The notes under the pieces: generated by a model
The model's database searches: none
The model's input: only the letters and a program-made list of their open reading frames with translations
What the model was told of the DNA's origin: nothing
Part shown: positions 1 through 64,000 of the stretch, piece after piece
Layout of the letters: each line of letters starts with the position of its first letter
Position numbering within the stretch: position 1 is the stretch's first letter
Position numbers and translations under genes: made by a program
DNA from: Pseudoclavibacter triregionum
Lineage (GTDB): Bacteria > Actinomycetota > Actinomycetes > Actinomycetales > Microbacteriaceae
Direction of reading: 5' to 3'
DNA length: 64,000 bases
Assembly: GCA_910822395.1 (NCBI GenBank)
Contig: OU365335.1
Span: 930,001 to 994,000, forward strand

Positions 1-576
1 GCGCGAGACGCCCATGTAGACCATCCCGGCGGCGCCGCCCATCACGTCCAGGTCCACCGCCCCGGCGAACGGAGCCACCGCGACGGGTCGGAGCCCTTCA
101 CGGCTGGCGGTCTGCTGCAGCAGGTCCGTCTTCTCGCGCTGCTGGCCGGGCCGGTCGGGGTCGAGGGCAAAGGACATGGACGTGAGGAACAGCGCATGGG
201 GGATCGTGGCGAGGGTCTGCCGGTGCTCGTGCAGCCATGCGGCGGCGCCGCTCTTCCACGCGTTGGCGTGCACGGGCGCACCCGCCACGACCGCGTCGTA
301 GCCACTCGGATCTGGGGCGGTGCGAACGTGCCGCACATCGACCTGGGGGCCGTGCGCGGCGAGCGCGGCGCCGAGGACGTCAGCGACCTCCCCGGTCGTG
401 GAGTACTGGGAGTCGTAGGCCACCAGCACTCGGCCTCGGCCACCCCCAGGGTGGGAGGCCTCCGGCATCGGCGGCACGTGCGGCACGGCCTCCCACGCGA
501 CGACACCCAAGCCGCACACACCGGCCGCGCCGAGGAGCACGGAGCGACGCGACACCCGTCGTGTCGTCTCAGCCAC
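1..576 (-). CDS. Flavodoxin-domain protein with Tat-like N-terminus (3' partial)
   Basis: The frame opens with GTG at 576-574 and is still open at base 1, so 192 codons are visible and the C-terminus lies outside the window. Residues 8-27 hold a twin-arginine-like motif (RRSVLLGAAG) followed by a hydrophobic stretch, suggesting export or membrane anchoring. From about residue 49 the text is typical of flavodoxin/HemG-type domains: strand RVLVAYDS, FMN phosphate loop QYSTTGEVA, and VVAGAPVHANAW. The start overlaps the stop of the upstream DUF1772 gene by 8 bases, so the two are probably translationally coupled. An FMN-dependent redox role is inferred from the fold. A membrane-exported flavodoxin is unusual, and the exact substrate is unknown. 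Confidence 0.75.
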   Translation of the reverse strand, partial: MAETTRRVSRRSVLLGAAGVCGLGVVAWEAVPHVPPMPEASHPGGGRGRVLVAYDSQYSTTGEVADVLGAALAAHGPQVDVRHVRTAPDPSGYDAVVAGAPVHANAWKSGAAAWLHEHRQTLATIPHALFLTSMSFALDPDRPGQQREKTDLLQQTASREGLRPVAVAPFAGAVDLDVMGGAAGMVYMGVSR

Positions 577-1120
577 GCTGCACCGCCAGGGCGGCGCGGC
601 TCTGCTCGCGCTCAGGGGTGCTGGCCGCCGGCCGAGCCGACAGGGCAGCCCAGCTCACCAGGGCCATGCACACGCCCGCGGCCACCGTGCGGATGCCGTT
701 GTAGAACTGCCAGCCGGACGAGTACTCCTGCCAGATCGCCCGGGCGGATGCCTCGTCGGCGGGCACGGGGGTCGCCGCCAGCGCCTCATTCATGGGCACG
801 TTCACGGTGGACGTGAGGATGAGGCAGCCGCCCAGGTAGAGCACTGTGGCCGCGGCGAGCAGATGGGTGGACAGTCGGGCGCCGGTCAGCCAGGTGACCA
901 CGGCGCTGAGGCCCGTGGCCAGCGGCGGCAGGAAGAAGATCGGGAAGAAGGCGAAGTTGCGGACGGTGGCGTTCATGGCCTGCATCGACTCCATCGCGAC
1001 GCGAGGGTCGATGTCGTCGAGACCCCAGAGGGTCGAGCAGAACCAGGCGTAGAAGAAGCCGAAGATGGCACCGGTCAGCATGAGGCTGATCAGCAGCGCG
1101 GGTTTCACCAGGCGGTCCAT
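569..1120 (-). CDS. DUF1772 family integral membrane protein
   Basis: A protein of 183 residues with four hydrophobic segments (near residues 7-28, 56-75, 83-105 and 140-160). The pattern with NVPMNEAL and a conserved W before the last segment matches the DUF1772 (anthrone-oxygenase-like) family. I chose ATG 1120-1118 over an upstream in-frame start because AAAGGA lies 5-10 bases before it and homology begins at MDRLVKP. The gene overlaps the flavodoxin gene downstream by 8 bases. DUF1772 members include a few oxygenases for polyketide-type anthrones, but most are uncharacterised. Pairing with a flavodoxin suggests a redox reaction at the membrane; that is inference. Confidence 0.8.
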   Translation of the reverse strand: MDRLVKPALLISLMLTGAIFGFFYAWFCSTLWGLDDIDPRVAMESMQAMNATVRNFAFFPIFFLPPLATGLSAVVTWLTGARLSTHLLAAATVLYLGGCLILTSTVNVPMNEALAATPVPADEASARAIWQEYSSGWQFYNGIRTVAAGVCMALVSWAALSARPAASTPEREQSRAALAVQRG

Positions 1121-1344
1121 GGAAGTCCTTTCGAGCGGGGTGGCTCCATGGTCCCCAGAGCGGGCCGCCGGGACATCCGCCCAGCACAGCAACGTGAATC
1201 TACTCCACCGGGAGTATGCGCTCCCCGGCGGGCGCCGGTGCGGTGTTGTTCGGGTCTCCCGCGAATTGGGCCGGGGCCGGACCGCTGGCGCGCCTGCCCC
1301 TTCCTGCGGTCATGCTGCTGGGTGCGCTCGCAGAGCCTATGCGC

Positions 1345-1361
1345 TAGCAGATTGCTATCAT
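1345..1361 (+). promoter_or_regulatory. Palindromic operator overlapping the vapBC -10 box
   Basis: TAGCA-GAT-TGCTA (1345-1357) is a perfect 5-bp dyad. It overlaps TATCAT (1356-1361), which lies 6 bases before the vapB ATG. VapB proteins usually repress their own operon by binding such dyads, so this is a good operator candidate. The short gap to the ATG implies a leaderless mRNA. Confidence 0.55.
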
Positions 1362-1367
1362 CTGGCC

Positions 1368-1595
1368 ATGGCGACGCTCTACGTCCGCGAGGTTCCCGAA
1401 GAGGTGGCCGCCGTGCTCAAGGAGCGCGCCGCGGCGCAGAACCAGTCGCTGTCCGCGTACGTGAACACGCAGCTGGCCATGATCACTGCGCGCCCGAGCA
1501 ATGCCGAGATCGTCGAGCGGCTCCGCACCCGCGTCCGCGAGCCCGAGGTCACCACGGAGCGCATCCTCGACGAGGTGCAGGCTGGTCGACGGTGA
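1368..1595 (+). CDS. vapB: VapB-type antitoxin
   Basis: A protein of 75 residues. The N-terminal half (YVREVPEEVAAVLKERAAAQ) has the ribbon-helix-helix pattern of FitA/VapB antitoxins; the C-terminal half (TTERILDEVQAGRR) would wrap the toxin and insert a basic residue in its active site. It is followed directly by vapC with a 4-base GTGA overlap, the usual antitoxin-first order. A palindrome overlapping the -10 box just upstream fits autoregulation. The start ATG follows TATCAT by 6 bases with no ribosome binding site, so translation is probably leaderless. Confidence rests on both the fold pattern and the partner gene. Confidence 0.88.
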   Translation: MATLYVREVPEEVAAVLKERAAAQNQSLSAYVNTQLAMITARPSNAEIVERLRTRVREPEVTTERILDEVQAGRR

Positions 1596-1987
1596 TCGTC
1601 GTCGATGCGTCGGCGATGGTCGAGGCCCTCTGCGGGGCGGCGCCGGCGAAGGCGCTGCTCGCCATGCTTGCCGGCGACATCCATGCCCCGCACCTGCTCG
1701 ACCTCGAGGTGACTTCGGTCCTGCGCGGCCTCGAGCTGGGTGGTGTCATCACGCCCGACGGGGCTGAGCTGGCCCTCGGCGACTACTGGGCCTTCGCCAT
1801 CGAGCGTTACGACATGGCCCCGCTCCGCGAACGCGTCTGGCAGCTGCGTCACCAGTTCACCACCTACGACGCGAGCTACCTCGCCCTCGCCGAAGCCCTC
1901 GATGCCCCGCTCCTCACCTGCGACCGGAAGCTCGCGACGAACGGCCATCGTGCAGCCGTGACCCTCTTCTCGTCGACGACGCGCTGA
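1592..1987 (+). CDS. vapC: VapC-type PIN-domain ribonuclease toxin
   Basis: A protein of 131 residues beginning with GTG inside the antitoxin stop. The PIN acidic residues are visible: D4 or D5 in IVVDASAMVEAL, E in LDLEVTSVLRG, D in TYDASYLALAEAL, and the last acid in LLTCDRKLA. These bind Mg2+ or Mn2+ in the family, and VapC toxins cleave tRNA or rRNA to halt translation. Length is normal for the family. The pair lies outside the IS block, so it may be a chromosomal module rather than a passenger of the nearby elements. The RNA target cannot be read from the sequence. Confidence 0.9.
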   Translation: MIVVDASAMVEALCGAAPAKALLAMLAGDIHAPHLLDLEVTSVLRGLELGGVITPDGAELALGDYWAFAIERYDMAPLRERVWQLRHQFTTYDASYLALAEALDAPLLTCDRKLATNGHRAAVTLFSSTTR

Positions 1988-2124
1988 CCGGCTTCCGCGC
2001 TGCCAGGGGTTCGATCGACCTCGATTCCGCCAGCACCGCGGGGGCTCGGCGGGAGGCCTGATCACGGCAGGCGATGGTGCGCCGGTGCGCGTGCGCCATC
2101 AACTTCGAACGACGCGAGGTCGTG

Positions 2125-2961
2125 TCAGCGGACGCCGTAGAGCCGCTCCTGCGTGCGGGCGATCTGCTCCCGGGCGTCCTCGCCGCGGAGCGCGCTGACT
2201 CCAGCCAGCGCGCGGCGAAGCTCCGCGGCGTGCTCGTCGGCCTCGGCCCGGACAGCACGATCCGCGTCCGCCTCCGCGGTGCCGGTGGGCCAGGACGCGC
2301 GCGGCAGGTCGCTCTCGAGCAGCAGGCGGTCGGCCGGCATGGAGGCGACGGCGGCGGGCCCGCGCCGGCCCTCGAGCATCGAGGTGTGGACCGAGAGGCA
2401 GCCGCCGAGCTCGACGAGGCGGCGGAGCTCCTGCTCGCCGCCCGGGAAGCGGTGCATGACCGGCACGAAGTTCCGCTTCGCGACGCGCGCCTCGGCGAGG
2501 AGGTTGATGACCTGCCCGCCCGAGCGCACGGAATGGATCGAGAGCACCACGGGCTCGCCCCCATCCCGCTGCTCACCGGCCGCGCAGGCGAGCTCGAGCA
2601 CGCGCCGCAGCACCCGCCCCTGGAGCTCGGCGCGCGCGGTCGCGAGCCGGCGAGGGGAGTGGTCGAGCCCGATCTCTCCGACGAAGCGCGTCATCGACAG
2701 CGCCTTCTCGAGCGCGGCGAGCTCGCGCTCGGCCTGCTCCTCGCCCTCGATCCGCCAGGGATGGAAGCCTGCCGACCAGAGCGGTGGGGCGACGCCGCGG
2801 AGCGCCTCGTCGGCCTCCGCCGTCAGCTCGAGGAAGGACGACGGCGTCAGCGTCTGCGCGACCACGCGGATGCCCGCCGCCCCGATCGCCTCGAGGTATC
2901 GGCGGCGCAGCTCCCAGCCCTCGAGGAAGTCGAGGTGGTGGTGGGCGTCGAGGAGGATCAT
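2125..2961 (-). CDS. TatD-family metal-dependent hydrolase
   Basis: A protein of 278 residues with the metal ligands of the TatD amidohydrolase fold: HxH in LDAHHHLDF near the N-terminus, E in FVGEIGLD, H in VLSIHS, H in PVMHRF, and D in LLLESDLP. TatD enzymes are 3'-5' exonucleases or related deoxyribonucleases. This one has divergent spacing (QTLTPSSFLELT, no standard PGxHP), so it may be one of the TatD-like proteins of unknown substrate. Its ATG overlaps the TGA of the truncated tcdA-like gene upstream (ATGA), so it was once the second gene of an operon. Loss of that gene's 5' part may have removed its promoter. Confidence 0.8.
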   Translation of the reverse strand: MILLDAHHHLDFLEGWELRRRYLEAIGAAGIRVVAQTLTPSSFLELTAEADEALRGVAPPLWSAGFHPWRIEGEEQAERELAALEKALSMTRFVGEIGLDHSPRRLATARAELQGRVLRRVLELACAAGEQRDGGEPVVLSIHSVRSGGQVINLLAEARVAKRNFVPVMHRFPGGEQELRRLVELGGCLSVHTSMLEGRRGPAAVASMPADRLLLESDLPRASWPTGTAEADADRAVRAEADEHAAELRRALAGVSALRGEDAREQIARTQERLYGVR

Positions 2962-3316
2962 GCGCCGGCCGGCCGCCCGCCGTCCGCGCCGCCCCGCAGC
3001 GAGGGCGGCGGCGGCATCTCGGCGAGCCCGGCGAGCCGCTGGATGACCATGCCCGCGAGCATCTGGCCGATGATCGGCGGCATGTAGCTCATCGATCCGA
3101 GCGACTGGGCCTTCGTGACCGAGGTCGCGCCGCCCTGGCCCCCCGGCTCGCCCGGGCCCTCGGAGCGCCCCACCGCGAGCGGCGCGGGCAGCTCACGGGA
3201 CGAGAGCACCTCGAGCCCCGCGATCCCGCGCCGGCGGCACTCCTTGCGGATGACGCGCGAGAGCGGGCACGAGCGGGTCTCCTCGATCGGCGCGAACTCG
3301 AGCTGGCGGGGGTGTG
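2958..3316 (-). pseudogene. 5'-truncated TcdA/ThiF-family (E1-like) C-terminus
   Basis: About 120 codons match the C-terminal part of TcdA, the ATP-dependent tRNA threonylcarbamoyladenosine dehydratase: CPLSRVIRKECRRRGI, a strand near LEVLSSRELP, and the C-terminal hydrophobic region GSMSYMPPIIGQMLAGMVIQRLAG. The whole adenylating domain with the nucleotide loop (GxGxxG) is absent. Recognisable coding stops near 3305-3316, where a different, oppositely oriented gene begins. The remnant lacks any start and cannot be active. It formerly preceded tatD with ATGA coupling. The end is given to within about 10 bases. Confidence 0.7.
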
Positions 3317-3719
3317 CGCGCTCGTCGGCCTGGTCGGCGGCAGCGCGCTCGGTCGCTCGTTCGAGCAGCAGGCCGCGGCGGACGCCGCGGCGGCGCAGGC
3401 GGCGGCTGCGGAGGCCGCGAAGTCGAGCCTCTTCGAGGACGCGCTGAACAAGTGCGGCGCGAGCTCGAAGGCGACCGTGGAGGACGACGGCCGAACGCTC
3501 ATCCTCGACATGAGGGGGAGCAAGTCGCTGTCCGGGACCCTCACCGCGACCGAGACCTACTGCGTCCTCGACGCGCTCGACGTCCCGACCTCGGTGAAGT
3601 CGCTCATGGACACGACCCGAGCGCTCGACGGCCGGCAGACCGGATCCTGGGGCGACATCGAGGCCTCCTGGTCGTACCACCCGGACCAGGGGCTCGACAT
3701 CGTCCTGACCCTCGACTAG
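3301..3719 (+). pseudogene. 5'-truncated single-pass membrane or secreted protein
   Basis: The frame ending at TAG 3717-3719 reads as a transmembrane helix (LAGVCALVGLVGGSALG) followed by a small soluble domain containing GRTLILDMRG, ALDGRQTGSWG and SWSYHPDQGLDIVLTLD. It resembles small anchored hypothetical proteins common in Microbacteriaceae. No start codon with a ribosome binding site precedes the helix; the sequence before about 3301 is the antisense of the tcdA remnant. I therefore read it as cut at its 5' end. It is possible that only a few cytoplasmic residues are missing. Function is unknown. Its stop lies directly against the stop of the MFS gene on the other strand. Confidence 0.55.
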
Positions 3720-5000
3720 CTACGGCAGCGGGTCCCCGAGCTGCCACCCCGGCGGCCGCCACGGCAGGAACACGAGCGTGAGCGCGACCGCAGCTGCGAT
3801 GAGGCCGAAGACGACGAGCGCGAGGCCCGGCCATCCCATCGCGACGAAGGCGAGGCCGCCGATGAAGCCGAAGGTGCTCGACCCCGCGTAGTAGCCGAGG
3901 TTGTAGAGCGCCGTCGACTGGGCGCGGCCCGTCGTCGCGGAGGCGCCGGCCCATCCGGATGCGACCGAATGGGCGCCGAACAGGCCCGCCGTGAGCACGA
4001 GCAGGCCCGCGACGATCGCCCAGAGCTGCTCGACGAGCGTGAGGGCCAGGCCCGCGGCCATGATCGCCGAGAAGAGGAGGATCGTCCGCTTCCGGCCGCT
4101 CGCCGCCGCCATCCGCCCCGCGATCGGCGACGACACCGTGCCCGCGAGGTAGGCGAGGAAGACGAAGGCGACGATCCAGGTCGGCAGCCCGTACGGCTCG
4201 CCCGTGAGCCGGTAGCCGAGGTAGTTGTAGACGGCGACGAAGCCGCCCATGAGGAGGAACCCGAGCGAGTAGAGGGCGACGAGGCGCGGGGTCTGCAGGT
4301 GCCGACCCACGTTCCGGAGCGCGGCCCGGGCGGCGCTCGCGAAGGTCTCCTCGGAGCGCGGCTTCGGCGCGAAGCCCCGCGAGGCGGGCATGACGGCGAG
4401 GAAGATGCCGGCGGAGACGAGCGCGAGGGCCGTCACGGCGACCGAGCCCCACTGCCATCCGAACGCCTCGCCGACCGGCCCCGAGATGAGCCGGCCGCTC
4501 ATGCCGCCGACCGTGTTGCCGGCGACGAACACGCCCGCCGCCGCGGGCGCGGCCTTCGGGTGGAGCTCCTCGTTGAGGTAGGCGTGCGCGATCGCCGGGA
4601 CGCCGCCCATCGAGAGCCCCTCGAGCAGCCGCGCGAGCAGCGAGAGCTCGTAGCTCGGCATGAGCACCGAGATGAGCGAGAAGACGACGGCGAGGCAGAT
4701 CGACCATCCCATCGCTCGCACGCGGCCGATGCGGTCGGCGATGATCGACCACGGCAGCACCGAGAACGCGACGCCGAAGGTCGCCATCGAGACCATGAGG
4801 GCGGACGTCGGCGCATCCACCCCGAAGGCGTGCGAGATCTCCGGCAGCACGGCCTGCGGGGCGTAGAGCTGCGCGAAGATCGCGAGCCCGCCGAAGAACA
4901 TGCCGATCATGATGCGGCGGTACTCGCGGCTCGCGCGGTCGTGCCCCCGCCAGCGGTCGCCCGGCTCCCGATCGGGAAGGGGCGCGGCGGGGGAGGACAT
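3720..5000 (-). CDS. MFS transporter, YnfM/AraJ-like
   Basis: A protein of 426 residues with 12 predicted membrane segments and a long central loop (residues 225-245). The signature loop between segments 2 and 3 is present (IIADRIGRVRAMG), with the matching motif in the second half (IAGRMAAASGRKR). LLEGLSMGGVPAIAHAYLNEE is typical of the YnfM/AraJ-type drug or sugar efflux group. The substrate cannot be predicted. TACCCT lies 7 bases before the ATG, and GGAGGGG between them could serve as ribosome binding site. The gene is convergent with the truncated gene at 3301-3719, the two stops being adjacent. Confidence 0.85.
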   Translation of the reverse strand: MSSPAAPLPDREPGDRWRGHDRASREYRRIMIGMFFGGLAIFAQLYAPQAVLPEISHAFGVDAPTSALMVSMATFGVAFSVLPWSIIADRIGRVRAMGWSICLAVVFSLISVLMPSYELSLLARLLEGLSMGGVPAIAHAYLNEELHPKAAPAAAGVFVAGNTVGGMSGRLISGPVGEAFGWQWGSVAVTALALVSAGIFLAVMPASRGFAPKPRSEETFASAARAALRNVGRHLQTPRLVALYSLGFLLMGGFVAVYNYLGYRLTGEPYGLPTWIVAFVFLAYLAGTVSSPIAGRMAAASGRKRTILLFSAIMAAGLALTLVEQLWAIVAGLLVLTAGLFGAHSVASGWAGASATTGRAQSTALYNLGYYAGSSTFGFIGGLAFVAMGWPGLALVVFGLIAAAVALTLVFLPWRPPGWQLGDPLP

Positions 5001-5066
5001 CCCCTCCAGGGTACGTCCGGGCTCGGACGTCCAGGCTTCGCGAGCCGAGCCCCCGACGCGCCGAGC

Positions 5067-5096
5067 TTGCGGCCAGGTGAACGGGCGGTATAGGCT
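5067..5096 (+). promoter_or_regulatory. Promoter of tRNA-Arg
   Basis: TTGCGG (5067-5072) and TAGGCT (5091-5096) are separated by 18 bases and stand 25 bases before the mature tRNA 5' end. This fits a housekeeping sigma promoter with a short 5' leader. Confidence 0.55.
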
Positions 5097-5121
5097 TCTC
5101 GACGGCCCAGCGATGGGCCGT

Positions 5122-5194
5122 GCGCCCGTAGCTCAATGGATAGAGCATCTGACTACGGATCAGAAGGTTGGGGGTTCGAGTCCCTCCGGGCGCG
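5122..5194 (+). tRNA. tRNA-Arg (anticodon ACG)
   Basis: A full cloverleaf is visible: acceptor GCGCCCG/CGGGCGC, D-arm GCTC...GAGC, anticodon stem TCTGA/TCAGA with loop CTACGGA, and T-arm GGGGG-TTCGAGT-CCCTC. The anticodon ACG is normally edited to ICG by the TadA enzyme, whose gene is at 15831. The accessory IS block begins about 110 bases downstream, a common position for insertions. Confidence 0.97.
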
Positions 5195-5213
5195 CACTGG
5201 TTGAGACAGTCCC

Positions 5214-5241
5214 GAAGGCCCCGCAGCAATACGGGGCCTTC
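5214..5241 (+). terminator. Hairpin terminator after tRNA-Arg
   Basis: GAAGGCCCCG and CGGGGCCTTC form a perfect 10-bp stem with an 8-base loop, 20 bases after the tRNA. There is no strong T-tract, as is common in actinobacteria. Confidence 0.7.
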
Positions 5242-5306
5242 GTCGTTCCCAGGGGGTCGTTCTCCCGGCCGCCAGAACACCGCCGCCCCGCCATCCCCGC
5301 TGGCTA

Positions 5307-5470
5307 GGGCGTGTCTCCCATATGTGGGGTGAGGCTCGCGGCAGTCTGGTCTGGTGAGGTCTGAATCGCGGTTGAGGGTGTTCACGGACGAGCAGTGGGA
5401 GCGGATTGCGCCGTTGTTGCCCTCGAACGAGGGCCGGCGTGGTCACCTGTTCGGTGATAGTCGCCGTGAA
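5307..5470 (+). mobile_element. 5' fragment of an IS5-family element
   Basis: A CTAG at 5304-5307 marks the probable left end. A GTG at 5353 opens a frame reading FTDEQWERIAPLLPSNEGRRG, the usual N-terminus of IS5-group transposases. The similarity stops after about 37 codons, near 5470, where the end of an IS3-type element begins. The rest of the IS5 element is absent, so it is a remnant without function. Confidence 0.65.
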
Positions 5471-5729
5471 TCGGCCTGGGTTTCGTTCCTATCGGTTTCC
5501 CTGTCCGGCGGTCGCCGGGAGGCCTGATTCGAGGTCAGCGTAGTACGCGTCCTCGATCTCGATCGGGGTGCGCATGCCGAGTTCGCCCTGCAGGCGTTGA
5601 TGGTTCCACCACCACACCCATTCGAGCGTCGCGAGCTCGACCTGCTCGACGGTCCTCCAGGGGCCGCGCTGGCGGATCAGCTCGGTCTTGTAGAGGTTGT
5701 TGACCGCCTCGGCGAGGGCGTTGATGCTC
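5471..5729 (-). mobile_element. 3' fragment of an IS3-family element
   Basis: The minus strand encodes the last 80 or so residues of an IS3 OrfB-type transposase: NALAEAVNNLYKTELI, WRTVEQVELATLEWVWWWNHQR and ELGMRTPIEIEDAYYADLE, with a stop at 5489-5491. The final catalytic glutamate lies in ALAEAVNNLYK. The bases from 5471 look like the element's outer end. The upstream part of the gene is missing, cut by an IS110-type end near 5730. The fragment is inactive. Confidence 0.75.
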
Positions 5730-5828
5730 CTATAGTTGTCAACTCGCGATTTCGCCGGTTCTAGGGTCGGTCTTGACGAGGTGGTAGACCTCGCGGATGA
5801 CGTAGCGCTTGAGGCAGCGGATGATGCG
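5730..5828 (-). mobile_element. 3' fragment of an IS110-family element
   Basis: About 29 codons on the minus strand (IIRCLKRYVIREVYHLVKTD, stop 5739-5741) match the C-terminus of IS110-family transposases, and TTGACAACTATAGGAGCATC after the stop resembles the usual end of that family. The fragment is flanked by an IS3 remnant on one side and an IS21 remnant on the other, so it marks a third insertion in the same spot. Confidence 0.6.
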
Positions 5829-7055
5829 CCTACCTGGCCGGGGAACGCTCCCCGGGCGTCCGCAAACCCGCCGGGCCGGACACGTTCGCCGTGTTCGTCG
5901 ACTACGTCACCGCGAGGCTCACCGAGGACCCCCACCTCTGGGCCGTGACGCTTTACGACGAGCTGCGCCCGTTGGGCTACGAGGGCTCGTATCAGACGTT
6001 GACGCGGCAGATCCGTGACCGTGGCCTCAGGCCGGCTTGCGCGGCCTGCGCGCACGTCACGAAGCGTCCGAACGCGATCATCGAGCATCCGCCGGGTGAG
6101 CAGACCCAGTTCGACTGGGTGGAGCTTCCCCACCCGCCTGCCGGCTGGGGGTTCCCGCGGAAGAACGCTTACGCGCTGGTGGGGTCGCTCGCGCATTCCG
6201 GTGTCTGGCGGGGCGTGTTGTCGCCGTCGATGGACACCCCGCATCTGCTGGCGGCGATGACGAGCCTGCTGGCGCTGTTGGGCGGGTTGACGAGGGTCTG
6301 GCGATTCGATCGGATGCGGACGGTTCTCGACCCGGGCACGGGCGATCTGACGGGAATGTTCGCGGCGTTCGCGACGCATCACGGTGTTCAGGCCGTGGTC
6401 TGTCGGCCGAGGTCGGGGAACCGGAAAGGCGTCGTCGAGAAGAACAACCACACCGCCGCGCAACGCTGGTGGCGGACCGTTCCTGACGACATCACTCGAG
6501 CAGGCGCAAGCCAGTTTCGAGGCGTTCGCGGCAGGTCAGGACGACCGGCGTCGGGAGGGGCCGGGCGGGACGACGACGGCGGCAGAGATGTTCGCCGCGG
6601 AGAAGCTCGCGCCGTTGCCGACAGTGGTGTTCCCGGTGATCGTCGCGGAGGAGCGAACCGCGACACGGCAGGCGCTGGTCGACTGGCGAGGGAACCGCTA
6701 CTCGGTCCCTCCGGAGCTGGCCGCATCGCGAGTCATCGTCTCTCACCGCCTCGGCGCGGCGAGCATCGACATCGCCACGGTCTCGGGAACGGTCATCGCC
6801 CGGCATGACCTGCGCGAGGCGGGGCTGGGAGTCACGGTCCGCGATGGCGGTCACGTCGCCGCGCTCGAGGCGATCGCGGCCGCGTCGACTGCTCCGGGGC
6901 GACCGCATCGCAGGAAGGAGCGCATTCCTCCGGGCGAGACGGCCCTTGCCGCCGCACGCGCCCTCACTGGCACGCCCAGCAGCTCGCGGGCGGCGACGGT
7001 GATCGATCTTGCCGCTTACGAGAAGGCCGCGAAGAACAGGAACACGCTCCAATGA
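5829..7055 (+). pseudogene. istA: IS21-family IstA transposase, truncated and frameshifted
   Basis: Recognisable IstA sequence starts near 5829 with AYLAGERSPGVRKP, so roughly 40 N-terminal residues with the helix-turn-helix start are lost. The catalytic core is present: first Asp in QTQFDWVELP, the second region in RFDRMRTVLD, and the Glu in KGVVEKNNHTAAQRWW. Between 6485 and 6500 the frame changes: TVPDD reads in one frame and LEQAQASFEAFAAGQDD in another. The rest, through IDLAAYEKAAKNRNTLQ, is continuous and ends at TGA 7053-7055. With both a missing 5' end and a frameshift the gene cannot give a normal transposase. Confidence 0.88.
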
Positions 7056-7894
7056 CCAGCACGAACACCACCACGACAGCGACGGCCACGGCGGCGGCAC
7101 CGGCATCTCACGCGTCGGTCTATCAGCAGCTGCGCGGTCACCTCGCGGAGTTGAAGCTCACCGACGCTGCCGAAGCGCTCCCGAGCATCCTCGACCAAGC
7201 CGCCAGTGAACAGTGGTCGCTCACACACGCACTCGAGCGTCTGCTGCAGGTCGAGGTCACCGCGACCGAAGCGCGCCGCCTGGCCGGCAGGTTCCGGTTC
7301 GCGAACCTCCCGGCCGGGCACACGCTCATCGGGTTCGATCTCGACGCCGCCAGCGGCATCGACCGGCCGCTGCTGGACGAGCTCGGCACCTGCCGGTTCA
7401 TCGACACCGCCACGAACGTTCTGCTGATCGGCCCGCCCGGCGTCGGGAAGACCCACATCGCTACCGGTCTCGGGCACGCCGCGGTCACCGCCGGGTATCG
7501 CACCTACTTCACCTCGGCGGCCGATCTCGCCGCGCGCTGTCATCGCGCCGCGATCGAGGGGAAGTGGGCGACGATGATGCGGTTCTTCGCCGGACCGACC
7601 CTGTTGATCATCGACGAGCTCGGCTACCTCCCGCTCCCCGGCGAGGCCGCGTCGGCACTGTTCCAGGTCATCAATCAGCGGTATCTGAAGACCTCGATCG
7701 TGATCACCACGAACCGTCCTGTCGGAGCCTGGGGCGAGGTCCTGGGCGACACGACCGTCGCGGCCGCGATGCTTGACCGGCTCCTGCATCGCAGCGTCGT
7801 GGTCAACCTCGACGGGGCCTCGTATCGACTGAGGGAGCATGCCACGGCCGCGGACGAGATCCGACGCGCGACAACGGGCACGAACCTGCGTTAG
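7052..7894 (+). CDS. istB: IS21-family IstB ATP-binding helper
   Basis: A protein of 280 residues, apparently intact. It shows Walker A GPPGVGKTH and Walker B LLIIDELGYLPL of the AAA+ IstB/DnaC-like family, followed by the sensor region SIVITTNRPVGAWGEVLGD. IstB assembles on DNA and directs the IstA transposase to targets. Its ATG overlaps the istA stop (ATGA), the usual arrangement. Because istA is broken, this copy could act only in trans on another IS21 element. Confidence 0.93.
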   Translation: MTSTNTTTTATATAAAPASHASVYQQLRGHLAELKLTDAAEALPSILDQAASEQWSLTHALERLLQVEVTATEARRLAGRFRFANLPAGHTLIGFDLDAASGIDRPLLDELGTCRFIDTATNVLLIGPPGVGKTHIATGLGHAAVTAGYRTYFTSAADLAARCHRAAIEGKWATMMRFFAGPTLLIIDELGYLPLPGEAASALFQVINQRYLKTSIVITTNRPVGAWGEVLGDTTVAAAMLDRLLHRSVVVNLDGASYRLREHATAADEIRRATTGTNLR

Positions 7895-7910
7895 CCTTCT
7901 CCCGCGACCT

Positions 7911-7950
7911 GGGGAGTTTCGATGAGCAACTCCGGGGAAATCCGATGAGC
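7911..7950 (+). repeat. Subterminal direct repeats at the IS21 right end
   Basis: Two 17-base copies (7911-7927 and 7934-7950) share GGGGA...CGATGAGC and differ at three positions. IS21 elements carry such multiple terminal repeats as transposase binding sites, so the element's right end lies close downstream. From 7951 to 8141 I see nothing else. Confidence 0.6.
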
Positions 7951-8141
7951 GCCATCACCCCGTCCATGAGAGCAGTCTGCGCGCCCCGTGACGTGGTCAT
8001 GACTCAACGGAGCCGCCTCACGTCGCGTGAGGGTCAAGCACAGATGCCGAGGATCCGGACAGGGCGCCCGGGACTTTTCCTCGGTGGCTGGTAGGACCTA
8101 GGGAAATTCGGATCTGGTGCGAGGGGTGGGATCATCGGGCG

Positions 8142-9014
8142 ATGAAGGGGACGAGGGTCAAGGGGACGAGGGTCATTTCGGTGGCGCTGCTGGTGCTGTG
8201 CGTGGCCGTCGTCGGGATGCTGATCTTCGCGAAGGGGGAGGACGTGGACGACGAACCGGGCCGAAGGATCACCCTGCCGCCGCTCGGTGGCATCGCGGAC
8301 TACCAGATCGGTGGGGCCTACCCGCCCGACCCCGAGGTGGAGATCGTCACCAGGGACCGGTCGCAGGATCCAGTCGACGGGGTGTACTCGATCTGCTACG
8401 TCAACGCCTTCCAGGTCCAGCCCGACGAGCTCGCTCAGTGGGAGCGGGACCGTCCGGATCTGGTGCTGCGCGGCCGCGACGGAGCGGTGGTCATCGACGC
8501 CGACTGGGACGAGGCGCTTGTCGACACCTCGAGCGCCGCAGCCCGAGAGCGGCTCATGAGTGAGGTGATCGGACCGTGGCTCACGGACTGCGCGAGCCGC
8601 GGGTTCGACGCCGTTGAGCCGGACAACCTCGACAGCTTCACCCGTAGCGGCGGCGCGCTCACTCGTAGCGACAACCTGGCGCTCGCCTCGCTCATCACCT
8701 CCCAGGCCCATGACCTCGGGCTGGCCGTGGCGCAGAAGAACACTGCTGAGCTCACCGCAGCCGAGGTACGAGCGGTCGGCTTCGACTTCGCGGTCGCCGA
8801 GGACTGCGGCCGCTACTCCTGGGGCGAGGGCACCGAGTGCGACCGCTACCGCGCGATCCATGGCGGGCGCGTGATCGAGATCGAGTATGCGGACGGCGGG
8901 GTGGACGCCTTCGAGCGCGCGTGCGCCCGCGCAGACGGGCCCGCCTCGATCATGCTCAGGGACCGCGCCGTCGTGCCGCGAGGTGCTCCCGGGTACGTCT
9001 ACCGGACGTGCTGA
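8142..9014 (+). CDS. GH114 endo-alpha-1,4-polygalactosaminidase-like hydrolase
   Basis: A protein of 290 residues with an N-terminal membrane anchor (about residues 11-30) and an extracellular TIM-barrel domain. WQ-like start DYQIGG, CYVNAFQV, the acidic motif FDAVEPDNLDSF, and VAQKNTAEL with FAVAEDCGRYSWGE are typical of GH114. Family members cut galactosamine polymers such as the fungal galactosaminogalactan and related Pel-type polysaccharides. Its 3' end overlaps by 16 bases the 3' end of the spherulin-4 gene on the other strand. A 15-base duplication (AGGGGACGAGGGTCA twice) lies just inside the start, so the true start may be one unit later. Confidence 0.82.
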   Translation: MKGTRVKGTRVISVALLVLCVAVVGMLIFAKGEDVDDEPGRRITLPPLGGIADYQIGGAYPPDPEVEIVTRDRSQDPVDGVYSICYVNAFQVQPDELAQWERDRPDLVLRGRDGAVVIDADWDEALVDTSSAAARERLMSEVIGPWLTDCASRGFDAVEPDNLDSFTRSGGALTRSDNLALASLITSQAHDLGLAVAQKNTAELTAAEVRAVGFDFAVAEDCGRYSWGEGTECDRYRAIHGGRVIEIEYADGGVDAFERACARADGPASIMLRDRAVVPRGAPGYVYRTC

Positions 9015-9712
9015 GCGCGCCGCGACGTGGGCCCGAACCAGCCTACCTCACCCCACGGGTGAGGTAGGGCGCCGGGACTGACCCCGAGCAGCGTCGCGCC
9101 CAGCTCGCGGCTCCGGCGGACCACTGCGGCCACCTGGTCGGGTCGGCACCCGTGGATCAGGTGCCAGACGTCGCCGGCATCCCCGTCACTGAGCCAACCG
9201 GGCGGATCGAGCCGCAGGTGGGTTTCGACGTCGCACTCGCGCACGCAGACCGCATCGCAGAGGTCGAGCAGTGCCGGGTGGCACAGCGTGCCGGGATTGG
9301 CGGAGACCCGCGATGCGCCAGCGGAGCGGACTGCGCCGACAACCCGCTCGAACGACGCGGCTGCCGAATGGTCCAGCACACCGGTGCCGGTCACCGCGGA
9401 CGGCGCGCAGTCGAGGAAGATCGACTCGACCCCATAGAGGTCCTGCCACCGACGCACATCGGCGACGATCTCGGCGATGGCTCGGCGCCCGTAGTCCATC
9501 GGGACGTACCCGTGCACGCGGCTGCCCGGAACCCGCCCGTCCTCACGGTCGAGGAGGGCATCACGATAGGCAGAGTCGGGGGTCGAGCCAGGCCCCGAGT
9601 CGACGTTGACGACGAGGACCGACACATCGGGGCTCTGCAGGCAGCGTCGCCAGAGGCCCGGGTCCTCGACGGGATGCCGGTACAGCGGGATGCCGGCACG
9701 CATCTCGACCAT
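8999..9712 (-). CDS. Spherulation-specific family 4 protein (GH135-like)
   Basis: A protein of 237 residues beginning at ATG 9712-9710, 7 bases after the stop of the membrane-protein gene. IPLYRHP near the start, VLVVNVDSGPG, VHGYVPMDYGRR, VESIFLDCAPS and VSANPGTLCHPAL are the family's strands and acidic residues. The fungal homologue Sph3 is a GH135 N-acetylgalactosaminidase required for galactosaminogalactan. No signal peptide is visible, so it may act in the cytoplasm or leave by another route. It is the last gene of a minus-strand operon after the PelF-like and membrane proteins. Confidence 0.82.
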   Translation of the reverse strand: MVEMRAGIPLYRHPVEDPGLWRRCLQSPDVSVLVVNVDSGPGSTPDSAYRDALLDREDGRVPGSRVHGYVPMDYGRRAIAEIVADVRRWQDLYGVESIFLDCAPSAVTGTGVLDHSAAASFERVVGAVRSAGASRVSANPGTLCHPALLDLCDAVCVRECDVETHLRLDPPGWLSDGDAGDVWHLIHGCRPDQVAAVVRRSRELGATLLGVSPGALPHPWGEVGWFGPTSRRAQHVR

Positions 9713-9719
9713 TTCGGAC

Positions 9720-11069
9720 CTACCAGCTACGGGGGTGGCAGGTGGTGTCGATGGCGCGTGCCGCCGTGAGGACAACGCAGGCCGTGAGCACTGCTGCGCC
9801 CAGGGCCGTGGAGAGGTGGGTGACGGCGAGGATACCGATGAGACACAGACTCGCGAGACGCACCGCTCCCATCGCGCGTCCAGCGCGCAGCGTCATCGCC
9901 GTCGCCATGGTGAACAGCCCGAGCGCAGGGGCGATGACGAAGAAGGCGACCTCGTCGCTGACCCGTCCGGCGTCGGCGACCGACCGATGGTCGAGCGCAA
10001 CGGCAACCGTGACGGTGGTGGCGCCGGCGATGAGGCCAGCGAGGGCTAGGTAGGTCAGGGTTCGCGCGATCACCCCGGCCCGCACGGTAGACCAGGCTGA
10101 GCCGCGCCGGGTGAGAGCGCGCAGCCGGACCGCGAAGTCAACCATGATCGGGTCGCACAGAGCGGCGGCGATGACCAGGCCGAGCGAGAGCGGGATCCGC
10201 GCCCCGAGGCCGACTGAGTAGAGCGCGACGACCACTGCAGCGGAGAACAGCGCGGCCTGGACCGCGGCGACGGCGCTCGCACCGAGGTCCCGCCGGTCCG
10301 GCAGCCTCGGAGCCCGTCGACCCACGCTCGTCGTTCGCCGATAGCTCGCCGTCGCGAGGACGCAGGTTCCCACCGCGAGGGCGACCAGTGCGGCGCCGGG
10401 CAGCCAGCGTGCGCCGGCCAGGTGGCCCGTCCCGGCCGCGACGAGGCAGGCGGCGGCCAGGGCGGCCAGGACCCGCAATCGGCCGAAGACCGTGGTCATG
10501 GCCTGGGCGGCGACGAAGGGCAGCCACAGCAGGGCGATGAGGCCGACGACTACTCGGTGGTCGCCCGCCATCGCTAACACGAGGAGGATCGCTGCCGGGA
10601 CAGCGAGGATCGCCAACGCAGCGCTGCGCCTCGCTCCGTCGGCCGGCTGAGCGAGCCCGACGCGACGCCAGGCCACCGCGCCGACGAGGTTGCCGGTGAT
10701 CCAGCCGGCAAGGCCGATCGGGACGACCGCTCGCGCGACCGCCTCGATCTGCACGAGGTTGGCCGCGGCGAGGGCCACGATGAGGGCGCCGGAGAGCAGG
10801 ACCACCGCCCGCAGCCAGCCTTCCGCCCGAGGGCTGGCATCACTCCGGACCGCTCGCCGGCGGGACGTGCTGCCGGTGGGGAGGGTTCGCGCGTAGTGGT
10901 AGACGTCGGCGAAGCCGTACTCGCGCGCCATGGCATCGCTGAAGCCAGCGGCCTCGAGGCGCGCAGTGGCGTCCAGGCTGTCCACCGTACCGGCGACGAG
11001 TCTGGCGTGCCGCGCGGCCCGGCGGCTCGCGACGGGTCCGTCGAGTCGCTCGGAGAAGGAGGCGCTCAC
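9720..11069 (-). CDS. Polytopic membrane protein of exopolysaccharide locus (PelG-like position)
   Basis: A protein of 449 residues. The first 75 or so are soluble (with FSDAMAREYGFADVYHYARTL), followed by 11-12 hydrophobic segments spread to the C-terminus. GTG at 11069-11067 overlaps the stop of the PelF-like gene (GTGA), which fixes the start and shows an operon. No family is certain from the sequence. Position after a PelF-like glycosyltransferase and before a spherulin-4 protein suggests a flippase or synthase subunit in the place PelG holds in Pel operons; that is inference. With the upstream gene cut by an IS, its expression is in doubt. Confidence 0.7.
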   Translation of the reverse strand: MSASFSERLDGPVASRRAARHARLVAGTVDSLDATARLEAAGFSDAMAREYGFADVYHYARTLPTGSTSRRRAVRSDASPRAEGWLRAVVLLSGALIVALAAANLVQIEAVARAVVPIGLAGWITGNLVGAVAWRRVGLAQPADGARRSAALAILAVPAAILLVLAMAGDHRVVVGLIALLWLPFVAAQAMTTVFGRLRVLAALAAACLVAAGTGHLAGARWLPGAALVALAVGTCVLATASYRRTTSVGRRAPRLPDRRDLGASAVAAVQAALFSAAVVVALYSVGLGARIPLSLGLVIAAALCDPIMVDFAVRLRALTRRGSAWSTVRAGVIARTLTYLALAGLIAGATTVTVAVALDHRSVADAGRVSDEVAFFVIAPALGLFTMATAMTLRAGRAMGAVRLASLCLIGILAVTHLSTALGAAVLTACVVLTAARAIDTTCHPRSW

Positions 11070-11781
11070 GAGCTCGACCCTAGCGGACGAACGACCGGAC
11101 CGGCTGGTCGAGCATCCGCGGTGGGCGCCACGGAGGCCGGCAGGAACGCCGCGGGCGTCGTTTCCCCTTCGCCGGCGAGCTCGGCATACCAGCGGCGGAA
11201 CGAACCGACGCAGCTCTGCAGGGTGAGGTGCTCTTGGGCGTGCCGACGGGCTGCCGCGCCGACGCGCGCCCGGTGGGCCCGGTCGGTCAGGAGGCGGATG
11301 CACTCGGTGGCGAAGGCTTCCGGGTCCTTCGGCGGCACGAGGGCACCGCGGTCGCCGGATCGCCCGACGAGCTCGACGACGCCGCCGACATCGGTGCTCA
11401 CGGTGGCCTTGCCGCTCATCATCGCCTCGATGAGGGTCAGCGGCAGCCCTTCGGAGACGGAGGACAGGGCGACGACGTGGCCGGCGAGGAGCGCCGGGCG
11501 TGAGCCCTCGCTCGGGCCCTCCCAGGTCACGGCGTCCTCGATGCCCAGGCTGGCACTCTCGGCGAGCAGGTCAGCCTGGTATGCCGCCGCGGAGTCAGAG
11601 CAGGGTCCGAAGATGCGCAACCGCGCCTGGGGGACCTTTGTCCGGACGAGGGCGAAGGCGCGCAGCAGGGTATGCAGGTCCTTCAGCGGGTCGATACGGC
11701 CGACGAAGCTGATCGTCGGGACGTCCGGCTCGGTCTCGATCGGCGGGTACGCCGTTGGGGCGACGCCGTTGAGCACCGGGC
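11066..11781 (-). pseudogene. PelF-like GT4 glycosyltransferase, 5'-truncated by IS5 element
   Basis: About 238 codons remain. They form the C-terminal Rossmann half of a GT-B enzyme: FVGRIDPLKDLHTLLRAF, RLRIFGP, VTWEGPSEG, VALSSVSEGLPLTLIEAMMSGKATVSTDVGGV, and a C-terminal helix region. The VGRIDPLKDLHTLLRAFALVR signature is that of PelF, which polymerises Pel with UDP-sugars. The acceptor half (around 250 residues) is gone: the frame runs straight into the terminal inverted repeat of the IS at 11784. A GTG at 11776 could start a 237-residue fragment, but it would lack half the active cleft. The downstream genes were coupled to it. Confidence 0.83.
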
Positions 11782-11832
11782 TAGGCCGTGTTGCTAAATG
11801 CTGGTTCGGGGCCTTCGGGTGATCCTTGAGTC

Positions 11833-12222
11833 GTGTCGCGAGATGTCATCACGGACGAGGTCTGGGAGCTGATCCGGGACGTGTTCCCGCCGGTGAGGAC
11901 ACGGGGCCGTCCTCCGGTGGATCGGCGCACGGTGGTCGAGGCGACCGCGTGGCGGTTCCGCACGGGATCGGCGTGGCGAGACCTGCCCGATCGGTTCGGG
12001 AGCTGGAACACGATCTACAAGAACTTCCGCCGGTGGGCGAGCGACGGCGTCTGGGAGGACCTGCTCACCCATGTGCAGAAGCGGGCGTCGCTCGCTGGCG
12101 AGATCGACTGGGTCGTGTCGGTGGATTCCTCGATCGCGCGTGTCCATCAGCATGGCGCGACCTTGCCCCGGGTCACAGGGGGATCCGTCGAACTACAAGA
12201 AGTCCGGGCCGGAGCCTCCTGA
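11833..12222 (+). CDS. IS5-family transposase, first frame (OrfA)
   Basis: This frame gives the N-terminal domain (ITDEVWELIRDVFPPV, RFRTGSAWRDLPDRFGSWNTIYKNFRRW) and the first catalytic Asp in DWVVSVDSSIARVHQH. Family similarity ends near 12170, shortly after ATLPR, where the reading changes frame. Elements of the IS427 group often join two such frames by programmed ribosomal frameshifting. Whether the change here is programmed or a mutation cannot be told from one copy. Confidence 0.8.
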   Translation: MSRDVITDEVWELIRDVFPPVRTRGRPPVDRRTVVEATAWRFRTGSAWRDLPDRFGSWNTIYKNFRRWASDGVWEDLLTHVQKRASLAGEIDWVVSVDSSIARVHQHGATLPRVTGGSVELQEVRAGAS

Positions 12223-12697
12223 CCACGCGATCGGCCGGTCACGGGGTGGTTTGACGACGAAGATCCATCTCGTCTGCGACGGGCAGGCCCGGGCGCTGGC
12301 GTTCGTCCTCACTGGCGGGCAGGTCGCAGACACGAGCATGTTCACCTGCGTACTCGACGAGATCCACGTCCCCGGCCGAGGGCCTGTGCGCACGAGACCG
12401 GACCGGGTGCTCGCGGACAAGGGCTACCCGTCGAAGAAGAACCGGGCCTGGCTGCGCGAGCGCGGCGTCAAGGCCACGATCCCCGAACGGGGCGACCAGA
12501 TCGCGCACCGCCGCGAGCGGCCGGGCCGTCCGATCGACTTCGGCGATGACCAGCGGGAGCGTTACAAGGGCCGCAACGTCGTCGAGCGGTGCTTCAACTT
12601 CGTGAAGCAGTGGCGAGGACTCGCTTCCCGCTACGACAAGACTGCCCGGTCATACGCGGCAGGGATCTGCCTCTCCGCCGCTCTGCAATGGATTTAG
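12170..12697 (+). CDS. IS5-family transposase, second frame (OrfB)
   Basis: From about 12170 the next frame reads SNYKKSGPEPPDHAIGRSRGGLTTKIH, then the second catalytic Asp in VLADKGYPSKKNRAWL and the Glu in RNVVERCFNFVKQWRGLASRYDK, ending at TAG 12695-12697, ten bases before the IS end. All DDE parts of the transposase are therefore present across the two frames. No separate start with a ribosome binding site is obvious, so expression as a fusion with OrfA is the likely mode. Confidence 0.8.
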   Translation, partial: GSQGDPSNYKKSGPEPPDHAIGRSRGGLTTKIHLVCDGQARALAFVLTGGQVADTSMFTCVLDEIHVPGRGPVRTRPDRVLADKGYPSKKNRAWLRERGVKATIPERGDQIAHRRERPGRPIDFGDDQRERYKGRNVVERCFNFVKQWRGLASRYDKTARSYAAGICLSAALQWI

Positions 12698-12706
12698 CAA
12701 CACGTC

Positions 12707-13048
12707 CTAGCGCGCTGGCGCGATGAGCCCTGCGAGCTCGGCGAGCCGCTCGGGCACAGGCGAGTAGAGGCTCCACGTGCCGCGGCGCTCGCGAGTGAGG
12801 AAGCCGGCGTCGGTGAGCACCTTGAGGTGGTGCGAGACCGTGGGCTGGTGCAGGCCGAGCTCGGCGACGAGGGCCTTCACGGTGACGCCGTCGGGGTCGA
12901 GCGAGGCGAGGGAGAGGATTCGGACGCGGGCCGCGTCGGCGAGCACGTGGAAGGCGTGCGCGAGGCGGGTCGCCTCGGCGGCGGCGAGCGGCTCGGTGCC
13001 GTCGGTGCCGGGCCATGCGGCGGACTTCGGAAGACGCGCGGTGCTCAT
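12707..13048 (-). CDS. ArsR-family helix-turn-helix regulator
   Basis: A protein of 113 residues with the winged-helix core of ArsR/SmtB regulators: AHAFHVLADAARVRILSLL-like helix, VKALVAELGLHQPTVSHHLKVLTDAGFLTRERRGTWSLYSPVPERLAEL. No metal-binding CxC is seen, so it may sense something other than metals or be a non-metal ArsR. ATG 13048 is preferred to ATG 13060 because GAGG precedes it by 8 bases. Its stop codon TAG lies exactly on the IS5 boundary (C from the element, TA from the target), so the C-terminus appears natural only if the original target was CTAG. Confidence 0.85.
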   Translation of the reverse strand: MSTARLPKSAAWPGTDGTEPLAAAEATRLAHAFHVLADAARVRILSLASLDPDGVTVKALVAELGLHQPTVSHHLKVLTDAGFLTRERRGTWSLYSPVPERLAELAGLIAPAR

Positions 13049-13241
13049 GGTATGCCTCATTGCTGTGGGGAGTGCCTCGAGCCTAGTCGCGAGGGGGCGC
13101 GACCCGGTCGGTAAGCGCCGGTCGGCGGACCTGCAGATGCTCAGAACGTCCTGATGGCAACGCTAAGCCTGGTCGATCCGCGCAAGCTGGGCATCTGCCT
13201 CGGACCCGCCTCGGTCAATACCTCGACGTCGGGTCGCGGGC

Positions 13242-13724
13242 CTACGCCTCCGGCGCCGGGTGGCGCTCGCCCGCGAGGAGCTTGCCGCAGATGGCCTGGA
13301 GGGCCGCGAGATCCGACTCGTCGAGCACACCGAGGCGCTCCTCGATGCTGCGCATGTGGACCGCCGCGGAGCGCTGGAACTCCTCCAGCCCGAACGGCGT
13401 GAGGCAGCAGATCGCGCCGCGCGCGTCATCCGGGTCGCCGCACTTCTCGAGCAGGCCCCGCGCGACGAGGCGATCGACGAGGCGGCTCACCGACGACTGC
13501 GTGATGAGCACGTTCCGGTTGAGCTCGCGCAGGCGGATGCGCCGCTCGGGCTCGCGCGCGACGTTGAAGAGCACGTCGTACTCGTTCATCGTCATGCCCT
13601 GCCTCGTGAAGTCCATTCGCAGGTCGCGCATGACGGACACCTGGGCGCGGAAGAGCGCCTCCCACGCATCGACGGGCGTCGCGGCGCGCGGCGCGGCCGC
13701 GGCGGAAGGGCTGATCTCCGGCAT
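13242..13724 (-). CDS. MarR-family transcriptional regulator
   Basis: A protein of 160 residues with a central winged helix: MTMNEYDVLFNVAREPERRIRLRELNRNVLITQSSVSRLVDRLVARGLLEKCGDPDDARGAICCLTPFG. The DxRxxxxxLT-type wing motif is present as DDARGAICCLT. MarR proteins are dimers that repress efflux or stress genes until a small phenolic ligand binds. No transporter or oxidoreductase target lies directly beside it. TAGACT lies 9 bases before the ATG, with a G-run between. The 193 bases between it and the arsR gene contain no further feature that I can name. Confidence 0.87.
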   Translation of the reverse strand: MPEISPSAAAAPRAATPVDAWEALFRAQVSVMRDLRMDFTRQGMTMNEYDVLFNVAREPERRIRLRELNRNVLITQSSVSRLVDRLVARGLLEKCGDPDDARGAICCLTPFGLEEFQRSAAVHMRSIEERLGVLDESDLAALQAICGKLLAGERHPAPEA

Positions 13725-13774
13725 GATCCCCCCAGTCTACGAGCGGGGCCGGATCCCCGGAATCGAGGGAAGGC

Positions 13775-14644
13775 CTAGAAGCGCTCCGGCGAGCGGCCGG
13801 GCGCGAGGAGGATCTCCACATCCGCGTGCCGATCGAAGCGGTAGCCGACGCCGCGGACGGTCCGCACGATGTCGGCGTAGCCGCCGAGGCGCGCGCGGAG
13901 GCGTCCCACGTGGACGTCGATCGTGCGGTCGCTCGGGCGCTCGCCGTCCTCGGCGCGCCAGACGAGGTCGAGCAGCTCGGCGCGGCTCACGGCGCGGCCC
14001 TCGCGCAGCACGAGCGCCTGGAGCAGCTCGTACTCGGTGTAGGTCGCGTGGACGTTCTCGCCGTCGATGAGGATGCGGCGGCGGGTCGTGTCGACCGTGA
14101 CGCCCTCGATGCCCTCCTCGACGAGCTCGCGGCGGCCGCCGGGACGGTGAGTCAGGTGGCTGCGGCGGGAGCGCTCGTCGGCCTCCCGGCGCTCGCGGGC
14201 CTCGCGCTCCTCCTGCGCGCGGCGGCGGGCCGCGTGCGCCTCGGGCTCGCCGAGGGCGAGGCGCACGACGTCGACGTCGCGCCCTCCGGCGCCCGCCGGC
14301 GCGAGGGCCACGGCGGCGTGGGTCGTAGCGCTCGGGGCGAGCTCGGCTGCGAGCTTGCGGAGCGCCGCGACGAGCTCGCCCAGGGCGACGCCGTCCTCGA
14401 GGGCCTTGGCCTCGTCGAGGCCGACGTAGAGGGCGAAGCCGCGCGCTTCGGCGGCCGGGGCTCGGTGCCGTGGATGGGAGGCAGGCGCGGCACCTCGAGC
14501 AGCGTCGAGGGCGAACGAGCCCTCGATGTCGGCGCGGCGGGCGGCGCCGATGGGCGTGACGTTCGACTGGGCGAAGTTCGGCTGGGCGAGATTCGGCTGC
14601 GCGCGATTCGACGGGCCGAGGTGCGACGGGGCGAGGTGCGACAT
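13775..14644 (-). CDS. Winged-helix (OmpR/PhoB-type) DNA-binding regulator without receiver domain
   Basis: A protein of 289 residues. The C-terminal 95 residues are an OmpR-type winged helix (FTYTEYELLQALVL-like, GRAVSRAELLDLVWR, RTIDVHVGRLRARLG, IVRTVRGVGYRF). No phospho-acceptor receiver is present. Instead residues 65-125 hold a small domain (GFALYVGLDEAKALEDGV...LAAELAPSATTHAAVALAP) that I recognise from similar Microbacteriaceae proteins but cannot assign a function. A highly charged helix (residues 137-165) links the two. The first 30 residues are five-residue repeats (SHLAP, SHLGP, SNRAQ, PNLAQ, PNFAQ). It probably binds direct-repeat DNA; the signal is unknown. Confidence 0.8.
   Translation of the reverse strand: MSHLAPSHLGPSNRAQPNLAQPNFAQSNVTPIGAARRADIEGSFALDAARGAAPASHPRHRAPAAEARGFALYVGLDEAKALEDGVALGELVAALRKLAAELAPSATTHAAVALAPAGAGGRDVDVVRLALGEPEAHAARRRAQEEREARERREADERSRRSHLTHRPGGRRELVEEGIEGVTVDTTRRRILIDGENVHATYTEYELLQALVLREGRAVSRAELLDLVWRAEDGERPSDRTIDVHVGRLRARLGGYADIVRTVRGVGYRFDRHADVEILLAPGRSPERF
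14561..14644 (-). repeat. 15-bp in-frame repeats at start of winged-helix gene
   Basis: The first 84 bases of the gene are five to six imperfect 15-bp units of the form TCGAACCTCGCCCAG. Slippage among them would change protein length in steps of five residues without a frameshift. Confidence 0.5.
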
Positions 14645-15083
14645 GGGCGGGTGACCTTCCGGTGCGGCGCCGGGGCCCGGGCGGATGATCTCGGGTGAGG
14701 ATCAGCGGGCGGCGGCGGATGCGCGGCGCTGGCGGAGAGCGCGGAACGCGGGAGCAGGGCGAGCGGGGAACGCAGCCGGGGGATCCGGCTGGGGGAGCGC
14801 CTCGTCCGGGAGCGAAGCTCGACCGGTCTGATCTCGTCTCAGCGGGGGCGCTCGAGCAGACTCGAGTCGCTAGCGCATTCGACAGCGCTCGGCGCGAGTC
14901 GGCATCATCATGCCGAACTCTCCCGTCGCCGCGAGGGCGGGCAGGGGGCGCGTCGAGATGGTCATGCGGATAAGTATTCGCCCGAGGATGGCCGCGCGTC
15001 AAGCCCGCGAGCCGCATCGGCCCGCGCCGGAACACCTGTTCATCAGACCAGACGGGAGACCAGGCGGGGCGCTGCCGGGCCTC
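14645..15083. other. Intergenic region between winged-helix gene and upp
   Basis: No open frame here has a credible start or codon pattern. It should contain the promoter of the winged-helix gene near its left end. The only ordered signal I find is the dyad at 14966-14981. Confidence 0.5.
14966..14981. promoter_or_regulatory. Palindromic operator candidate
   Basis: GCGGATAAGTATTCGC is a dyad of the form GCGnATAnnTATnCGC in an otherwise very GC-rich gap. The AT-rich core makes it stand out as a possible regulator site. The bound protein is unknown. Confidence 0.35.
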
Positions 15084-15719
15084 CTACTTCGCCGTCCCGT
15101 AGAGGCGGTCGCCCGCGTCGCCGAGGCCCGGCATGATGTAGCCGACCTCGTTGAGCCCGTCGTCGACGGCGCCGACGACGAGCGTGAAGTCGCGGTCGCC
15201 GACGGCCTCGCGCATCCTCTCGATGCCCTCGGGCGCGGCGACGAGGCAGATCGCGGTGACGTCGACGGCGCCGGCCTCGAAGAGGTAGTCGACCGTGGCG
15301 GCGAGCGATCCGCCCGTCGCGAGCATCGGGTCGAGCACGAAGCACTGGCGGTTCGAGAGGTCCTCGGGCAGGCGGTTCGCGTAGGTCTCGGGCTCGAGCG
15401 TGTCCTCGTTGCGGCGGATGCCGATGAAGCCCACCTCGCAGCTCGGCACGAGCTTCACGAAGCCGTCGAGCATGCCGAGGCCGGCGCGGATGATCGGCAC
15501 CGCGAGGGGGAGGGGCTGCGAGATGTGCAGGCCCGTCGTCTCGGCGACCGGGGTCTGGATGCGGATCTCCTCGGTGCGGACGTCGCGCGTGGCCTCGTAG
15601 GAGAGGAGCGTCACGAGCTCCTCGACGAGCTGGCGGAAGGTCGGCGAGGGGGTCGTCTCGTCGCGGAGCACCGTGAGCTTGTGGGTGATGAGGGGGTGGT
15701 CGGCGACGTGGATGCGCAT
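15084..15719 (-). CDS. upp: Uracil phosphoribosyltransferase
   Basis: A protein of 211 residues, the normal length. It converts uracil and PRPP to UMP in pyrimidine salvage. Visible motifs include the N-terminal [53 protein letters not shown], the PRPP-binding loop [14 protein letters not shown] (DPMLATGGS), and the uracil-binding C-terminus [18 protein letters not shown]. The start ATG 15719-15717 is 6 bases after TACGCT (15731-15726), a leaderless arrangement. It is divergent from tadA, with a palindromic repeat in the shared gap. Confidence 0.97.
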
Positions 15720-15748
15720 GCTCCGAGCGTAGCCGCGGCGGGCGGCGC

Positions 15749-15803
15749 TTTCGAGACGCGGCCGGTGGTTTCGAGACGCGGCCCGCGGCCGCTCCTCAAC
15801 CGC
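15749..15803. repeat. GGTTTCGAGACG-type intergenic repeat (copy 1)
   Basis: Contains TTTCGAGACGCGGCC twice, followed by GCGGCCGCTCCTCAACCGCC. The same pair of blocks recurs at 40160-40245, 51760-51848 and 53944-54036, always between genes. Confidence 0.7.
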
Positions 15804-15830
15804 CTCGGTCCTGTGCGGCACGATGGACGC

Positions 15831-16292
15831 ATGCGCCACTCCGATCGGGACCTCGCCCTCATGCGGGAGGCGCTCGCCGAGGGCCTCGCGGCGAGCGCTC
15901 ACGGCGACGTGCCCATCGGCGCGCTCGTGCTCGGCCCCGACTGCGCGGTCATCGGGCGCGGTCGCAACGAGCGCGAGCTCCACGGCGATCCCACCGCCCA
16001 CGCCGAGATCGTCGCGATGCGCGAGGCCGCGCGGGCGCTCGGCACCTGGCGCCTCGACGGCTGCGAGCTGGTCGTCACCCTCGAGCCCTGCGCGATGTGC
16101 GCGGGCGCGGCGCTCTCGGCCCGCATCGGCCGCATCGTCTACGGCGCCTGGGACGACAAGGCGGGCGCGGTCGGCAGCGTCTACGACCTCGTGCGGGATC
16201 GCCGCCTGCCGCAGCGCGCCGAGGTCATCGCGGGCGTGCTCGCCGAGGAGTGCGCGGAGCCGCTGCGGGAGTTCTTCGAGAGCGCGCGCTGA
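15831..16292 (+). CDS. tadA: tRNA adenosine(34) deaminase
   Basis: A protein of 153 residues with the cytidine/deoxycytidylate deaminase zinc site: [10 protein letters not shown] (the catalytic Glu follows the zinc His) and the paired cysteines in [38 protein letters not shown] and [16 protein letters not shown] are TadA signatures that bind the tRNA anticodon loop. It converts A34 to inosine in tRNA-Arg(ACG), and that tRNA is encoded at 5122 in this window. The IS481 element begins 21 bases after the stop, leaving the gene intact. Confidence 0.96.
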
Positions 16293-16313
16293 GCGAGCCC
16301 GGCGCTCGCTAGT

Positions 16314-17357
16314 TGTTCTTCCCCGACACGTTGTGAACGGCTGAGGTAGGCGAAGACCTCCGGGAACGATGTGGGTACCACCCTCACATCCGCTCCACGG
16401 AGGTCTTCGTGATTCACGCTAACGCGCCTTTGACGCCGGAGGGGCGTCGCCGACTCGCTTCCCTGATCGTCGATGACGGCTGGACCGTCAGGCGGGCCGC
16501 GGAACGGTTCCAGGTCTCACCGGCGACCGCGTCGCGGTGGGCCCGGCGATACCGGGCAGGACAGCCGCTGACCGACCGGCCGTCACGCCCACATCGCTCG
16601 CCGTCACGCTTGTCGGCGCGGCGGGAGCGGCGGATCGTGTCGTTGCGGTTCACCCGACGATGGGGACCGCACCGCATCGGCTACCACCTCGGGATCCCGC
16701 GCTCCACGGTCGGGCGGGTTCTCGCCCGGTACCGGATGCCGCTGCTACATCATCTCGACCAGGCCACCGCGCTCCCGGTCCGCAAGACCGCGCCGGTCCG
16801 CTACGGGAAGCAGATCCCGGGCGAGCTGGTGCACGTGGACATCAAGAAGCTCGGCGGATCCCGGACGGCGTCGGCTGGCGCATGCTCGGCAGGCAGGCCG
16901 GGAATCGCAACAACAAGAAGCAAGGCCTCGGCTACGCGTTCCTGCATCACGCGGTCGACGACGCCACCCGCCTTGCCTACTCCGAGCAGCTCGGGGACGA
17001 ACGCAAGGAGACCGCCGCGGCGTTCTGGGTCCGAGCCCGGGCGTTCTTCGCCGAGCACGGCATCACCGTCACGGCCGTGATGACTGACAACGGCTCCTGC
17101 TATCGCTCCCACGCGTTCGCTGACGCGCTCGGCGCGGGCGTGAAGCATCGCCGCACCCGCCCCTACCGACCCCAGACGAACGGGAAAGTCGAGCGCTTCA
17201 ACCGCACCCTCGCCACCGAGTGGGCCTACGCGCAGACCTACCGGTCAGACGCCGCTCGCGCGGCGACCTACGACGCACTACCATCACCACAGACCCCACA
17301 CCAGGCTCGGAGGCTCCACCCCCGCCGAACGCGTTCACAACCTCACGGGGAAGAACA
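16314..17357 (+). mobile_element. IS481-family insertion sequence
   Basis: A 1044-base element with inverted ends TGTTCTTCCCCG...GTTGTGAAC and flanked on both sides by the exact 6-base duplication GCTAGT (16308-16313 and 17358-17363). This fits the NCTAGN target preference known for IS481. It lies between tadA and a small minus-strand gene whose TAG stop sits inside the target. Confidence 0.92.
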
Positions 17358-17362
17358 GCTAG
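16409..17362 (+). pseudogene. IS481-family transposase with two frameshifts
   Basis: The N-terminal helix-turn-helix region (LTPEGRRRLASLIVDDGWTVRRAAERF) and first catalytic Asp (ELVHVDIKKLG) are in one frame. Near 16853 the frame shifts by one base, continuing with IPDGVGWRMLGRQ, the second Asp in MTDNGSCYRS and the Glu in NGKVERFNRTLATEW. Near 17280 it shifts again, ending HHHRPHTRLGGSTPAERVHNLTGKNS. The stop codon TAG (17360-17362) is supplied by the target duplication, not by the element. With two shifts the transposase is not made as one chain, although the element ends are intact. Confidence 0.88.
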
Positions 17363-17652
17363 TCGAGCGAGCGGATGACGATCGCCTCGGTCGAGAGGTC
17401 GAACGACCGCTCGGCGTTGACGTCCGGCTCGATGAAGATGACGGCCGTCGGCACGATCTCGCGGATGCGGGCGCGGAGCGTCGCGATGACCGGCATGATG
17501 TCGGTCGCCACGGTCACGCCGACGAGCGAGACGCGGACGCCGACGAACTCGGCCCCCGACACGTGGAACGAGCGCACCGTGTGGACCTGCCCGACCGACG
17601 GGCTCTCGAGGAGCGCGGCCTTGATCTGGGCGTTGAGTTCCGGATTCGTCAC
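17359..17652 (-). CDS. Small protein resembling the C-terminal domain of cation diffusion facilitators
   Basis: A protein of 97 residues starting at GTG 17652-17650. The order VHTVRSFHVSGAEFVGVRVSLVGVTVATDIMPVIATLRARIREIVPTAVIFIEPDVNAE resembles the cytoplasmic dimerisation domain of CDF zinc/iron transporters (beta-alpha-beta-beta-alpha, ending IFIEPD), but no membrane domain is present. No zinc-binding His cluster is obvious. It could be a stand-alone metal-sensing domain or a remnant. Its TAG stop is inside the duplicated GCTAGT, so IS481 insertion kept the reading frame end unchanged. Function is unassigned. Confidence 0.6.
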   Translation of the reverse strand: MTNPELNAQIKAALLESPSVGQVHTVRSFHVSGAEFVGVRVSLVGVTVATDIMPVIATLRARIREIVPTAVIFIEPDVNAERSFDLSTEAIVIRSLD

Positions 17653-17754
17653 GGCGCGGCCTTTCTCGGCGGTGAGCGGGCCCTGGCAAGGGGGGCTTCT
17701 CAGCATAGCCAGCCCTCCCGGCTCCCGTCGGCGCGCCGACCTAGACTCGGGGAC

Positions 17755-18729
17755 GTGACCGCCGCCGACGCCACCGCCACGCCCTCCGCCTCCGACGACT
17801 CCGCCGCCGTGACGGGGGCCGCCGCCTCGACACCGCTGCCGGTCGTCGCCATGCTCGGCGGCGGCAACATGAACGGCGCGATCCTCTCGGGGCTGCTCGC
17901 CTCCGACCGGCTGCCCTCCGAGCCCATCCGCGTCACGACGAAGTCGCGCGAGTCGGCCGCTGCGCATGCCGACGAGCCGCGCGTGCGCGCTTTCGCCGTC
18001 GAGGAGGACGCCGAGGCGAACCGCCGCGCCGTCGAGGGCGCGGGCGTCGTCGTGCTCGGCGTGAAGCCGTACGGCATCGCGGCGATGCTCGACGAGATCC
18101 GCGGATCGCTCGACCCTTCGGCCGTCGTCATCTCCGTCGCGGCCGGCATCACGACCGAGTCGATGGCCGCGCACCTGCCGGAGGGCGCCCGGATCGTCCG
18201 GGCCATGCCGAACACGCCCGCGAGCGTCGGCCTCGGCATGACCGGCATCGCCGCCGGCACCGGCGCCGACGAGGAGGCCATGGCCCTCGCGCGCGCGGTC
18301 TTCGAGACGGTCGGCGAGGTCGTCGAGGTCGACGAGACGCTCATCAACGGCATCGGCGCGGTCTCCGGATCCGGCCCCGCCTTCGTGTACCTCCTGGCCG
18401 AGAAGATGATCGCCGGGGCCGAGGAGCTCGGCTTCGACGCCGAGACGGCCCGCACGCTCGTCGTGCAGACCGTGCGCGGGGCGGCCGAGATGATGGACCG
18501 CCAGCCGGACGTCACGCCGGGCGAGCTGCGCCGCCGCGTCACGAGCCCGAACGGCACGACCGAGCGCTCGATCGCCGCGCTCGAGGACGGCGGCATCGGC
18601 CCGGCCGTCGCGCGCGCGATCACGGCGAACGTCGAGCGCGCCGGGGAGCTGGCCGCCGAGTACGGCTCCGCTGCGCCCGCCTCCTCCGCCTCCTCCGCCT
18701 CAGCCTCCCCCAAAACCGAGACGGCGTAG
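17755..18729 (+). CDS. proC: Pyrroline-5-carboxylate reductase
   Basis: A protein of 324 residues that makes proline from pyrroline-5-carboxylate with NADPH. It has the dinucleotide loop VVAMLGGGNMNGAILSGLL, VVLGVKPYGIAAMLDEI, RAMPNTPASVGLGMTGI and the family signature INGIGAVSGSGPAFVYLLAEKMI ... VQTVRGAAEM. The usual length is about 270, so there is an Ala/Thr-rich N-terminal tail of roughly 30 residues and a Ser/Ala tail at the end. TAGACT (17742-17747) is 7 bases before GTG, supporting this distal start and a leaderless mRNA. The last base of its stop codon is the first base of the next gene's GTG. Confidence 0.94.
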   Translation: MTAADATATPSASDDSAAVTGAAASTPLPVVAMLGGGNMNGAILSGLLASDRLPSEPIRVTTKSRESAAAHADEPRVRAFAVEEDAEANRRAVEGAGVVVLGVKPYGIAAMLDEIRGSLDPSAVVISVAAGITTESMAAHLPEGARIVRAMPNTPASVGLGMTGIAAGTGADEEAMALARAVFETVGEVVEVDETLINGIGAVSGSGPAFVYLLAEKMIAGAEELGFDAETARTLVVQTVRGAAEMMDRQPDVTPGELRRRVTSPNGTTERSIAALEDGGIGPAVARAITANVERAGELAAEYGSAAPASSASSASASPKTETA

Positions 18730-20282
18730 TGGCCCAGCGGCACGAGTTCACCGAGGACCTCTACGCGGTCCTCGGCGTCTCACGCGATGCGAGCGCGGAG
18801 GAGATCCGTCGGGCGGGGCGCTCGCGGCAGCGGGCGACGCACCCGGACTACGGCGGGGACGCCGGCGAGTTCGTGCGGGTGCGCATCGCCGTCGAGGTGC
18901 TCGAGGACGAGTCGATGCGCGCCGAGCACGACGCGTGGCTCGTCATGCGCGAGCGCGGGGGACGCTCGGGCGCCGCGACCGCCGCCGGACGGACCGCCGC
19001 GACCGCGGGCCCGCGCGTGCGCCGCCAGCGCCGCGGCGGCGGTACCGCCGATGCGCCCACGCGGGAGGCGCGCCGCGATCCCGGGCCCGAGGCGCCGCCG
19101 GCGCCCGCACCGCGCGAGACGCCGCCGCCCCAGCGCATCCCGACCCCCGACTCGGACGTGCGCCGGATGGCGTGGTTCCGCACCGCCTGGCCCGCCGAGC
19201 CGCAGCTCTGGCCGCCGACCTCGGCGCCGCGCCCGGGCCTCTCCGGCGGCGAGCTCGCCGCGGCCGCGCTCTACGCCGTCGTGCTCCTCGGCGCGACCTT
19301 CCTCCTCATCTGGCCCGACTCGCCCGCGCGCCTCACCCTCCCGGACGGCGACCCGGCGACCGACGGCCCGAGCGGATGGCCGATGGCCTCGCTCTACGCG
19401 CTGGCCGGCCTCACGTGGCTCGCGCTGCGTCTGCTCGTCGTGCGCCCCGGCCTCTCGCGGGGACTCCTGCTCGCCCTGACGATCTTCGCGTTCGCGACGT
19501 CCGGCATCGTGCTCGTGCTCGGGATCTTCGGCCTGCTCGTCTCGGGGCAGGGCGCCGAGCCGACGACGGGTCCGACGCTGCTCGTGCAGGGCGTGCTCTA
19601 CGCGCTCACGGGCGGCTCGATGCTTATCGCGTCGTTCGCGCTGCGGGGCCGAGCGAAGGCGTACCAGCGGGATCGCCTGCTCGTGCAGCTCGCCGAGGAG
19701 TCGGCGCCCGCCGAGGACCTCGCGCGCCGCTCGTGGGGCGAGCCCGCGAAGACGGTCATGGGCGGCGCAGGGATGTACCCCGGCGTGAACCCGATGCGCG
19801 CGATCCTGGCGCAGCGCGAGGTGGGGAAGGCGCTCGAGCAGCTCGAGCGCATCCCGGGCGTGCGGATCGTCCATGGCCTCCGCGTGCCCGGTCGCACCGC
19901 GGGCTCGGTGCCGCACGCGATCATCGCGGGCCGCCGCATCGCGCTCGTCGACGCCCAGCTCTGGGCGCCGGCGGCGTACGCGATCGACCGCCAGGGCCGC
20001 ATCACGGCCGACGGCGTGCCCTTCGAGACCGCCGCATCGGCCTTCCCGCACGCCGTAGAGCGCTACCACGAGCTCTTCGGCGACGGCGCCGAGGTGCGCG
20101 GCTGGATCACGATCCTCGCCGAGCGCGAGGGCCAGCTCGCCGTCGACAACGCCCTCACCTGGGAGCGCGCCCGCCTCGCCACGATGAGCTCGATGCTCCG
20201 CGAGGTCGGCGACTGGCTCGCCGGCGATGGCCTCCGCGTCGACCGCCTCGTCCTCCGCGATCTTCTCCGCCAGCGCCTCTAG
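18729..20282 (+). CDS. Membrane protein with N-terminal J-domain
   Basis: A protein of 517 residues. Residues 9-70 form a DnaJ-type J-domain (LYAVLGVSRDASAEEIRRAGRSRQ, then HPD at 38-40), which would stimulate the ATPase of a DnaK. An Arg/Pro-rich linker (75-145) leads to four membrane segments between about 170 and 300. A C-terminal soluble domain (330-517) includes RIVHGLRVPG, HAIIAGRRIALVDAQLW and a predicted alpha/beta fold with some likeness to nuclease-related NERD domains. GTG start overlaps the proC stop by one base. No DnaK partner is nearby. Such membrane-bound J-proteins are poorly studied; its job is unknown. Confidence 0.75.
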   Translation: MAQRHEFTEDLYAVLGVSRDASAEEIRRAGRSRQRATHPDYGGDAGEFVRVRIAVEVLEDESMRAEHDAWLVMRERGGRSGAATAAGRTAATAGPRVRRQRRGGGTADAPTREARRDPGPEAPPAPAPRETPPPQRIPTPDSDVRRMAWFRTAWPAEPQLWPPTSAPRPGLSGGELAAAALYAVVLLGATFLLIWPDSPARLTLPDGDPATDGPSGWPMASLYALAGLTWLALRLLVVRPGLSRGLLLALTIFAFATSGIVLVLGIFGLLVSGQGAEPTTGPTLLVQGVLYALTGGSMLIASFALRGRAKAYQRDRLLVQLAEESAPAEDLARRSWGEPAKTVMGGAGMYPGVNPMRAILAQREVGKALEQLERIPGVRIVHGLRVPGRTAGSVPHAIIAGRRIALVDAQLWAPAAYAIDRQGRITADGVPFETAASAFPHAVERYHELFGDGAEVRGWITILAEREGQLAVDNALTWERARLATMSSMLREVGDWLAGDGLRVDRLVLRDLLRQRL

Positions 20283-20502
20283 GAGGCTGCGCGCCGCGCG
20301 CCCGGCAGCCTTGTCGCGCTGTGGTGTCGGGGTCACCTGCCTCGACCAGTCGTCGGCTCCGGTCTCGCCTGCTTGGTCGGGAGTCCGCTCGGGCGGTCGG
20401 CTCCGGCCATCGCGCCTGGCCGCCACCCCGAGGCGAGCACGCCGAATACCCCTTCCGTGGAGGTCATGGCTAGCTCGGCACCGTCCAGGCGGAACGCGAC
20501 GG

Positions 20503-22311
20503 TCAGAAGGGCGGGGGCTGAAGCCCCGCGGTCTCGAGCAGCGGCGGTCGTGGTGATGCTGGTCTCGGTTCGGGATCCGGCTTCGGCTTCGGCTCCGGCT
20601 CCGTCGTGCGTTCCTCCGGCCTCGGAACGAACTCGGGTCCGCTGCGGGAGGGCCGATCGACCTTCACGCGGCCGCTCGGCGAGGTCCACTCGATCACGCC
20701 GCCCTCGAGCTGCCTGGCCCGCCAGGGCGTCTGGTGCTTGAGGACGTGGTGCCGGCGGCAGAGGTGCGCGAGGTTGCCGACGCTCGTCTCGCCGCCCTTC
20801 GCGGCGTCGTGCGTGTGGTCGAGATCGCAGCGCTCCGCGCGCCGCACGCAGCCCGGGAAGCGGCAGGTCTCGTCGCGCACCGCGAGCACGCGCCGCATTG
20901 CCGCCGAAGGGCGGTAGCGGTCGACCGCGAGCGGCACCTCGGTGATCGGGTCGGTGAGGATGCGCTCGAGCGTGGGCTGCTCGGCGGCGAGGGATTTGGC
21001 GGTCTCGAGCGGCACGGGGCCGACGCCGAGCAGCTCCGCGGGCTCCCGCGACTCCCCGAGGATCGAGAGGATCGGCACGGTGATCGAGACGCGCGCGTCG
21101 ACGCGGGCGGCGCCCCTGTCGGGGCGTCCGACGATCTCCGCCGGATCGGCCTGAAGCATGAGCTCCGCGAGCGTGTCGGCACGCGCCTCGTCGAGCGTGC
21201 GGAGGGGCGCGGCGGCCTCGGCGTCGGCGTCATCGGCCTCGCCATCGTCGCGATCGTCGCCGTCGGTCGAGCGCTCATCGGCGCGGCCCTCTGCGTCCGG
21301 CCGGTCGTGGCCCGCATCCCCGGGCGCGTCATCGCCAGTCGAGTCGCCGGCGGAGGACGGAGCGTCCTCGCCGGCGTGCGCGGACGTCCGCGCCGCGCTC
21401 TCTCGCGCCGCTTCCGCACGCGCCTCGGCGCGGGCCTCCTCCTCGGCCGCGAGTGAGTCGAGGGCCATGGTCGTCACGCGGTCGTAGATCGCGTGGGCCT
21501 GCCATTCGCGAAGGACGAGGGTGAGCGCGGCCATCCCGTCGCCGAGCGATTCGACCGAGACTCGGCGGAGGCGGACGGCCTCGCGGGCGCGCTCGTCGAG
21601 CGAGAGCTCGCGCGCCTGCTCGGAGAGGCGGCGCAGTACGGGCTCGAGCCGGCCGGGCGTGAGCTGCTCGGCGTGCCAGAGGGCCTCGGCCTCGTAGGTG
21701 GTGCGGCGGGCCGAGTCCTCGATGGGGGAGCCGTGGCGCTCGACGAGCTCAGCCCGGGCGCGGTCGATGCGGCCGGCCTCCCAGCGGTCGAGGGTGACCG
21801 GGAAGCGCTCGGCGAGGGCGTGGGCGACGGCCATCCGCCGCATCGCGGAGCGGCAGGAGCAGTCGAGGGCGAGCCCCATCTCGGCCGTGGCGGAGCGGAG
21901 CTCGAGCTCGCGGGCGGCATCGGGGAGGCCCTCGGTCGCGGCGAGGGCGGCGGCGTACGCGGCGCCCAGGCGTCGAGCCAGGCGAGCCTCGGCGCCCCGC
22001 ACGACGCGCTCGTCGGCTTCGACGGCGTCGAGGAGCGCGGCGCGCTCGGGCTCGGTCCAGCTTGATTCGCGGTCGCGCTCGCGGTCGCGGTCGCTCGCAG
22101 ACTGGTCGCTCCCCGCCTGCTCGGACAGCGCGAGCGCCAGCTGCTCGGCCCGCGCCTGCAGAGGCACGCCCAGCGTCGGCATCTCGTACTCCACTGGCTT
22201 GGGCACGCCCGGCGTCGGCACCGCGCGCCCAGGCTGCTCGGGCGCCGTCACCACACCCTCGCGCAGCGCCGCATCCTTCCGGGCGCCCCCGCTCCCGCGC
22301 ATCGAGTCCAT
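20503..22311 (-). CDS. DUF222/HNH endonuclease-domain protein (13E12-type)
   Basis: A protein of 602 residues with an N-terminal DUF222 helical region (about 40-260), an acidic Asp/Ala/Glu-rich linker (300-370), and a C-terminal HNH site: CRFPGCVRRAERCDLDHTHDAAKGGETSVGNLAHLCRRHHVLKH, where DLDH and the following N and H form the metal-binding beta-beta-alpha motif. The start at ATG 22311 follows GAGG. A strong promoter with an embedded LexA-type box lies just upstream (22347-22376), so damage induction is likely. Related 13E12 proteins of mycobacteria are multi-copy and some are DNA-damage inducible. The natural DNA target is unknown. Confidence 0.87.
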   Translation of the reverse strand: MDSMRGSGGARKDAALREGVVTAPEQPGRAVPTPGVPKPVEYEMPTLGVPLQARAEQLALALSEQAGSDQSASDRDRERDRESSWTEPERAALLDAVEADERVVRGAEARLARRLGAAYAAALAATEGLPDAARELELRSATAEMGLALDCSCRSAMRRMAVAHALAERFPVTLDRWEAGRIDRARAELVERHGSPIEDSARRTTYEAEALWHAEQLTPGRLEPVLRRLSEQARELSLDERAREAVRLRRVSVESLGDGMAALTLVLREWQAHAIYDRVTTMALDSLAAEEEARAEARAEAARESAARTSAHAGEDAPSSAGDSTGDDAPGDAGHDRPDAEGRADERSTDGDDRDDGEADDADAEAAAPLRTLDEARADTLAELMLQADPAEIVGRPDRGAARVDARVSITVPILSILGESREPAELLGVGPVPLETAKSLAAEQPTLERILTDPITEVPLAVDRYRPSAAMRRVLAVRDETCRFPGCVRRAERCDLDHTHDAAKGGETSVGNLAHLCRRHHVLKHQTPWRARQLEGGVIEWTSPSGRVKVDRPSRSGPEFVPRPEERTTEPEPKPKPDPEPRPASPRPPLLETAGLQPPPF

Positions 22312-22346
22312 CCGCCTCACCTCCCCCGAAGCCCGGCCTCGCGGAA

Positions 22347-22376
22347 AGTGTAGCGAACATGCGTTCGGATGTGCAA
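22347..22376 (-). promoter_or_regulatory. Promoter with LexA (SOS) box for the DUF222-HNH gene
   Basis: On the minus strand TTGCAC (22376-22371) and TACACT (22352-22347) are 18 bases apart. The spacer holds CGAACATGCGTTCG (22354-22367), a perfect dyad matching the Gram-positive LexA consensus CGAACRNRYGTTYG at every position. LexA bound here would block RNA polymerase. Confidence 0.78.
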
Positions 22377-22478
22377 GAGCGCGTGTCGTTCTCCTGTTCG
22401 CATGCTGTGGAAAGCCCCGCCCCACAAGGGGCCGAAGGCGCCACCGCCCCGAGCCGACCCGCCCGAGGCGCCCGCCCC

Positions 22479-23144
22479 CTACAGCGTCGCGAACTTCTCC
22501 ACGTCATCCGACGACCCCGACACGATGATGAGGTCGTGCGAGGAGATCACCGTGTCCGCCGTCGCGTACGTGAACGGGCGCCCCGGGCTCTTCACGCCGA
22601 CCACCGTGACGTGGTGGCGCGAGCGCACCGCCGAGTCCTTGAGCGGCACGCCGCGGATCGACTTCGGCGGGTAGAGCTTCGCGAGCACGAAGTCGTCGTC
22701 GAACTGGATGAAGTCGAGCATCCGTCCGGTGAGCAGGTGCGCCGTGCGCTCGCCGGCCTCCGCCTCGGGGTAGATGACGTGGTGCGCGCCGATGCGGGCG
22801 AGGATCTTCCCGTGCGTCGCGCTCATCGCCTTCGCCCAGATCTGCGGGATCTTGAGGTCGGCGAGGTTCGCCGTGACGAGCACCGACGCCTCGATCGAGG
22901 TGCCCACCGCGACGACCGCGACCGAGAACTCCTGCGCGCCGATCTGGCGCAGCGCGTCGATGTTCCGGGCATCCGCCTGCACTGCGTGGGTGACGCGGTC
23001 GGCCCACTTCTGCACGAGCAGCTCGTCCGTGTCGACGACGAGCACCTCGCGGCCCTGCCGCTGCAGCTGTCCGGCCGTCGCGGCGCCGAAGCGCCCGAGG
23101 CCGATCACGAGCACGGGCGCGTCGTGCGGGATCGGTTCACCCAA
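22479..23144 (-). CDS. ktrA: Potassium uptake regulatory subunit KtrA
   Basis: A protein of 221 residues with an RCK_N domain (VLVIGLGRFGAATAGQL, then the acidic residue in VLVVDTDELL that binds adenine-nucleotide ribose) and an RCK_C domain (from about residue 140). It forms a cytoplasmic octameric ring gating KtrB, with ATP opening and ADP closing; many KtrA proteins also bind c-di-AMP through RCK_C. The start is TTG 23144-23142, 8 bases inside the ktrB end, with AAAGGA upstream. Translational coupling with ktrB is likely. Confidence 0.92.
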   Translation of the reverse strand: MGEPIPHDAPVLVIGLGRFGAATAGQLQRQGREVLVVDTDELLVQKWADRVTHAVQADARNIDALRQIGAQEFSVAVVAVGTSIEASVLVTANLADLKIPQIWAKAMSATHGKILARIGAHHVIYPEAEAGERTAHLLTGRMLDFIQFDDDFVLAKLYPPKSIRGVPLKDSAVRSRHHVTVVGVKSPGRPFTYATADTVISSHDLIIVSGSSDDVEKFATL

Positions 23145-24588
23145 CGATGGTCCTTTCCTCGGGCAGCCGGAAGAGCTGCTTCTTTTCGCTGGAGGCCAGG
23201 GCGGCCGCCATGGTCACGGTGCCGACGCGGCCGAGCCACATCGTCGCCGAGAGGATGTAGCTGCCCGAGTCGGGCATGTCGGAGGTGAGCCCCGAGCTCA
23301 GGCCGCACGTCGCGAAGGCGCTGATCGCCTCGAAGAGCGCGTGCTGGAACGACGATCCGGTCACCGTCTGCAGCGCGATCGACGCGATCGCGACGATCGT
23401 CGCGCCCCAGAGCACGACCGAGACCGAGAGGCGCAGCACGTCGTTCGGGATGCGGCGGCCGAAGGCCTGGATGTCGTTCACGCCCTTGGCCTCGGCGAAC
23501 GCCGCGAGGAAGAGGATCGCGAGCGTCGTCACCTTGATGCCGCCGGCCGTCGAGGCCGAGCCGCCGCCGACGAACATGAGCATCGAGAGCACCTGCATCG
23601 TCGCCGGGTTCGTCGCCGAGATGTCGATCGTCGAGAGGCCGCCGGAGCGGGTCATCCCGGAGAGGAAGAAGGAGGTGAAGGGGCGCATCCACGGGTCCTG
23701 CGCGCCGATCGTCGCCGGGTTCTGGCCCTCGAGCAGGTAGATGACGATGCCGCCGAGGAAGAAGAGCAGCGCGGTCGTCACGAGCGTGAGCTTCACGTGC
23801 ACCGAGAGGCGCTGGCGCGTGCGCACCCAGCGCGCGAGAGCGAAGATCACCGGGAAGCCGACCGAGCCGAGGAAGACGGCCGTGAGGAGGCACGTGAGCA
23901 TCCACGGGTCGTGCGTGAAGGGCTCGAGGCCCTCCTTGTTCGGCGTGAAGCCGGTGTTCGTGAAGGCGGACGCCGCGTAGTAGAAGCTGTCGAGCACCGC
24001 CGTGAGCGGGTCGAGGCCGAGCATGAGCATGCGCGGCAGGATGAGCACGGCGATGACCGACTCGATGACGATGAGCGAGATCGCGACGGTGGCGAGCATC
24101 CCGCCGATGTCGCCGAGGCGGACCGCCTGCGACTCGGAGACCGGCCCCGCGTGGAGCCGCAGCGAGTTCGAGTCGCTCGCGGCCATGAGCTTCTGGCGCA
24201 GGCCCAGCCGGCGCGTGACGACCGCGCCCATGATGCTCGCGAGCGAGAGGACGCCGATCGCGCCCACCTGGATGCCGACGAACACGAGCCCGTTCCCGAA
24301 GGGCGACCAGTACGTGGCCATGTCGACGACCGAGAGGCCCGTCACGCAGATCGTCGAGACCGCGGTGAAGAGCGCCACGTGGAAGGGTGGGACCTCGCCG
24401 GTCGCGGTCGAGATCGGGAGCATGAAGAGGGTCGTCCAGATGAGGATGATCCCGGTGAAGACGAGCACCGCGAAGCGGGATGGCGAGTGCTGCGCGAAGC
24501 CGTTGAACCAGTCGCGGATGCGCTGGGGCACGGACTTCCTGCCGGGGAACAGCGCCGCGATCGGCGAGCTCGGACGGCCCAGACCCAT
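23137..24588 (-). CDS. ktrB: Potassium transporter membrane subunit KtrB
   Basis: A protein of 483 residues of the TrkH/KtrB type. The four selectivity-filter loops are readable: STICVTGLS, SAFTNTGFT, GMTRSGGLST and SAFATCGLSS, each with the filter glycine. GGGSASTAGGIKVTT is the family's conserved D3 hinge region that gates the pore. A cytoplasmic N-terminal tail of about 50 residues precedes the first helix. ATG 24588 has AGAGGAG 4 bases upstream, which excludes a longer in-frame start. It is the first gene of the ktrBA operon. Confidence 0.94.
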   Translation of the reverse strand: MGLGRPSSPIAALFPGRKSVPQRIRDWFNGFAQHSPSRFAVLVFTGIILIWTTLFMLPISTATGEVPPFHVALFTAVSTICVTGLSVVDMATYWSPFGNGLVFVGIQVGAIGVLSLASIMGAVVTRRLGLRQKLMAASDSNSLRLHAGPVSESQAVRLGDIGGMLATVAISLIVIESVIAVLILPRMLMLGLDPLTAVLDSFYYAASAFTNTGFTPNKEGLEPFTHDPWMLTCLLTAVFLGSVGFPVIFALARWVRTRQRLSVHVKLTLVTTALLFFLGGIVIYLLEGQNPATIGAQDPWMRPFTSFFLSGMTRSGGLSTIDISATNPATMQVLSMLMFVGGGSASTAGGIKVTTLAILFLAAFAEAKGVNDIQAFGRRIPNDVLRLSVSVVLWGATIVAIASIALQTVTGSSFQHALFEAISAFATCGLSSGLTSDMPDSGSYILSATMWLGRVGTVTMAAALASSEKKQLFRLPEERTIVG

Positions 24589-24889
24589 GGCGCTCCTCTG
24601 ACGTGCGGGACCGGATGGCCGGCCGTGTGACCTTGTCAGCCTAGACCTGGCCTCGGACACGGCGAACCGGCGAGGGTCCAGCAGGATAGGCGGACGTCGA
24701 GCCCAGTCAAGCACCGCGCCGCGCGCGCCGCGATTCTGGATCTTGTCTCATGTCCCACTCTGCAACTATGCTCACCACGGAGCGCACGCTTCACATCCGT
24801 CACGCGAGCACATCCCGTGCCCGCACGTCGCCGCGGCGCCGGCCGAGGCCGGCCGCAGACCAGCGACACCGCAACAGGGGGACCACACC
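24589..24889. other. Divergent intergenic region, ktrB / BldC-like gene
   Basis: This gap holds the ktrB promoter on the left and the BldC-like gene's promoter and long leader on the right. The leader of about 110 bases is C-rich and has no clear riboswitch fold or upstream frame with a ribosome binding site that I would trust. Confidence 0.5.
24743..24772 (+). promoter_or_regulatory. Promoter of BldC-like gene
   Basis: TTGTCT (24743-24748) and TATGCT (24767-24772) are 18 bases apart. The start would fall near 24779, giving a leader of about 110 bases. Confidence 0.55.
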
Positions 24890-25102
24890 ATGCCGAACGA
24901 TCTGTCCGACGTCCGGTTCCTTACCGTCGCCGAGGTCGCCGAGCTCATGCGGGTGTCGAAGATGACCGTGTACCGCCTCGTCCACTCGGGCGAGCTCCCC
25001 GCCGTCCGCTTCGGACGCTCGTTCCGCGTGCCCGAGTCGGCCGTCGCCGACGCGATCGCGCAATCGGGCCGCGCCGAGATGGGCGAGCAGCACACGGCGT
25101 AG
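24890..25102 (+). CDS. BldC-like MerR-type helix-turn-helix regulator
   Basis: A protein of 70 residues consisting of a single small DNA-binding domain: RFLTVAEVAELMRVSKMTVYRLVHSGELPAVRFGRSFRVPESAVADAIAQSG. This is the excisionase/BldC fold, in which one helix-turn-helix plus wing binds direct repeats head to tail. BldC controls developmental timing in Streptomyces; in non-sporulating actinobacteria the role is not settled. ATG 24890 is preceded by AGGGGGA at a good distance, which rules out longer in-frame starts. Phage excisionases share the fold, but no integrase is near. Confidence 0.88.
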   Translation: MPNDLSDVRFLTVAEVAELMRVSKMTVYRLVHSGELPAVRFGRSFRVPESAVADAIAQSGRAEMGEQHTA

Positions 25103-25181
25103 CGCCTCCGCGCGGCCTCCGGATCGCCGTCCCCCTCGGCTCCCGGCTCGCCGCGCCCTCGACCGCTCGCGGCCCGAGGTG

Positions 25182-25187
25182 TAAGCT
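25182..25187 (+). promoter_or_regulatory. -10 element of bS22-type gene
   Basis: TAAGCT at 25182-25187 precedes the gene by about 70 bases. No convincing -35 hexamer is seen. Confidence 0.35.
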
Positions 25188-25256
25188 CGACCGAGCGCGA
25201 AAACTCCGCGATGTCCCGCATCGCCAGCGCGCGAACACGACCGTTAGGAAGATCCC

Positions 25257-25355
25257 ATGGGCTCTGTTGTCAAGAAGCGCCGCAAGCGCATGGCGAAGAA
25301 GAAGCACCGCAAGCTCCTTCGCAAGACTCGCCACCAGCGTCGCAACAAGAAGTAG
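25257..25355 (+). CDS. bS22-type small ribosomal protein (AURKAIP1/COX24 domain)
   Basis: A protein of 32 residues, half of them Lys or Arg: MGSVVKKRRKRMAKKKHR then a second basic half ending RRNKK. It is nearly identical to the short AURKAIP1/COX24-domain proteins that every actinobacterium carries and that were seen as protein bS22 in the mycobacterial small ribosomal subunit. TTAGGAAG provides a ribosome binding site 9 bases before ATG. A strong hairpin follows, so it is transcribed alone. It is easily missed because of its size. Confidence 0.93.
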   Translation: MGSVVKKRRKRMAKKKHRKLLRKTRHQRRNKK

Positions 25356-25374
25356 CGACCGCGATCAGCACGTC

Positions 25375-25406
25375 GAACGCGCCGGCCCCTCGGGGCCGGC
25401 GCGTTC
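25375..25406 (+). terminator. Strong hairpin after bS22 gene
   Basis: GAACGCGCCGGCCCC and its exact complement are separated by TC, giving a 15-bp stem. It is about 20 bases after the stop and should terminate transcription. Confidence 0.8.
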
Positions 25407-25535
25407 GCGTTCCGGCCCGCGAGCCCGCCTGGACATCCGCCCCGCCCCTCCGCGTAGACTGTCCCCCTCACTGGTGTGCCGGGAAGTCTGGTCGGCGGCG
25501 CGTCGCCCGCGCCCCGCTCCCCTCGGAAGGACCTC

Positions 25536-26843
25536 ATGGCCCGCGACCCGCTCCAGCACCGCAAGCACCGCCCGGACGACACCTTCTCGCTCAAGGACCG
25601 CCTCAACGGCGAGACCCTCGGCGGAGCGCTCCTCCTCATCGCCGCCGCGATCGGCTTCGCGCTCGCGAACTCGCCCCTCGGCGGCTGGTTCGCCGAGCTC
25701 TCGCACGCCGAGATCGGCCCCGAGACGCTCGGCCTGCGCATGTCCGTCTCGCACTGGGCCGCCGACGGCGTCCTCGCGATCTTCTTCTTCGTCGTCGGCC
25801 TCGAGCTCAAGCGCGAGTTCGTCACCGGCTCGCTCCGCGACCCCCGCCGCGCCTCGCTGCCGATCCTCGCCGCGGTCTTCGGCATGGCCGTCCCGGCGAT
25901 CGTCTACTCGGTCATCGTCGCCTCGGCCGGCCTCGACGGGGCCGCGCGCGGCTGGGCCATCCCCGTCGCCACCGACATCGCCTTCGCGCTCGGCCTCGTC
26001 GCCGTCTTCGGGCGACGGATGCCGCCGGCGTTCCGCGTCTTCCTCCTCACGCTCGCCGTCGTCGACGACCTGCTCGGGATCGCCGTCATCGCGGTCTTCT
26101 ACACGGCCGGGCTCTCCGTGCCGTGGCTGCTCGGCGCCGTCGCCGCGATCGCCGTCTACTGGGTCGTGACGCACCGCGGATGGAACCCGCGCTGGCTGCT
26201 CATCCCGCTCGGGCTCGTCGCCTGGTACTGCATGCTCCAGTCGGGCGTGCACGCGACGATCGCCGGCGTGCTGCTCGGCCTCGCCGTGCCGGCGCGGCCC
26301 GTGCGCGACGACGAGATCTCGCTCGCCGAGGACATGGAGCACGACTGGAACGCCCTCTCGCAGGGCGTCGCGCTGCCGATCTTCGCCTTCTTCTCGGCCG
26401 GCGTGCCGGTCGCCGCGGGCGGCGGCGGGCTCGCGGAGTCGTTCTCGGACCCGGTGGTCCTCGCCGTCGCGGTCGCCCTCTTCGTCGGGAAGCCGCTCGG
26501 CATCCTCCTCTGCGTCGCGATCTTCCGCAGGGTGCCGGGCTTCCGCCTCGACGAGTCGCTCTCGCTCAAGGACATCCTCGCCCTCGGCGGCCTCGCCGGC
26601 ATCGGGTTCACGGTCTCGCTCCTCATCGGCGAGCTCGCCTTCCGCGGCGACGAGCTCCACATCGACCACGCCCACCTCGGCGTGCTCGTCGGCTCGGTCG
26701 CGGCGGCCATCGTCGGCGCGCTCCTGCTCGTCTGGCGCGGCCGGGCGCACGCGGCCGCGGGCGACGCGGGCCTCGAGGACGGCGACGCCGAGCGCGCTCC
26801 GAGCGCGATGCCGCAGGATGGCCGCGAGGAGGCCACCGCATGA
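25536..26843 (+). CDS. nhaA: Na+/H+ antiporter NhaA
   Basis: A protein of 435 residues with 12 membrane segments. The unwound crossing region carries the catalytic aspartates in TLAVVDDLLGIAVIAVFY (the DD pair equals Asp163/Asp164 of E. coli), and ATDIAFALG, GVHATIAGVLLG and GIGFTVSLLIGELAF are family signatures. It exchanges protons for sodium to control pH and salt. GGAAGGA lies 7 bases before ATG 25536. The glutaredoxin-like gene overlaps its stop (ATGA), so the two are cotranscribed. Confidence 0.95.
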   Translation: MARDPLQHRKHRPDDTFSLKDRLNGETLGGALLLIAAAIGFALANSPLGGWFAELSHAEIGPETLGLRMSVSHWAADGVLAIFFFVVGLELKREFVTGSLRDPRRASLPILAAVFGMAVPAIVYSVIVASAGLDGAARGWAIPVATDIAFALGLVAVFGRRMPPAFRVFLLTLAVVDDLLGIAVIAVFYTAGLSVPWLLGAVAAIAVYWVVTHRGWNPRWLLIPLGLVAWYCMLQSGVHATIAGVLLGLAVPARPVRDDEISLAEDMEHDWNALSQGVALPIFAFFSAGVPVAAGGGGLAESFSDPVVLAVAVALFVGKPLGILLCVAIFRRVPGFRLDESLSLKDILALGGLAGIGFTVSLLIGELAFRGDELHIDHAHLGVLVGSVAAAIVGALLLVWRGRAHAAAGDAGLEDGDAERAPSAMPQDGREEATA

Positions 26844-27178
26844 TCGGACGCCGCCAGCCCTTCAACGCGCACCGTGGCGGCCCGGGCTCCGCGAAGGTCA
26901 TCGACTTCTACGCGCGCGAGGGCTGCCACCTCTGCGCCGAGGCGCTCGCGATCGTGCGCGAGGTCGCGGCGGGCTTCGGTGCGCGGGTCGTCGAGCACGA
27001 TGTGGACCGCGACCCCGAGCTTCGCGAGCGCTACGGCGAGCTCGTGCCGGTCGTCCTCGTGAACGGGGAGCCGCATGCGCAGTGGCGGGTGGACGCGGAT
27101 CGCCTGCGCCACGCGCTCCGGCCGGGGCCGCAGCGGCCCGGGCCGCGCGGACGCGGCGAGCGGCCGTCCTCCCGCTAG
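26840..27178 (+). CDS. Glutaredoxin/thioredoxin-like protein (CxxC)
   Basis: A protein of 112 residues. The core VIDFYAREGCHLCAEALAIVREVAA is a glutaredoxin-type first strand and helix with the redox pair CHLC, followed by VVEHDVDRDPELRERYGELVPVVLVNGEP with the cis-proline in VPVVLVNG. This matches the DUF836/YruB-like thiol proteins of actinobacteria. It starts inside the nhaA stop (ATGA). The C-terminal 20 residues are Pro/Arg/Gly-rich. Partner and substrate are unknown. Confidence 0.82.
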   Translation: MIGRRQPFNAHRGGPGSAKVIDFYAREGCHLCAEALAIVREVAAGFGARVVEHDVDRDPELRERYGELVPVVLVNGEPHAQWRVDADRLRHALRPGPQRPGPRGRGERPSSR

Positions 27179-27233
27179 CGGGTCGGCGCTCCCACGGGGA
27201 CGGGCCGAGCCGACGCCGCAGCGCCTTCGGGAC

Positions 27234-27966
27234 CTACCCCGCCGCCGTCGCGACCGAGAGGAAGAGCGCGATGACGACCGTGTTGAACGCGAAGGCGATG
27301 ACGGAGTTCAGCGAGACCCAGCTGCGCGCCCGGGTCGTGCGGGTCTCGACGTCCGAGCTCGCGAAGGTCGTCGCGACCTGCACCGAGGCGTAGACGAAGT
27401 CCGCGAAGCGCTCGCGCCCCTCGCCCGGGATGCGCAGCCCGCCCTCGCTCGCCCACACGCGCAGGTACGTCACGGCGAACGCCGCGATGAGGAGCACCCA
27501 CGAGCCCGCGACGAGCAGGAACGCCGCCGCGACGACGAGCCAGTCCGAGCGCAGGGCCGGCATGAGCAGGAGCGCGACGACGCCGGCGAAGCCATACACC
27601 GCGCCCATGAGCGGCAGGGAGACGCCGTCCATGCCCGAGAGCCAGAGCATGAGCCGGGCGCGTCGTCACGGGCGTCGTGAGCCGGACGACGCGGCGCAGC
27701 CCCGCGCCGGAGTAGGGGCGGAAGGCGAGCCAGGTCCACGCGAGGTAGACGACCGCGTAGAGCGCCCAGATGATCGACATCCCGACGAAGGAGAACTCGA
27801 GCTGGCCGAGATCCGGCCGCCACGTGCGCACGGCGACGGCGAGCCCGAGGCCGGCCGGCACCGAGACGAGCGCGGCGAGGTTGATCCGCCAGGCGTCGGA
27901 CGCGGATCGGGGCGGACGGCCGCTCGTCGCAGCCGTCCGCCCCGTCGCCTCGGGAGCCGAAGCCAT
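27234..27966 (-). pseudogene. DUF1345 membrane protein with a frameshift
   Basis: The first 100 residues (ATG 27966) give two membrane segments and the loop VVYLAWTWLAFRPYSGAGLRRVVRLTTPV. Near 27655-27668 this frame turns into non-coding text, while the next frame continues the family pattern with MLWLSGMDGVSLPLMG, three more membrane segments and the DUF1345 signature RFADFVYASVQVATTFASSDVETRT. It ends at TAA-region 27234. A single-base change (a +1 shift) would join them. Either the gene has decayed recently or a sequencing error is present. DUF1345 has no known function. Confidence 0.75.
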
Positions 27967-27988
27967 CCGCGCCGTGCCCTCGTCTCGC

Positions 27989-29299
27989 CTACGGCGTGAG
28001 GCGGTTCGGCCCGCGGAAGAGGAAGGTCACCTCTCGCAGGTTCGGCTGGTGGAGCATGAGCATGAGCATGCGCGCGAGGCCCATGCCGAAGCCGCCGTGC
28101 GGCGGGGCGCCGTAGCGGAAGAAGTCGAGGTAGAAGCCGATCTCCTCGAGGTCCATGCCCTTCTCGAGCGCCTGCTCCTCGATCTTCGCGATACGGTGCT
28201 CGCGCTGGGCGCCCGTCGAGATCTCGACGCCGTTCCAGATGAGGTCGTAGCTCTTCGTGAGCGTCGCGTCGTCCTCGTGGCGCATGTGGTAGAAGGGGCG
28301 GATCGAGGCCGGGTAGTCGGTGAGGAACACGAACTCGTGCCCGTAGGTCTCCTTGACGTGCGCCGCGATCTGGCGCTCGCCCTCGGGGTCGAGGTCGAGG
28401 TCGCCGCGCTCGATCGTGTGGCCCCGCTGCTGGACGATCTCGCGCGCCTCGAGGAGGGAGATCCGCGGGAAGGGGAGCGTCGGGACGACGACGTCGACGT
28501 CGAAGAGCTCCTTGATCTCGTCGCCGTGGCGCTCCTTCACCGCGGCGAGGCCCGCGGCCATGAGCTCCTCCTGCATCTTCATGACGTCCTCGTGCGAGTC
28601 GATCCACGAGATCTCGGCGTCGACGCCGGTGAACTCGGTCGCGTGGCGCGAGGTGAAGGAGGGGTCGGCGCGGAAGACGGGGCCGACCTCGAAGATCTTG
28701 CCGAAGCCCGCGGTCTGCGCCATCTGCTTGAACAGCTGCGGCGACTGCGCGAGGTAGGCGGGCTGGTCGAAGTAGTCGACCTTGAAGAGCTCGGCCTTCG
28801 ACTCCGACGCGGACGCCATGAGCTTCGGCGTGAAGACCTCGATGAAGCCCCGCTCGACCCAGTACGTGCGGAGGGCGTGGAGGAAGGTCGTCTGCACGCG
28901 GAAGAGGAGGTTGTTGCGCGGGGTGCGCAGGTCGAGGAAGCGCCAGTCGAGGCGCTTGTCGATCGACGAGTCCTCGGCGATGGGGGTCTCGGGGATGGCC
29001 GCGGTCTCGACGACGAGCTCGGACACCTTCACCTCGAGGCCGCCGAGCTTCACGCGCTCGTCGTGCTTGAGCTCGCCCTTCACCGTGAGCATCGAGCCCT
29101 GCGCGAGGCCGGAGATCGTGTCGGCGATCTCGGCCGTGTCGTCGGTGCGCGGGTTCACGAGCTGGAGGGCGCCGGTCTCGTCGCGGAGCACGACGAACTG
29201 GACCTTCTTCTGGTCGCGGACGGTCTCGACCCAACCCTGGACGGTGACGGGGCCGTCGGCGCGGTCGGCGAGCTGCTTGATGAGGGTGCGATCGGTCAC
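27989..29299 (-). CDS. aspS: Aspartyl-tRNA synthetase, archaeal/eukaryal type (possibly non-discriminating)
   Basis: A protein of 436 residues. It lacks the roughly 150-residue GAD insertion of ordinary bacterial AspRS, whose length is near 590. Visible parts are the OB fold (VTVQGWVETVRDQKKVQFVVLRDETG), motif 2 region FEVGPVFRADPSFTSRHATEFTGVDAEI, and motif 3 GGFGMGLARMLMLMLHQPN. Enzymes of this type often also charge tRNA-Asn, leaving conversion to Asn-tRNA by GatCAB. GTG 29299 is 6 bases after TACCCT (29311-29306), a leaderless start. Confidence 0.92.
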   Translation of the reverse strand: MTDRTLIKQLADRADGPVTVQGWVETVRDQKKVQFVVLRDETGALQLVNPRTDDTAEIADTISGLAQGSMLTVKGELKHDERVKLGGLEVKVSELVVETAAIPETPIAEDSSIDKRLDWRFLDLRTPRNNLLFRVQTTFLHALRTYWVERGFIEVFTPKLMASASESKAELFKVDYFDQPAYLAQSPQLFKQMAQTAGFGKIFEVGPVFRADPSFTSRHATEFTGVDAEISWIDSHEDVMKMQEELMAAGLAAVKERHGDEIKELFDVDVVVPTLPFPRISLLEAREIVQQRGHTIERGDLDLDPEGERQIAAHVKETYGHEFVFLTDYPASIRPFYHMRHEDDATLTKSYDLIWNGVEISTGAQREHRIAKIEEQALEKGMDLEEIGFYLDFFRYGAPPHGGFGMGLARMLMLMLHQPNLREVTFLFRGPNRLTP

Positions 29300-29354
29300 T
29301 CGGCCAGGGTAGCCGCTCGGGTTCGCTCCAGCGCGGCTCCGTACCATTCGGGGC

Positions 29355-30002
29355 ATGGTCTCCCAGCGCGTCCACCTCGTCCGGCACGGCGAAGTCGAGA
29401 ACCCGAACGGCCTCCTCTACGAGCGCCTCCCCGGGTTCGGCCTCAGCGAGCGCGGGCGCGAGATGGCCCGGCTCGCGGCCGAGGACCTCGCCTCCCGCGG
29501 CATCCGCGCCACGAAGCTCGTCGTCTCGCCCCTCGAGCGCACGCGCGAGTCGGCGCAGCCCATCGCCGAGCTCATGGGCCTCGAGCCGGAGCTCGACGAG
29601 CGCGTCATCGAGCCGTGGAACCGCTTCGCGGGGAAGAAGGTCGGGGGCCGCTACGGCGCGGTCCGCCGCCCTGCGAACTGGCGGCACCTCGTCAACCCGC
29701 TCACGCCGAGCTGGGGCGAGCCGTACGCCGAGATCGCCGCGCGGATGAAGGAGTCGATCCTCGAGTGGACCGCGGCCGCCGAGGGCGGCGATGTTATCGT
29801 GGTGACGCACCAGCTGCCCATCTGGATGGTCCATCTGCGACTTCGCGGAGCGCCGCTCGTGCACGACCCGAGGCATCGGCGATGCGCGCTCTCGAGCATC
29901 ACCGACTTCGAGTACCACCCGGCCACTGGGCTCGTCGAAGTCGACTATCGCGAGCCCGCCGCACCCCTGCTGGCCGGCACCGTTGACGAAGGAGCCGTAT
30001 GA
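29355..30002 (+). CDS. Histidine phosphatase family protein
   Basis: A protein of 215 residues with the phosphatase His in VHLVRHGEVENP (RHG), the Arg in SPLERTRESAQPIAE, and the second catalytic His in VIVVTHQLPIWM. It belongs to the phosphoglycerate-mutase-like branch. In many actinobacteria such a gene stands first in the resA-ccdA-resB-resC cluster, as here, but its substrate is not known. TACCAT is 7 bases before the ATG, a leaderless start, and this promoter would drive the entire downstream operon. It shares ATGA with resA. Confidence 0.9.
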   Translation: MVSQRVHLVRHGEVENPNGLLYERLPGFGLSERGREMARLAAEDLASRGIRATKLVVSPLERTRESAQPIAELMGLEPELDERVIEPWNRFAGKKVGGRYGAVRRPANWRHLVNPLTPSWGEPYAEIAARMKESILEWTAAAEGGDVIVVTHQLPIWMVHLRLRGAPLVHDPRHRRCALSSITDFEYHPATGLVEVDYREPAAPLLAGTVDEGAV

Positions 30003-30622
30003 CCCGACGCGCGCAGGTGACCCGCCGCGGTCTGCGAGGCCGCGCCGCGACCGCCGCCGCCGCGCTCGCGATCTGCCTCGTGCCCGCGCTCGGCCTCACG
30101 GCCTGCTCGAACGAGAGCTGGGCCGCCGGCACCGACAAGGGCACCTCGGCCGAGAACGGCGCCTTCACCGAGCTCGCCCCCGAGCAGCGGGGCGCCCCGG
30201 TCGCCTTCGAGGGCCCCGGGCTCGACGGCGCGACGATCTCGTCGTCGCAGTACGCCGGCCGCGTCACGGTCGTGAACTTCTGGTACGCCGCCTGCCCGCC
30301 CTGCCGCGCGGAGGCGAAGGACCTCGAGACCGTCGCGCAGCGGTACGCGGCGCAGGACGTCCCCTTCCTCGGCGTGAACATCTACGACATGGCCCCGACC
30401 GTCGAGAGCTTCAACGCGTCGTACGGCGTGACGTACCCGACGATCCTCGACGTCGACTCGGCCGCGGTGCGCCTCGCCTTCGCGGAGACGGTGCCGCCGC
30501 AGGCGATCCCGTCGACCGTCGTGCTCGACCGGCAGGGGCGCGTGGCCGCGGTCATCCGCGGGCCGATCGACGTCTCGGTGCTCGGCGCGATGCTCGACCG
30601 CGTGCTCGCCGAGGCGGCGTAG
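29999..30622 (+). CDS. resA: ResA/TlpA-type thiol-disulfide lipoprotein
   Basis: A protein of 207 residues. The signal ends with a lipobox (LTAC, Cys near residue 36), so it is a membrane-anchored lipoprotein. The thioredoxin fold shows VVNFWYAACPPCRAEAKDLE with the active CPPC, and the cis-proline in AIPSTVVLD. It keeps the apocytochrome c CXXCH thiols reduced for haem attachment, with electrons from CcdA encoded next. Start and stop overlap with neighbours on both sides. Confidence 0.92.
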   Translation: MTRRAQVTRRGLRGRAATAAAALAICLVPALGLTACSNESWAAGTDKGTSAENGAFTELAPEQRGAPVAFEGPGLDGATISSSQYAGRVTVVNFWYAACPPCRAEAKDLETVAQRYAAQDVPFLGVNIYDMAPTVESFNASYGVTYPTILDVDSAAVRLAFAETVPPQAIPSTVVLDRQGRVAAVIRGPIDVSVLGAMLDRVLAEAA

Positions 30623-31518
30623 TGGCGGCCGGGGCGGCGATGGTCGCCTGGGAGGGCTCGAGCGCGCCGCTGGCCGCCTGGATGGCGGGTGCCGCCACGA
30701 CCGCGCAGACCGCCGCGTCCTCCGCGACCGCAACGCTCGCCGACGACCCCGGCGCCGTCATCATGCACGGGCAGCTCTTCCTCGCCATCCCGCTCGCCGT
30801 GCTCGCGGGCATCATCTCCTTCGCGAGCCCCTGCGTGCTCCCGGTCGTGCCGGGCTACCTCGGGCTCGTCGGCTCGGTCGCCGAGGGCCGCGCCGGCGCG
30901 GGCTCCGGCTCGGGATCGTCGTCGTCCGCGCCCGCCCGCCCCGCCCGCAGCCGCGTCGTGCTCGGGGCCGCGCTCTTCGTGCTCGGCTTCACGCTCGTCT
31001 TCGTGCTCACCGGCGCCGCCTTCGGCCAGCTCGGCGCGTGGCTGCTGCAGTACCAGTCGACGGTCCTGCGGGTGCTCGGCGTCGTCGTCATCCTCATGGG
31101 CCTCGTCTTCCTCGGCCAGATCGGCGCGCTCCAGCGCGAGCGCCGCTCGCACCGGCAGCCCGCGGGCCTGCTCGGCGCGCCTCTGCTCGGCATGATCTTC
31201 GCCGTCGGCTGGGCGCCGTGCGTCGGGCCGACGCTCATCGCGATCAACGCGCTCGGCTTCGACTCCGGGTCGGCCTGGCGGGGAGCGCTCCTCGCCTTCT
31301 GCTACTGCCTCGGCCTCGGCATCCCCTTCGTGCTCGTCGCGCTCGGCCTCGGCGCCGCGACGAGCGGGATGGCGTGGCTGCGCCGCCACGTCCGCACGAT
31401 CAACCTTCTCGGCGGCGCCCTCCTCATCGCCATCGGCGTCCTCATGGTCGCCGGCGTCTGGCACCAGCTCATCGCCTCCCTCGGCGCGATCCTCCCCGGC
31501 TATGTCTCGCCCGTCTGA
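30622..31518 (+). CDS. ccdA: CcdA/DsbD-like thiol electron transporter
   Basis: A protein of 298 residues with six core membrane segments. The redox cysteines are in ISFASPCVLPVVPGYLGLV (segment 1) and AVGWAPCVGPTLIAI (segment 4), the standard pair that carries electrons across the membrane to ResA. A Gly/Ser/Ala-rich insert sits between segments 1 and 2, and about 50 residues precede segment 1. GTG 30622 uses the last base of the resA stop. Confidence 0.93.
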   Translation: MAAGAAMVAWEGSSAPLAAWMAGAATTAQTAASSATATLADDPGAVIMHGQLFLAIPLAVLAGIISFASPCVLPVVPGYLGLVGSVAEGRAGAGSGSGSSSSAPARPARSRVVLGAALFVLGFTLVFVLTGAAFGQLGAWLLQYQSTVLRVLGVVVILMGLVFLGQIGALQRERRSHRQPAGLLGAPLLGMIFAVGWAPCVGPTLIAINALGFDSGSAWRGALLAFCYCLGLGIPFVLVALGLGAATSGMAWLRRHVRTINLLGGALLIAIGVLMVAGVWHQLIASLGAILPGYVSPV

Positions 31519-33346
31519 TCACATCGACGCGGGGAAGGACGGCTTCGAGCCCCGCGATCTGCCCCGGAAGCCGCGAGCGGGCCGCGCAGGCGGCTCGGGC
31601 GCCACGTCGTCCGCGCCCGCCCCGCGCGTGAACGCGGCCATGTCAGCCCTGCGCGTCGTCTGGCGCCAGCTCACCTCGATGCGCGTCGCCCTCCTGCTGC
31701 TGCTTCTCCTCGCGATCGCGGCCGTGCCCGGATCGCTCGTGCCGCAGCGCCTCAGCGACCCGAACGGCGTCACGAAGTTCTTCGACGAGAACCCGGACCT
31801 TGCGAAGGTCTACGACGCCGTGCAGCTCTTCGACGTCTACAGTTCGGCGTGGTTCACGGCCATCTACCTGCTGCTCTTCCTCTCGCTCGTCGGCTGCATC
31901 ATCCCGCGGATCATCCACCACTGGCGGGCCCTCCGCTCGGCGCCCCCGGCGACGCCCGCGCGCCTCGAGCGCCTCGACGCGTACTCGACGCTGCGGGTCA
32001 CCGGCGACTCGGTGCCCGACCGCGGCGAGATCATCGCGGCCGCGAAGCGCGTGCTCGACGCCCGCCGCTACCGCACGGTCGTCATCGACCGCGGCGCCCG
32101 CGGGCTCTCGGTCTCGGCCGAGCGCGGGTACCTGCGCGAGACGGGGAACCTCGTCTTCCACATCGCGATGCTCGGGATCCTCCTCTCCGTCGGCATCCTC
32201 GGCGGGATGAGCTGGCACGGCCAGCGCGTGCTCGTCGAGGGCCAGACCTTCGCGAACGGGCTCGTGAGCTACTCGAGCTTCACGCCGGGCCGCTTCTTCT
32301 CGCCCGACGACCTCCAGCCGTATTCGGTGCGCCTCGACAGCCTCGAGGTCGCCTACGAGCAGGAGAACCAGCACGCCCTCGGCCTGCCGATCGACTACGA
32401 CGCGGGCGTCACCGTGACCGAGCCCGGCCAGGCGCCGTACGCCGCGAGCGTCAAGGTGAACCAGCCCCTGCGCGTCGCCGGAACCGACATGTACCTCCTC
32501 GGGAACGGCTACGCGCCGCACCTCACCGTGCGGAACGCCGACGGCGCCGCGGTGTTCGAGGACACCGTGCCGTTCATCCCGCAGGACACGAACCTCACCG
32601 GGCTCGGCGTGGTGAAGGTGCCGGATGGCCTCACCCAGGACATCGGCATGATCGGCTTCTTCTACCCGACCGCCGCCCAGCTCTCGACCGGCGCCTTCAC
32701 CTCGTCGTCGCCCGAGCTCGCCGACCCGCTGCTCACGCTCAACGTCTACACGGGCGACCTCGGGCTCGACTCGGGCATCCCGCAGTCGGTGTACCGGCTC
32801 GACACGAGCGGGCTCACGCAGATCGCGGGCGGCAAGTCGGGCGTGAAGGGCCTCCAGCTGCGGCTCGGCGACACGGTCGAGCTGCCGAACGGGCTCGGGA
32901 CGGTCACCTTCGACGCCGTGCCGCGCTACGCGTCCTTCGACATCCAACACGACCCGACGCAGCTGCCGGTGTTCCTCTGCGCCTCGTTCGTCATCCTCGG
33001 GCTGCTGCTCTCGCTGCTCGTGCCGCGCCGCCGCATCTGGGTGAAGGCGACGCCGGTCGCGGGCGGCGTGCTGCTCGAGTACGCGGGCCTCGCGCGCGGC
33101 GAGGACCCGAAGCTCGTCGCGGCCGTGAACGCCGTCCTCGACGCGCACGCCGCCGAGCTCGTAGGCTCGAAGGCCACCAGCACCACCCCTGCACCCCCTG
33201 CAGGATCCGCTCCCTCCACCCGCGACGGGGCCGCCGACGGCGACGCCCCCGAGCACGACAGCCAGGCGGCCGCCGAGCCGACCGGGCGCCCGGCGCAGGC
33301 CGCCGGCGCACCGGACGATCCGGCCGCGGAATCGACGGAACCGTGA
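31502..33346 (+). CDS. resB: Cytochrome c biogenesis protein ResB
   Basis: A protein of 614 residues. Three membrane helices lie near residues 62-80, 115-135 and 212-230, then a large extracellular domain (240-510) and a final helix (520-540, FVILGLLLSLLVPRRRIWV). SLVPQRL, GNLVFHIAMLGILLSVG with the haem-channel His, and DPTQLPVFLCASFVILG are family motifs. With ResC it carries haem outward and attaches it to cytochromes. The last 70 residues are an acidic Ala/Pro-rich tail. It begins 17 bases inside ccdA and overlaps resC by 4 bases. Confidence 0.93.
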   Translation: MSRPSDHIDAGKDGFEPRDLPRKPRAGRAGGSGATSSAPAPRVNAAMSALRVVWRQLTSMRVALLLLLLLAIAAVPGSLVPQRLSDPNGVTKFFDENPDLAKVYDAVQLFDVYSSAWFTAIYLLLFLSLVGCIIPRIIHHWRALRSAPPATPARLERLDAYSTLRVTGDSVPDRGEIIAAAKRVLDARRYRTVVIDRGARGLSVSAERGYLRETGNLVFHIAMLGILLSVGILGGMSWHGQRVLVEGQTFANGLVSYSSFTPGRFFSPDDLQPYSVRLDSLEVAYEQENQHALGLPIDYDAGVTVTEPGQAPYAASVKVNQPLRVAGTDMYLLGNGYAPHLTVRNADGAAVFEDTVPFIPQDTNLTGLGVVKVPDGLTQDIGMIGFFYPTAAQLSTGAFTSSSPELADPLLTLNVYTGDLGLDSGIPQSVYRLDTSGLTQIAGGKSGVKGLQLRLGDTVELPNGLGTVTFDAVPRYASFDIQHDPTQLPVFLCASFVILGLLLSLLVPRRRIWVKATPVAGGVLLEYAGLARGEDPKLVAAVNAVLDAHAAELVGSKATSTTPAPPAGSAPSTRDGAADGDAPEHDSQAAAEPTGRPAQAAGAPDDPAAESTEP

Positions 33347-34518
33347 CCCAGCTGCTCTCCGACTGGTCGAACGCCCTCATCTACGTCGCCATGGCGGTGT
33401 ACGCGATCGCGTTCATCCTCTTCGCGATGGACCTCGCGAACCGCTCGGCCGGGCGCGACGCCCTCGCCGGCGCGGCGCGCGGCACCTCGGCGCTCGGCGC
33501 GACGAAGCGCGAGCGCGCGGGCGCAGGCGTGGCCAGCCGCCGCCGCGGGCTCCGCGCACGGCGCGACGGCGCGGCGCGCGAGGCCGCCGCGGGCGCCGGC
33601 GCGGACGCGCTCTCGCCCGCCTCGGCCGGCACCCTCACCCTCGAGCGCGGCGGCGCGGCAGGGGACGCCGTCGCGCGCGTCGAGACCGAGGCCTCCGCCC
33701 CGGGCGTCGCGATGAGCGAGTCGCGCGCGGGCGACGCCGACGACTGGGTCGACCGCCGGGCCTCGCGCTCGCTGCGGATCGCCATGCTCGTCACGGGCCT
33801 GGGATTCGCCATCCACCTCGCCTCGACCCTGCTGCGCGGCCTCGCCTCGGGCCGCGTGCCGTGGTCGAACATGTACGAGTACACGATGACGGCGACCCTG
33901 CTCGTCGTGCTCGTGTTCCTCCTCGCGCAGCTCTGGAACGACCTGCGCTTCCTCGGCACCTTCATCACGGGCTTCGTCACGCTCTGCCTCGGCATCTCGG
34001 CCGTCGGCTTCTACGTCGAGGTCGCGCCGCTGCAGCCCGCGCTCCAGTCGGCGTGGCTCGTCATCCACGTCTTCGTCGCCTCGCTCGCGACCGGCTGCCT
34101 CGCGCTCGGCTTCGGGCTGAGCATCCTCCAGCTCATGCAGCGCTCGCGCACGAAGGCGCTGCTCGAGGGCCGCCGCTCGCGGATGGGCTTCCTCGGCGCC
34201 CTCCCGGGCGAGGCGCGCCTCGAGGACCTCGCCTACCGGATCATCGTCGTCGGCTTCATCCTCTGGACCTTCACGCTCATCGCCGGCGCCATCTGGGCCG
34301 AGCGCGCCTGGGGCCGCTACTGGGGCTGGGACACGAAGGAGGTCTGGACCTTCATCATCTGGACCGTCTACGCCGGCTACATCCACGCCCGCGCGACGAA
34401 GGGCTGGCGCGGCACGCCCTCGGCCTGGCTCGCGATCGTCGGCTTCGGCACGGTGCTCTTCAACTTCGGCGTCGTGAACGTCTTCTTCAAGGGGCTGCAC
34501 ACGTACTCGGGGCTGTAG
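33343..34518 (+). CDS. resC: Cytochrome c biogenesis protein ResC (CcsA/CcsB)
   Basis: A protein of 391 residues. The WWD-type haem-handling motif is present in WGRYWGWDTKEVWTFIIWTVYAGYIHAR, with conserved His residues in LVIHVF and TKGWRG flanks. Eight membrane segments are predicted: one at the N-terminus, then a 90-residue Arg/Ala-rich cytoplasmic loop unusual in length, then seven. The GTG start overlaps the resB TGA. It is the last gene of the operon, and a long palindrome follows 20 bases after the stop. Confidence 0.93.
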   Translation: MTQLLSDWSNALIYVAMAVYAIAFILFAMDLANRSAGRDALAGAARGTSALGATKRERAGAGVASRRRGLRARRDGAAREAAAGAGADALSPASAGTLTLERGGAAGDAVARVETEASAPGVAMSESRAGDADDWVDRRASRSLRIAMLVTGLGFAIHLASTLLRGLASGRVPWSNMYEYTMTATLLVVLVFLLAQLWNDLRFLGTFITGFVTLCLGISAVGFYVEVAPLQPALQSAWLVIHVFVASLATGCLALGFGLSILQLMQRSRTKALLEGRRSRMGFLGALPGEARLEDLAYRIIVVGFILWTFTLIAGAIWAERAWGRYWGWDTKEVWTFIIWTVYAGYIHARATKGWRGTPSAWLAIVGFGTVLFNFGVVNVFFKGLHTYSGL

Positions 34519-34538
34519 GCGCCCCTTCGCCCCACCCC

Positions 34539-34595
34539 AAACTGGGCGCAAGTCGCTCTTCGGGAGGCTCCCGAACAGCGATTCGCGCCCAGTTT
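34539..34595. repeat. AGACTGGGC-type long hairpin (copy 1), likely bidirectional terminator
   Basis: Arms of 28 bases around a single central G: AAACTGGGCGCAAG... and ...CGCGCCCAGTTT, with three mismatches. It lies between the convergent ends of resC and menC. A near-identical hairpin is at 44478-44534. Confidence 0.75.
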
Positions 34596-34624
34596 CGTGC
34601 GCGCGGTGTCGCGGCACGTCGGGC

Positions 34625-35659
34625 TCAGACGCGCTCGGTCGCGCCCGGCTCCGGGAGGCCGGCGCCGGAGACGGGGCCGGCGAGCGGGAGGCAGCGCTCG
34701 AGGCGGGCGAGCCACCAGGCCGTCCGCTCGGGCGAGGCGGCGAGGCGATCGAGGGCCTCCGGATCGGGCGCGACGTCGGCGAGGGAGACGGCGCCCCCTC
34801 GGGGTCGGCGGGGCTCGGCGGCGATGTCGTCCGTGAAGAGGGCAGCGGTGCCGAGGCCGGCGGGGGCCGGCGCCTCGCCCTGCTCGGCGGCGATGCGGGC
34901 GGCGAGCTGGGCGCCCATGGCGATCCCGACGGAGGTGTCGAGGGCGCTCGAGACCGTCGCGGGCAGGCCCGAGGCGCGGACGATCTCGCAGGCGCGCTCG
35001 ATGCCGCCGAGGGGCTGCGCCTTCACGATGATCCGGTCGGCGGCGCCGAGGGCCGCGACGCGGAGCGGATCGTCGGCCTTGCGGATGCTCTCGTCGGCCG
35101 CGATCGCGACGCGGCCGTCGAGGCGGCGGCGCAGCTCGGCGAGCTCCTCGACGCTCGCGACGGGCTGCTCGGCGTAGTCGAGCTCCATGGGGGCGAGGGC
35201 GCGGAGGGCGCGCTCGGCCTCCTCGAGGCTCCACCCCCCGTTCGCGTCGACGCGGACGAGCGCCTCGCCGCCGACGGCCTCGCGCACCGCGCCGACCCGG
35301 GCGACGTCGTCCGCGAGCGACTGGCCGGGCTCGGCGACCTTCACCTTCACGGCGGCGCACGGGCCGAACCGCTCGAGCACCGCGGGCACGGCCTCGGGGG
35401 CGACGGCCGGGACGGTCGCGTTCACCGGCACCTCGCCGGACTCGGGCAGGACGAGGCCCCCCGAGAAGCCGTACTCGAGGGCGCCCCCGAGCCAGACGGC
35501 GGCCTCCGCGTCGCCGTACTCGGCGAAGGGCGACCACTCGGTCCAGCGCTCGGTGCCCTCGATGAGCATCGCCTCGCGGGCGTCGACGCCGCGGAACCTC
35601 GTGGAGAGAGGCAGCGAGACGACGCGGACGCGGGGGAGGAGCTCGGCGAGGGAGAACAT
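34625..35659 (-). CDS. menC: o-Succinylbenzoate synthase
   Basis: A protein of 344 residues of the enolase superfamily. It dehydrates SHCHC to o-succinylbenzoate in menaquinone synthesis. The catalytic Lys is in AAVKVKVAEPGQ (KxK), the metal-binding Asp in VRVDANGGWS, a Glu in DYAEQPVAS, an Asp in IAADESIRK, and the second Lys in RIIVKAQPLGG. Length is near that of actinobacterial MenC. ATG 35659 is preceded by GGAG. It stands apart from menB but within the same region. Confidence 0.93.
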   Translation of the reverse strand: MFSLAELLPRVRVVSLPLSTRFRGVDAREAMLIEGTERWTEWSPFAEYGDAEAAVWLGGALEYGFSGGLVLPESGEVPVNATVPAVAPEAVPAVLERFGPCAAVKVKVAEPGQSLADDVARVGAVREAVGGEALVRVDANGGWSLEEAERALRALAPMELDYAEQPVASVEELAELRRRLDGRVAIAADESIRKADDPLRVAALGAADRIIVKAQPLGGIERACEIVRASGLPATVSSALDTSVGIAMGAQLAARIAAEQGEAPAPAGLGTAALFTDDIAAEPRRPRGGAVSLADVAPDPEALDRLAASPERTAWWLARLERCLPLAGPVSGAGLPEPGATERV

Positions 35660-35735
35660 GCGCTCCAGTCTGGCCCCTCGTCGGCGGCCGATGCGTCGCG
35701 CTGCCGGGCGCGGGGCCGAGGGATCCGGCCGGTCG

Positions 35736-35811
35736 GCGCCAGATTCCCACCCAGGCGAGGCAGAGGCCGGATATTTCCTCGTGCGCCGTCTGGGTGGAAA
35801 TCTGGAGCGCC
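35736..35811. repeat. Long imperfect palindrome A
   Basis: GGCGCCAGATTCCCACCCAG on the left pairs with CTGGGTGGAAATCTGGAGCG on the right across a loop of about 25 bases, with small bulges. The AT content of the loop (GGATATTTCC) is above the background. Confidence 0.6.
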
Positions 35812-35839
35812 TTCTCGACGGTGCGGGGCGAGGAGGCCG

Positions 35840-35909
35840 TTCAGAATCCGCAAATAGAGAGGGGATGGGCCGCATATGCGGCCATCGGCCGGTATTTGCG
35901 GAATCTGAA
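35840..35909. repeat. Long imperfect palindrome B with nested dyad
   Basis: TTCAGAATCCGCAAATA and TATTTGCGGAATCTGAA form a 17-base arm pair with one mismatch. GCCGCATATGCGGC, a perfect 14-base dyad, lies in the middle. Such nested palindromes resemble repetitive extragenic elements. Confidence 0.6.
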
Positions 35910-36108
35910 TTGCCGCGACCGGGCACGCCGGCCGGATCGGGTGCGGTGCGGCCCGGCGGCATCGCCAGCAGCGCCCGAGCATCGCTCAGGTCCTGGTCAG
36001 GCGGCCAGGGCGCGCCGCGCGGCCCGGCCTTTCCCGAGCGCGGGGCGCTAGGCTTGCTCGACCGAAGCGCCGACCATCCCTCCCCAAGGGCGCCGACGAG
36101 AGCGAAGC

Positions 36109-36570
36109 ATGACGACCGAGACCCCCGCCTGGCAGCGCTGGCTGCAGGATGACGGCACCCCTCCGGGCATGGAGCGGCGTCCCGAGTTCCGCCACGGCAC
36201 GGTCGTCCCCTCGGCCTGGTTCGCGGTCGTCTTCAACCCGGTCGTCTGGAAGGCCGGCCACTGGGCCCTCTTCGGCGCGGTGCTCACGATCATCGCCGAC
36301 CTCATCACGTTCCTCTACATCGCGAACATCCTCGGCGTCGGCCACGAGTTCGAGATCGAGATGTGGCTCCTCGTCTCCGGCGTCATCGGCTTCCTCACCT
36401 TCACGCTCGCGCTCTGGGCGATCTGGAAGAAGCAGGCCCGCGGCCCCGCCATCTGGGCGCTCGCGCTCGGCCTCGCCTTCGGCGCCGTGCCGGCGTGGCT
36501 CGTGGGGAACACGATCATCCAGCTCATCCTCAACGGCGGCCAGCTGCCGAAGCCGGAGCCGATGTTCTAG
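36109..36570 (+). CDS. Hypothetical membrane protein
   Basis: A protein of 153 residues, not assigned to a family. A soluble, Trp-containing N-terminus (AWQRWLQDDGTPPGMERRPEFRHG) is followed by about four hydrophobic segments (near 50-70, 85-105, 110-130 and 130-145). Codon use is like that of its neighbours. It lies just upstream of menB in the same direction but with its own promoter and a separate menB promoter between them, so a shared role with menaquinone synthesis is not shown. Confidence 0.7.
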   Translation: MTTETPAWQRWLQDDGTPPGMERRPEFRHGTVVPSAWFAVVFNPVVWKAGHWALFGAVLTIIADLITFLYIANILGVGHEFEIEMWLLVSGVIGFLTFTLALWAIWKKQARGPAIWALALGLAFGAVPAWLVGNTIIQLILNGGQLPKPEPMF

Positions 36571-36648
36571 ACGGCGCCGCCGTCGACCTCGCCGGGCCGC
36601 CCTCCTCGCCTGGTCGGCCTCCGCGGCCGCCGCGGTAGCGTGTTCGGC

Positions 36649-37560
36649 ATGAACGCGACGACCGTCTCCGAGCTCTTCGATCCCGCCGAATGGCAGGAGG
36701 TGGACGGCTTCGACTTCGAGGACATCACGTACCACCTCGACGTCTCCGGCCGCATCGCGCGCATCGCCTTCGACCGCCCCGAGGTCCGGAACGCGTTCCG
36801 CCCGCGGACGGTCGACGAGCTCTACCGCGCCCTCGACGACGCCCGCATGAACCCGCGCGTCGGCGTCGTCCTCCTCACCGGCAACGGCCCGAGCCCGAAG
36901 GACGGCGGCTGGGCGTTCTGCTCCGGCGGCGACCAGCGCATCCGCGGCCGCGACGGCTACAAGTACGCCGACGGCGAGACCCGCGACACGATCGACGAGG
37001 CCCGCGCCGGGCGCCTCCACATCCTCGAGGTGCAGCGCCTCATCCGCTTCATGCCGAAGGTCGTCATCGCGGTCGTCGGCGGCTGGGCCGCCGGCGGCGG
37101 GCACTCGCTCCACGTCGTCTGCGACCTCACGATCGCCTCGCGCGAGCACGGCCGCTTCAAGCAGACGGACGCCGATGTCGGCAGCTTCGATGCCGGCTAC
37201 GGCTCGGCCTACTTCGCCCGCCAGGTCGGCCAGAAGATCGCCCGCGAGGTGTTCTTCCTCGCCGAGGAGTACTCGGCCGACCGCGCCTACGAGATGGGCA
37301 CGGTGAACCGCGTCGTCGCGCACGAGGACCTCGAGAAGGAGGCGCTCGCGATGGCGCGGACGATCCTCACGAAGTCGCCGACCGCGATCCGCATGCTGAA
37401 GTTCGCCTTCAACGCCGTCGACGAGGGGATCGTCGGCCAGCAGGTCTTCGCAGGCGAGGCCACGCGCCTCGCGTACGGCACGGACGAGGCCGTCGAGGGC
37501 CGGGACGCCTTCCTCGAGAAGCGCGACCCGGACTGGGCGCCCTTCCCCTGGCGCTTCTAG
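36649..37560 (+). CDS. menB: 1,4-Dihydroxy-2-naphthoyl-CoA synthase
   Basis: A protein of 303 residues of the crotonase family. It cyclises o-succinylbenzoyl-CoA. Hallmarks are the oxyanion-hole regions CSGGDQRIRGRDGYKY and VVGGWAAGGGHSLHVVCDLTIAS, the Asp and Tyr in DADVGSFDAGYGSAYFARQVGQK, and the C-terminal YGTDEAVEGRDAFLEKRDPDW. ATG 36649 follows TAGCGT (36636-36641) by 7 bases, supporting it over an ATG three codons earlier. menE follows 7 bases after its stop. Confidence 0.96.
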   Translation: MNATTVSELFDPAEWQEVDGFDFEDITYHLDVSGRIARIAFDRPEVRNAFRPRTVDELYRALDDARMNPRVGVVLLTGNGPSPKDGGWAFCSGGDQRIRGRDGYKYADGETRDTIDEARAGRLHILEVQRLIRFMPKVVIAVVGGWAAGGGHSLHVVCDLTIASREHGRFKQTDADVGSFDAGYGSAYFARQVGQKIAREVFFLAEEYSADRAYEMGTVNRVVAHEDLEKEALAMARTILTKSPTAIRMLKFAFNAVDEGIVGQQVFAGEATRLAYGTDEAVEGRDAFLEKRDPDWAPFPWRF

Positions 37561-37567
37561 GCCCGCG

Positions 37568-38896
37568 ATGAGCGCGCGCGAGCTCCTCGTCGTGAACGCC
37601 CGGCACCCCAGGGCGGTGCTCGACGCGCTCCGGCTCGCGCTCGACGGCACGGGGCCGGCCATCCTGCCGCGTCGCGTCGAGGCCGACGTCGCGACGATCG
37701 ACGGCGAGCTGCTCGAGCCGGGGGCGGGGGAGGACGCGGAGTCGCTCGCGCTGCCCGCCGATGCGCCTTCTGACGCCTGCCTCGTCATCGAGACGAGCGG
37801 CTCGACGGCGGCGCCGAAGCGGGTCGTGCTCACGGCGCGGGCGCTGCGGGCCTCGGATGCCGCGACGTACCGCCGCCTCGACGAGCTCGCGCGCCGCGAG
37901 CAGGCGAGCTCGGAAGCCTTCCCGACGCGGCAGTGGCTGCTCGCGCTGCCGGTCGAGTACGTCGCGGGCGCCCAGGTGCTCGCGCGCTCGATCGCCGCGG
38001 GCACGGAGCCCGTCGCGATGCCCGAGGGCCCGTTCACGGCGGAGGCGTTCCTCGCCGCGTGCCGCGAGATGACGGGGGATCGCCGATACTGCTCGCTCGT
38101 GCCGGCGCAGCTCCTGCGGCTGCTCGAGGCGGCGGAGGGGGCCAGGGCCCAGGGGGCGGGCGTCCACGCCGACGCCGAGCCCTCGCTCGCCGCCGAGCTC
38201 GCGGAGGCCGTGCGCGCCTTCGACGCCATCCTCGTCGGCGGCCAGTCGACGCCGCCCGAGGCCCGCGCCCGCGCCGAGTCGCTCGGCTGGCGCATCGTCA
38301 CGACCTACGGCTCGAGCGAGACGAGCGGCGGCTGCGTCTACCTCGGCGAGCCGCTGCCCGGCGTGCTCGCGCGCGAGGAGGGCGGCGAGATCCTCCTCTC
38401 GGGCCCGACGCTCGCGCTCGGCTACCTCGACGACCCCGAGCGCACGGCCGACCGCTTCGTCGAGGTCGGCGGCCGCCGCTGGTACCGCACGGGCGACGCC
38501 GGATGCGTCGAGACGGACGCCTCCGGCCGCGTGCGCGTGCGCGTGACCGGGCGCCTCGACGACGTCATCATCTCCGGCGGCGAGAAGGTGCTGCTCGGCG
38601 CCGTCGAGGGGATCGTGCGCGGGATGCCCGGGCTCGAGGAGGCCGTCGTCGTCGGCGCGCCCTCGGCGGAGTGGGGCGAGGTGCCGGTCGTCGTGGCGGC
38701 GGGAGACGCGGACGCGGGGAACGACGCCGCGTTCCTCGAGGCCGTGCGCGACGCCGTCGGGGCCTCGCTCGGTCGGGCGGCCCGGCCCTCGGCCATCCGC
38801 CGGCTCGAGGCGATGCCGCTGCTCCCGAGCGGGAAGCCGGATCGCCGGGCGATCGCGGCGCTCCTGCGCGAGGCGTCCGCCGCCGACGGACGCTGA
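37568..38896 (+). CDS. menE: o-Succinylbenzoate-CoA ligase
   Basis: A protein of 442 residues of the adenylate-forming family. It activates o-succinylbenzoate with ATP and CoA. The phosphate loop is VIETSGSTAAPKRVV, followed by ALPVEYVAGAQVL, the A5 motif TTYGSSETSGGCVY, A7 YRTGDAGCVE, A8 VTGRLDDVIISGGEKV and the catalytic Lys near LLPSGKPDRR. It follows menB closely and is likely cotranscribed. Length is slightly short, as is usual for MenE. Confidence 0.93.
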   Translation: MSARELLVVNARHPRAVLDALRLALDGTGPAILPRRVEADVATIDGELLEPGAGEDAESLALPADAPSDACLVIETSGSTAAPKRVVLTARALRASDAATYRRLDELARREQASSEAFPTRQWLLALPVEYVAGAQVLARSIAAGTEPVAMPEGPFTAEAFLAACREMTGDRRYCSLVPAQLLRLLEAAEGARAQGAGVHADAEPSLAAELAEAVRAFDAILVGGQSTPPEARARAESLGWRIVTTYGSSETSGGCVYLGEPLPGVLAREEGGEILLSGPTLALGYLDDPERTADRFVEVGGRRWYRTGDAGCVETDASGRVRVRVTGRLDDVIISGGEKVLLGAVEGIVRGMPGLEEAVVVGAPSAEWGEVPVVVAAGDADAGNDAAFLEAVRDAVGASLGRAARPSAIRRLEAMPLLPSGKPDRRAIAALLREASAADGR

Positions 38897-38937
38897 GCGG
38901 GCCGAGCCGCGCTCGCGTCCCGGGCTAGCATGCTCGG

Positions 38938-40143
38938 GTGAGCGCGAAGCAGAGCAGGAACCGCAGGCCCGGCGCGAAGGGCGCGGACGGCGCGACGGCC
39001 GCGAAGGCGACACCGAAGGGCGGCGCGACCGCGGCGAAGGGCACCGCGGCCAAGGCGGGCGCGGCCGGCGCGGGCTCGGAGCCGAAGAGCCGTCCGACCC
39101 CCAAGCGATCCGGCCCCGGCGCGAAGCGCTCGACCCGCGCCGCCGCCATCCGGCAGCATCAGCTCGCCCACGCGCCCGCCCAGCCCAAGCGCCGCAACCC
39201 CACCCAGCGGTCGCGCCGCCGGGCCGAGGCCGGCGGGCCCTCGGCGCTCGCGATGTGGGTGGAGGGCGCGCGGCTGCGCACCCTCCCGCTCGCGGCCGTC
39301 CCCGTCATCCTCGGCACGGCCGAGGCGCGCGCGATCTCCGGACCCGGCGAGTGGCACTGGGTGCGCGCGCTCGCCTGTCTCGCCGTCGCGCTGCTGCTCC
39401 AGATCGGCGTGAACTACGCGAACGACTACTCGGACGGCGTGCGCGGCACGGACGACTTCCGCGTCGGCCCGCCCCGCCTCACGGGATCCGGCTTCGCCCG
39501 CCCGCAGACCGTGAAGACGGTCGCCTTCGTCTGCTTCTGGCTCGCGGCGCTCGCGGGGCTCTTCCTCGTGTGGCGCACCGAGCAGTGGTGGCTCCTCGCG
39601 GTGGGGGCGCTCGCGATCCTCGCGGCCTGGTTCTACACGGGCGGCAAGCGGCCGTACGGGTACTACGGGCTCGGCGAGGTCTTCGTCTTCCTCTTCTTCG
39701 GGCTCGTCGCGACGGTCGGCACGACGTACGTGCAGACGCTGCAGATGCCGACGGACGCCTGGGTGCTCGCCGTCGCCTCGGGGCTCTTCTCGTGCGCGGT
39801 GCTCATGGCGAACAACATCCGCGACATCGCGCAGGATCACCGCGCGGGCAAGCGCACGCTCGCGGTGCTCCTCGGCGACCGGAGCTCGCGGATCGCGTAC
39901 GCGGTCATGGCGCTCGCGCCGTACGTCATCGCGGGCATGTTCACGCTCACGACGGGCAACGCGATCTACTCGTTCTTCTCGCTGCTGCTCGTCGGGCCGG
40001 CGGTGCTCATCGTGCTCATGGGGGATCGGCCGAAGGACCTCATCCTCGCGCTCAAGCTCACGAGCCTCGGGGCGCTCGCGTATGCGCTGCTGCTCGGCTG
40101 GGCGATCGCGTTCGGGTCGTACGCGCTCGAGGGGCGGATCTAG
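38938..40143 (+). CDS. menA: 1,4-Dihydroxy-2-naphthoate polyprenyltransferase
   Basis: A UbiA-family membrane enzyme that attaches the polyprenyl tail to the naphthoquinone head. The catalytic core begins near residue 104 (MWVEGARLRTLPLAAVPVILG). The first Asp-rich motif is NYANDYSDGVRGTDD and the second NNIRDIAQDHRAGKRTLAV. Nine helices follow. The first 100 residues are a Lys/Ala/Arg/Pro-rich tail not needed for the fold. GTG 38938 is 6 bases after TAGCAT, which supports translation of this tail. An internal start at ATG before WVEGARL remains possible. Confidence 0.92.
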   Translation: MSAKQSRNRRPGAKGADGATAAKATPKGGATAAKGTAAKAGAAGAGSEPKSRPTPKRSGPGAKRSTRAAAIRQHQLAHAPAQPKRRNPTQRSRRRAEAGGPSALAMWVEGARLRTLPLAAVPVILGTAEARAISGPGEWHWVRALACLAVALLLQIGVNYANDYSDGVRGTDDFRVGPPRLTGSGFARPQTVKTVAFVCFWLAALAGLFLVWRTEQWWLLAVGALAILAAWFYTGGKRPYGYYGLGEVFVFLFFGLVATVGTTYVQTLQMPTDAWVLAVASGLFSCAVLMANNIRDIAQDHRAGKRTLAVLLGDRSSRIAYAVMALAPYVIAGMFTLTTGNAIYSFFSLLLVGPAVLIVLMGDRPKDLILALKLTSLGALAYALLLGWAIAFGSYALEGRI

Positions 40144-40159
40144 GGGCCGGTGCCGCCGG

Positions 40160-40245
40160 CGGTTTCGAGACGCCCGCGGCCTCCTCAACCACCTGGTGAC
40201 CGTGCCGCCGGTGGTTTCGAGACGGCGCCTGCGGCGCCAGCCCGC
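40160..40245. repeat. GGTTTCGAGACG-type intergenic repeat (copies 2 and 3)
   Basis: GGTTTCGAGACG occurs at 40161 and again near 40213. CTCCTCAACCACCT separates them at 40181. The pair sits between the convergent ends of menA and the DUF4229 gene. Confidence 0.7.
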
Positions 40246-40251
40246 TCGGCC

Positions 40252-41040
40252 CTAGCCGCGGCGGACGGAGTCCGGGTCCTCTTCGGCGAGGATCGAGTCG
40301 GGGGCGACCTCGAGGGAGGAGGCCGTCGAGGCGTCGACGTCCTCCGGGTCCTCGGCGCCGTCGACGGGCTCGAGGTCGTGCGCCTGCGGGCGGCGCTCCT
40401 CCTCGAAGGCCTCGTCCTCGCCGTCGCCGTCCGAGTCGAGGGCGATGTCGCGCTCGAGGGACGACTCGGCGGCGCGGTCCTGCCCGTCCGACGCGGCGTC
40501 GAGCTCGGCGTCCTCCGCGAGGTCGTCAGCCCCGCGGGTTTCGCGGCGGGCGGCTCGGGCGGCGAGGCCCGCGGTCATCGCCTCGCGCTGGCGGCGGAGG
40601 AAGAGGTAGGAGACGAGACCGCTCACGAGGGCGCCGACGACGGCGCCGAGCGCCCAGTTCCACTCCCAGGTCGGGAGCGCGAGCATGACGGCGGCGCAGG
40701 GGATCGCGAAGGCGAGGACGCGGACGACCGTGTAGACGATCCAGGCGCGCGTGGCCTCGGCGGGGTCGACGGCGGAGACCTCGGCCTCCTCGCGGGCGGC
40801 GGCCTCGCGGGCGGCGGCGCGCTCCTCGTCGGCCTCCGCGTGCTCGGCCTCGAGCTCGGCGAGGTGCGAGGGATCGTCGGCGCCGACGGGGGCGTCGAGC
40901 TCGAGCTCGTCCTCCGCCGCGTCCGTCGGCTCCGCCGGCTCCGCGTCGATCCGCGTGGCGTCGGCGGCCGCGGCGCCGCCCTGCGCGGGGAGGCGCTCGT
41001 CATCGTGATCCGTCGCGCGGTCCGCGCCCGTGGTGTCCAT
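40252..41040 (-). CDS. DUF4229 membrane protein
   Basis: A protein of 262 residues. Two hydrophobic segments (about 100-122 and 128-148: WIVYTVVRVLAFAIPCAAVML and WALGAVVGALVSGLVSYLF) followed by LRRQREAM form the DUF4229 pattern. Both flanks are long, strongly acidic Ala/Asp/Glu-rich tails, unlike the compact family members. AGTCTA in reverse (TAGACT) is 6 bases before the ATG. DUF4229 genes often adjoin men genes in actinobacteria, but no function is known. Confidence 0.8.
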   Translation of the reverse strand: MDTTGADRATDHDDERLPAQGGAAAADATRIDAEPAEPTDAAEDELELDAPVGADDPSHLAELEAEHAEADEERAAAREAAAREEAEVSAVDPAEATRAWIVYTVVRVLAFAIPCAAVMLALPTWEWNWALGAVVGALVSGLVSYLFLRRQREAMTAGLAARAARRETRGADDLAEDAELDAASDGQDRAAESSLERDIALDSDGDGEDEAFEEERRPQAHDLEPVDGAEDPEDVDASTASSLEVAPDSILAEEDPDSVRRG

Positions 41041-41127
41041 TCCGCCAGTCTACGAGCGCGCCCCGGACGGCCGGGCGGACGCGGCCCCGCCGGAAGCGCT
41101 CGGGCGCCCTCGCCTAGACTGCGTGCG

Positions 41128-41601
41128 ATGCCTCGCTTCCTCATCCTCGCCATCGTCGCGGTCGTCGTCCTCACGGTCTACGCCGTCATCGACTGCGCGA
41201 TGACGGACGCCCGCCGTGCCCGCGTGCTCTCGAAGCCGGTCTGGCTCATGGCGATCCTGCTGCTGCCGGTCGTGGGCCCGATCTGCTGGATCCTCTTCGG
41301 CAAGGGGCTCATCTCGATCGGCTCGGGCTCGGGTTCGCGCTCCGACGCCGCGGGCGCCGGCGGCCGCTCGGGCCGAGCCGGGCGAGGCGCCGCCGCCCCC
41401 GCCGCGCCGGACGATGACGAGGCCTTCCTCCGCCGCCTCCGCGAGCAGGCCGCCGAGGATCGCCGCCGCCAGGAGGCCGCCGGCTCCGAGACGCCGTCCG
41501 GCGACGAGGCCGCGACCGGGCCGACGGCCGCGCCGACGGCCGACGAGCCGCCGGCGAGCGAGGGGCCCGATCCGGACGCCCCGCGCGCCGATCGTGGCTG
41601 A
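41128..41601 (+). CDS. PLD nuclease N-terminal-domain membrane protein
   Basis: A protein of 157 residues. Two membrane helices (FLILAIVAVVVLTVYAVIDC and VWLMAILLLPVVGPICWILFGKG) form the PLDc_N domain, found alone here with no phospholipase D part. A Ser/Gly linker and an acidic Pro/Ala-rich tail follow. TAGACT is 7 bases before ATG. Its stop overlaps the menD start by 8 bases, so it lies in an operon with menD; this pairing recurs in actinobacteria. Its role is unknown. Confidence 0.85.
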   Translation: MPRFLILAIVAVVVLTVYAVIDCAMTDARRARVLSKPVWLMAILLLPVVGPICWILFGKGLISIGSGSGSRSDAAGAGGRSGRAGRGAAAPAAPDDDEAFLRRLREQAAEDRRRQEAAGSETPSGDEAATGPTAAPTADEPPASEGPDPDAPRADRG

Positions 41602-43513
41602 GCCGGCGCCGATCGCGCCTGCCCCGACCGCGTCGGCGCCCGCCCCGATCGCGTCGGCGCTCGCCCCGATCGCGTCGGCGCTCCCGCCGCGCTCCGGCGA
41701 CGCCTCGACCGACACGGCCCTCGCGCTCCTCTGCGCGGCCGTCGAATCGGGCATCCGCGACGTCGTGCTCTGCCCGGGCTCCCGCTCGCAGGCCCTCGCC
41801 CTCGTCGCGGCCGAGCTCGAGCGGGTCGGGGCGATCCGCCTCCACGTGCGCATCGACGAGCGATCCGCCGCCTTCTTCGCCCTCGGCCTCGCGCGCGAGT
41901 CCGGCCGGCCGGTGCCGGTCGTCGTGACGAGCGGCACGGCCGTCGCGAACCTCCACCCGGCCATGCTCGAGGCGCGGCATGCGGGCGTCCCGCTCATCGC
42001 GCTCACCGCCGACCGTCCGCCCGAGCTCATCGGGATCGCCGCGAACCAGGCGACCGTGCAGCCCGGCCTCCTCGGGCCCACGATCGCGCTCGCCGACCTG
42101 CGGCCGCGCGGCGCGGATGAGCCGGTCGACGCCGCCGTCGAGCTCGGCCGCCGCCTCGGCGCGCTCGCCGGCGGGCCCCTCCACGCGAACATCGCCTTCC
42201 GCGATCCGCTCTCGGGCCAGGTGCCCTCGCTCGAGGCGTGGGCCGCGGCGGTCGCGGCCGAGACGGCCGACCCGGCCTCGGACGCCGGGGCCGCGGCCTC
42301 CGCCGACCCTTCCGGCGCCGAGGTTGCCACCGCCGATGCCGCTGACGTTCCCGGTGCGGCCACCGCGGTGGCCGCCGCCACCGCCGCCGCCCGGCGCGAG
42401 CGCCTCATTCCGGACGCCATCCCCACCCTCGTCCTCGCCGGCGCCGACGCGGGCCCCGAGGCCGAGGCGATCGCCCACGCCGGATCCTGGCCGCTCCTCG
42501 CGGAGATCTCCTCCGGCGCGCGCTTCGGCCGCACGCTCGTCACCCACGTCCGCGCCCTGCTCGGCGCCGCCTCGCCCGCGCCGAAGCTGCGCGACGGCAT
42601 CCGCCGCGTCATCGTGCTCGGGCATCCGACGCTCACCCGGCAGGTGCCGGGGCTCATCGCCTGCGAGGGCATCGAGGCGATCGTCGTCGAGCGCCCTGGC
42701 GGCGACCCCGTCGGGCGCGACCGAGAGGGACTGCGCCGCGTGGCCGGGATCGAGGTCGCGGCCGATGAGCCGGAGGCGCGCGCCTCGCTCGCCGAGCGCC
42801 GCGCCTGGTTCGGCGCCTGGATCGCCGCCTCCCGCGCCGCTGCCGAGGCCGCGAGCTCCGACGCCGCCGCCCCGGACGTCGACGCCGCGCGCTCCGAGGA
42901 CCGCGCCGAGCGCGCCCGCTTCGCCCGCTCCGAGCTCGCCGTCTCGCGCGAGCCCGTCGACCGGGACATCCTCGTCGACGCCGTGTGGCGCGCGAGCTGG
43001 CCGCACGATCGGCTCGTCGTGGGCGCATCCCGGCTCATCCGCGATCTCGACGAGCGCGCGGTCGGCAAGCCGCTCCGCGTCCACGCGAGCCGCGGCCTCG
43101 CGGGCATCGACGGCACGATCGCGACGGCGCTCGGCGTCGCGACGGCGAGCCAGCTCGGCGACGGCGATCCGCGGGCCGCGATGGGCGTGACGCGGGCGCT
43201 GCTCGGCGACCTCACCTTCCTCCACGACGCCTCCTCGCTGCTCGTCGCGCAGGGCGGCGAGGCCGCGCCGCGCGTGCAGCTCGTCGTCGGCAACGACCGC
43301 GGCGGCGCGATCTTCTCCTCGCTCGAGGTCGCGCAGACCGCCGGCCCCGCCTTCGAGCGCGTGCTCGGGACGCCCGTCGACGCGGACCTCGGCGCCATCG
43401 CGCGCGCCTACGGCTGGCATCACGTCCTCGCCTCGACGCGCGCCGAGCTCGAGGCCGCCCTCCTCGACCGCGGCCCCGAGCGCGTCGTCATCGAGGTGCC
43501 GCTCACGCGCTAG
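41594..43513 (+). CDS. menD: 2-Succinyl-5-enolpyruvyl-6-hydroxy-3-cyclohexene-1-carboxylate synthase
   Basis: A ThDP-dependent enzyme of 639 residues joining isochorismate and 2-oxoglutarate. Signatures are CPGSRSQALALVAAE, RIDERSAAFFALGLA with the conserved Glu, VVTSGTAVANLHPA, and the ThDP-Mg motif ALLGDLTFLHDASSLL then VVGNDRGGAIFSSLE. It is longer than usual (about 550) because of an Ala-rich N-terminal tail with an imperfect repeat and Ala-rich inserts near residues 220-265 and 415-440. GTG 41594 lies inside the preceding gene. Confidence 0.93.
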   Translation: MAEPAPIAPAPTASAPAPIASALAPIASALPPRSGDASTDTALALLCAAVESGIRDVVLCPGSRSQALALVAAELERVGAIRLHVRIDERSAAFFALGLARESGRPVPVVVTSGTAVANLHPAMLEARHAGVPLIALTADRPPELIGIAANQATVQPGLLGPTIALADLRPRGADEPVDAAVELGRRLGALAGGPLHANIAFRDPLSGQVPSLEAWAAAVAAETADPASDAGAAASADPSGAEVATADAADVPGAATAVAAATAAARRERLIPDAIPTLVLAGADAGPEAEAIAHAGSWPLLAEISSGARFGRTLVTHVRALLGAASPAPKLRDGIRRVIVLGHPTLTRQVPGLIACEGIEAIVVERPGGDPVGRDREGLRRVAGIEVAADEPEARASLAERRAWFGAWIAASRAAAEAASSDAAAPDVDAARSEDRAERARFARSELAVSREPVDRDILVDAVWRASWPHDRLVVGASRLIRDLDERAVGKPLRVHASRGLAGIDGTIATALGVATASQLGDGDPRAAMGVTRALLGDLTFLHDASSLLVAQGGEAAPRVQLVVGNDRGGAIFSSLEVAQTAGPAFERVLGTPVDADLGAIARAYGWHHVLASTRAELEAALLDRGPERVVIEVPLTR

Positions 43514-43595
43514 GCGGATGCCGGCCGACGCGGGCCGAACCGCATCGGATGCCCACGATCAGCTAGCGCCCGGCCGCCGACGGTAGCGTGCGGGA

Positions 43596-44459
43596 ATGGC
43601 TCAGCAGCACGCCCTCACGTCCGAGGAGGCCAAGGCGCTCCGCGTCGGCCCCGACTTCCGCCTCGCCGACGTCGATCCCGACTCGACGCCCGGCTACGCC
43701 GGCTCGAAGAAGGACGCCGCCGCCCAGTTCGACGTCGACGACGCCGCGCTCGACGAGCGGCAGGAGCTCCTCTTCGCCAATGCCCGCGCGGGGAACCCCG
43801 AGGTGCCGACCGTCCTCCTCGTCCTCCAGGGCATGGACACGGCCGGCAAGGGCGGCACGATCCGCCACGTCATGCGCGGCATCGACCCGCAGTCGGTGCG
43901 GATCGCCTCCTTCAAGGCCCCGACCGAGGAGGAGCGCAAGCACGACTTCCTCTGGCGCATCGACCGCGCGCTCCCCGAGCCCGGCACGATCGGCGTCTTC
44001 GACCGCTCGCACTACGAGGACGTGCTCATCCAGCGCGTCCGCGGCTTCGCGCCGCCGGAGGAGATCGAGCGCCGCTACGGCGCGATCGTCGACTGGGAGA
44101 AGGAGCTCGTCGAGGAGCGGAACTTCCGCATCGTGAAGTGCATGCTCCACATCTCGAAGGACGAGCAGAAGGAGCGTCTCGGCGAGCGCCTCGTGCGCCC
44201 CGACAAGCACTGGAAGTTCAACCCGGGCGACATCGACGAGCGCGAGTACTGGGACGAGTACCAGGAGGCGTACGAGATCGCCCTCCAGCGCACCTCGACC
44301 GACGAGGCGCCCTGGTACTGCGTGCCCGCGAACAAGAAGTGGTACGCCCGGATGGTCGTGAAGCGGCTCCTCAAGGACACGCTCGACTCCCTCGAGCTCG
44401 AGTGGCCGAAGGCGACCTTCGACGTCAAGGAGCAGCAGCGCCGCCTCGCGGCGAGCTAG
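43596..44459 (+). CDS. PPK2-family polyphosphate kinase/nucleotide phosphotransferase
   Basis: A protein of 287 residues. Walker A is VLQGMDTAGKGGTIRHVMRGIDPQ, the second motif is FDRSHYEDVLIQRV (lid/Walker B region), and WKFNPGDIDEREYWDEYQEAYE is a family signature. PPK2 enzymes move phosphate between polyphosphate and nucleotides; the single-domain class phosphorylates nucleoside mono- or diphosphates. Which one cannot be judged here. TAGCGT is 6 bases before ATG. A 57-base perfect hairpin follows 18 bases after the stop. Confidence 0.93.
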   Translation: MAQQHALTSEEAKALRVGPDFRLADVDPDSTPGYAGSKKDAAAQFDVDDAALDERQELLFANARAGNPEVPTVLLVLQGMDTAGKGGTIRHVMRGIDPQSVRIASFKAPTEEERKHDFLWRIDRALPEPGTIGVFDRSHYEDVLIQRVRGFAPPEEIERRYGAIVDWEKELVEERNFRIVKCMLHISKDEQKERLGERLVRPDKHWKFNPGDIDEREYWDEYQEAYEIALQRTSTDEAPWYCVPANKKWYARMVVKRLLKDTLDSLELEWPKATFDVKEQQRRLAAS

Positions 44460-44477
44460 GGCCGCGCCATCCGCCCC

Positions 44478-44534
44478 AGACTGGGCCCAAGTTGCTGTTC
44501 GGGAGCCTCCCGAACAGCAACTTGGGCCCAGTCT
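44478..44534. repeat. AGACTGGGC-type perfect hairpin (copy 2), likely bidirectional terminator
   Basis: Two exact 28-base arms flank one C. The outer part (AGACTGGGCCCAAG) resembles copy 1 at 34539 and the inner part (TTCGGGAG/CTCCCGAA) is identical. It lies between the convergent ends of PPK2 and menF. Confidence 0.8.
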
Positions 44535-44583
44535 GCGCGGGGGTGGGCGCGCGGCGGCGCGTGGGTGCGGCGCGTGGGGCGCG

Positions 44584-45960
44584 CTACTCGCCGGGGCTGA
44601 GGGGGCGGTCGAAGGCGGCGGCGCCGCCGCGGCCGAGCGCGTCGAGGAGGGGGCGGAGCTTCCACTCCGTCTCGCGGAACTCCTCGAGGGGGTCGGAGGT
44701 CGCGACGATCCCCCCGCCGGCGTACGCCGTCACCGCGCCATCCGGGTCGATCTCGGCGCCGCGGAGCGCGATCGCCCACTCGCCCTCGCCCGAGGAGGAC
44801 AGCCATCCCACCGGCCCGGCGTAGCGCCGCCGGTCGAAGGGCTCGAGCCGGTCGATCGCGTCGAGGGCGCGGTCGCGCGGCGTGCCGCCGACGGCCGCGG
44901 TGGGATGCAGCGCCTCGACGAGGTCGAGCACGGTGCGGCCCTCCGGCAGCTCGCCGCGCAGGTCGCTCGCGAGGTGCCACACGTTCGGCAGCTTGAGGAG
45001 GAACGGCTCGGGCGAGGCCGTGAGGCTCGTGCCCGGCTCGTCGTGGTCGTCCGCGTCGAGGGCGCCGAGCGAGGCGAGCGCCGAGTCGACGGCGAAGGCA
45101 TGCTCAGCGCGGTTCTTCCGCGAGACGAAGAGGGCGGCGCCGGTGGAGCGGTCCTCGGCCGGATCGTCGGCGCGCGGCGCGGTGCCGGCGAGCACGCGCG
45201 CCGTGACGGCCCGGCCGATGACGCGCACGAGCGTCTCCGGGCTCGCGCCGAGGAGGCCGTCGACGGCGTAGGCCCAGCACTCGGGATAGCCCGACGACAG
45301 GCGGGCGAGCACGTGCCGGCGGTCGGCGTCGGCGGGGATGCGCCCCGCGACGTCGCGGGCGAGCACGAGCTTCGAAAGCTGCCCCTGGTTGATGAGGTCG
45401 ATCGCGTGGTCGACCGCGCGGCGGTGCCGGTCGACGGTCATCTCGCCGTCGCGGAACGCGGCGCGCGGGTCGGGACCCTCCGGGCGCGGGCGGGCGAGCT
45501 CGTCGAGCCGGTCGAGGATGGCACCGGGGTCGCTCCCATCCGCCGTCGCGGCCGTCGCGAAGACGGCCCCGCCGCGGCGTCCCACGAGCAGCGTCGGCAC
45601 CGCGAGCACGCTCGCCTGCGCCGAGCCGGCCGCGAAGGCGAAGGCGCCGAAGGCGAGCAGGCCCGTGCCGGGCATCCGCGCCTCGTCGTCGATCTCGGCC
45701 GCCTCGAGGAGGGACGCCCAGGCCCCGGCCGCGTCCTCGAAGCGGCGCTCGCCGCGGAACTCCGCGCGCCAGGCGACCGCGGGCAGGCCCGAGTCCTCCG
45801 GCAGCGCGACGCCGACGACGCCCTCGCCGCGGCGCAGCCAGAGCAGCGGCGCGAGGGGATCGGCGAGGCGCTCGAGCGGCAGGGCCGCGAGCGCGTCGGC
45901 GAGCGGGCCCTCGACGCGGATCGTGCGCGCGCGGAGCCGGGGGAGGGACGCGGTGGACAT
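44584..45960 (-). CDS. menF: Isochorismate synthase
   Basis: A protein of 458 residues of the chorismate-binding superfamily. It converts chorismate to isochorismate, the first step to menaquinone. Motifs: LSKLVLARDVAG, GASPETLVRV, VLAGTAPRADDPAED, the metal/substrate region HLASDLRGELPEG, LHPTAAVGGTPRDRAL with the catalytic core, YAGPVGWLSSSGEGEWAIALRGAEI, and YAGGGIVATSDPLEEFRETEWKL. No pyruvate-lyase-type change is evident, but a salicylate synthase cannot be formally excluded; the men context favours MenF. TAGGCT is 8 bases before ATG. Confidence 0.93.
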   Translation of the reverse strand: MSTASLPRLRARTIRVEGPLADALAALPLERLADPLAPLLWLRRGEGVVGVALPEDSGLPAVAWRAEFRGERRFEDAAGAWASLLEAAEIDDEARMPGTGLLAFGAFAFAAGSAQASVLAVPTLLVGRRGGAVFATAATADGSDPGAILDRLDELARPRPEGPDPRAAFRDGEMTVDRHRRAVDHAIDLINQGQLSKLVLARDVAGRIPADADRRHVLARLSSGYPECWAYAVDGLLGASPETLVRVIGRAVTARVLAGTAPRADDPAEDRSTGAALFVSRKNRAEHAFAVDSALASLGALDADDHDEPGTSLTASPEPFLLKLPNVWHLASDLRGELPEGRTVLDLVEALHPTAAVGGTPRDRALDAIDRLEPFDRRRYAGPVGWLSSSGEGEWAIALRGAEIDPDGAVTAYAGGGIVATSDPLEEFRETEWKLRPLLDALGRGGAAAFDRPLSPGE

Positions 45961-46065
45961 CGCGCGCCAGCCTAGCCCGGGGCGTCCGCGAGGCCGGGCG
46001 GAGGGGATCCGACCCCTGCGGGCCCCGCGGAGGCCACCGATCCGCTCCCGCGTAGGATGGGCGCG

Positions 46066-46770
46066 ATGAAGCCGGATCTCTCCAAGCAGCCCGAGCACGT
46101 GGCGTCGATGTTCGATCGCGTCTCGCCGAACTACGAGCGCATGAACAACGTCATGACGCTCGGCAGCCACGTCTACTGGCGCGCGCTCACCCGGCACGCC
46201 GTCGCCGCCCGCCCCGGCGAGCGCATCCTCGACGTCGCGGCCGGCACCGGCACGATGTCGGCGAAGTACGCCGCCGACGGCGCCCACGTCACGGCGCTCG
46301 ACTTCTCGCAGGGCATGCTCGACGAGGCCCGCCGCCGCCACGGCGACGACCCGCGCATCGAGTTCGTGCAGGGCGACGCGACGAAGCTCCCCTTCGACGA
46401 CGCCACCTTCGAGGCGACGACCGTGAGCTTCGGCATCCGCAACGTCAACGACCCGCAGGCCGCGCTCCGCGAGATGCGCCGCGTCACGAAGCCGGGCGGC
46501 CGCATCGTCGTGTGCGAGTTCTCGCGCCCCGTGAACGCCGCCGCCTCGGCGTTCTACGACACCTGGAACACCTACGTCATCCCGGTGCTCGCCAAGGTCG
46601 CGAGCACCGACCCGGAGGCGTACGAGTACCTCGACCAGTCGATCGACGCCTGGGCCGACCAGCGCACCTTCGCCGGATGGCTGCGCGAGGCGGGCTTCCA
46701 GGATGTCCGCTGGCGCAACCTCAGCTTCGGCATCGTCGCCCTCCACAAGGGGCGCGTGCCCGTCAGCTAG
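46066..46770 (+). CDS. menG: Demethylmenaquinone methyltransferase
   Basis: A protein of 234 residues that adds the last methyl group to menaquinone using SAM. The UbiE/MenG signatures are FDRVSPNYERMNNVMTLG, ILDVAAGTGTMSAKYAA (SAM motif I), VTALDFSQGMLDEA, FDDATFEATTVSFGIRNVNDPQAALREM and PGGRIVVCEFSRP. TAGGAT is 7 bases before ATG 46066. An in-frame ATG three codons earlier overlaps that -10 box and is rejected. The prenyl-synthase gene follows. Confidence 0.96.
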   Translation: MKPDLSKQPEHVASMFDRVSPNYERMNNVMTLGSHVYWRALTRHAVAARPGERILDVAAGTGTMSAKYAADGAHVTALDFSQGMLDEARRRHGDDPRIEFVQGDATKLPFDDATFEATTVSFGIRNVNDPQAALREMRRVTKPGGRIVVCEFSRPVNAAASAFYDTWNTYVIPVLAKVASTDPEAYEYLDQSIDAWADQRTFAGWLREAGFQDVRWRNLSFGIVALHKGRVPVS

Positions 46771-46878
46771 CCGGCCGGCACCGATCCGGGGCATCCGCCC
46801 GCGGCCGGTGCGCAGCCCGCAGCAGTCCATCCCGCCCAGCGCCCCGCCGATCCACGCCCCGAGAGAAGGAGCACGCGA

Positions 46879-48051
46879 GTGAAGCCCACCGCACCTGAGG
46901 CCCGTCGCACCCCGGCGACCTCGATGAGCGGCACGCCCTACTTCACGGGCGACGGCTCGGCGGAGCTCCAGGCGCAGGTCGAGGCCGGCCTCGAGCGCGT
47001 CGAGGCGCTCCTCCACGACGAGGTCGTCTACGCCGACGAGATCGCGCGCGTCACCGCCACCTACCTCATGGACGCCGGCGGGAAGCGCCTCCGCCCCATG
47101 CTCGCGCTCCTCACGAGCCGCTTCGGGCCGGACGCCGACTCGGACGACGTCATCCGCGCCGGCGCCGCCGTCGAGATCACCCACCTCGCCTCGCTCTACC
47201 ACGACGACGTCATGGACGAGGCGGACCTGCGCCGCGGCGTCCTCGCCGCCCACCTCAACTGGTCGAACTCCGTCGCGATCCTCGCGGGCGACCTCCTCTT
47301 CGCCCGCTCGAGCCTCATGTTCGCGGCCCTCGGCCAGCGCGCGATCGAGCTCCAGGCGACGACCTTCGAGCGCCTCGTGCTCGGCCAGATGCGCGAGACC
47401 GTGGGCCCGAAGGCCGGCGAGGACCGCATCGCCCACTACATCGAGGTGCTCGCCGACAAGACCGGATCGCTCATCGCGGCCTCCGCGCAGTTCGGCGCGA
47501 TCTGCGCGAAGGCGCCGGAGGAGCTCATCCCGGCGCTCGCGGAGTACGGCGAGAAGGTCGGCGTCGCCTTCCAGATCGCGGACGACGTCATCGACCTCTC
47601 GCCGCAGAGCGAGGCGACCGGCAAGCTCGCCGGCACCGACCTCCGCGCGGGCGTCGAGACGCTGCCGGTGCTCCTCCTCGAGCGGGAGGCCGGCGCGGGG
47701 GATGCCGAGGCCGGCGCCCTCCTCGAGCGCATCCGCACGCGCGTCGCGGGCTCCGCGAAGCCGCGGCAGCTCGGCGCCCCGGCGCCCGGCACCGTCGCGG
47801 GCGGGGTCGAGGCCGCGCCCGAGCAGACGCCGGCCGCGGACGGCGCGACCGAGGCGACCGGGGCGGCCTCGGCCGCCGAGGTCGACGCCATCGTCGAGGA
47901 GCTCCGCTCGCACGCCGTCACGGGCGAGACGCTCGCCGAGGCGCGCCGCTGGGCCGACGAGGCCGTCGCGGCGCTCGCCCCGCTCCCCGAGGGCCCTGCG
48001 AAGGACGCCCTCATCGCCTTCGCGCGCTCGGTCGTCGAGCGTGACCGGTAG
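46879..48051 (+). CDS. trans-Polyprenyl diphosphate synthase (menaquinone tail)
   Basis: A protein of 390 residues that lengthens allylic diphosphates with isopentenyl diphosphate. The first aspartate-rich motif is LYHDDVMDEADLRRG and the second FQIADDVIDL. GGKRLRPMLALL binds the homoallylic substrate. Small residues before the first motif point to a long-chain product, probably C35-C50. A 55-residue Ala/Pro/Thr insert (about 280-335) is unusual. GTG 46879 has AGAAGGAG upstream. The location after menG argues for menaquinone side-chain synthesis. Confidence 0.93.
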   Translation: MKPTAPEARRTPATSMSGTPYFTGDGSAELQAQVEAGLERVEALLHDEVVYADEIARVTATYLMDAGGKRLRPMLALLTSRFGPDADSDDVIRAGAAVEITHLASLYHDDVMDEADLRRGVLAAHLNWSNSVAILAGDLLFARSSLMFAALGQRAIELQATTFERLVLGQMRETVGPKAGEDRIAHYIEVLADKTGSLIAASAQFGAICAKAPEELIPALAEYGEKVGVAFQIADDVIDLSPQSEATGKLAGTDLRAGVETLPVLLLEREAGAGDAEAGALLERIRTRVAGSAKPRQLGAPAPGTVAGGVEAAPEQTPAADGATEATGAASAAEVDAIVEELRSHAVTGETLAEARRWADEAVAALAPLPEGPAKDALIAFARSVVERDR

Positions 48052-48169
48052 GCGCCCGGCCGGACGCCGTCCGCCGCGCGCTCGCCGCTCCCCAGCCATC
48101 CGCCCCGCAGCTCCCAGCCCCGCCCGCCGCCCCGGCGCCGCGCAGGGCGCACCGTCAGGAGGACCCCGA

Positions 48170-49537
48170 ATGACCGAAGGCCAGCCCGCGAAGCTCCGCC
48201 TCGCCATCGTCGGCGCCGGCCCCGCCGGCATCTACGCCGCCGACATCCTGCTCAAGGCCGAGCGCGCCTTCGACGTCTCGATCGACCTCTTCGACCGGCT
48301 GCCCGCGCCCTACGGCCTCGTCCGCTACGGCGTCGCGCCCGACCACCCGCGCATCAAGGGCATCATCACGGCCCTCCGCGAGGTGCTCGACCGCGGGCAG
48401 ATCCGCGTCTTCGGCAACGTCGACCTCGGCCGCGACCTCACCATCGACGACCTCAAGCGCCACTACCACGCGGTCATCTTCGCGACGGGCGCGATCGAGG
48501 ATGCCCCGCTCGACATCCCCGGCATCGAGCTGGAGGGCTCGTACGGTGCCGCCGACTTCGTGAACTGGTACGACGCGCACCCGGACGTCCCGACGACGTG
48601 GCCGCTCACCGAGCAGTCGGTCGCCGTCATCGGCAACGGCAACGTCGCGCTCGACGTCGCCCGCATGCTCGCGAAGCATGCCGACGACCTCCTCCCGACC
48701 GAGATCCCCGCGAACGTCTACGAGGGGCTCAAGGCCTCGAAGATCACCGACGTGCACGTCTTCGGCCGCCGCGGCCCCGCGCAGGTGAAGTTCACCCCGC
48801 TCGAGCTGCGCGAGCTCGGCGAGGTGCCCGACGTCGACATCGTGCTCGACGAGGACGACTTCGGCCGCGACCCCGAGGCCGAGGAGCTCGCGAAGACGAA
48901 CAAGCAGCTGCTCGTCATCTCGCGCATCCTGAACTCCTGGCGCGAGCGCCCGGAGGGGACGGCCTCGCGCCGCATCCACCTCCACTGGTACTCGAAGCCC
49001 GTCGAGGTGCTCGGCGAGGACGGCCGCGTCGTCGCGCTGCGCGTCGAGCGCACCGAGCCGGACGGCGAGGGCGGCGTGCGCGGCACCGGCGAGCAGCGCG
49101 AGTTCCCGATCGGCCAGCTCTACCGCGCCGTCGGCTACTTCGGCTCGCCGATCGAGGGCGTGCCCTTCGACGAGCGCCGCGGCGTCATCCCGAACCGCGA
49201 GGGCTGCGTCATCGACGACGAGAACGAGCAGATCCCCGGCATGTACACGACCGGCTGGATCAAGCGCGGCCCGATCGGCCTCATCGGCCACACGAAGTCG
49301 GACGCCATGGAGACGATCCAGCACGTCATCAACGGCCAGGCGAACTGGTGGCACCCGGAGGCGCCGGAGGAGTCGGCGATCGACGAGCTGCTCGCCTCGC
49401 GCGGCATCCGCGCGACCGACCTCGACGGATGGCACCGCCTCGACGCGCACGAGATCGCGCTCGGCGAGCCCGAGGGGCGCGCGCGCATCAAGGTGCAGGA
49501 CCGCGAGGCGATGGTGCGCATCTCGCGCGGCGAGTAG
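48170..49537 (+). CDS. fprA: Ferredoxin/flavodoxin-NADP+ reductase, FprA (adrenodoxin-reductase type)
   Basis: A protein of 455 residues. FAD loop LAIVGAGPAGIYAADILLK, then LPAPYGLVRYGVAPDHPRIKGII, the NADPH loop VAVIGNGNVALDVARMLAK, GRRGPAQVKFTPLELREL and the C-terminal FAD contact YTTGWIKRGPIGLIGHTKSDAMET. This is the mycobacterial FprA pattern. It supplies electrons to ferredoxins. AGGAGG (48157-48162) precedes ATG 48170 by 8 bases. It may be cotranscribed with the prenyl-synthase gene. Confidence 0.95.
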   Translation: MTEGQPAKLRLAIVGAGPAGIYAADILLKAERAFDVSIDLFDRLPAPYGLVRYGVAPDHPRIKGIITALREVLDRGQIRVFGNVDLGRDLTIDDLKRHYHAVIFATGAIEDAPLDIPGIELEGSYGAADFVNWYDAHPDVPTTWPLTEQSVAVIGNGNVALDVARMLAKHADDLLPTEIPANVYEGLKASKITDVHVFGRRGPAQVKFTPLELRELGEVPDVDIVLDEDDFGRDPEAEELAKTNKQLLVISRILNSWRERPEGTASRRIHLHWYSKPVEVLGEDGRVVALRVERTEPDGEGGVRGTGEQREFPIGQLYRAVGYFGSPIEGVPFDERRGVIPNREGCVIDDENEQIPGMYTTGWIKRGPIGLIGHTKSDAMETIQHVINGQANWWHPEAPEESAIDELLASRGIRATDLDGWHRLDAHEIALGEPEGRARIKVQDREAMVRISRGE

Positions 49538-49664
49538 CGACGGCCGCGTGCGCGGCATGCTCTGAGGGCCGGCATGGGGAGCGGTGCCCATTGATGCGGG
49601 CGGATGGCCGAGCCTAGGGTCGGCGGCGAGCCGGGCGCGGCTGCCGGCTCGCTGGAGGTGGGCC

Positions 49665-51131
49665 ATGGCCGGAGCGGGGATGCTCGGGGCGGATACGGAC
49701 GCCCTCCGCGCGATCGCGAGGCGCTTTGACGCCCGCGGCGGCGAGGTCGGGGGCGTTCCCGCGACGACCGACCCTGAGCTCGCCCGCGAGGAGCTGTGGC
49801 GCGGCGAGGACGCGGAGCGCTTCCGCGCCGCGTGGAAGGCCGGGCCCTCGACGGCGCTGCCGCGGCTCGGGGAGCTCCTCGCGGCGCTCGGGCGCGAGCT
49901 CGTGCGGCAGGCGGGGGAGCAGGACGCCTGCTCCTCGGCGGGCAGAGCGGGCGCAGGCGGCGCGGCGGGCTCGGGCGCCGGCGGCGCCGGCCCCTTCGGC
50001 GTCCCGAGCGAGCCGATCCCGAACGCCCCTGGCGGCCCCGATCCCGCCGACCCCGCGCCGACGGTGCGCGATCTCGCCGCCATCCAGGACCCTGCCGAGC
50101 GCCGCCGCGCGTGGGAGGCGCTCGACGAGGCGACCCGCGGCGCCGCCATCCAGGCGGATCCGGGCGGGATCGGCTCGCTCGACGGCATCCCGCTCGCCGA
50201 CCGCGCCGACGCGAACGAGGCCCTCGCCGAGCGCATCCTCGCCGAGGGCGGCCAGGGCCTCGGCGAGCGCGAGCTCAGGGTCGTCGAGAAGGTCGCCTCG
50301 GGCGAGCTCAGGGCCGTCCTCTTCGACCCGCACCGCGGCGACCTCGTGCAGATGCTCGGCGAGCCCGGCCCCGGCACGACGATGGCGATCCTTTGGGCCC
50401 CGCCGACCGGCGCCTCGATGCTCGACTTCGACGGCGGCGGGTACCTCGGCATCCCGAACCACCTCGCCCAGATGCATCCGGACGCCGTCGTCTTCGTCTA
50501 CCAGCGGGGCGACTGGTCGCAGAAGATCGCGCCGATCTTCGGCGAGGCCGAGCGCTACTCGAACGACCCGCGCGTGGCGGCGAACAACGGCGCCCAGCTC
50601 GCCGCCTTCCAGCAGGCCGCGATCGCGACCGACCCGTTCCTCGCGACGGCCCGGCAGGCGGGCATGGGCTTCAGCTACGGCCACTCCGTCATCTCGGAAG
50701 CCGAGGTGCACGGCGCCCGCTTCGACCGCGTCGCTTCGGTCGCGGGCGCGAACATGCCGCTCGGATGGCAGCCGACCGAGGGCACCCGCTACGCGAACTT
50801 CGAGCACGTCAACGACATGCTCAACATCCCGCAGGGGGCGAAGACCTCGCGCGTCCCGTTCGCGGATCTCGTCATGCCCGGACTCGTGCCGGACGTCCAC
50901 CCCGCCTACGAGCAGCACGACTACGGCTACTACTCCGACAAGCCCGCCATCACCTTCCCGGAGCGGAAGACCATCGACACGCGCCTCGGCCCGGTCGAGA
51001 TCCCGTGGGGGAAGCCGGGGTTCAACGTCCGGCACCTCGACATCGGCGAGGCGCACGCGAACATCGCGCAGGCGGGGCCCACGAACGAGAAGGCGGTGCG
51101 GGATATGGAGGAGTTCCTGTTCGGCAAGTAG
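49665..51131 (+). CDS. DUF1023 alpha/beta hydrolase with WXG100-like N-terminus
   Basis: A protein of 488 residues. The N-terminal 80 residues (MLGADTDALRAIARRFDARGGEV ... WRGEDAERFRAAWKAG) look like a WXG100/ESX-type helical hairpin. After a Gly/Ala linker comes a DUF1023 domain (from about 200), with the nucleophile elbow in GMGFSYGHSVIS. In mycobacteria and relatives such genes occur with or without type VII secretion loci; none is seen here. GGAGGTG lies 4 bases before ATG 49665, which excludes an upstream in-frame start. The substrate is unknown. Confidence 0.8.
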   Translation: MAGAGMLGADTDALRAIARRFDARGGEVGGVPATTDPELAREELWRGEDAERFRAAWKAGPSTALPRLGELLAALGRELVRQAGEQDACSSAGRAGAGGAAGSGAGGAGPFGVPSEPIPNAPGGPDPADPAPTVRDLAAIQDPAERRRAWEALDEATRGAAIQADPGGIGSLDGIPLADRADANEALAERILAEGGQGLGERELRVVEKVASGELRAVLFDPHRGDLVQMLGEPGPGTTMAILWAPPTGASMLDFDGGGYLGIPNHLAQMHPDAVVFVYQRGDWSQKIAPIFGEAERYSNDPRVAANNGAQLAAFQQAAIATDPFLATARQAGMGFSYGHSVISEAEVHGARFDRVASVAGANMPLGWQPTEGTRYANFEHVNDMLNIPQGAKTSRVPFADLVMPGLVPDVHPAYEQHDYGYYSDKPAITFPERKTIDTRLGPVEIPWGKPGFNVRHLDIGEAHANIAQAGPTNEKAVRDMEEFLFGK

Positions 51132-51261
51132 CTCGGCGCGGCCTCGGCGGGCCCGCTCGCCTCGCGCCACACCGGCGGGGGCGCCGCCCGCCCCGGCATC
51201 CGACCCGTAGCCTCGACACGACCCCGCCGGCAGTCCCGGCGCCGACGACGGAGGGCCCGAC

Positions 51262-51741
51262 ATGACCGAACGCGACGAGCTGCTCGCCGAGCTGCGCCAC
51301 CGCCAGGCGGCCGTGATCCAGGCGGCGGTGCCCGATCTGCGCGAGCGCAAGGCGGTCGCGACGCCCCGCGACGGCGAGCTCCTCGGCGGCGCGGTGGTCT
51401 CGCAACGCGTCCAGATCGAGCTGCCCGCCTCGACCTTCCACGCCGACCGCTTCGATGAGGACGCCGTGCTCGACGCGGCGCTCGCGGCGATCCGGCCCGA
51501 GCGCGAGGACGTCGAGGGGCTGCTCAAGGCGGACGGCGTCCGCCGGCTCGACATCGTGGCGCCGGACGGCTGCTACCACTCGCTCACCTTCCTGCACGGC
51601 GCGCGCGTGCTGCAGATGACCTCGTTCACGCCGCTGCCGGACGAGGCGCCCGGGCTCGACGAGGCCGAGGACGACCCGCGCCGGCTCGCGCTCGACGCGG
51701 AGGAGCAGACGGTCGGGCCGGACTACGGGTTCGGGGCGTAG
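51262..51741 (+). CDS. Hypothetical protein
   Basis: A protein of 159 residues, unassigned. It is soluble and acidic, with a probable helix (TERDELLAELRHRQAAVIQ) followed by an alpha/beta part containing RRLDIVAPDGCYHSLTFLHGARVLQMTSF. Two similar genes sometimes follow DUF1023 genes as immunity or chaperone-like partners, and this gene lies 130 bases downstream of one, but I cannot show that link. A palindromic repeat begins 19 bases after the stop. Confidence 0.65.
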   Translation: MTERDELLAELRHRQAAVIQAAVPDLRERKAVATPRDGELLGGAVVSQRVQIELPASTFHADRFDEDAVLDAALAAIRPEREDVEGLLKADGVRRLDIVAPDGCYHSLTFLHGARVLQMTSFTPLPDEAPGLDEAEDDPRRLALDAEEQTVGPDYGFGA

Positions 51742-51759
51742 CGGGCGTCGCGGCCTCCC

Positions 51760-51848
51760 GTGGTTTCGAGACGCGGCCTGCGGCCGCTCCTCAACCACCT
51801 GAGTCGCTGAGGTGGCTGAGGAGGCCCGACGGGCCGTCTCGAAACCAC
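51760..51848. repeat. GGTTTCGAGACG-type intergenic repeat (copy 4, complete inverted form)
   Basis: GTGGTTTCGAGACG (51760-51773) and its exact complement (51835-51848) form the outer arms; CTCCTCAACCACCT and AGGTGGCTGAGGAG form inner arms with one mismatch. This copy shows the full unit. It lies between convergent genes. Confidence 0.8.
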
Positions 51849-51863
51849 CGACCCCCGGCGCCG

Positions 51864-53363
51864 CTACTGGATGACGCTCGTGAGCCGCGCGATGTTGTCG
51901 AACGCCCGTGTCGCGATCGGCCGCGCCCGCCACGCCTCGAGCGTGAGCTCCTCGGAGCGGTGCCGGTAGCCGTTCTCGACCTCGCGCATCCGGTCGACGA
52001 ACTCCTCGCCGCACACCATGAGCATGAGCTCGGCGTTGAGGGTGAACGAGCGCATGTCCATGTTGCTCGAGCCGATGAGCGTCACCGAGTCGTCGAAGGT
52101 GATGTGCTTCGAGTGGAGGATGTACGGCCGCCGGTAGAGGCGGATTCGCACGCCCGCGCTGAGGAGGGCGTCGTAGTACGAGCGCTGGGCGTGGAAGGCG
52201 AAGAACTGGTCGCCGACCTCGCCGACGTAGAGCGTCACCTCGACGCCGCGCTGCGCCGCCGTCGTGATCGCGTAGAGGAGCGAGTCGTCCGGCACGAAGT
52301 ACGGCGAGACGATCGTGATGCGCTCCTGCGCCGCGTAGATGAGCTGGTTGAACAGGCGCAGGTTGTTCTCGTGCTCGTAGCCGGGGCCGGAGGGGACGAG
52401 CTGGCAGGGGTAGCTCGAGCGCTTGCGGAGGTCCTCCATCTCCTCGGGCGGCTCCACGACGGGCCGCAGCTCGCTCGGGGAGGCGAGCAGCTCGCCGGTC
52501 TCGCCGAACCAGTCGCTGATGAACACGGCGTTCACGGCCGCCGCCATCGGGCCGTCGATCTGCACGACGAGGTCCTTCCAGAGCCGCTCGGCGTCGCCGG
52601 TGCGCTCGTGGTGGTAGTCGCGGCTGATCATGTTCTGGGATCCCATGAACGCCGTGCGGTCGTCGATGACGACGAGCTTGCGGTGGTTGCGCAGGTCGAG
52701 CCGCTGGAAGCCGCCCTGCCACGGCCAGATCGAGAGGATCGGCCGGTGCTCGACGCCCATCGAGCGCAGGCGCCGCAGCATCCGCCGGTAGCCGGAGTAG
52801 CGGAACGAGCCGACGTGGTCGTAGAGCACCCGGACGGTCACGCCGCGCTGAGCCGCCCGCTCGAGCGCGTCGAAGACGGGGCGCGTGACCTCGTCGTAGG
52901 CGAGCGTGTAGTAGAGGACGTGGACGCGATCCGTCGCGGTGTCGATCTCGGCCGCGATGCGCGAGATCGCGCGGTCGTAGGAGCCGTGGAGGGCGAGCCG
53001 GTTGCCCTCGGCGAGCGGCATCGAGGTGAGCCGGCGGTTGAGGCGGATGACCTGGGCGAGCCAGCTCGGGCCCTTCGTGGGCACGGCGTCATCCTCGATC
53101 GAGCGCGTGGCCTCGCGGATGACGTCGTCGACCTCGGCCTGGCGGCGGCGCCGGCTCGAGGAGAGCCGGTTCGTGCCGAAGACGAGGAAGAGGAGCAGCC
53201 CGAGATAGGGGAGCAGGAAGATCGCGAGCAGCCACGCGAGCGCGGTCGTCGGGCGGCGGTTGCGGGGGATCGTGACGAGCGCGGCGACGACGATCCCGAC
53301 GTAGAGCACGACGAGGGCGACGGCGACCCACCATTCGGTCTGGGTCGGATACCACCACCACAC
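51864..53363 (-). CDS. cls: Cardiolipin synthase (PLD superfamily)
   Basis: A protein of 499 residues. Two N-terminal membrane helices (PLDc_N-like, ending LFLVFGTNRLSSSRRRR) precede two catalytic HKD motifs: NHRKLVVIDDRTAFMGSQN and HSKHITFDDSVTLIGSSNMD. The full set suits a bacterial ClsA-type enzyme making cardiolipin from two phosphatidylglycerols. The start is GTG 53363, read as VWWWYPTQ; the Trp-rich beginning is normal for the actinobacterial form. No clear ribosome binding site is seen. Confidence 0.93.
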   Translation of the reverse strand: MWWWYPTQTEWWVAVALVVLYVGIVVAALVTIPRNRRPTTALAWLLAIFLLPYLGLLLFLVFGTNRLSSSRRRRQAEVDDVIREATRSIEDDAVPTKGPSWLAQVIRLNRRLTSMPLAEGNRLALHGSYDRAISRIAAEIDTATDRVHVLYYTLAYDEVTRPVFDALERAAQRGVTVRVLYDHVGSFRYSGYRRMLRRLRSMGVEHRPILSIWPWQGGFQRLDLRNHRKLVVIDDRTAFMGSQNMISRDYHHERTGDAERLWKDLVVQIDGPMAAAVNAVFISDWFGETGELLASPSELRPVVEPPEEMEDLRKRSSYPCQLVPSGPGYEHENNLRLFNQLIYAAQERITIVSPYFVPDDSLLYAITTAAQRGVEVTLYVGEVGDQFFAFHAQRSYYDALLSAGVRIRLYRRPYILHSKHITFDDSVTLIGSSNMDMRSFTLNAELMLMVCGEEFVDRMREVENGYRHRSEELTLEAWRARPIATRAFDNIARLTSVIQ

Positions 53364-53396
53364 GGCGGGCTGCTCGTCTGCTCGGCCGGCTCCCGG

Positions 53397-53885
53397 CTAG
53401 CGGAAGTTGATGAACTGCAGGTCGATGTCGACGTCGGCCGCCTTGAGCAGCTGGATCGTCGTCTGCAGGTCGTCGCGGCTCTTCGAAGTGACGCGGAGCT
53501 CGTCGCCCTGGATCTGCGACTTCACCGACTTCGGCGCCTCGTCGCGGATGATCTTCGAGAGCTTCTTCGCGTGCTCCTGGTCGATGCCCTGCTTGATGGC
53601 GACCTCGATGCGGAACTCCTTGCCCGAGGGGAAGGGGTCGCCGGCGTCGAGCGCCTTGAGGGAGATGCCGCGCTTGATGAACTTCGTCTGGAGGACGTCG
53701 AGGATGGCGTTGACGCGGTCCTCGCTCGAGGCCTTGAGGAGGATCTTCTCGCCGGACCAGTCGGCGGAGGCGCCGGTGCCCTTGAAGTCGTAGCGCTGCT
53801 CGACTTCCTTCTTCGTCTGGTTGAGGGCGTTGTCGGCCTCCATCTTGTCGACCTTGGACACGACATCGAACGAGGAATCAGCCAT
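53397..53885 (-). CDS. yajQ: YajQ family nucleotide-binding protein
   Basis: A protein of 162 residues with [37 protein letters not shown] and a C-terminus [17 protein letters not shown] typical of UPF0234/YajQ. Some YajQ proteins bind c-di-GMP or RNA; the role here is unknown. ATG 53885 is 6 bases after TACGAT (53897-53892), so I prefer it to an earlier in-frame start that would overlap the promoter. Confidence 0.93.
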
Positions 53886-53943
53886 GCGGTCATCGTAGCC
53901 AGGGGCGGATGCGGATGCCGTGGGGGAGGGCAACGGCGGGGTC

Positions 53944-54036
53944 GGCGGTCTCGAGAGGCTCGCTTCGCTCGCTCCTCAACCGCCTTCAGTGCCGCAGGTC
54001 GTCGAGGAGGCCGCGCAGCGGCCGTCTCGAAAGCAC
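53944..54036. repeat. GGTTTCGAGACG-type intergenic repeat (copy 5, diverged)
   Basis: GGCGGTCTCGAGAGGC ... CTCCTCAACCGCC ... GTCGAGGAGGCCG ... GCCGTCTCGAAAGCACC follows the same outer/inner arm plan as copy 4 but with more changes. It stands between yajQ and tRNA-Tyr. Confidence 0.65.
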
Positions 54037-54130
54037 CGGCATCCCCGACGCCCACTCGATCCCGCCCCGGCTCGCGCCCCGGCGTGTCTGCATGTATCCT
54101 GGCCGTCGCGCTTTCTTCGGGATGCGCCCT

Positions 54131-54212
54131 GGCGAGTTGCCCGAGCGGCCAAAGGGATCTGACTGTAAATCAGACGGCTCTGCCTTCGGGGGTTCGAATC
54201 CCTCACTCGCCA
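54131..54212 (+). tRNA. tRNA-Tyr (anticodon GTA)
   Basis: Acceptor GGCGAGT/ACTCGCC, anticodon stem around CTGTAAA with GTA, a long variable arm as expected for tRNA-Tyr, and T-arm GGGGG-TTCGAAT-CCCTC. TATCCT (54095-54100) is a suitable -10 box 30 bases upstream. Confidence 0.97.
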
Positions 54213-54217
54213 CAGCC

Positions 54218-54249
54218 GAACGGCCCCGTCCTCGCGGAGGGGGCCGTTC
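54218..54249 (+). terminator. Hairpin terminator after tRNA-Tyr
   Basis: GAACGGCCCC and GGGGCCGTTC form a 10-bp stem with a 12-base loop, 6 bases after the tRNA. Confidence 0.7.
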
Positions 54250-54347
54250 GCCGTTCCAGGCCATCGGCCACGGCATCCGATCGTCCGTCCGCCGACGTTC
54301 GCCGGGCGGCCACGGGGATGTCGGATGCCGTTGCTAGCGTCGCGCCC

Positions 54348-55178
54348 ATGATGTGCCCGACCTCGCCCCACGCCGAGCTGCTCGACCTCGCCCGCCGCGT
54401 CGCCCTGGAGGGCGCCGAGCTCGCGCTGCGCCGGCGGCGGGAGGGCGTCGAGGTCGCCGCGACGAAGTCGAGCATCACGGACGTCGTGACCGCGGCCGAC
54501 CGCGAGGTCGAGGAGGTCGTGCGCGCGCGCATCGCGGAGGCGCGCCCCGAGGACGGCTTCTACGGCGAGGAGGGCGACCCGAGCGAGAGCCCGAGCGGGC
54601 TCACCTGGGTCGTCGACCCCATCGACGGCACGGTCAACTACCTCTACGGGATCCCGCACTATGCGGTGAGCGTCGCGGTCGTCGAGGGCGACCCGGCCGC
54701 GCAGCCGAGCGAGATGACGGCGCTCGCGGGCGTGGTCGCGAACCCAGCCGCGGGTGAGACCTTCGAGGCGACGCTCGGCGGCGGCGCCCGCCGCAACGGC
54801 GCCGCGCTCGAGATCGCGCCGCCCGCGAGCCTCGGAGAGGCCCTCGTCGCGACGGGCTTCTCCTATGACTCCACGACGCGCGAGGCGCAGGCCCGCGCCT
54901 GGGCGGCCATGGCGGCGCAGGTGCGCGATCTGCGCCGGATGGGCGCCGCCTCGCTCGACCTCTGCGGCGTCGCGTGCGGACGCCTCGACGGCTACTTCGA
55001 GGAGGGCCTGCAGCCGTGGGACATGGCGGCGGGCACGCTCATCGCCCGCGAGGCCGGCGCCGAGGTGCGCGGGCTCGACGGGGCGCGCGAGGGTCGGGAT
55101 CTCCTCATCGCGGCGCACCCCGAGCTCATCGGGCGCCTGGAGCGGCTCGTCCGCGAGGGCCGGATCGCCGCCCTGTAG
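54348..55178 (+). CDS. Inositol monophosphatase family protein
   Basis: A protein of 276 residues. The Mg2+-binding motifs are GFYGEEGD (Glu), TWVVDPIDGTVNYLYGIPHYAVSVA (DPIDGT) and QPWDMAAGTLIAREAGAEV (WD). The family dephosphorylates inositol phosphates and related sugars; in actinobacteria some act as histidinol phosphatases, so the substrate is uncertain. TAGCGT is 7 bases before the first of two adjacent ATG codons at 54348. Confidence 0.92.
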   Translation: MMCPTSPHAELLDLARRVALEGAELALRRRREGVEVAATKSSITDVVTAADREVEEVVRARIAEARPEDGFYGEEGDPSESPSGLTWVVDPIDGTVNYLYGIPHYAVSVAVVEGDPAAQPSEMTALAGVVANPAAGETFEATLGGGARRNGAALEIAPPASLGEALVATGFSYDSTTREAQARAWAAMAAQVRDLRRMGAASLDLCGVACGRLDGYFEEGLQPWDMAAGTLIAREAGAEVRGLDGAREGRDLLIAAHPELIGRLERLVREGRIAAL

Positions 55179-55392
55179 CCGCCGGGCGAGCGGACAGGCC
55201 CGACGGGGCGGGGCGAGACCGGCGCTCCGTCCGGCTCGAGGTTTCGTGTCCTGCAAGCTGATGTGATGGTCGGAGTGCACCGAGATCCGGCCGTGATCGA
55301 TATGCGCTCAGGAGAATCAAGGTCCGACCTGGATTTTCGGCAACTCGGCCCACCCGACACGCAGGTTCTCGTCACAGGGCCTTGATGTTTCC

Positions 55393-55426
55393 GTGACCTT
55401 GCCGTTATGGTTTACCAGGCCGTTAC
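55393..55426 (+). promoter_or_regulatory. MtrA-like direct repeats upstream of M23 peptidase gene
   Basis: GTGAC (55393), GTTAT (55404) and GTTAC (55422) are spaced 11 and 18 bases apart in an otherwise GC-rich leader. MtrA, the actinobacterial cell-wall response regulator, binds repeats of the GTNAC kind and controls M23 and Rpf-type wall hydrolases. TATGGT within this stretch could be a -10 box. Confidence 0.45.
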
Positions 55427-55458
55427 ACACGACGAAGACACCTGGACGCGAAACGCAG

Positions 55459-56613
55459 ATGACGAACACCGCCACCCCCGAGGCGCAGCCCATGACCCGC
55501 CGCGAGCGCCGCGAAGCCGAGCGCCGTGCCGCGGAGACCGCCGCCTCGACCGCGGTCGCCGAGGCGCCCGTCTACATGACCCGCCGCGAGCGCCGCCTCG
55601 CCGAGCAGGCCGCCCTCGCCGCGCAGGCCCCCGCCGCCGTCACGAAGGCCGAGCTCGCCGCCGAGGCCGCCCTCGCCGAGCAGGCCCGCGCCGGCATCGA
55701 GAAGTTCACGGCCGCCGCGGCCGCCTCGGTCGTCCCGCAGGCGATCGAGGAGCAGGTCATCCCCGCCGCCTTCGCCACCGAGGCCTACGCCCCGGCCGAG
55801 ACCGCCGTCCGCCTCGGCTCGACCCGCGCCGTCCGCCCGGTCCAGCCGCAGCGCGGCCGCGCCCGCAGCGTCGCCGGCGCGCTCGCCGTCGGCATCGCCG
55901 CCTCCGCCGGCGTCGCCGCCTGGCTCCCCTCGGCCACGGGCGCCGCGAACGCCTCCTCGGACCACATCCTCGAAGTCGCCCCGGGCTCGGGCCAGACGCT
56001 CTCCGTCTCGGCCTCGCAGCAGGCGCAGCAGGTCTCGCGCACCGACTCGGTCTCGGTCGCCACGATGGGCACGGCCACGGCCGCGAACCTCCTCGGCGGC
56101 ACGATGAAGACCGACCCGACGACGTTCTCGAACGACCTCACGGCCCCCGTGCAGTTCCCGTTCCCGACGGGCACGCCGCTCACGGACCGCTACGGCTACC
56201 GCACACACCCGATCCTCGGCACCACCGCCATGCACTGGGGCGTCGACTTCACGCCGGGCGAGGGCACCCCGATCGGCGCGATCGCCGAGGGCCGCGTCAC
56301 GCAGGTCTTCCCGACGGACGCGGACGGCCTCGGCGTCCACGTCGTCCTCGAGCACCAGATCGACGGCGAGACGGTCTACAGCCTCTACGCGCACATGATC
56401 CCGGGCTCGCTCACGCTCAAGGTCGGCGATGTCGTCAACGTCGGCGACCAGGTCGGCCTCGTCGGCAACACCGGCTGGTCGACGGGCGCGCACCTCCACC
56501 TCGAGATCTACCAGGGCAAGATGGACAACAAGGTGGACCCGCTCGCCTACCTGCAGTCGAAGAACGTCCCGACGACGGTCGTCACGCCCGTCGGCGCCTC
56601 GGTCACGGCCTAG
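55459..56613 (+). CDS. M23-family peptidoglycan peptidase, membrane anchored
   Basis: A protein of 384 residues. The N-terminal cytoplasmic tail has two copies of MTRRERR. A single membrane helix (SVAGALAVGIAASAGVAAWL, near 135-155) is followed by an extracellular region and an M23 metallopeptidase domain from about 240. Zinc ligands are in HPILGTTAMHWGVDF (H and D) and GAHLHLEIYQG (HxH). The enzyme would cut wall cross-links. MtrA-like repeats lie upstream. The ATG is preceded by GACGCGAAACG, with only a weak ribosome binding site. Confidence 0.9.
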   Translation: MTNTATPEAQPMTRRERREAERRAAETAASTAVAEAPVYMTRRERRLAEQAALAAQAPAAVTKAELAAEAALAEQARAGIEKFTAAAAASVVPQAIEEQVIPAAFATEAYAPAETAVRLGSTRAVRPVQPQRGRARSVAGALAVGIAASAGVAAWLPSATGAANASSDHILEVAPGSGQTLSVSASQQAQQVSRTDSVSVATMGTATAANLLGGTMKTDPTTFSNDLTAPVQFPFPTGTPLTDRYGYRTHPILGTTAMHWGVDFTPGEGTPIGAIAEGRVTQVFPTDADGLGVHVVLEHQIDGETVYSLYAHMIPGSLTLKVGDVVNVGDQVGLVGNTGWSTGAHLHLEIYQGKMDNKVDPLAYLQSKNVPTTVVTPVGASVTA

Positions 56614-56707
56614 CGCACCCGGCGCGCGGTCGGCTCGCAGTCGGCTCGCGCGCGACCCGGCGAGGTGCTATCCTCGACCGGTGCCGCTCGCGGAAGCGAC
56701 GGCGCAT

Positions 56708-56779
56708 GCCCCGATAGCTCAGTGGCAGAGCACTTCCATGGTAAGGAAGGGGTCGTCAGTTCAATCCTGACTCGGGGCT
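56708..56779 (+). tRNA. tRNA-Thr (anticodon GGT)
   Basis: Acceptor GCCCCGA/TCGGGGC, D-arm GCTC/GAGC, anticodon stem CTTCC/GGAAG with loop ATGGTAA (GGT), and T-arm GTCAG-TTCAATC-CTGAC. TATCCT (56669-56674) is a likely -10 box. Confidence 0.97.
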
Positions 56780-56835
56780 CTGATCTTCTTCGTCGGGCCT
56801 GATCCAGCAGGTCGCGCTCTGCGCCGAAGGTCTGC

Positions 56836-56909
56836 GGCTGAGTAGCTCAGTTGGTGAGAGCGCACGACTCATAATCGTGAGGTCGCGGGTTCGAGTCCCG
56901 CCTCAGCTA
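56836..56909 (+). tRNA. tRNA-Met (anticodon CAT, elongator type)
   Basis: Acceptor GGCTGAG/CTCAGCT, including a G-U first pair, anticodon stem CACGA/TCGTG with loop CTCATAA (CAT), and T-arm GCGGG-TTCGAGT-CCCGC. It lacks the three G-C pairs of the initiator anticodon stem, so it is the elongator or a CAT-type tRNA-Ile; the former is more likely. It is probably cotranscribed with tRNA-Thr. Confidence 0.92.
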
Positions 56910-56915
56910 CGGTGC

Positions 56916-56944
56916 GGAAGGCGCCCCCGTGTGGGGCGCCTTCC
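56916..56944 (+). terminator. Hairpin terminator after tRNA-Met
   Basis: GGAAGGCGCCCC and GGGGCGCCTTCC form a perfect 12-bp stem with a 5-base loop, 6 bases beyond the tRNA. Confidence 0.75.
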
Positions 56945-57061
56945 GCCGTTGCGGCGGACGCGCGGGCCCCAGGAAAGCCGGGACCCAGGGAAGCCGCGTC
57001 TCGGGCACGCTGATCTGCGGCATCGTGCGCGTCTCGCGCATCCCCGCGCTCTTCCTGCGCG

Positions 57062-57091
57062 TTGACGTGAAAGATCCTTGCCTTCTAGACT
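57062..57091 (+). promoter_or_regulatory. Promoter of surface-protein gene
   Basis: TTGACG (57062-57067) and TAGACT (57086-57091) are 18 bases apart, the best match to a housekeeping promoter in the window. The start of transcription would be near 57098, about 30 bases before the gene. Confidence 0.7.
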
Positions 57092-57127
57092 CGGTATGCC
57101 CCTTCCCCCCCCATGCCGAGGAGCCCC

Positions 57128-60100
57128 ATGTCGCGCGGCATCGCAGTCCATCTTCCCGCCGCTCGCCCCACCTCCCGCGCCCTTCAGCGCGGCCGGCGAT
57201 CGCCCGCACGCCGTCTCGTCGCCCTCGCCGCCGCAGCGGCGCTCGCCCTCGGCCTCGCGCCGTCGGTCGCCGCCCCGGCTTCGGCGGCGACGCCGCCGTC
57301 CACGGGCGCGGTCACGAGCGTGCCGTTCACCGCCGGGAAGGGCCAGGGCTCCGGCACCTGGGGCGTCGTCGGCGATATCGAGACGATCGGCGACGGCGGC
57401 ACGACCTTCAACTACGGCCTCGCCTTCGACCCGACCACCCAGGCGCTGTGGGTGACCGACTCGGGCAAGGTCGTCTACAGCAGTCTCGCGTGCCGCCTGG
57501 CTGGCATGACCTCGCCCTGCCAGACCGGCACCCCGCGTGCCTTCGTCTACGACCGCGTGACGGCTGACGACACGATGGGCGACTACCAGTCGAACGGCAC
57601 ATATGCGGTGGACGGCGCGGGGACCGCCGGCCGCAACGACGGCATCGGGGCCCGCTACGAGGTGCCCGCCGACCGGACGGTCATCCCCTTCGCGGGCGGC
57701 AGCTCGCCCGCGACGAACGTCCAGAACGGACCGCGAGGGGTCGAGGTCCTGCCCGACGGCACGGCCTGGATCGTGAACTCCGAGGCCGTCGCCCCCGTCG
57801 GCGGTCCTGCCGGGGCCGTCGTCGGCTTCGACGCCGCCGGCAACCGCGTCGCCGCGGCCGGCTGGACGGGCACCTGGGCCCAGCGCGATCAGCCGGGCGT
57901 CCACTTCTACCGGACCGGCATCGCCGCGACGCCGCGCGGCACGTTCCTCGTGAACAGCGAGGTGAGCGACCGCCTGCAGGAGTATGCGGCCGACGGCACA
58001 TGGATCCGCAGCATCAAGCTCGATCTGCCCGCGGGCACGTACTCGGCGACCGACCCCGGCTACCGGAACCCCTACTCGGTCTCGGTCGACCCGGTCGACG
58101 GCTCGATGTATCTCGCGTACGTGAACTTCCGCGACGATGCGGGCCTGCGCGCGACGCCCTTCATCGAGAAGCGCGACGCCGACGGGAACCTCCTCGCGAC
58201 CTTCGGCACGGCGGAGCTCGCGGCCGGCAAGGTCGTGTTCAACACCGTGGTGAACCCCGTCACGCGCCACGTGTACGCGTGGAACGACACCGGCGCCGTC
58301 TTCGAGTGGGCCCCCGACGGCACGTTCATCCGGAAGTTCTCGAGCGGCACGACCCCCGGCCTGTTCCCCGGGCTCACGACGGTGCGCGACCTCGATTTCG
58401 ACGAGGCCGGCCGGATGTACCTCACGGTCGCGGAGGGGACGAGCCGGGCGCGCGTCATGATCCTCGCGCAGACGCCCGGACCGGTGACGAGCACGTGCGC
58501 GGTCCGCAGCCTCGACGGCACCGCCGTCACCCTGAACTGGACGTGCGACCCCGCGCTCCAGCCCACCACGGCGCAGGTTCCGGTGAAGGACTACGTCGTC
58601 GAGCAGTCCACCGACGGCGGCGCGAGCTGGCAGGTCGTGCCGTCGGCGGGCCCCTCGACGGCGACGTCGCGCACGATCACGGGCCTGACCCCCGGCCAGG
58701 ACGTGCGCTTCCGCGTGTCCGCTTGGAACGAGGCGGGCAACGGCGACTGGGCCGAGTTCGCCGTCGCGCAGCCCGCCGCCGGCACGGACGACGCGGTCCA
58801 GGTCGTGTCGGGCGCGTCGGCGGAGATCGACCCCCTTGCGAACGACGCAGGCGCGGCGGCCGGCATCGACCCCGCCACGCTCGCCCTCGTCGACCCGGCG
58901 ACGGGCTCGCCGACCCAGGCCGTCGCCATCCCGGGCCAGGGTCGCTACGAGGTTGTCGGGGAAGCCATCCGCTTCACGGCGGACGCCGGCTTCTCGGGGG
59001 TCGCCGACTCCATCGCGTATGCCGCGAGCGGTGACTGCGTCCAGGTCACCGCGCGCGTCGCGGCGACCGTCGTGCCGCCGGCGAATCCGCGGCTCGAGCT
59101 CGACAAGACGCACGCCACGCCCGTCGATGCGAACGGCGACGGCCTCATCGGCGCGGGCGACACCGTGCAGTTCGTCTTCACGGTCCGCAACGTCGGCAAC
59201 GTCCCGCTCTCGCAGGTGACGGTCGAGGATCCGAAGATCGGGGCAAACCTCTCCGTGCCCGGCTCCGACCCCGCAGCGCCCGGCACCCTCCGTCCCGGAG
59301 AGGTCGAGACGGTGACGGCGATCCACGTCATCACGCAGGCCGAGATCGACGGCGGATCGCTGCAGAACGAGGCGTCGGCGTCAGGCGCCGCCTCGCCGGA
59401 CGTCATCGTCCGCGCGACCGACGCCGACACCGTCGTGTTCGATCAGACGCCCCGCCTCGTGGTCGAGAAGTCGGGAGCGTACCAGGGCACGCGCGCGGAC
59501 GGCACGGCGATGGACGGATCGCGCGCGGGCGACGTCATCTCGTGGTCGTTCACGGTGACGAACACCGGCACCGTGACCCTCTCGGACGTGTCGCTCTCGG
59601 ACGAGCTCGCCGGACTCAGCTGGGTGTCCGGCCCGCAGCTCGGGACGCTCGCCCCAGGAACGTCCGCGCAGGCCTCGGCGACCTCGACGGTCGCCCAGGC
59701 GGATCTCGAGCGCGGCTTCGTCGAGAACGTCGTCGCTGCCGTCGGCCAGGCTCCCACGCCGACCCCGTACACCATCCCGCCCACGCCCGGCCAGACGGAC
59801 CCGGCGACGACCGTGACCCCGACGGCCGCCGCGCTCCCCTCGACGATCGGGCCCGGCAGCACGCCCGTCGCGACGGCGACCGTCGGCACGACGCTCGTGC
59901 CGACGCCGACCCCGACGGGCACGCCGACGGTCACCCCGACGCCGACGGTCACCCCGACGCCGACGGACACGCCGACGCCGACGGACACGCCGACGCCGAC
60001 GGACACGCCGACCCCGACGCCGACGGACACGCCGACCCCGACGCCGACGGACACGCCGACCCCGACGCCGACGGGCACGCTGACCCCGACCCCAACGGAC

Positions 60101-60322
60101 ACGGCCACGCCGACGAACACGCCGACCGCGCCCGTCGAGACGACTCCGCCAGGAACGGGCGACGGCGGCACGACGGCGCCTACCACTACCCCGACGGGTC
60201 CCGGCGGACTCGCCCACACCGGCCCGGACGGCCTGCTCGGCGCGCTGGCCGTCGCCATCGCCGCGCTCGCGCTCGGACTGGGCATCGCGGTTCGCCGTCG
60301 ACGCGAAGGCCGCGCTTCGTAG
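57128..60322 (+). CDS. Large secreted surface protein with LAxTG sorting signal
   Basis: A protein of 1064 residues. A signal peptide ends near residue 55 (AAPASAA). Residues 60-440 form a beta-propeller-like region with repeats such as [17 protein letters not shown] and [20 protein letters not shown] fibronectin type III domain (about 455-545) and two DUF7507/DUF11-type adhesin domains ([23 protein letters not shown] and [16 protein letters not shown], about 650-870) follow. Then comes a Thr/Pro repeat wall-spanning stalk, and LAHTG, a hydrophobic helix and an Arg-rich tail. LAxTG is the motif of class E sortases. No sortase is in the window. GAGGAG supports ATG 57128. Confidence 0.85.
59903..60128 (+). 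repeat. Tandem Thr-Pro repeat inside surface-protein gene
   Basis: A run of 12- to 24-base units based on ACGCCGACGGACACGCCGAC encodes [10 protein letters not shown]-type sequence. Units are nearly identical at the DNA level, so copy number is likely to vary between strains. Confidence 0.85.
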
Positions 60323-60329
60323 CGGCCAT

Positions 60330-60374
60330 GACGAGCGGTGACGGGGCCCGACGGGCTCCGTCACCGCTCGTGTC
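60330..60374 (+). terminator. Hairpin after surface-protein gene
   Basis: GACGAGCGGTGACGG and CCGTCACCGCTCGTGTC pair almost perfectly, with a smaller GCCC/GGGC dyad in the loop. It can act on transcripts from both strands, since the aspartate dehydrogenase gene is convergent. Confidence 0.7.
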
Positions 60375-60449
60375 GAACGCGGTCATCGGGGGTCTCGGGC
60401 CGCGCTCGCCGCTACGCTGGCCGCGTCCCGCCCCTGGCGATCGATCGCC

Positions 60450-61343
60450 CTACCCGCGGCGGGCGAGCCAGCCGCGCACGTCGAGCGCGAGCGACTGCGC
60501 GGTGAGCGCGCTGGAGCGCGGATTCGCGCGGGAAGGGCGATTCGCGAGCTCGAACCTGAAGTGGCCCGCCGCGCCCGCGGCCTCGATGAGATGGACGGAG
60601 TCCGTCGCCGAGGGGTCGGCAACGAGGCGAACGGTCATCCGGCCGATCGCCGCGGTCCGCGGCTCCAGCTCGCCGGCAGCGCCCCGCCGGCGGCTCGCGT
60701 CGGCGATCGCGACGGCGACGTTGACGTTCGCCGGGAATCGGCGGATGGCCTCCGCCGGGCTTCCCTCGAAGAGCATCTCCGCGGGCGCGTCGGCCGGGAG
60801 GCCGGCGAGGCGCTCGCGCTCCTCCGCGGCCATCCACGGCCGAAGGAGCGTGGCGGGAGCCTTGCGGGTGGTGAGGCGGAGCTCGTCGAGGCCGTCGGCC
60901 TGCGCGGTCGCGCGGAGGAGGTCGAGCCCGCCGACGGCGCCCGCGGTGAGCAGGAGCTCGCCGGGACCCGCCTCGAGGACGGCCGCGCGGCGCTCGTCGG
61001 CGAGGACGCCGACGCTCGCGAGGAGGAGCGTCCGGCCGCGCTTCACGACGAAGGCCCCGTACTCCCATGCCGGCTGCACGCCCGCGACCTCGACGACGAG
61101 ATCCGAGGCGTCGACGAGCTGCTCGACGCCCGGGAACGTCGTCGGCCAGCCGGGCGGGAGCTCGCCGGCCGCGGCGCGGCGATCGCGCTCGCTGCCGTGG
61201 GCGACGACATCCCGCACGATCGCGCCGGTGCAGAGGAGGCGCCCCGACTCGAACTCGGGGCGGAGGTGCCGGATGAGCTCGCGCCCGAGCGCGCCGAAGC
61301 CGATGAGGCCGAGGCGGGCGGGGGCGGCGGGGGAGCCGGTCAT
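60450..61343 (-). CDS. Aspartate dehydrogenase (NadX-like)
   Basis: A protein of 297 residues with an NAD(P)-binding loop LGLIGFGALGRELIRHL and the DUF108/NadX core: LVVEVAGVQPAWEYG, LLLASVGVLADE, LLLTAGAVGGLDLLRAT, LTTRKAPATLL, MLFEGSPAEAIRRFPANVNVAVAIA and the C-terminal GHFRFELANRPSRANPRSSALTAQSL. The catalytic His is in the final stretch region near VHLIEAAG. It oxidises aspartate to iminoaspartate or runs the reverse amination. nadA and nadC are not nearby, so a role in NAD synthesis is not shown. ATG 61343 overlaps the GH20 gene stop. Confidence 0.87.
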   Translation of the reverse strand: MTGSPAAPARLGLIGFGALGRELIRHLRPEFESGRLLCTGAIVRDVVAHGSERDRRAAAGELPPGWPTTFPGVEQLVDASDLVVEVAGVQPAWEYGAFVVKRGRTLLLASVGVLADERRAAVLEAGPGELLLTAGAVGGLDLLRATAQADGLDELRLTTRKAPATLLRPWMAAEERERLAGLPADAPAEMLFEGSPAEAIRRFPANVNVAVAIADASRRRGAAGELEPRTAAIGRMTVRLVADPSATDSVHLIEAAGAAGHFRFELANRPSRANPRSSALTAQSLALDVRGWLARRG

Positions 61344-63526
61344 GGGCGATCCTGCCTGGGAGTGTCCGGGTGCGGGTCTGGGTGCGGGTCTGGGTGCGGG
61401 TCCGGGAGCAGGGGGTCGACGGCCTCGCGCTGGGTGCGGGCGCGGCGGCGCAGGAGCGCGCCGAGGGTGCCGGCGATGAGCGCGACCGCGAGCACGGCAC
61501 CGAACACGGCCGAGGGCGCGAGCTCGCGCTGGGGGAGGTTGGGCTGGACGGGGACGTCCTGCGTGGGCTCGGGATCCGCGGCGGCGAGGAGGGCCGGGTC
61601 GAGCGTCGGCACGGCGACGGCGGGCTCGTCGACGGCGGCGGGGGCGGGGCCGATCGCGGCGAGGCGGGCCTCGAGGGCCGGCCATCCGACCGAGGAGGCG
61701 GGCGAGGCGGCGCCGCCGGACGCGGCCTGGCTCGAGCCGTCGGCGAGGCGGAACGCCATCGAGCGGATGCCCGGTAGCGCCCGGTCGACGACCTCCTCGT
61801 CGCCGAGCGCGCCGGGGATGTCGCTCCAGATCGCGAACATCCCGCCCGTGAGCTGCGGGCCGTGGGCGACGTCGACGTCGCCCGCGAAGCGGGTTGGCCG
61901 CCATCCCTCGAAGACGCTCTCGCCGGTGGGATAGCGGTAGCCGACGCGCTCGCCGAGCACGAAGTAGAGGAACTCGTCGTTCACGTTGAGCACCTGGTAC
62001 CCGGCGGCGACGAAGCGGTCGGCGGTGACGGCCCCGCTCGGGCGCTGGGTCCAGTGCGCGATCTCGACGGCGGGGTCGAGCGCGACGACGCTCGAGCGGA
62101 GCATGCCGTCGCTCCAGACGCGCGCCGAGAACCCCCGCTCCCGCAGATGCGCGGCCATCTCGTTCACGAAGGCGGTGAGGGCGTCGTACGCGGTCGCGCT
62201 CGGCCCGAAGCGCTCGCGGGCGGAGGCCGTGAGCGCGGCCACCTCATCCGCGTCGCCGAAGTCGACGAACTCGTCGGCGCCGAGGTTCCAGGCGCCCGGC
62301 TCGAAGAGCTCGGCGTACTCGTCGATGAGGTCGGTCGCGAAGGCGAGTCCCTCGGGCTTCGTGATGTCGAGCGCTCCGTATGCCTCGCCGCCGGATCCGG
62401 TGCGCAGGCGCAGCTCGGGGTGCGAGTCGAGGGCGTGCTCGAGGTGGCCGGGCATGTCGATCGAGGGCGAGATGCGGATGCCGAGATCGCGGGCGACGTC
62501 GATGAGCTCGCGGAGCTCGGCTTTGGAGATCGCCGGCTGGCTCACGATCTCGGGGTGCCGCTCGGACTCGAGGCGGAAGCCCTCGAACTCGGAGACGTGG
62601 AGCTCGAGCTCGTTGAGCCCCGACCAGGACATCTCGCGGAGGAGCCGCTCGATGGAGGCGATCGAGTAGGGCTTGCGGGCGACGTCGAGGTGCACGGAGC
62701 GGGTGGGAGCGTCGAAGCCGAGGGCGATGGCGCCGGTCGCGAGGGGGAGCGGGCCCGAGGGGAAGGCAGCGGATGGCTGGGCGGCGGTGCCGGTGCCGGT
62801 GCCGGCGCCCGTGCCCGCGAGCTCCGGGATCGCCCCCGCCGCGCTCGCGTGGGCGAGCTGGAGGAGGGCGCGCGTGCCGCGGAGCAGTCCCGTCGCGTCG
62901 CAGGCCTCGATCCGGACGCCCGACTCGGAGACCGCGAGGAGGGAGGGATCGTCGAGCGCGAGGTCGAGCGTCGTCGCGTCCGCGGTCGCGGTCGTGGTCG
63001 CGGTCGTCGTCGCGGCGGCTGCAGCCGAGGCCGCGGTGCTCGGCTGGGTGCCGGCGCCGGTCGAGGTCGGGGAGGCGGAGGAGCCCGCGCCCTCGCACGG
63101 GACGATCCGCAGCTCGATCGCGCTCGCGAGCGTGCCCGGCTCGGCCTCGGCGACGGGGAGCGGGGCGCCCGCCGCGACCGCGAGCTCGCCGCCATGCGCC
63201 CGCGTTGCGGAGCCGTCCGAGACGAGGCCCGCCGCCGCGAGCTCCGCCGAGAGCCGGCTCGCCTCGCGGAGCACCTCGGGCGCGGCGCCCGCGTCGACGA
63301 GGATCGCGTCGGCCGTGCGGAGGTCGACCGCGCTCGCGGGGTCCAGGGCGCACGTGCGCGCGGGCGGCGCAAGGGGCAGCTCGGCGGCCGCGATCGGCGC
63401 GGCCGCGTGGGCGGGAACGGCGCCGAGGCGGGCGAGCTCGGCGGATCCGGGGATGCCGAGCGCGCTCGCGGCGACCGCGGCGCTCGCGGCGAGGGCGCGG
63501 CCGAGGGGGAGCGTCCGCGGCGTCAT
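61340..63526 (-). CDS. GH20-family beta-N-acetylhexosaminidase, secreted and membrane anchored
   Basis: A protein of 728 residues. A signal peptide (about 1-42, ending VPAHAAA) is followed by a GH20b-like N-terminal domain with an Ala/Thr-rich insert (150-185). The catalytic barrel from about 280 has DVARKPYSI, the HxGG-like region LELHVSEFEGFRLES, ISPSIDMPGHLEH, and the catalytic Asp-Glu pair in WNLGADEFVDFGD. A C-terminal helix (AVFGAVLAVALIAGTLGALL) and an Arg-rich tail anchor it. Three 12-base repeats near the end encode PDPH units. It would remove GlcNAc or GalNAc from polymers. TAGACA is 6 bases before ATG, a leaderless start. Confidence 0.87.
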   Translation of the reverse strand: MTPRTLPLGRALAASAAVAASALGIPGSAELARLGAVPAHAAAPIAAAELPLAPPARTCALDPASAVDLRTADAILVDAGAAPEVLREASRLSAELAAAGLVSDGSATRAHGGELAVAAGAPLPVAEAEPGTLASAIELRIVPCEGAGSSASPTSTGAGTQPSTAASAAAAATTTATTTATADATTLDLALDDPSLLAVSESGVRIEACDATGLLRGTRALLQLAHASAAGAIPELAGTGAGTGTGTAAQPSAAFPSGPLPLATGAIALGFDAPTRSVHLDVARKPYSIASIERLLREMSWSGLNELELHVSEFEGFRLESERHPEIVSQPAISKAELRELIDVARDLGIRISPSIDMPGHLEHALDSHPELRLRTGSGGEAYGALDITKPEGLAFATDLIDEYAELFEPGAWNLGADEFVDFGDADEVAALTASARERFGPSATAYDALTAFVNEMAAHLRERGFSARVWSDGMLRSSVVALDPAVEIAHWTQRPSGAVTADRFVAAGYQVLNVNDEFLYFVLGERVGYRYPTGESVFEGWRPTRFAGDVDVAHGPQLTGGMFAIWSDIPGALGDEEVVDRALPGIRSMAFRLADGSSQAASGGAASPASSVGWPALEARLAAIGPAPAAVDEPAVAVPTLDPALLAAADPEPTQDVPVQPNLPQRELAPSAVFGAVLAVALIAGTLGALLRRRARTQREAVDPLLPDPHPDPHPDPHPDTPRQDRP

Positions 63527-63641
63527 GAGGCCTGTCTACCCGGTCCGCCTCCGGATGTCGTCCGCATGGCGTCGGATGCCGGTGAGGCGACGGGGCCCGG
63601 CGCTCCCCACGCGCCGGGCCCCGGAGTCCGCGAGGACGCGC

Positions 63642-63764
63642 CTAGCCCTGTCGCGCCTTGAACCACGGGTTCTGCTTGTTGATGACGTAGGTGTGGCCGC
63701 GGCGGCGGACGATCTTCGAGCCGGGCTGCTTCTTGAGGTTCTTGAGCGACGCGCGCACCTTCAT
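63642..63764 (-). CDS. rpmJ: Ribosomal protein bL36 paralogue without zinc site
   Basis: A protein of 40 residues: [24 protein letters not shown] then [16 protein letters not shown]. The four zinc ligands of the usual bL36 (three Cys and one His) are absent, making it the C-minus form that replaces the zinc protein when zinc is scarce. Zur usually represses such genes, and a Zur-like dyad lies 26 bases upstream of its start. It reads away from a divergent gene that shares the promoter region. Confidence 0.94.
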
Positions 63765-63789
63765 CCGATCCGCCTTCCATGGCTGTTAC

Positions 63790-63804
63790 TGAGAACGAAT
63801 GTCA
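63790..63804. promoter_or_regulatory. Zur-box candidate between rpmJ and divergent gene
   Basis: TGAGAACGAATGTCA resembles the actinobacterial Zur consensus TGAAAATNATTTTCA at the TGA...TCA ends and the A and T positions inside. It sits centrally between two divergent starts, so it could control both. Confidence 0.5.
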
Positions 63805-63823
63805 ATACTGTGCGGTCGGTGGG

Positions 63824-64000
63824 ATGAGCCCGCAAACCAGCCCCTGGCCCGACCCCGCCGCCCACGCCGCCGTGCTCGTGCTCGGAGGCGCGGGCTCCGG
63901 ACGCGAGGCGCTCGCCGCGACGCTCGCCAGGCGCCTCGACGCCGAGCTCGCCGAGATCCGCGCGGGGGAGCGGATCGACCGCGAGGGCCTGCCCCGGATC
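63824..64000 (+). CDS. N-terminal part of unidentified protein (runs off the window)
   Basis: Fifty-nine codons are visible from ATG 63824. AVLVLGGAGSGREALAATLARRLDAE looks like a nucleotide-binding first strand and loop (GGAGSGRE), though the Lys of a classic Walker A is absent. Proteins of the CobW/ZigA zinc-chaperone group start this way and belong to Zur regulons with rpmJ, which would fit the shared Zur-like site. That identity is inference from position and a short N-terminus. Confidence 0.55.
   Translation, partial: MSPQTSPWPDPAAHAAVLVLGGAGSGREALAATLARRLDAELAEIRAGERIDREGLPRI

Follow-up and report, generated by a model that had tools for sequence, protein, structure and literature searches.

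Four genes that lie side by side in Pseudoclavibacter triregionum raise the question of what a set mixing parts of the bacterial Pel system with parts of the fungal galactosaminogalactan (GAG) system is doing in an actinobacterium. The genes occupy positions 8142-11781 of the window, by which we mean the whole 64,000-nucleotide stretch analyzed, and encode a GH114 protein, a spherulin-4 (GH135) protein, a polytopic membrane protein and a PelF-like GT4 glycosyltransferase of which the C-terminal part is present. Drawing on gene content and order, the truncation in the assembly, the position of the island compared to one relative, predicted folds, and export-type segments, we consider it probable that they are the downstream half of an acquired Dietzia-type Pel/GAG-like operon that sits in a tRNA-Arg island and was disrupted at an IS5-type element, with neither the deacetylase gene nor the N-terminal half of PelF remaining.

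All four genes are found where the first-pass annotation had placed them. The plus-strand gene at 8142..9014 encodes a 290-aa endo-alpha-1,4-galactosaminidase-like protein (GH114, PF03537) with one N-terminal hydrophobic segment. The other three run on the minus strand, namely the glycosyltransferase fragment, missing its N-terminal ~285 positions (11066..11781, NF038011), a 12-helix membrane protein with a predicted MOP-superfamily (MATE/MurJ/WzxE-like) fold and a helical N-terminal part of ~75 residues (9720..11069), and a 237-aa spherulin-4/GH135-like protein in which no signal peptide was seen (8999..9712, PF12138). The GTG start of the membrane-protein gene overlaps the PelF stop (GTGA), the spherulin-4 ATG at 9712 lies 7 bases past the membrane-gene stop, and the spherulin-4 end at 8999 overlaps the end of the convergent GH114 gene by 16 bases.

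We reject the idea that these are four unrelated genes assembled by chance, which we hold to be practically impossible, because the same neighbor genes recur in relatives and no point in its support was found. Sixty of the 65 full-length named spherulin-4 loci also hold PelF, the membrane protein, and an Agd3-like deacetylase, with GH114 additionally in 46 of these 65; 15 shorter loci were set aside, and most intact loci belong to Streptomyces, which makes these counts non-independent. Related loci were found via a single peptide pattern, and those without the motif were missed. This is the co-occurrence test that the first-pass annotation had proposed, and its view that the combination exceeds chance stands, since the same genes are adjacent in other actinobacteria; that Pel-type and fungal GAG-type parts mix at the locus is likewise upheld.

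Intact relatives are found in Dietzia, Dermacoccus, Actinomycetospora, Actinocorallia (without GH114), Frankiaceae bins, and many Streptomyces and on a Kocuria plasmid. The gene order is common to Dietzia, Dermacoccus, Actinomycetospora, and the Kocuria plasmid, and the exact arrangement of the window is seen in three Dietzia genomes. The suggested search for intact loci thus succeeded in other actinobacteria but not in the window's own family, where none was found among the 398 genomes sampled. The cluster-type spherulin-4 profile matched nine of these 398, window included, and the other eight have no partner genes within the ~10 kb read in either direction. Seven of 31 PF12138 genomes are without a strong Agd3-like match. 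The Kocuria plasmid is mobilizable, with the cassette sitting between inverted IS copies, and its membrane protein is related by profile (103 bits); given this match, a tblastn search with the window's membrane protein that returned no plasmid homologs shows only the limit of tblastn. Spherulin-4 genes are also carried by Vitreoscilla and Caballeronia plasmids, in unrelated surroundings.

Compared to an Agd3-type operon, the window has GH114, spherulin-4, and a multi-spanning membrane protein adjoining the glycosyltransferase and has neither a complete cytoplasmic GT4/PelF-like glycosyltransferase nor an Agd3/CE18-like deacetylase; it is a remnant and not a complete member. The deacetylase gene typically stands upstream in intact loci, and since the window is without it, the first-pass reader could not have seen it. 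The polymerase gene, which that reader had described as cut, does end at the IS5-type element in this assembly. Its product scores 102 bits with Glycos_transf_1 and 80.6 bits with the PelF model NF038011, under the cut-off of 100, covering about positions 285-489 of 489 (306-489 in one search), and is 57-59% identical to Dietzia PelF; the two relatives tested both have a complete PelF (149 and 171 bits). No Agd3-like gene was found elsewhere in the genome at E 1 or at E 0.001, the latter in a search in which the profile matched 28 other genomes. As a candidate for the missing half of PelF, PF11997, the N-terminal part of PelF-like transferases, matched only another glycosyltransferase of 433 residues at 2,094,810, in two pieces (E 2.75 and 3.7) summing to 23.4-24 bits, just above the cut-off of 23.3; this protein scores 41.8 bits with PelF, and we took it to be a different enzyme. 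A GT-B enzyme without its N-terminal domain is not expected to work, and thus polymer synthesis by the locus should be dead in this strain.

The element at which the glycosyltransferase gene ends (11785..12706, plus strand; PF13340 and PF01609) has matching inverted ends and is flanked by CTAG at 11781-11784 and 12707-12710, a pattern compatible with a real insertion or an assembly collapse alike. To its right lies an ArsR-type regulator gene (12707..13060, minus strand; PF12840/PF01022), which is the chromosomal flank and outside the system. To the left, the island starts at the 3' end of a tRNA-Arg (acg) gene (5122..5195, plus strand; ARAGORN), followed by insertion-sequence pieces at 5196..8000 (no strand assigned), including IS21-type istA/istB. 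Here, PF01695 gives 252 bits for 7052-7894 and Mu-transpos_C_2 gives 40.9 bits within 6384-7055, with rve under its cut-off in 5891-6808 (22.7 versus 32.6), and istA/istB of a Corynebacterium atrinae plasmid share 79% DNA identity with this part over ~2.1 kb. In the genus relative G009, similarity stops at the tRNA end, 5195, and tRNA-Arg and the ArsR gene are separated by ~173 bp, the island being absent. Since G009 has the two genes this close, the locus looks like a ~7.5-kb island beside tRNA-Arg, the empty site being present in one of six relatives read and the left flank differing in the other five.

The truncation might instead be an artefact in which two IS5-type island copies were collapsed, the real chromosome carrying a complete operon. 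Three further near-complete IS5-type copies at 98-99% identity, a single-contig assembly of 2.36 Mb scored as 90.3% complete, and the little decay of the remaining genes would all fit a collapse. However, the Agd3-like gene is nowhere in the assembly and the ArsR flank is placed as in the relative; neither point weighs heavily, and we regard a collapse as unlikely.

A broken operon may still encode working hydrolases. The GH114 protein matches PF03537 at 157.2 bits (cut-off 27) and PDB 6oj1 at E 8.8e-9, is 60-64% identical to the convergent Dietzia gene product, and keeps Glu220, conserved in 53/53 aligned rows, which by likeness to Ega3 we take to be the catalytic acid/base. Spherulin-4 matches PF12138 at 77.1 bits (cut-off 30.2) and, by profile, Sph3 (5c5g) at E 1.8e-27; Asp101 and Glu159, presumably the catalytic Asp/Glu, are present in 71/71 rows. 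Of three acidic residues important in Sph3, this spherulin-4 lacks one, Glu167, whose position is Gln, Arg, or Cys in the cluster spherulin-4 alignment. Family profile and presumed catalytic residues thus place the two proteins in the Ega3 and Sph3 families, and both could still be active enzymes, judging from these residues.

Their predicted locations differ. By hydropathy, an export signal is present in 51 of 52 GH114 proteins and in none of the 68 cluster spherulin-4 proteins scored, a crude test that missed 17 of 64 Agd3-like proteins; the Kocuria plasmid GH114, as annotated, starts without a signal. Because of this difference, the two hydrolases are predicted to lie on opposite sides of the membrane. 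Literature searches, with most subscription papers outside their coverage, returned no text on a cytosolic site of bacterial spherulin-4.

These enzymes could also be a set retained for scavenging or defence, in which anchored GH114 and spherulin-4 degrade the galactosamine polymers of competitors (fungal GAG or bacterial Pel) and unneeded synthesis genes were lost. Both reading frames are open with the presumed catalytic residues kept, GH114 agrees at conserved columns as often as the Dietzia proteins (49 of 109 versus 45-52), and among six compared rows the window scores lowest for each of the remaining three genes, all as such retention would have it. However, a spherulin-4 without an export signal should not reach an external polymer, and the margins are small (32 of 60 versus 35-40 for spherulin-4, 21 of 74 versus 24-46 for the membrane protein, and 76 of 107 versus 78-79 for the glycosyltransferase). 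The useless glycosyltransferase fragment shows barely more decay than GH114, which suggests a recent loss. We give retention for scavenging little credence and continue with the acquired and broken operon.

The membrane protein is homologous to the protein in the same slot of relatives but matches no Pfam or NCBIfam family at E 0.01 and no PDB sequence at E 5. By sequence, PelG is rejected: at E 1, none of 43 members of the membrane-protein family matched PF16933, and hhalign against four PelG sequences gave Prob 0.0-0.2, the same as reversed and shuffled controls. Nor does fold point to PelG, because MOP stands for an entire superfamily and the best 50 structure matches listed include no entry titled PelG. 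The predicted model, with 12 long helices as in the 12-helix MOP fold, is of the MATE/MurJ type, and a sequence link to PelG is undetectable.

For the deacetylase that the window lacks, the modeled Dietzia maris protein (pLDDT 86.6) has Agd3 (6nwz_A) as its best match (E 7.2e-32, TM 0.69/0.70, 734 alignment columns, 18% identity), suggesting the Agd3 fold over the whole protein. PF25115, CE18 (Agd3), is matched at E 0.1 or better by 26 of 30 deacetylase members, scoring 15.3-24.9 bits in the four proteins with bits given, all under the curated cut-off of 27.6. The Dietzia enzyme passes the cut-off for a heparan N-deacetylase domain (29.9 versus 25) but fails that of Agd3, which would suit a different product, such as a heteroglycan or cell-wall polymer without galactosamine, made by family members with other substrates. 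The low identity to characterized enzymes (18% to Agd3; Sph3 and Ega3 matched by profile or at modest E-values) and the two SDR enzymes and nucleotidyltransferase added in Streptomyces-type loci, which could supply another sugar, are also in its favor. Against it, four galactosamine-polymer families (CE18-like, GH135, GH114, and PelF) share one operon, one locus has a galE-type epimerase (337 bits, above its cut-off) as a counterpart of fungal Uge3, and the modeled deacetylase is nearest Agd3 by fold. A polymer of another kind is distinctly improbable. Intact operons in relatives probably make a sticky galactosamine-rich slime like that of some moulds.

How the operon would have worked can be outlined. 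An operon of Dietzia type, agd3-like - pelF - MOP-fold protein - spherulin-4 with GH114 convergent, would have been acquired horizontally and inserted as an island beside tRNA-Arg, and a later break at the IS5-type element would have removed the polymerase's N-terminal half together with the deacetylase gene. In relatives with the operon intact, PelF would polymerize UDP-GalNAc in the cytosol, and the chain would cross the membrane via the MOP-fold protein, which occupies the position held by PelG in certain other operons. Spherulin-4, without an export signal, may trim or release the fully acetylated chain at the cytosolic side, the exported Agd3-like enzyme would deacetylate it, and anchored or lipoprotein GH114 would cut deacetylated stretches outside. 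We infer the sugar, with galactosamine suggested by the enzyme families, the linkage, the activity of each enzyme, transport by the MOP-fold protein, and the cytosolic site of action; the papers available describe no biochemical proof of the polymer from a bacterium carrying such an operon. More tentatively, GH135 might act inside the cell, across the membrane from the site suggested for fungal Sph3, as a built-in component of a PelG-less PelF/MOP synthase (e.g., as primer maker, chain terminator, or in clearing stalled polymer), with the MOP protein taking the place of a PelG to which its sequence is unrelated and the system as a whole moving as a cassette on plasmids and tRNA islands.

Cationic galactosamine polymers (Pel and GAG) give bacterial and mould biofilms their cohesion, and actinobacterial operons with both toolkits bear on the published suggestion of a bacterial origin for the fungal cluster. 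The window copy, dead or broken, is of value mainly as a sign of cassette mobility, and the intact copies raise questions on slime synthesis and gene spread. Streptomyces offers genetically tractable hosts in which to ask what purpose a chain-cutting GH135 serves in a synthesis operon; if the enzyme is truly cytosolic, the present outside-cell model of its role does not carry over.

The operon type itself was known beforehand: Bamford et al. 2020 (Nat Commun, PMC7229062) described, in the text available, bacterial operons that combine an Agd3 homolog with a cytoplasmic glycosyltransferase, a multi-spanning membrane protein, and GH114, joined by spherulin-4 in some Actinobacteria. This description fits the intact relatives, while the window copy is without the deacetylase and half of the glycosyltransferase. 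That text gives neither the membrane-protein fold, the membrane side of spherulin-4, nor plasmid carriage; our additions are the Agd3 (6nwz) match of the modeled deacetylase of relatives, the predicted MOP fold, the predicted opposite sides of the hydrolases, and the Kocuria plasmid cassette. The available parts of PMC6307706 and PMC7112194 contain nothing on this operon type, and searches for PelF with GH114 in Actinobacteria or a Dietzia galactosamine exopolysaccharide were empty, most subscription papers lying outside their coverage. With the Gram-positive pel operon pelDEADAFG, the locus shares PelF (PMC7112168, available text), and the pel deacetylase has the Agd3-like three-domain plan of that in relatives (PMC13254593, available text). 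However, no PelG is present here by sequence, the membrane protein being unrelated by profile comparison, and the cluster includes GH135 and GH114, unmentioned for pel in the available text of both sources. The fungal galactosaminogalactan cluster consists of uge3, sph3, gtb3, ega3, and agd3 and, like the bacterial one, has genes for GH135, GH114, and a CE18-type deacetylase adjacent (PMC4817252 and PMC12054363, in the parts available). According to the same parts, fungi have a predicted integral-membrane transferase, Gtb3, where bacteria have two proteins, PelF and the MOP-fold protein, as putative polymerase and transporter, and fungal Sph3 is membrane-bound and acts where the chain exits the cell, in contrast to a bacterial spherulin-4 without an export signal.

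Bamford et al. 2020 (PMC7229062) describe bacterial operons in which agd3 is accompanied by genes for a glycosyltransferase of the cytoplasm, a membrane protein with many spans and GH114, joined by spherulin-4 in some Actinobacteria, and they also discuss transfer between kingdoms. The locus is thus a decayed member of an operon kind already published. All four genes named in the first-pass annotation are real: GH114 (8142-9014, plus strand; 157 bits) and spherulin-4 (8999-9712, minus strand; 77 bits) lie well above their Pfam cut-offs, and the membrane gene (9720-11069) and glycosyltransferase fragment (11066-11781), both on the minus strand, were located. The membrane gene product has no Pfam or NCBIfam match (E 0.01) and no PDB sequence match (E 5). 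As that annotation had also claimed, the polymerase gene is cut, with only the C-terminal part of PelF in the window (model positions 285/306 to 489 of 489; 80 bits, below the cut-off of 100). Since the PelF stop overlaps the membrane-gene start (GTGA) and 7 bases separate the membrane-gene stop from the spherulin-4 ATG, these three look like the coupled operon proposed earlier, with GH114 convergent and overlapping the spherulin-4 end by 16 bases.

PF12138 is present in 31/394 class genomes. For 19 of the 30 genomes other than the window's, and for the window, the surroundings of a single match were read over as much as 20 kb, and a recurring operon emerged from this set. Eight cluster-type spherulin-4 proteins were aligned as the query for a wider search, which confirmed 300 places; the named loci are the 80 best of these, and 65 are full-length once 15 shorter loci are left out. 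Within these 65 (best 80 of 300), Agd3-like, PelF and membrane protein occur together in 60, and with GH114 too in 46, bearing out the proposed association of membrane protein and PelF-like gene with spherulin-4 and GH114; these counts are not independent, since most of the 80 are Streptomyces, and at least four of the first surveyed loci, from which the HMMs were built, recur among the 80. Four Streptacidiphilus loci among the 65 (L064, L069, L107 and L122) hold a cluster-like spherulin-4 alone, with no partner gene in 20 kb and likewise without an N-terminal hydrophobic segment, and L073, whose sequence contains N, holds only spherulin-4 and GH114. A distant cluster variant, L053 in another genome, has two GH114 matches and a deacetylase gene between one of them and spherulin-4. 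In two other actinobacterial genomes (L198 and L199) pelF, pelG and agd3-like are consecutive, true PelG occupying the slot filled by the MOP-fold protein in the Dietzia/Streptomyces type.

The first gene of intact operons encodes a protein of ~680-740 aa in relatives; one version, extended by fibronectin domains, reaches about 1000 aa. Agd3 Pfam domains fall below cut-off in four relatives' proteins (those with bits shown), and the heparan N-deacetylase domain of the Dietzia protein is above it (29.9 versus 25). When the Dietzia maris protein was modelled with AlphaFold2 (pLDDT 86.6), the best structural match was A. fumigatus Agd3 (6nwz; E 7.2e-32, TM 0.69/0.70), followed by human N-deacetylase/N-sulfotransferase; on this predicted likeness, the operon includes a deacetylase of the Agd3 type. 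In a reciprocal check, the Agd3-like profile had 28 matches over the 394 class genomes, of which three weak, partial ones were dropped. Of the 25 strong matches, 24 are in genomes that also hold PF12138, and 7/31 PF12138 genomes, the window's among them, are without one; by genus, 5/6 with Agd3-like compare with 7/138 overall (Fisher p about 3e-7), the threshold for "strong" having been chosen after seeing the list.

Among 12 loci compared, the Dietzia loci (L058-L060) are closest to the window, with exactly its gene order and strands, convergent GH114 included, and identities of 60-64% for GH114, 57-59% for the glycosyltransferase, 46-47% for spherulin-4 and 38-40% for the membrane protein. 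The window groups with Dietzia in trees of spherulin-4 (19 chosen loci; support 98/97) and glycosyltransferase (18 chosen loci; 90/93, Dermacoccus next at 100/99), both under a long-branch warning. Next to the truncation, at 11785-12706, lies an IS5-type element whose inverted ends match each other (GCCGTGTTGCTAAAT / GACGTGTTGCTAAAT) and which is flanked by CTAG on either side; the genome holds three further near-complete copies (98-99% identity) as well as fragments and copies of lower similarity. No Agd3-like gene was found elsewhere in this genome by whole-genome search (E 1), nor by the repeat profile search that matched 28 others, and a whole-genome search for PF11997, the N-terminal half of the transferase, gave two weak partial matches, both within another transferase of 433 residues. 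Of the columns that ≥95% of the reference rows share, the window matches 32/60 for spherulin-4 (35-40 in five intact outer rows), 21/74 for the membrane protein (24-46), 76/107 for the glycosyltransferase fragment (78-79) and 49/109 for GH114 (45-87, Dietzia 45-52), being lowest of the six rows for all but GH114, by small margins relative to Dietzia. Judged by these alignments, the surviving genes show little decay, so the missing upstream part reflects either recent loss or, possibly, assembly collapse between IS copies (genome completeness 90.3%).

In G009, a genus relative, the same MFS gene, tRNA-Arg and ArsR gene as in the window follow in succession, with ~173 bp from tRNA-Arg to ArsR. 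In the window this interval measures ~7.5 kb and is made up of insertion-sequence remnants, the four-gene locus and the IS5-type element. The tRNA-Arg(acg) forms the left edge of this island (5122-12706). The empty site is that of G009 alone among the six of nine genus relatives read; the other five are without MFS gene and tRNA-Arg left of the conserved block. IS21-type genes in the left part have 79% identity to a Corynebacterium plasmid, and GC3 is 0.84-0.89 in the four locus genes versus 0.92-0.995 in three neighbouring chromosomal genes. The cluster-type spherulin-4 profile matches 9/398 sampled same-family genomes including the window's, and the other eight show no partner genes within ~10 kb either side. 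Separately, a ~45-bp sequence between upp and tadA (about 15757-15809) recurs at about 35 other places in this genome, in both orientations; in several cases two inverted copies lie close together, and the sequence may be a small repeat of the interspersed or hairpin kind.

Spherulin-4 matches occur in 11 plasmid records, of which four were read. The mobilizable Kocuria rosea plasmid NZ_CP126484.1 carries a complete cassette (630-9698; agd3-like/pelF/MOP/spherulin-4/GH114) bounded by two inverted 944-bp copies of a transposase stretch, 99.9% identical, an arrangement resembling a composite transposon with an exopolysaccharide operon as cargo. A Streptomyces californicus plasmid has the Streptomyces form; the remaining two have spherulin-4 in unrelated surroundings.

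In clusters with PelF, hydropathy scoring (threshold 1.9, any start codon allowed) gave an N-terminal hydrophobic segment in 0/68 scored spherulin-4 proteins (of 70), 51/52 GH114 (45 with a lipobox-like motif), 47/64 scored Agd3-like proteins (of 70) and 0/41 scored PelF (of 70). The GH114 of the Kocuria plasmid, in its annotated form, lacks such a segment. At threshold 2.2 the values were 0/68, 41/52 and 39/64 for spherulin-4, GH114 and Agd3-like. The test can see a signal, since 5/11 scored spherulin-4 domains outside the cluster (12 tried) were positive.

The earlier interpretation of a locus combining Pel and fungal-type parts is supported, with a deacetylase added, and loses novelty to the operons of PMC7229062. 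New here are a modelled MOP fold without PelG sequence in the membrane protein, the Dietzia-type architecture, the mobile cassette, and two hydrolases predicted on opposite sides of the membrane. Fungal Sph3 is placed at the membrane, cutting the chain on exit at the outer side, in a recent paper (PMC12054363, citing work of 2015); in contrast, bacterial cluster spherulin-4 is without a hydrophobic N-terminus and thus should work inside the cell or exit by some route other than a recognised signal.
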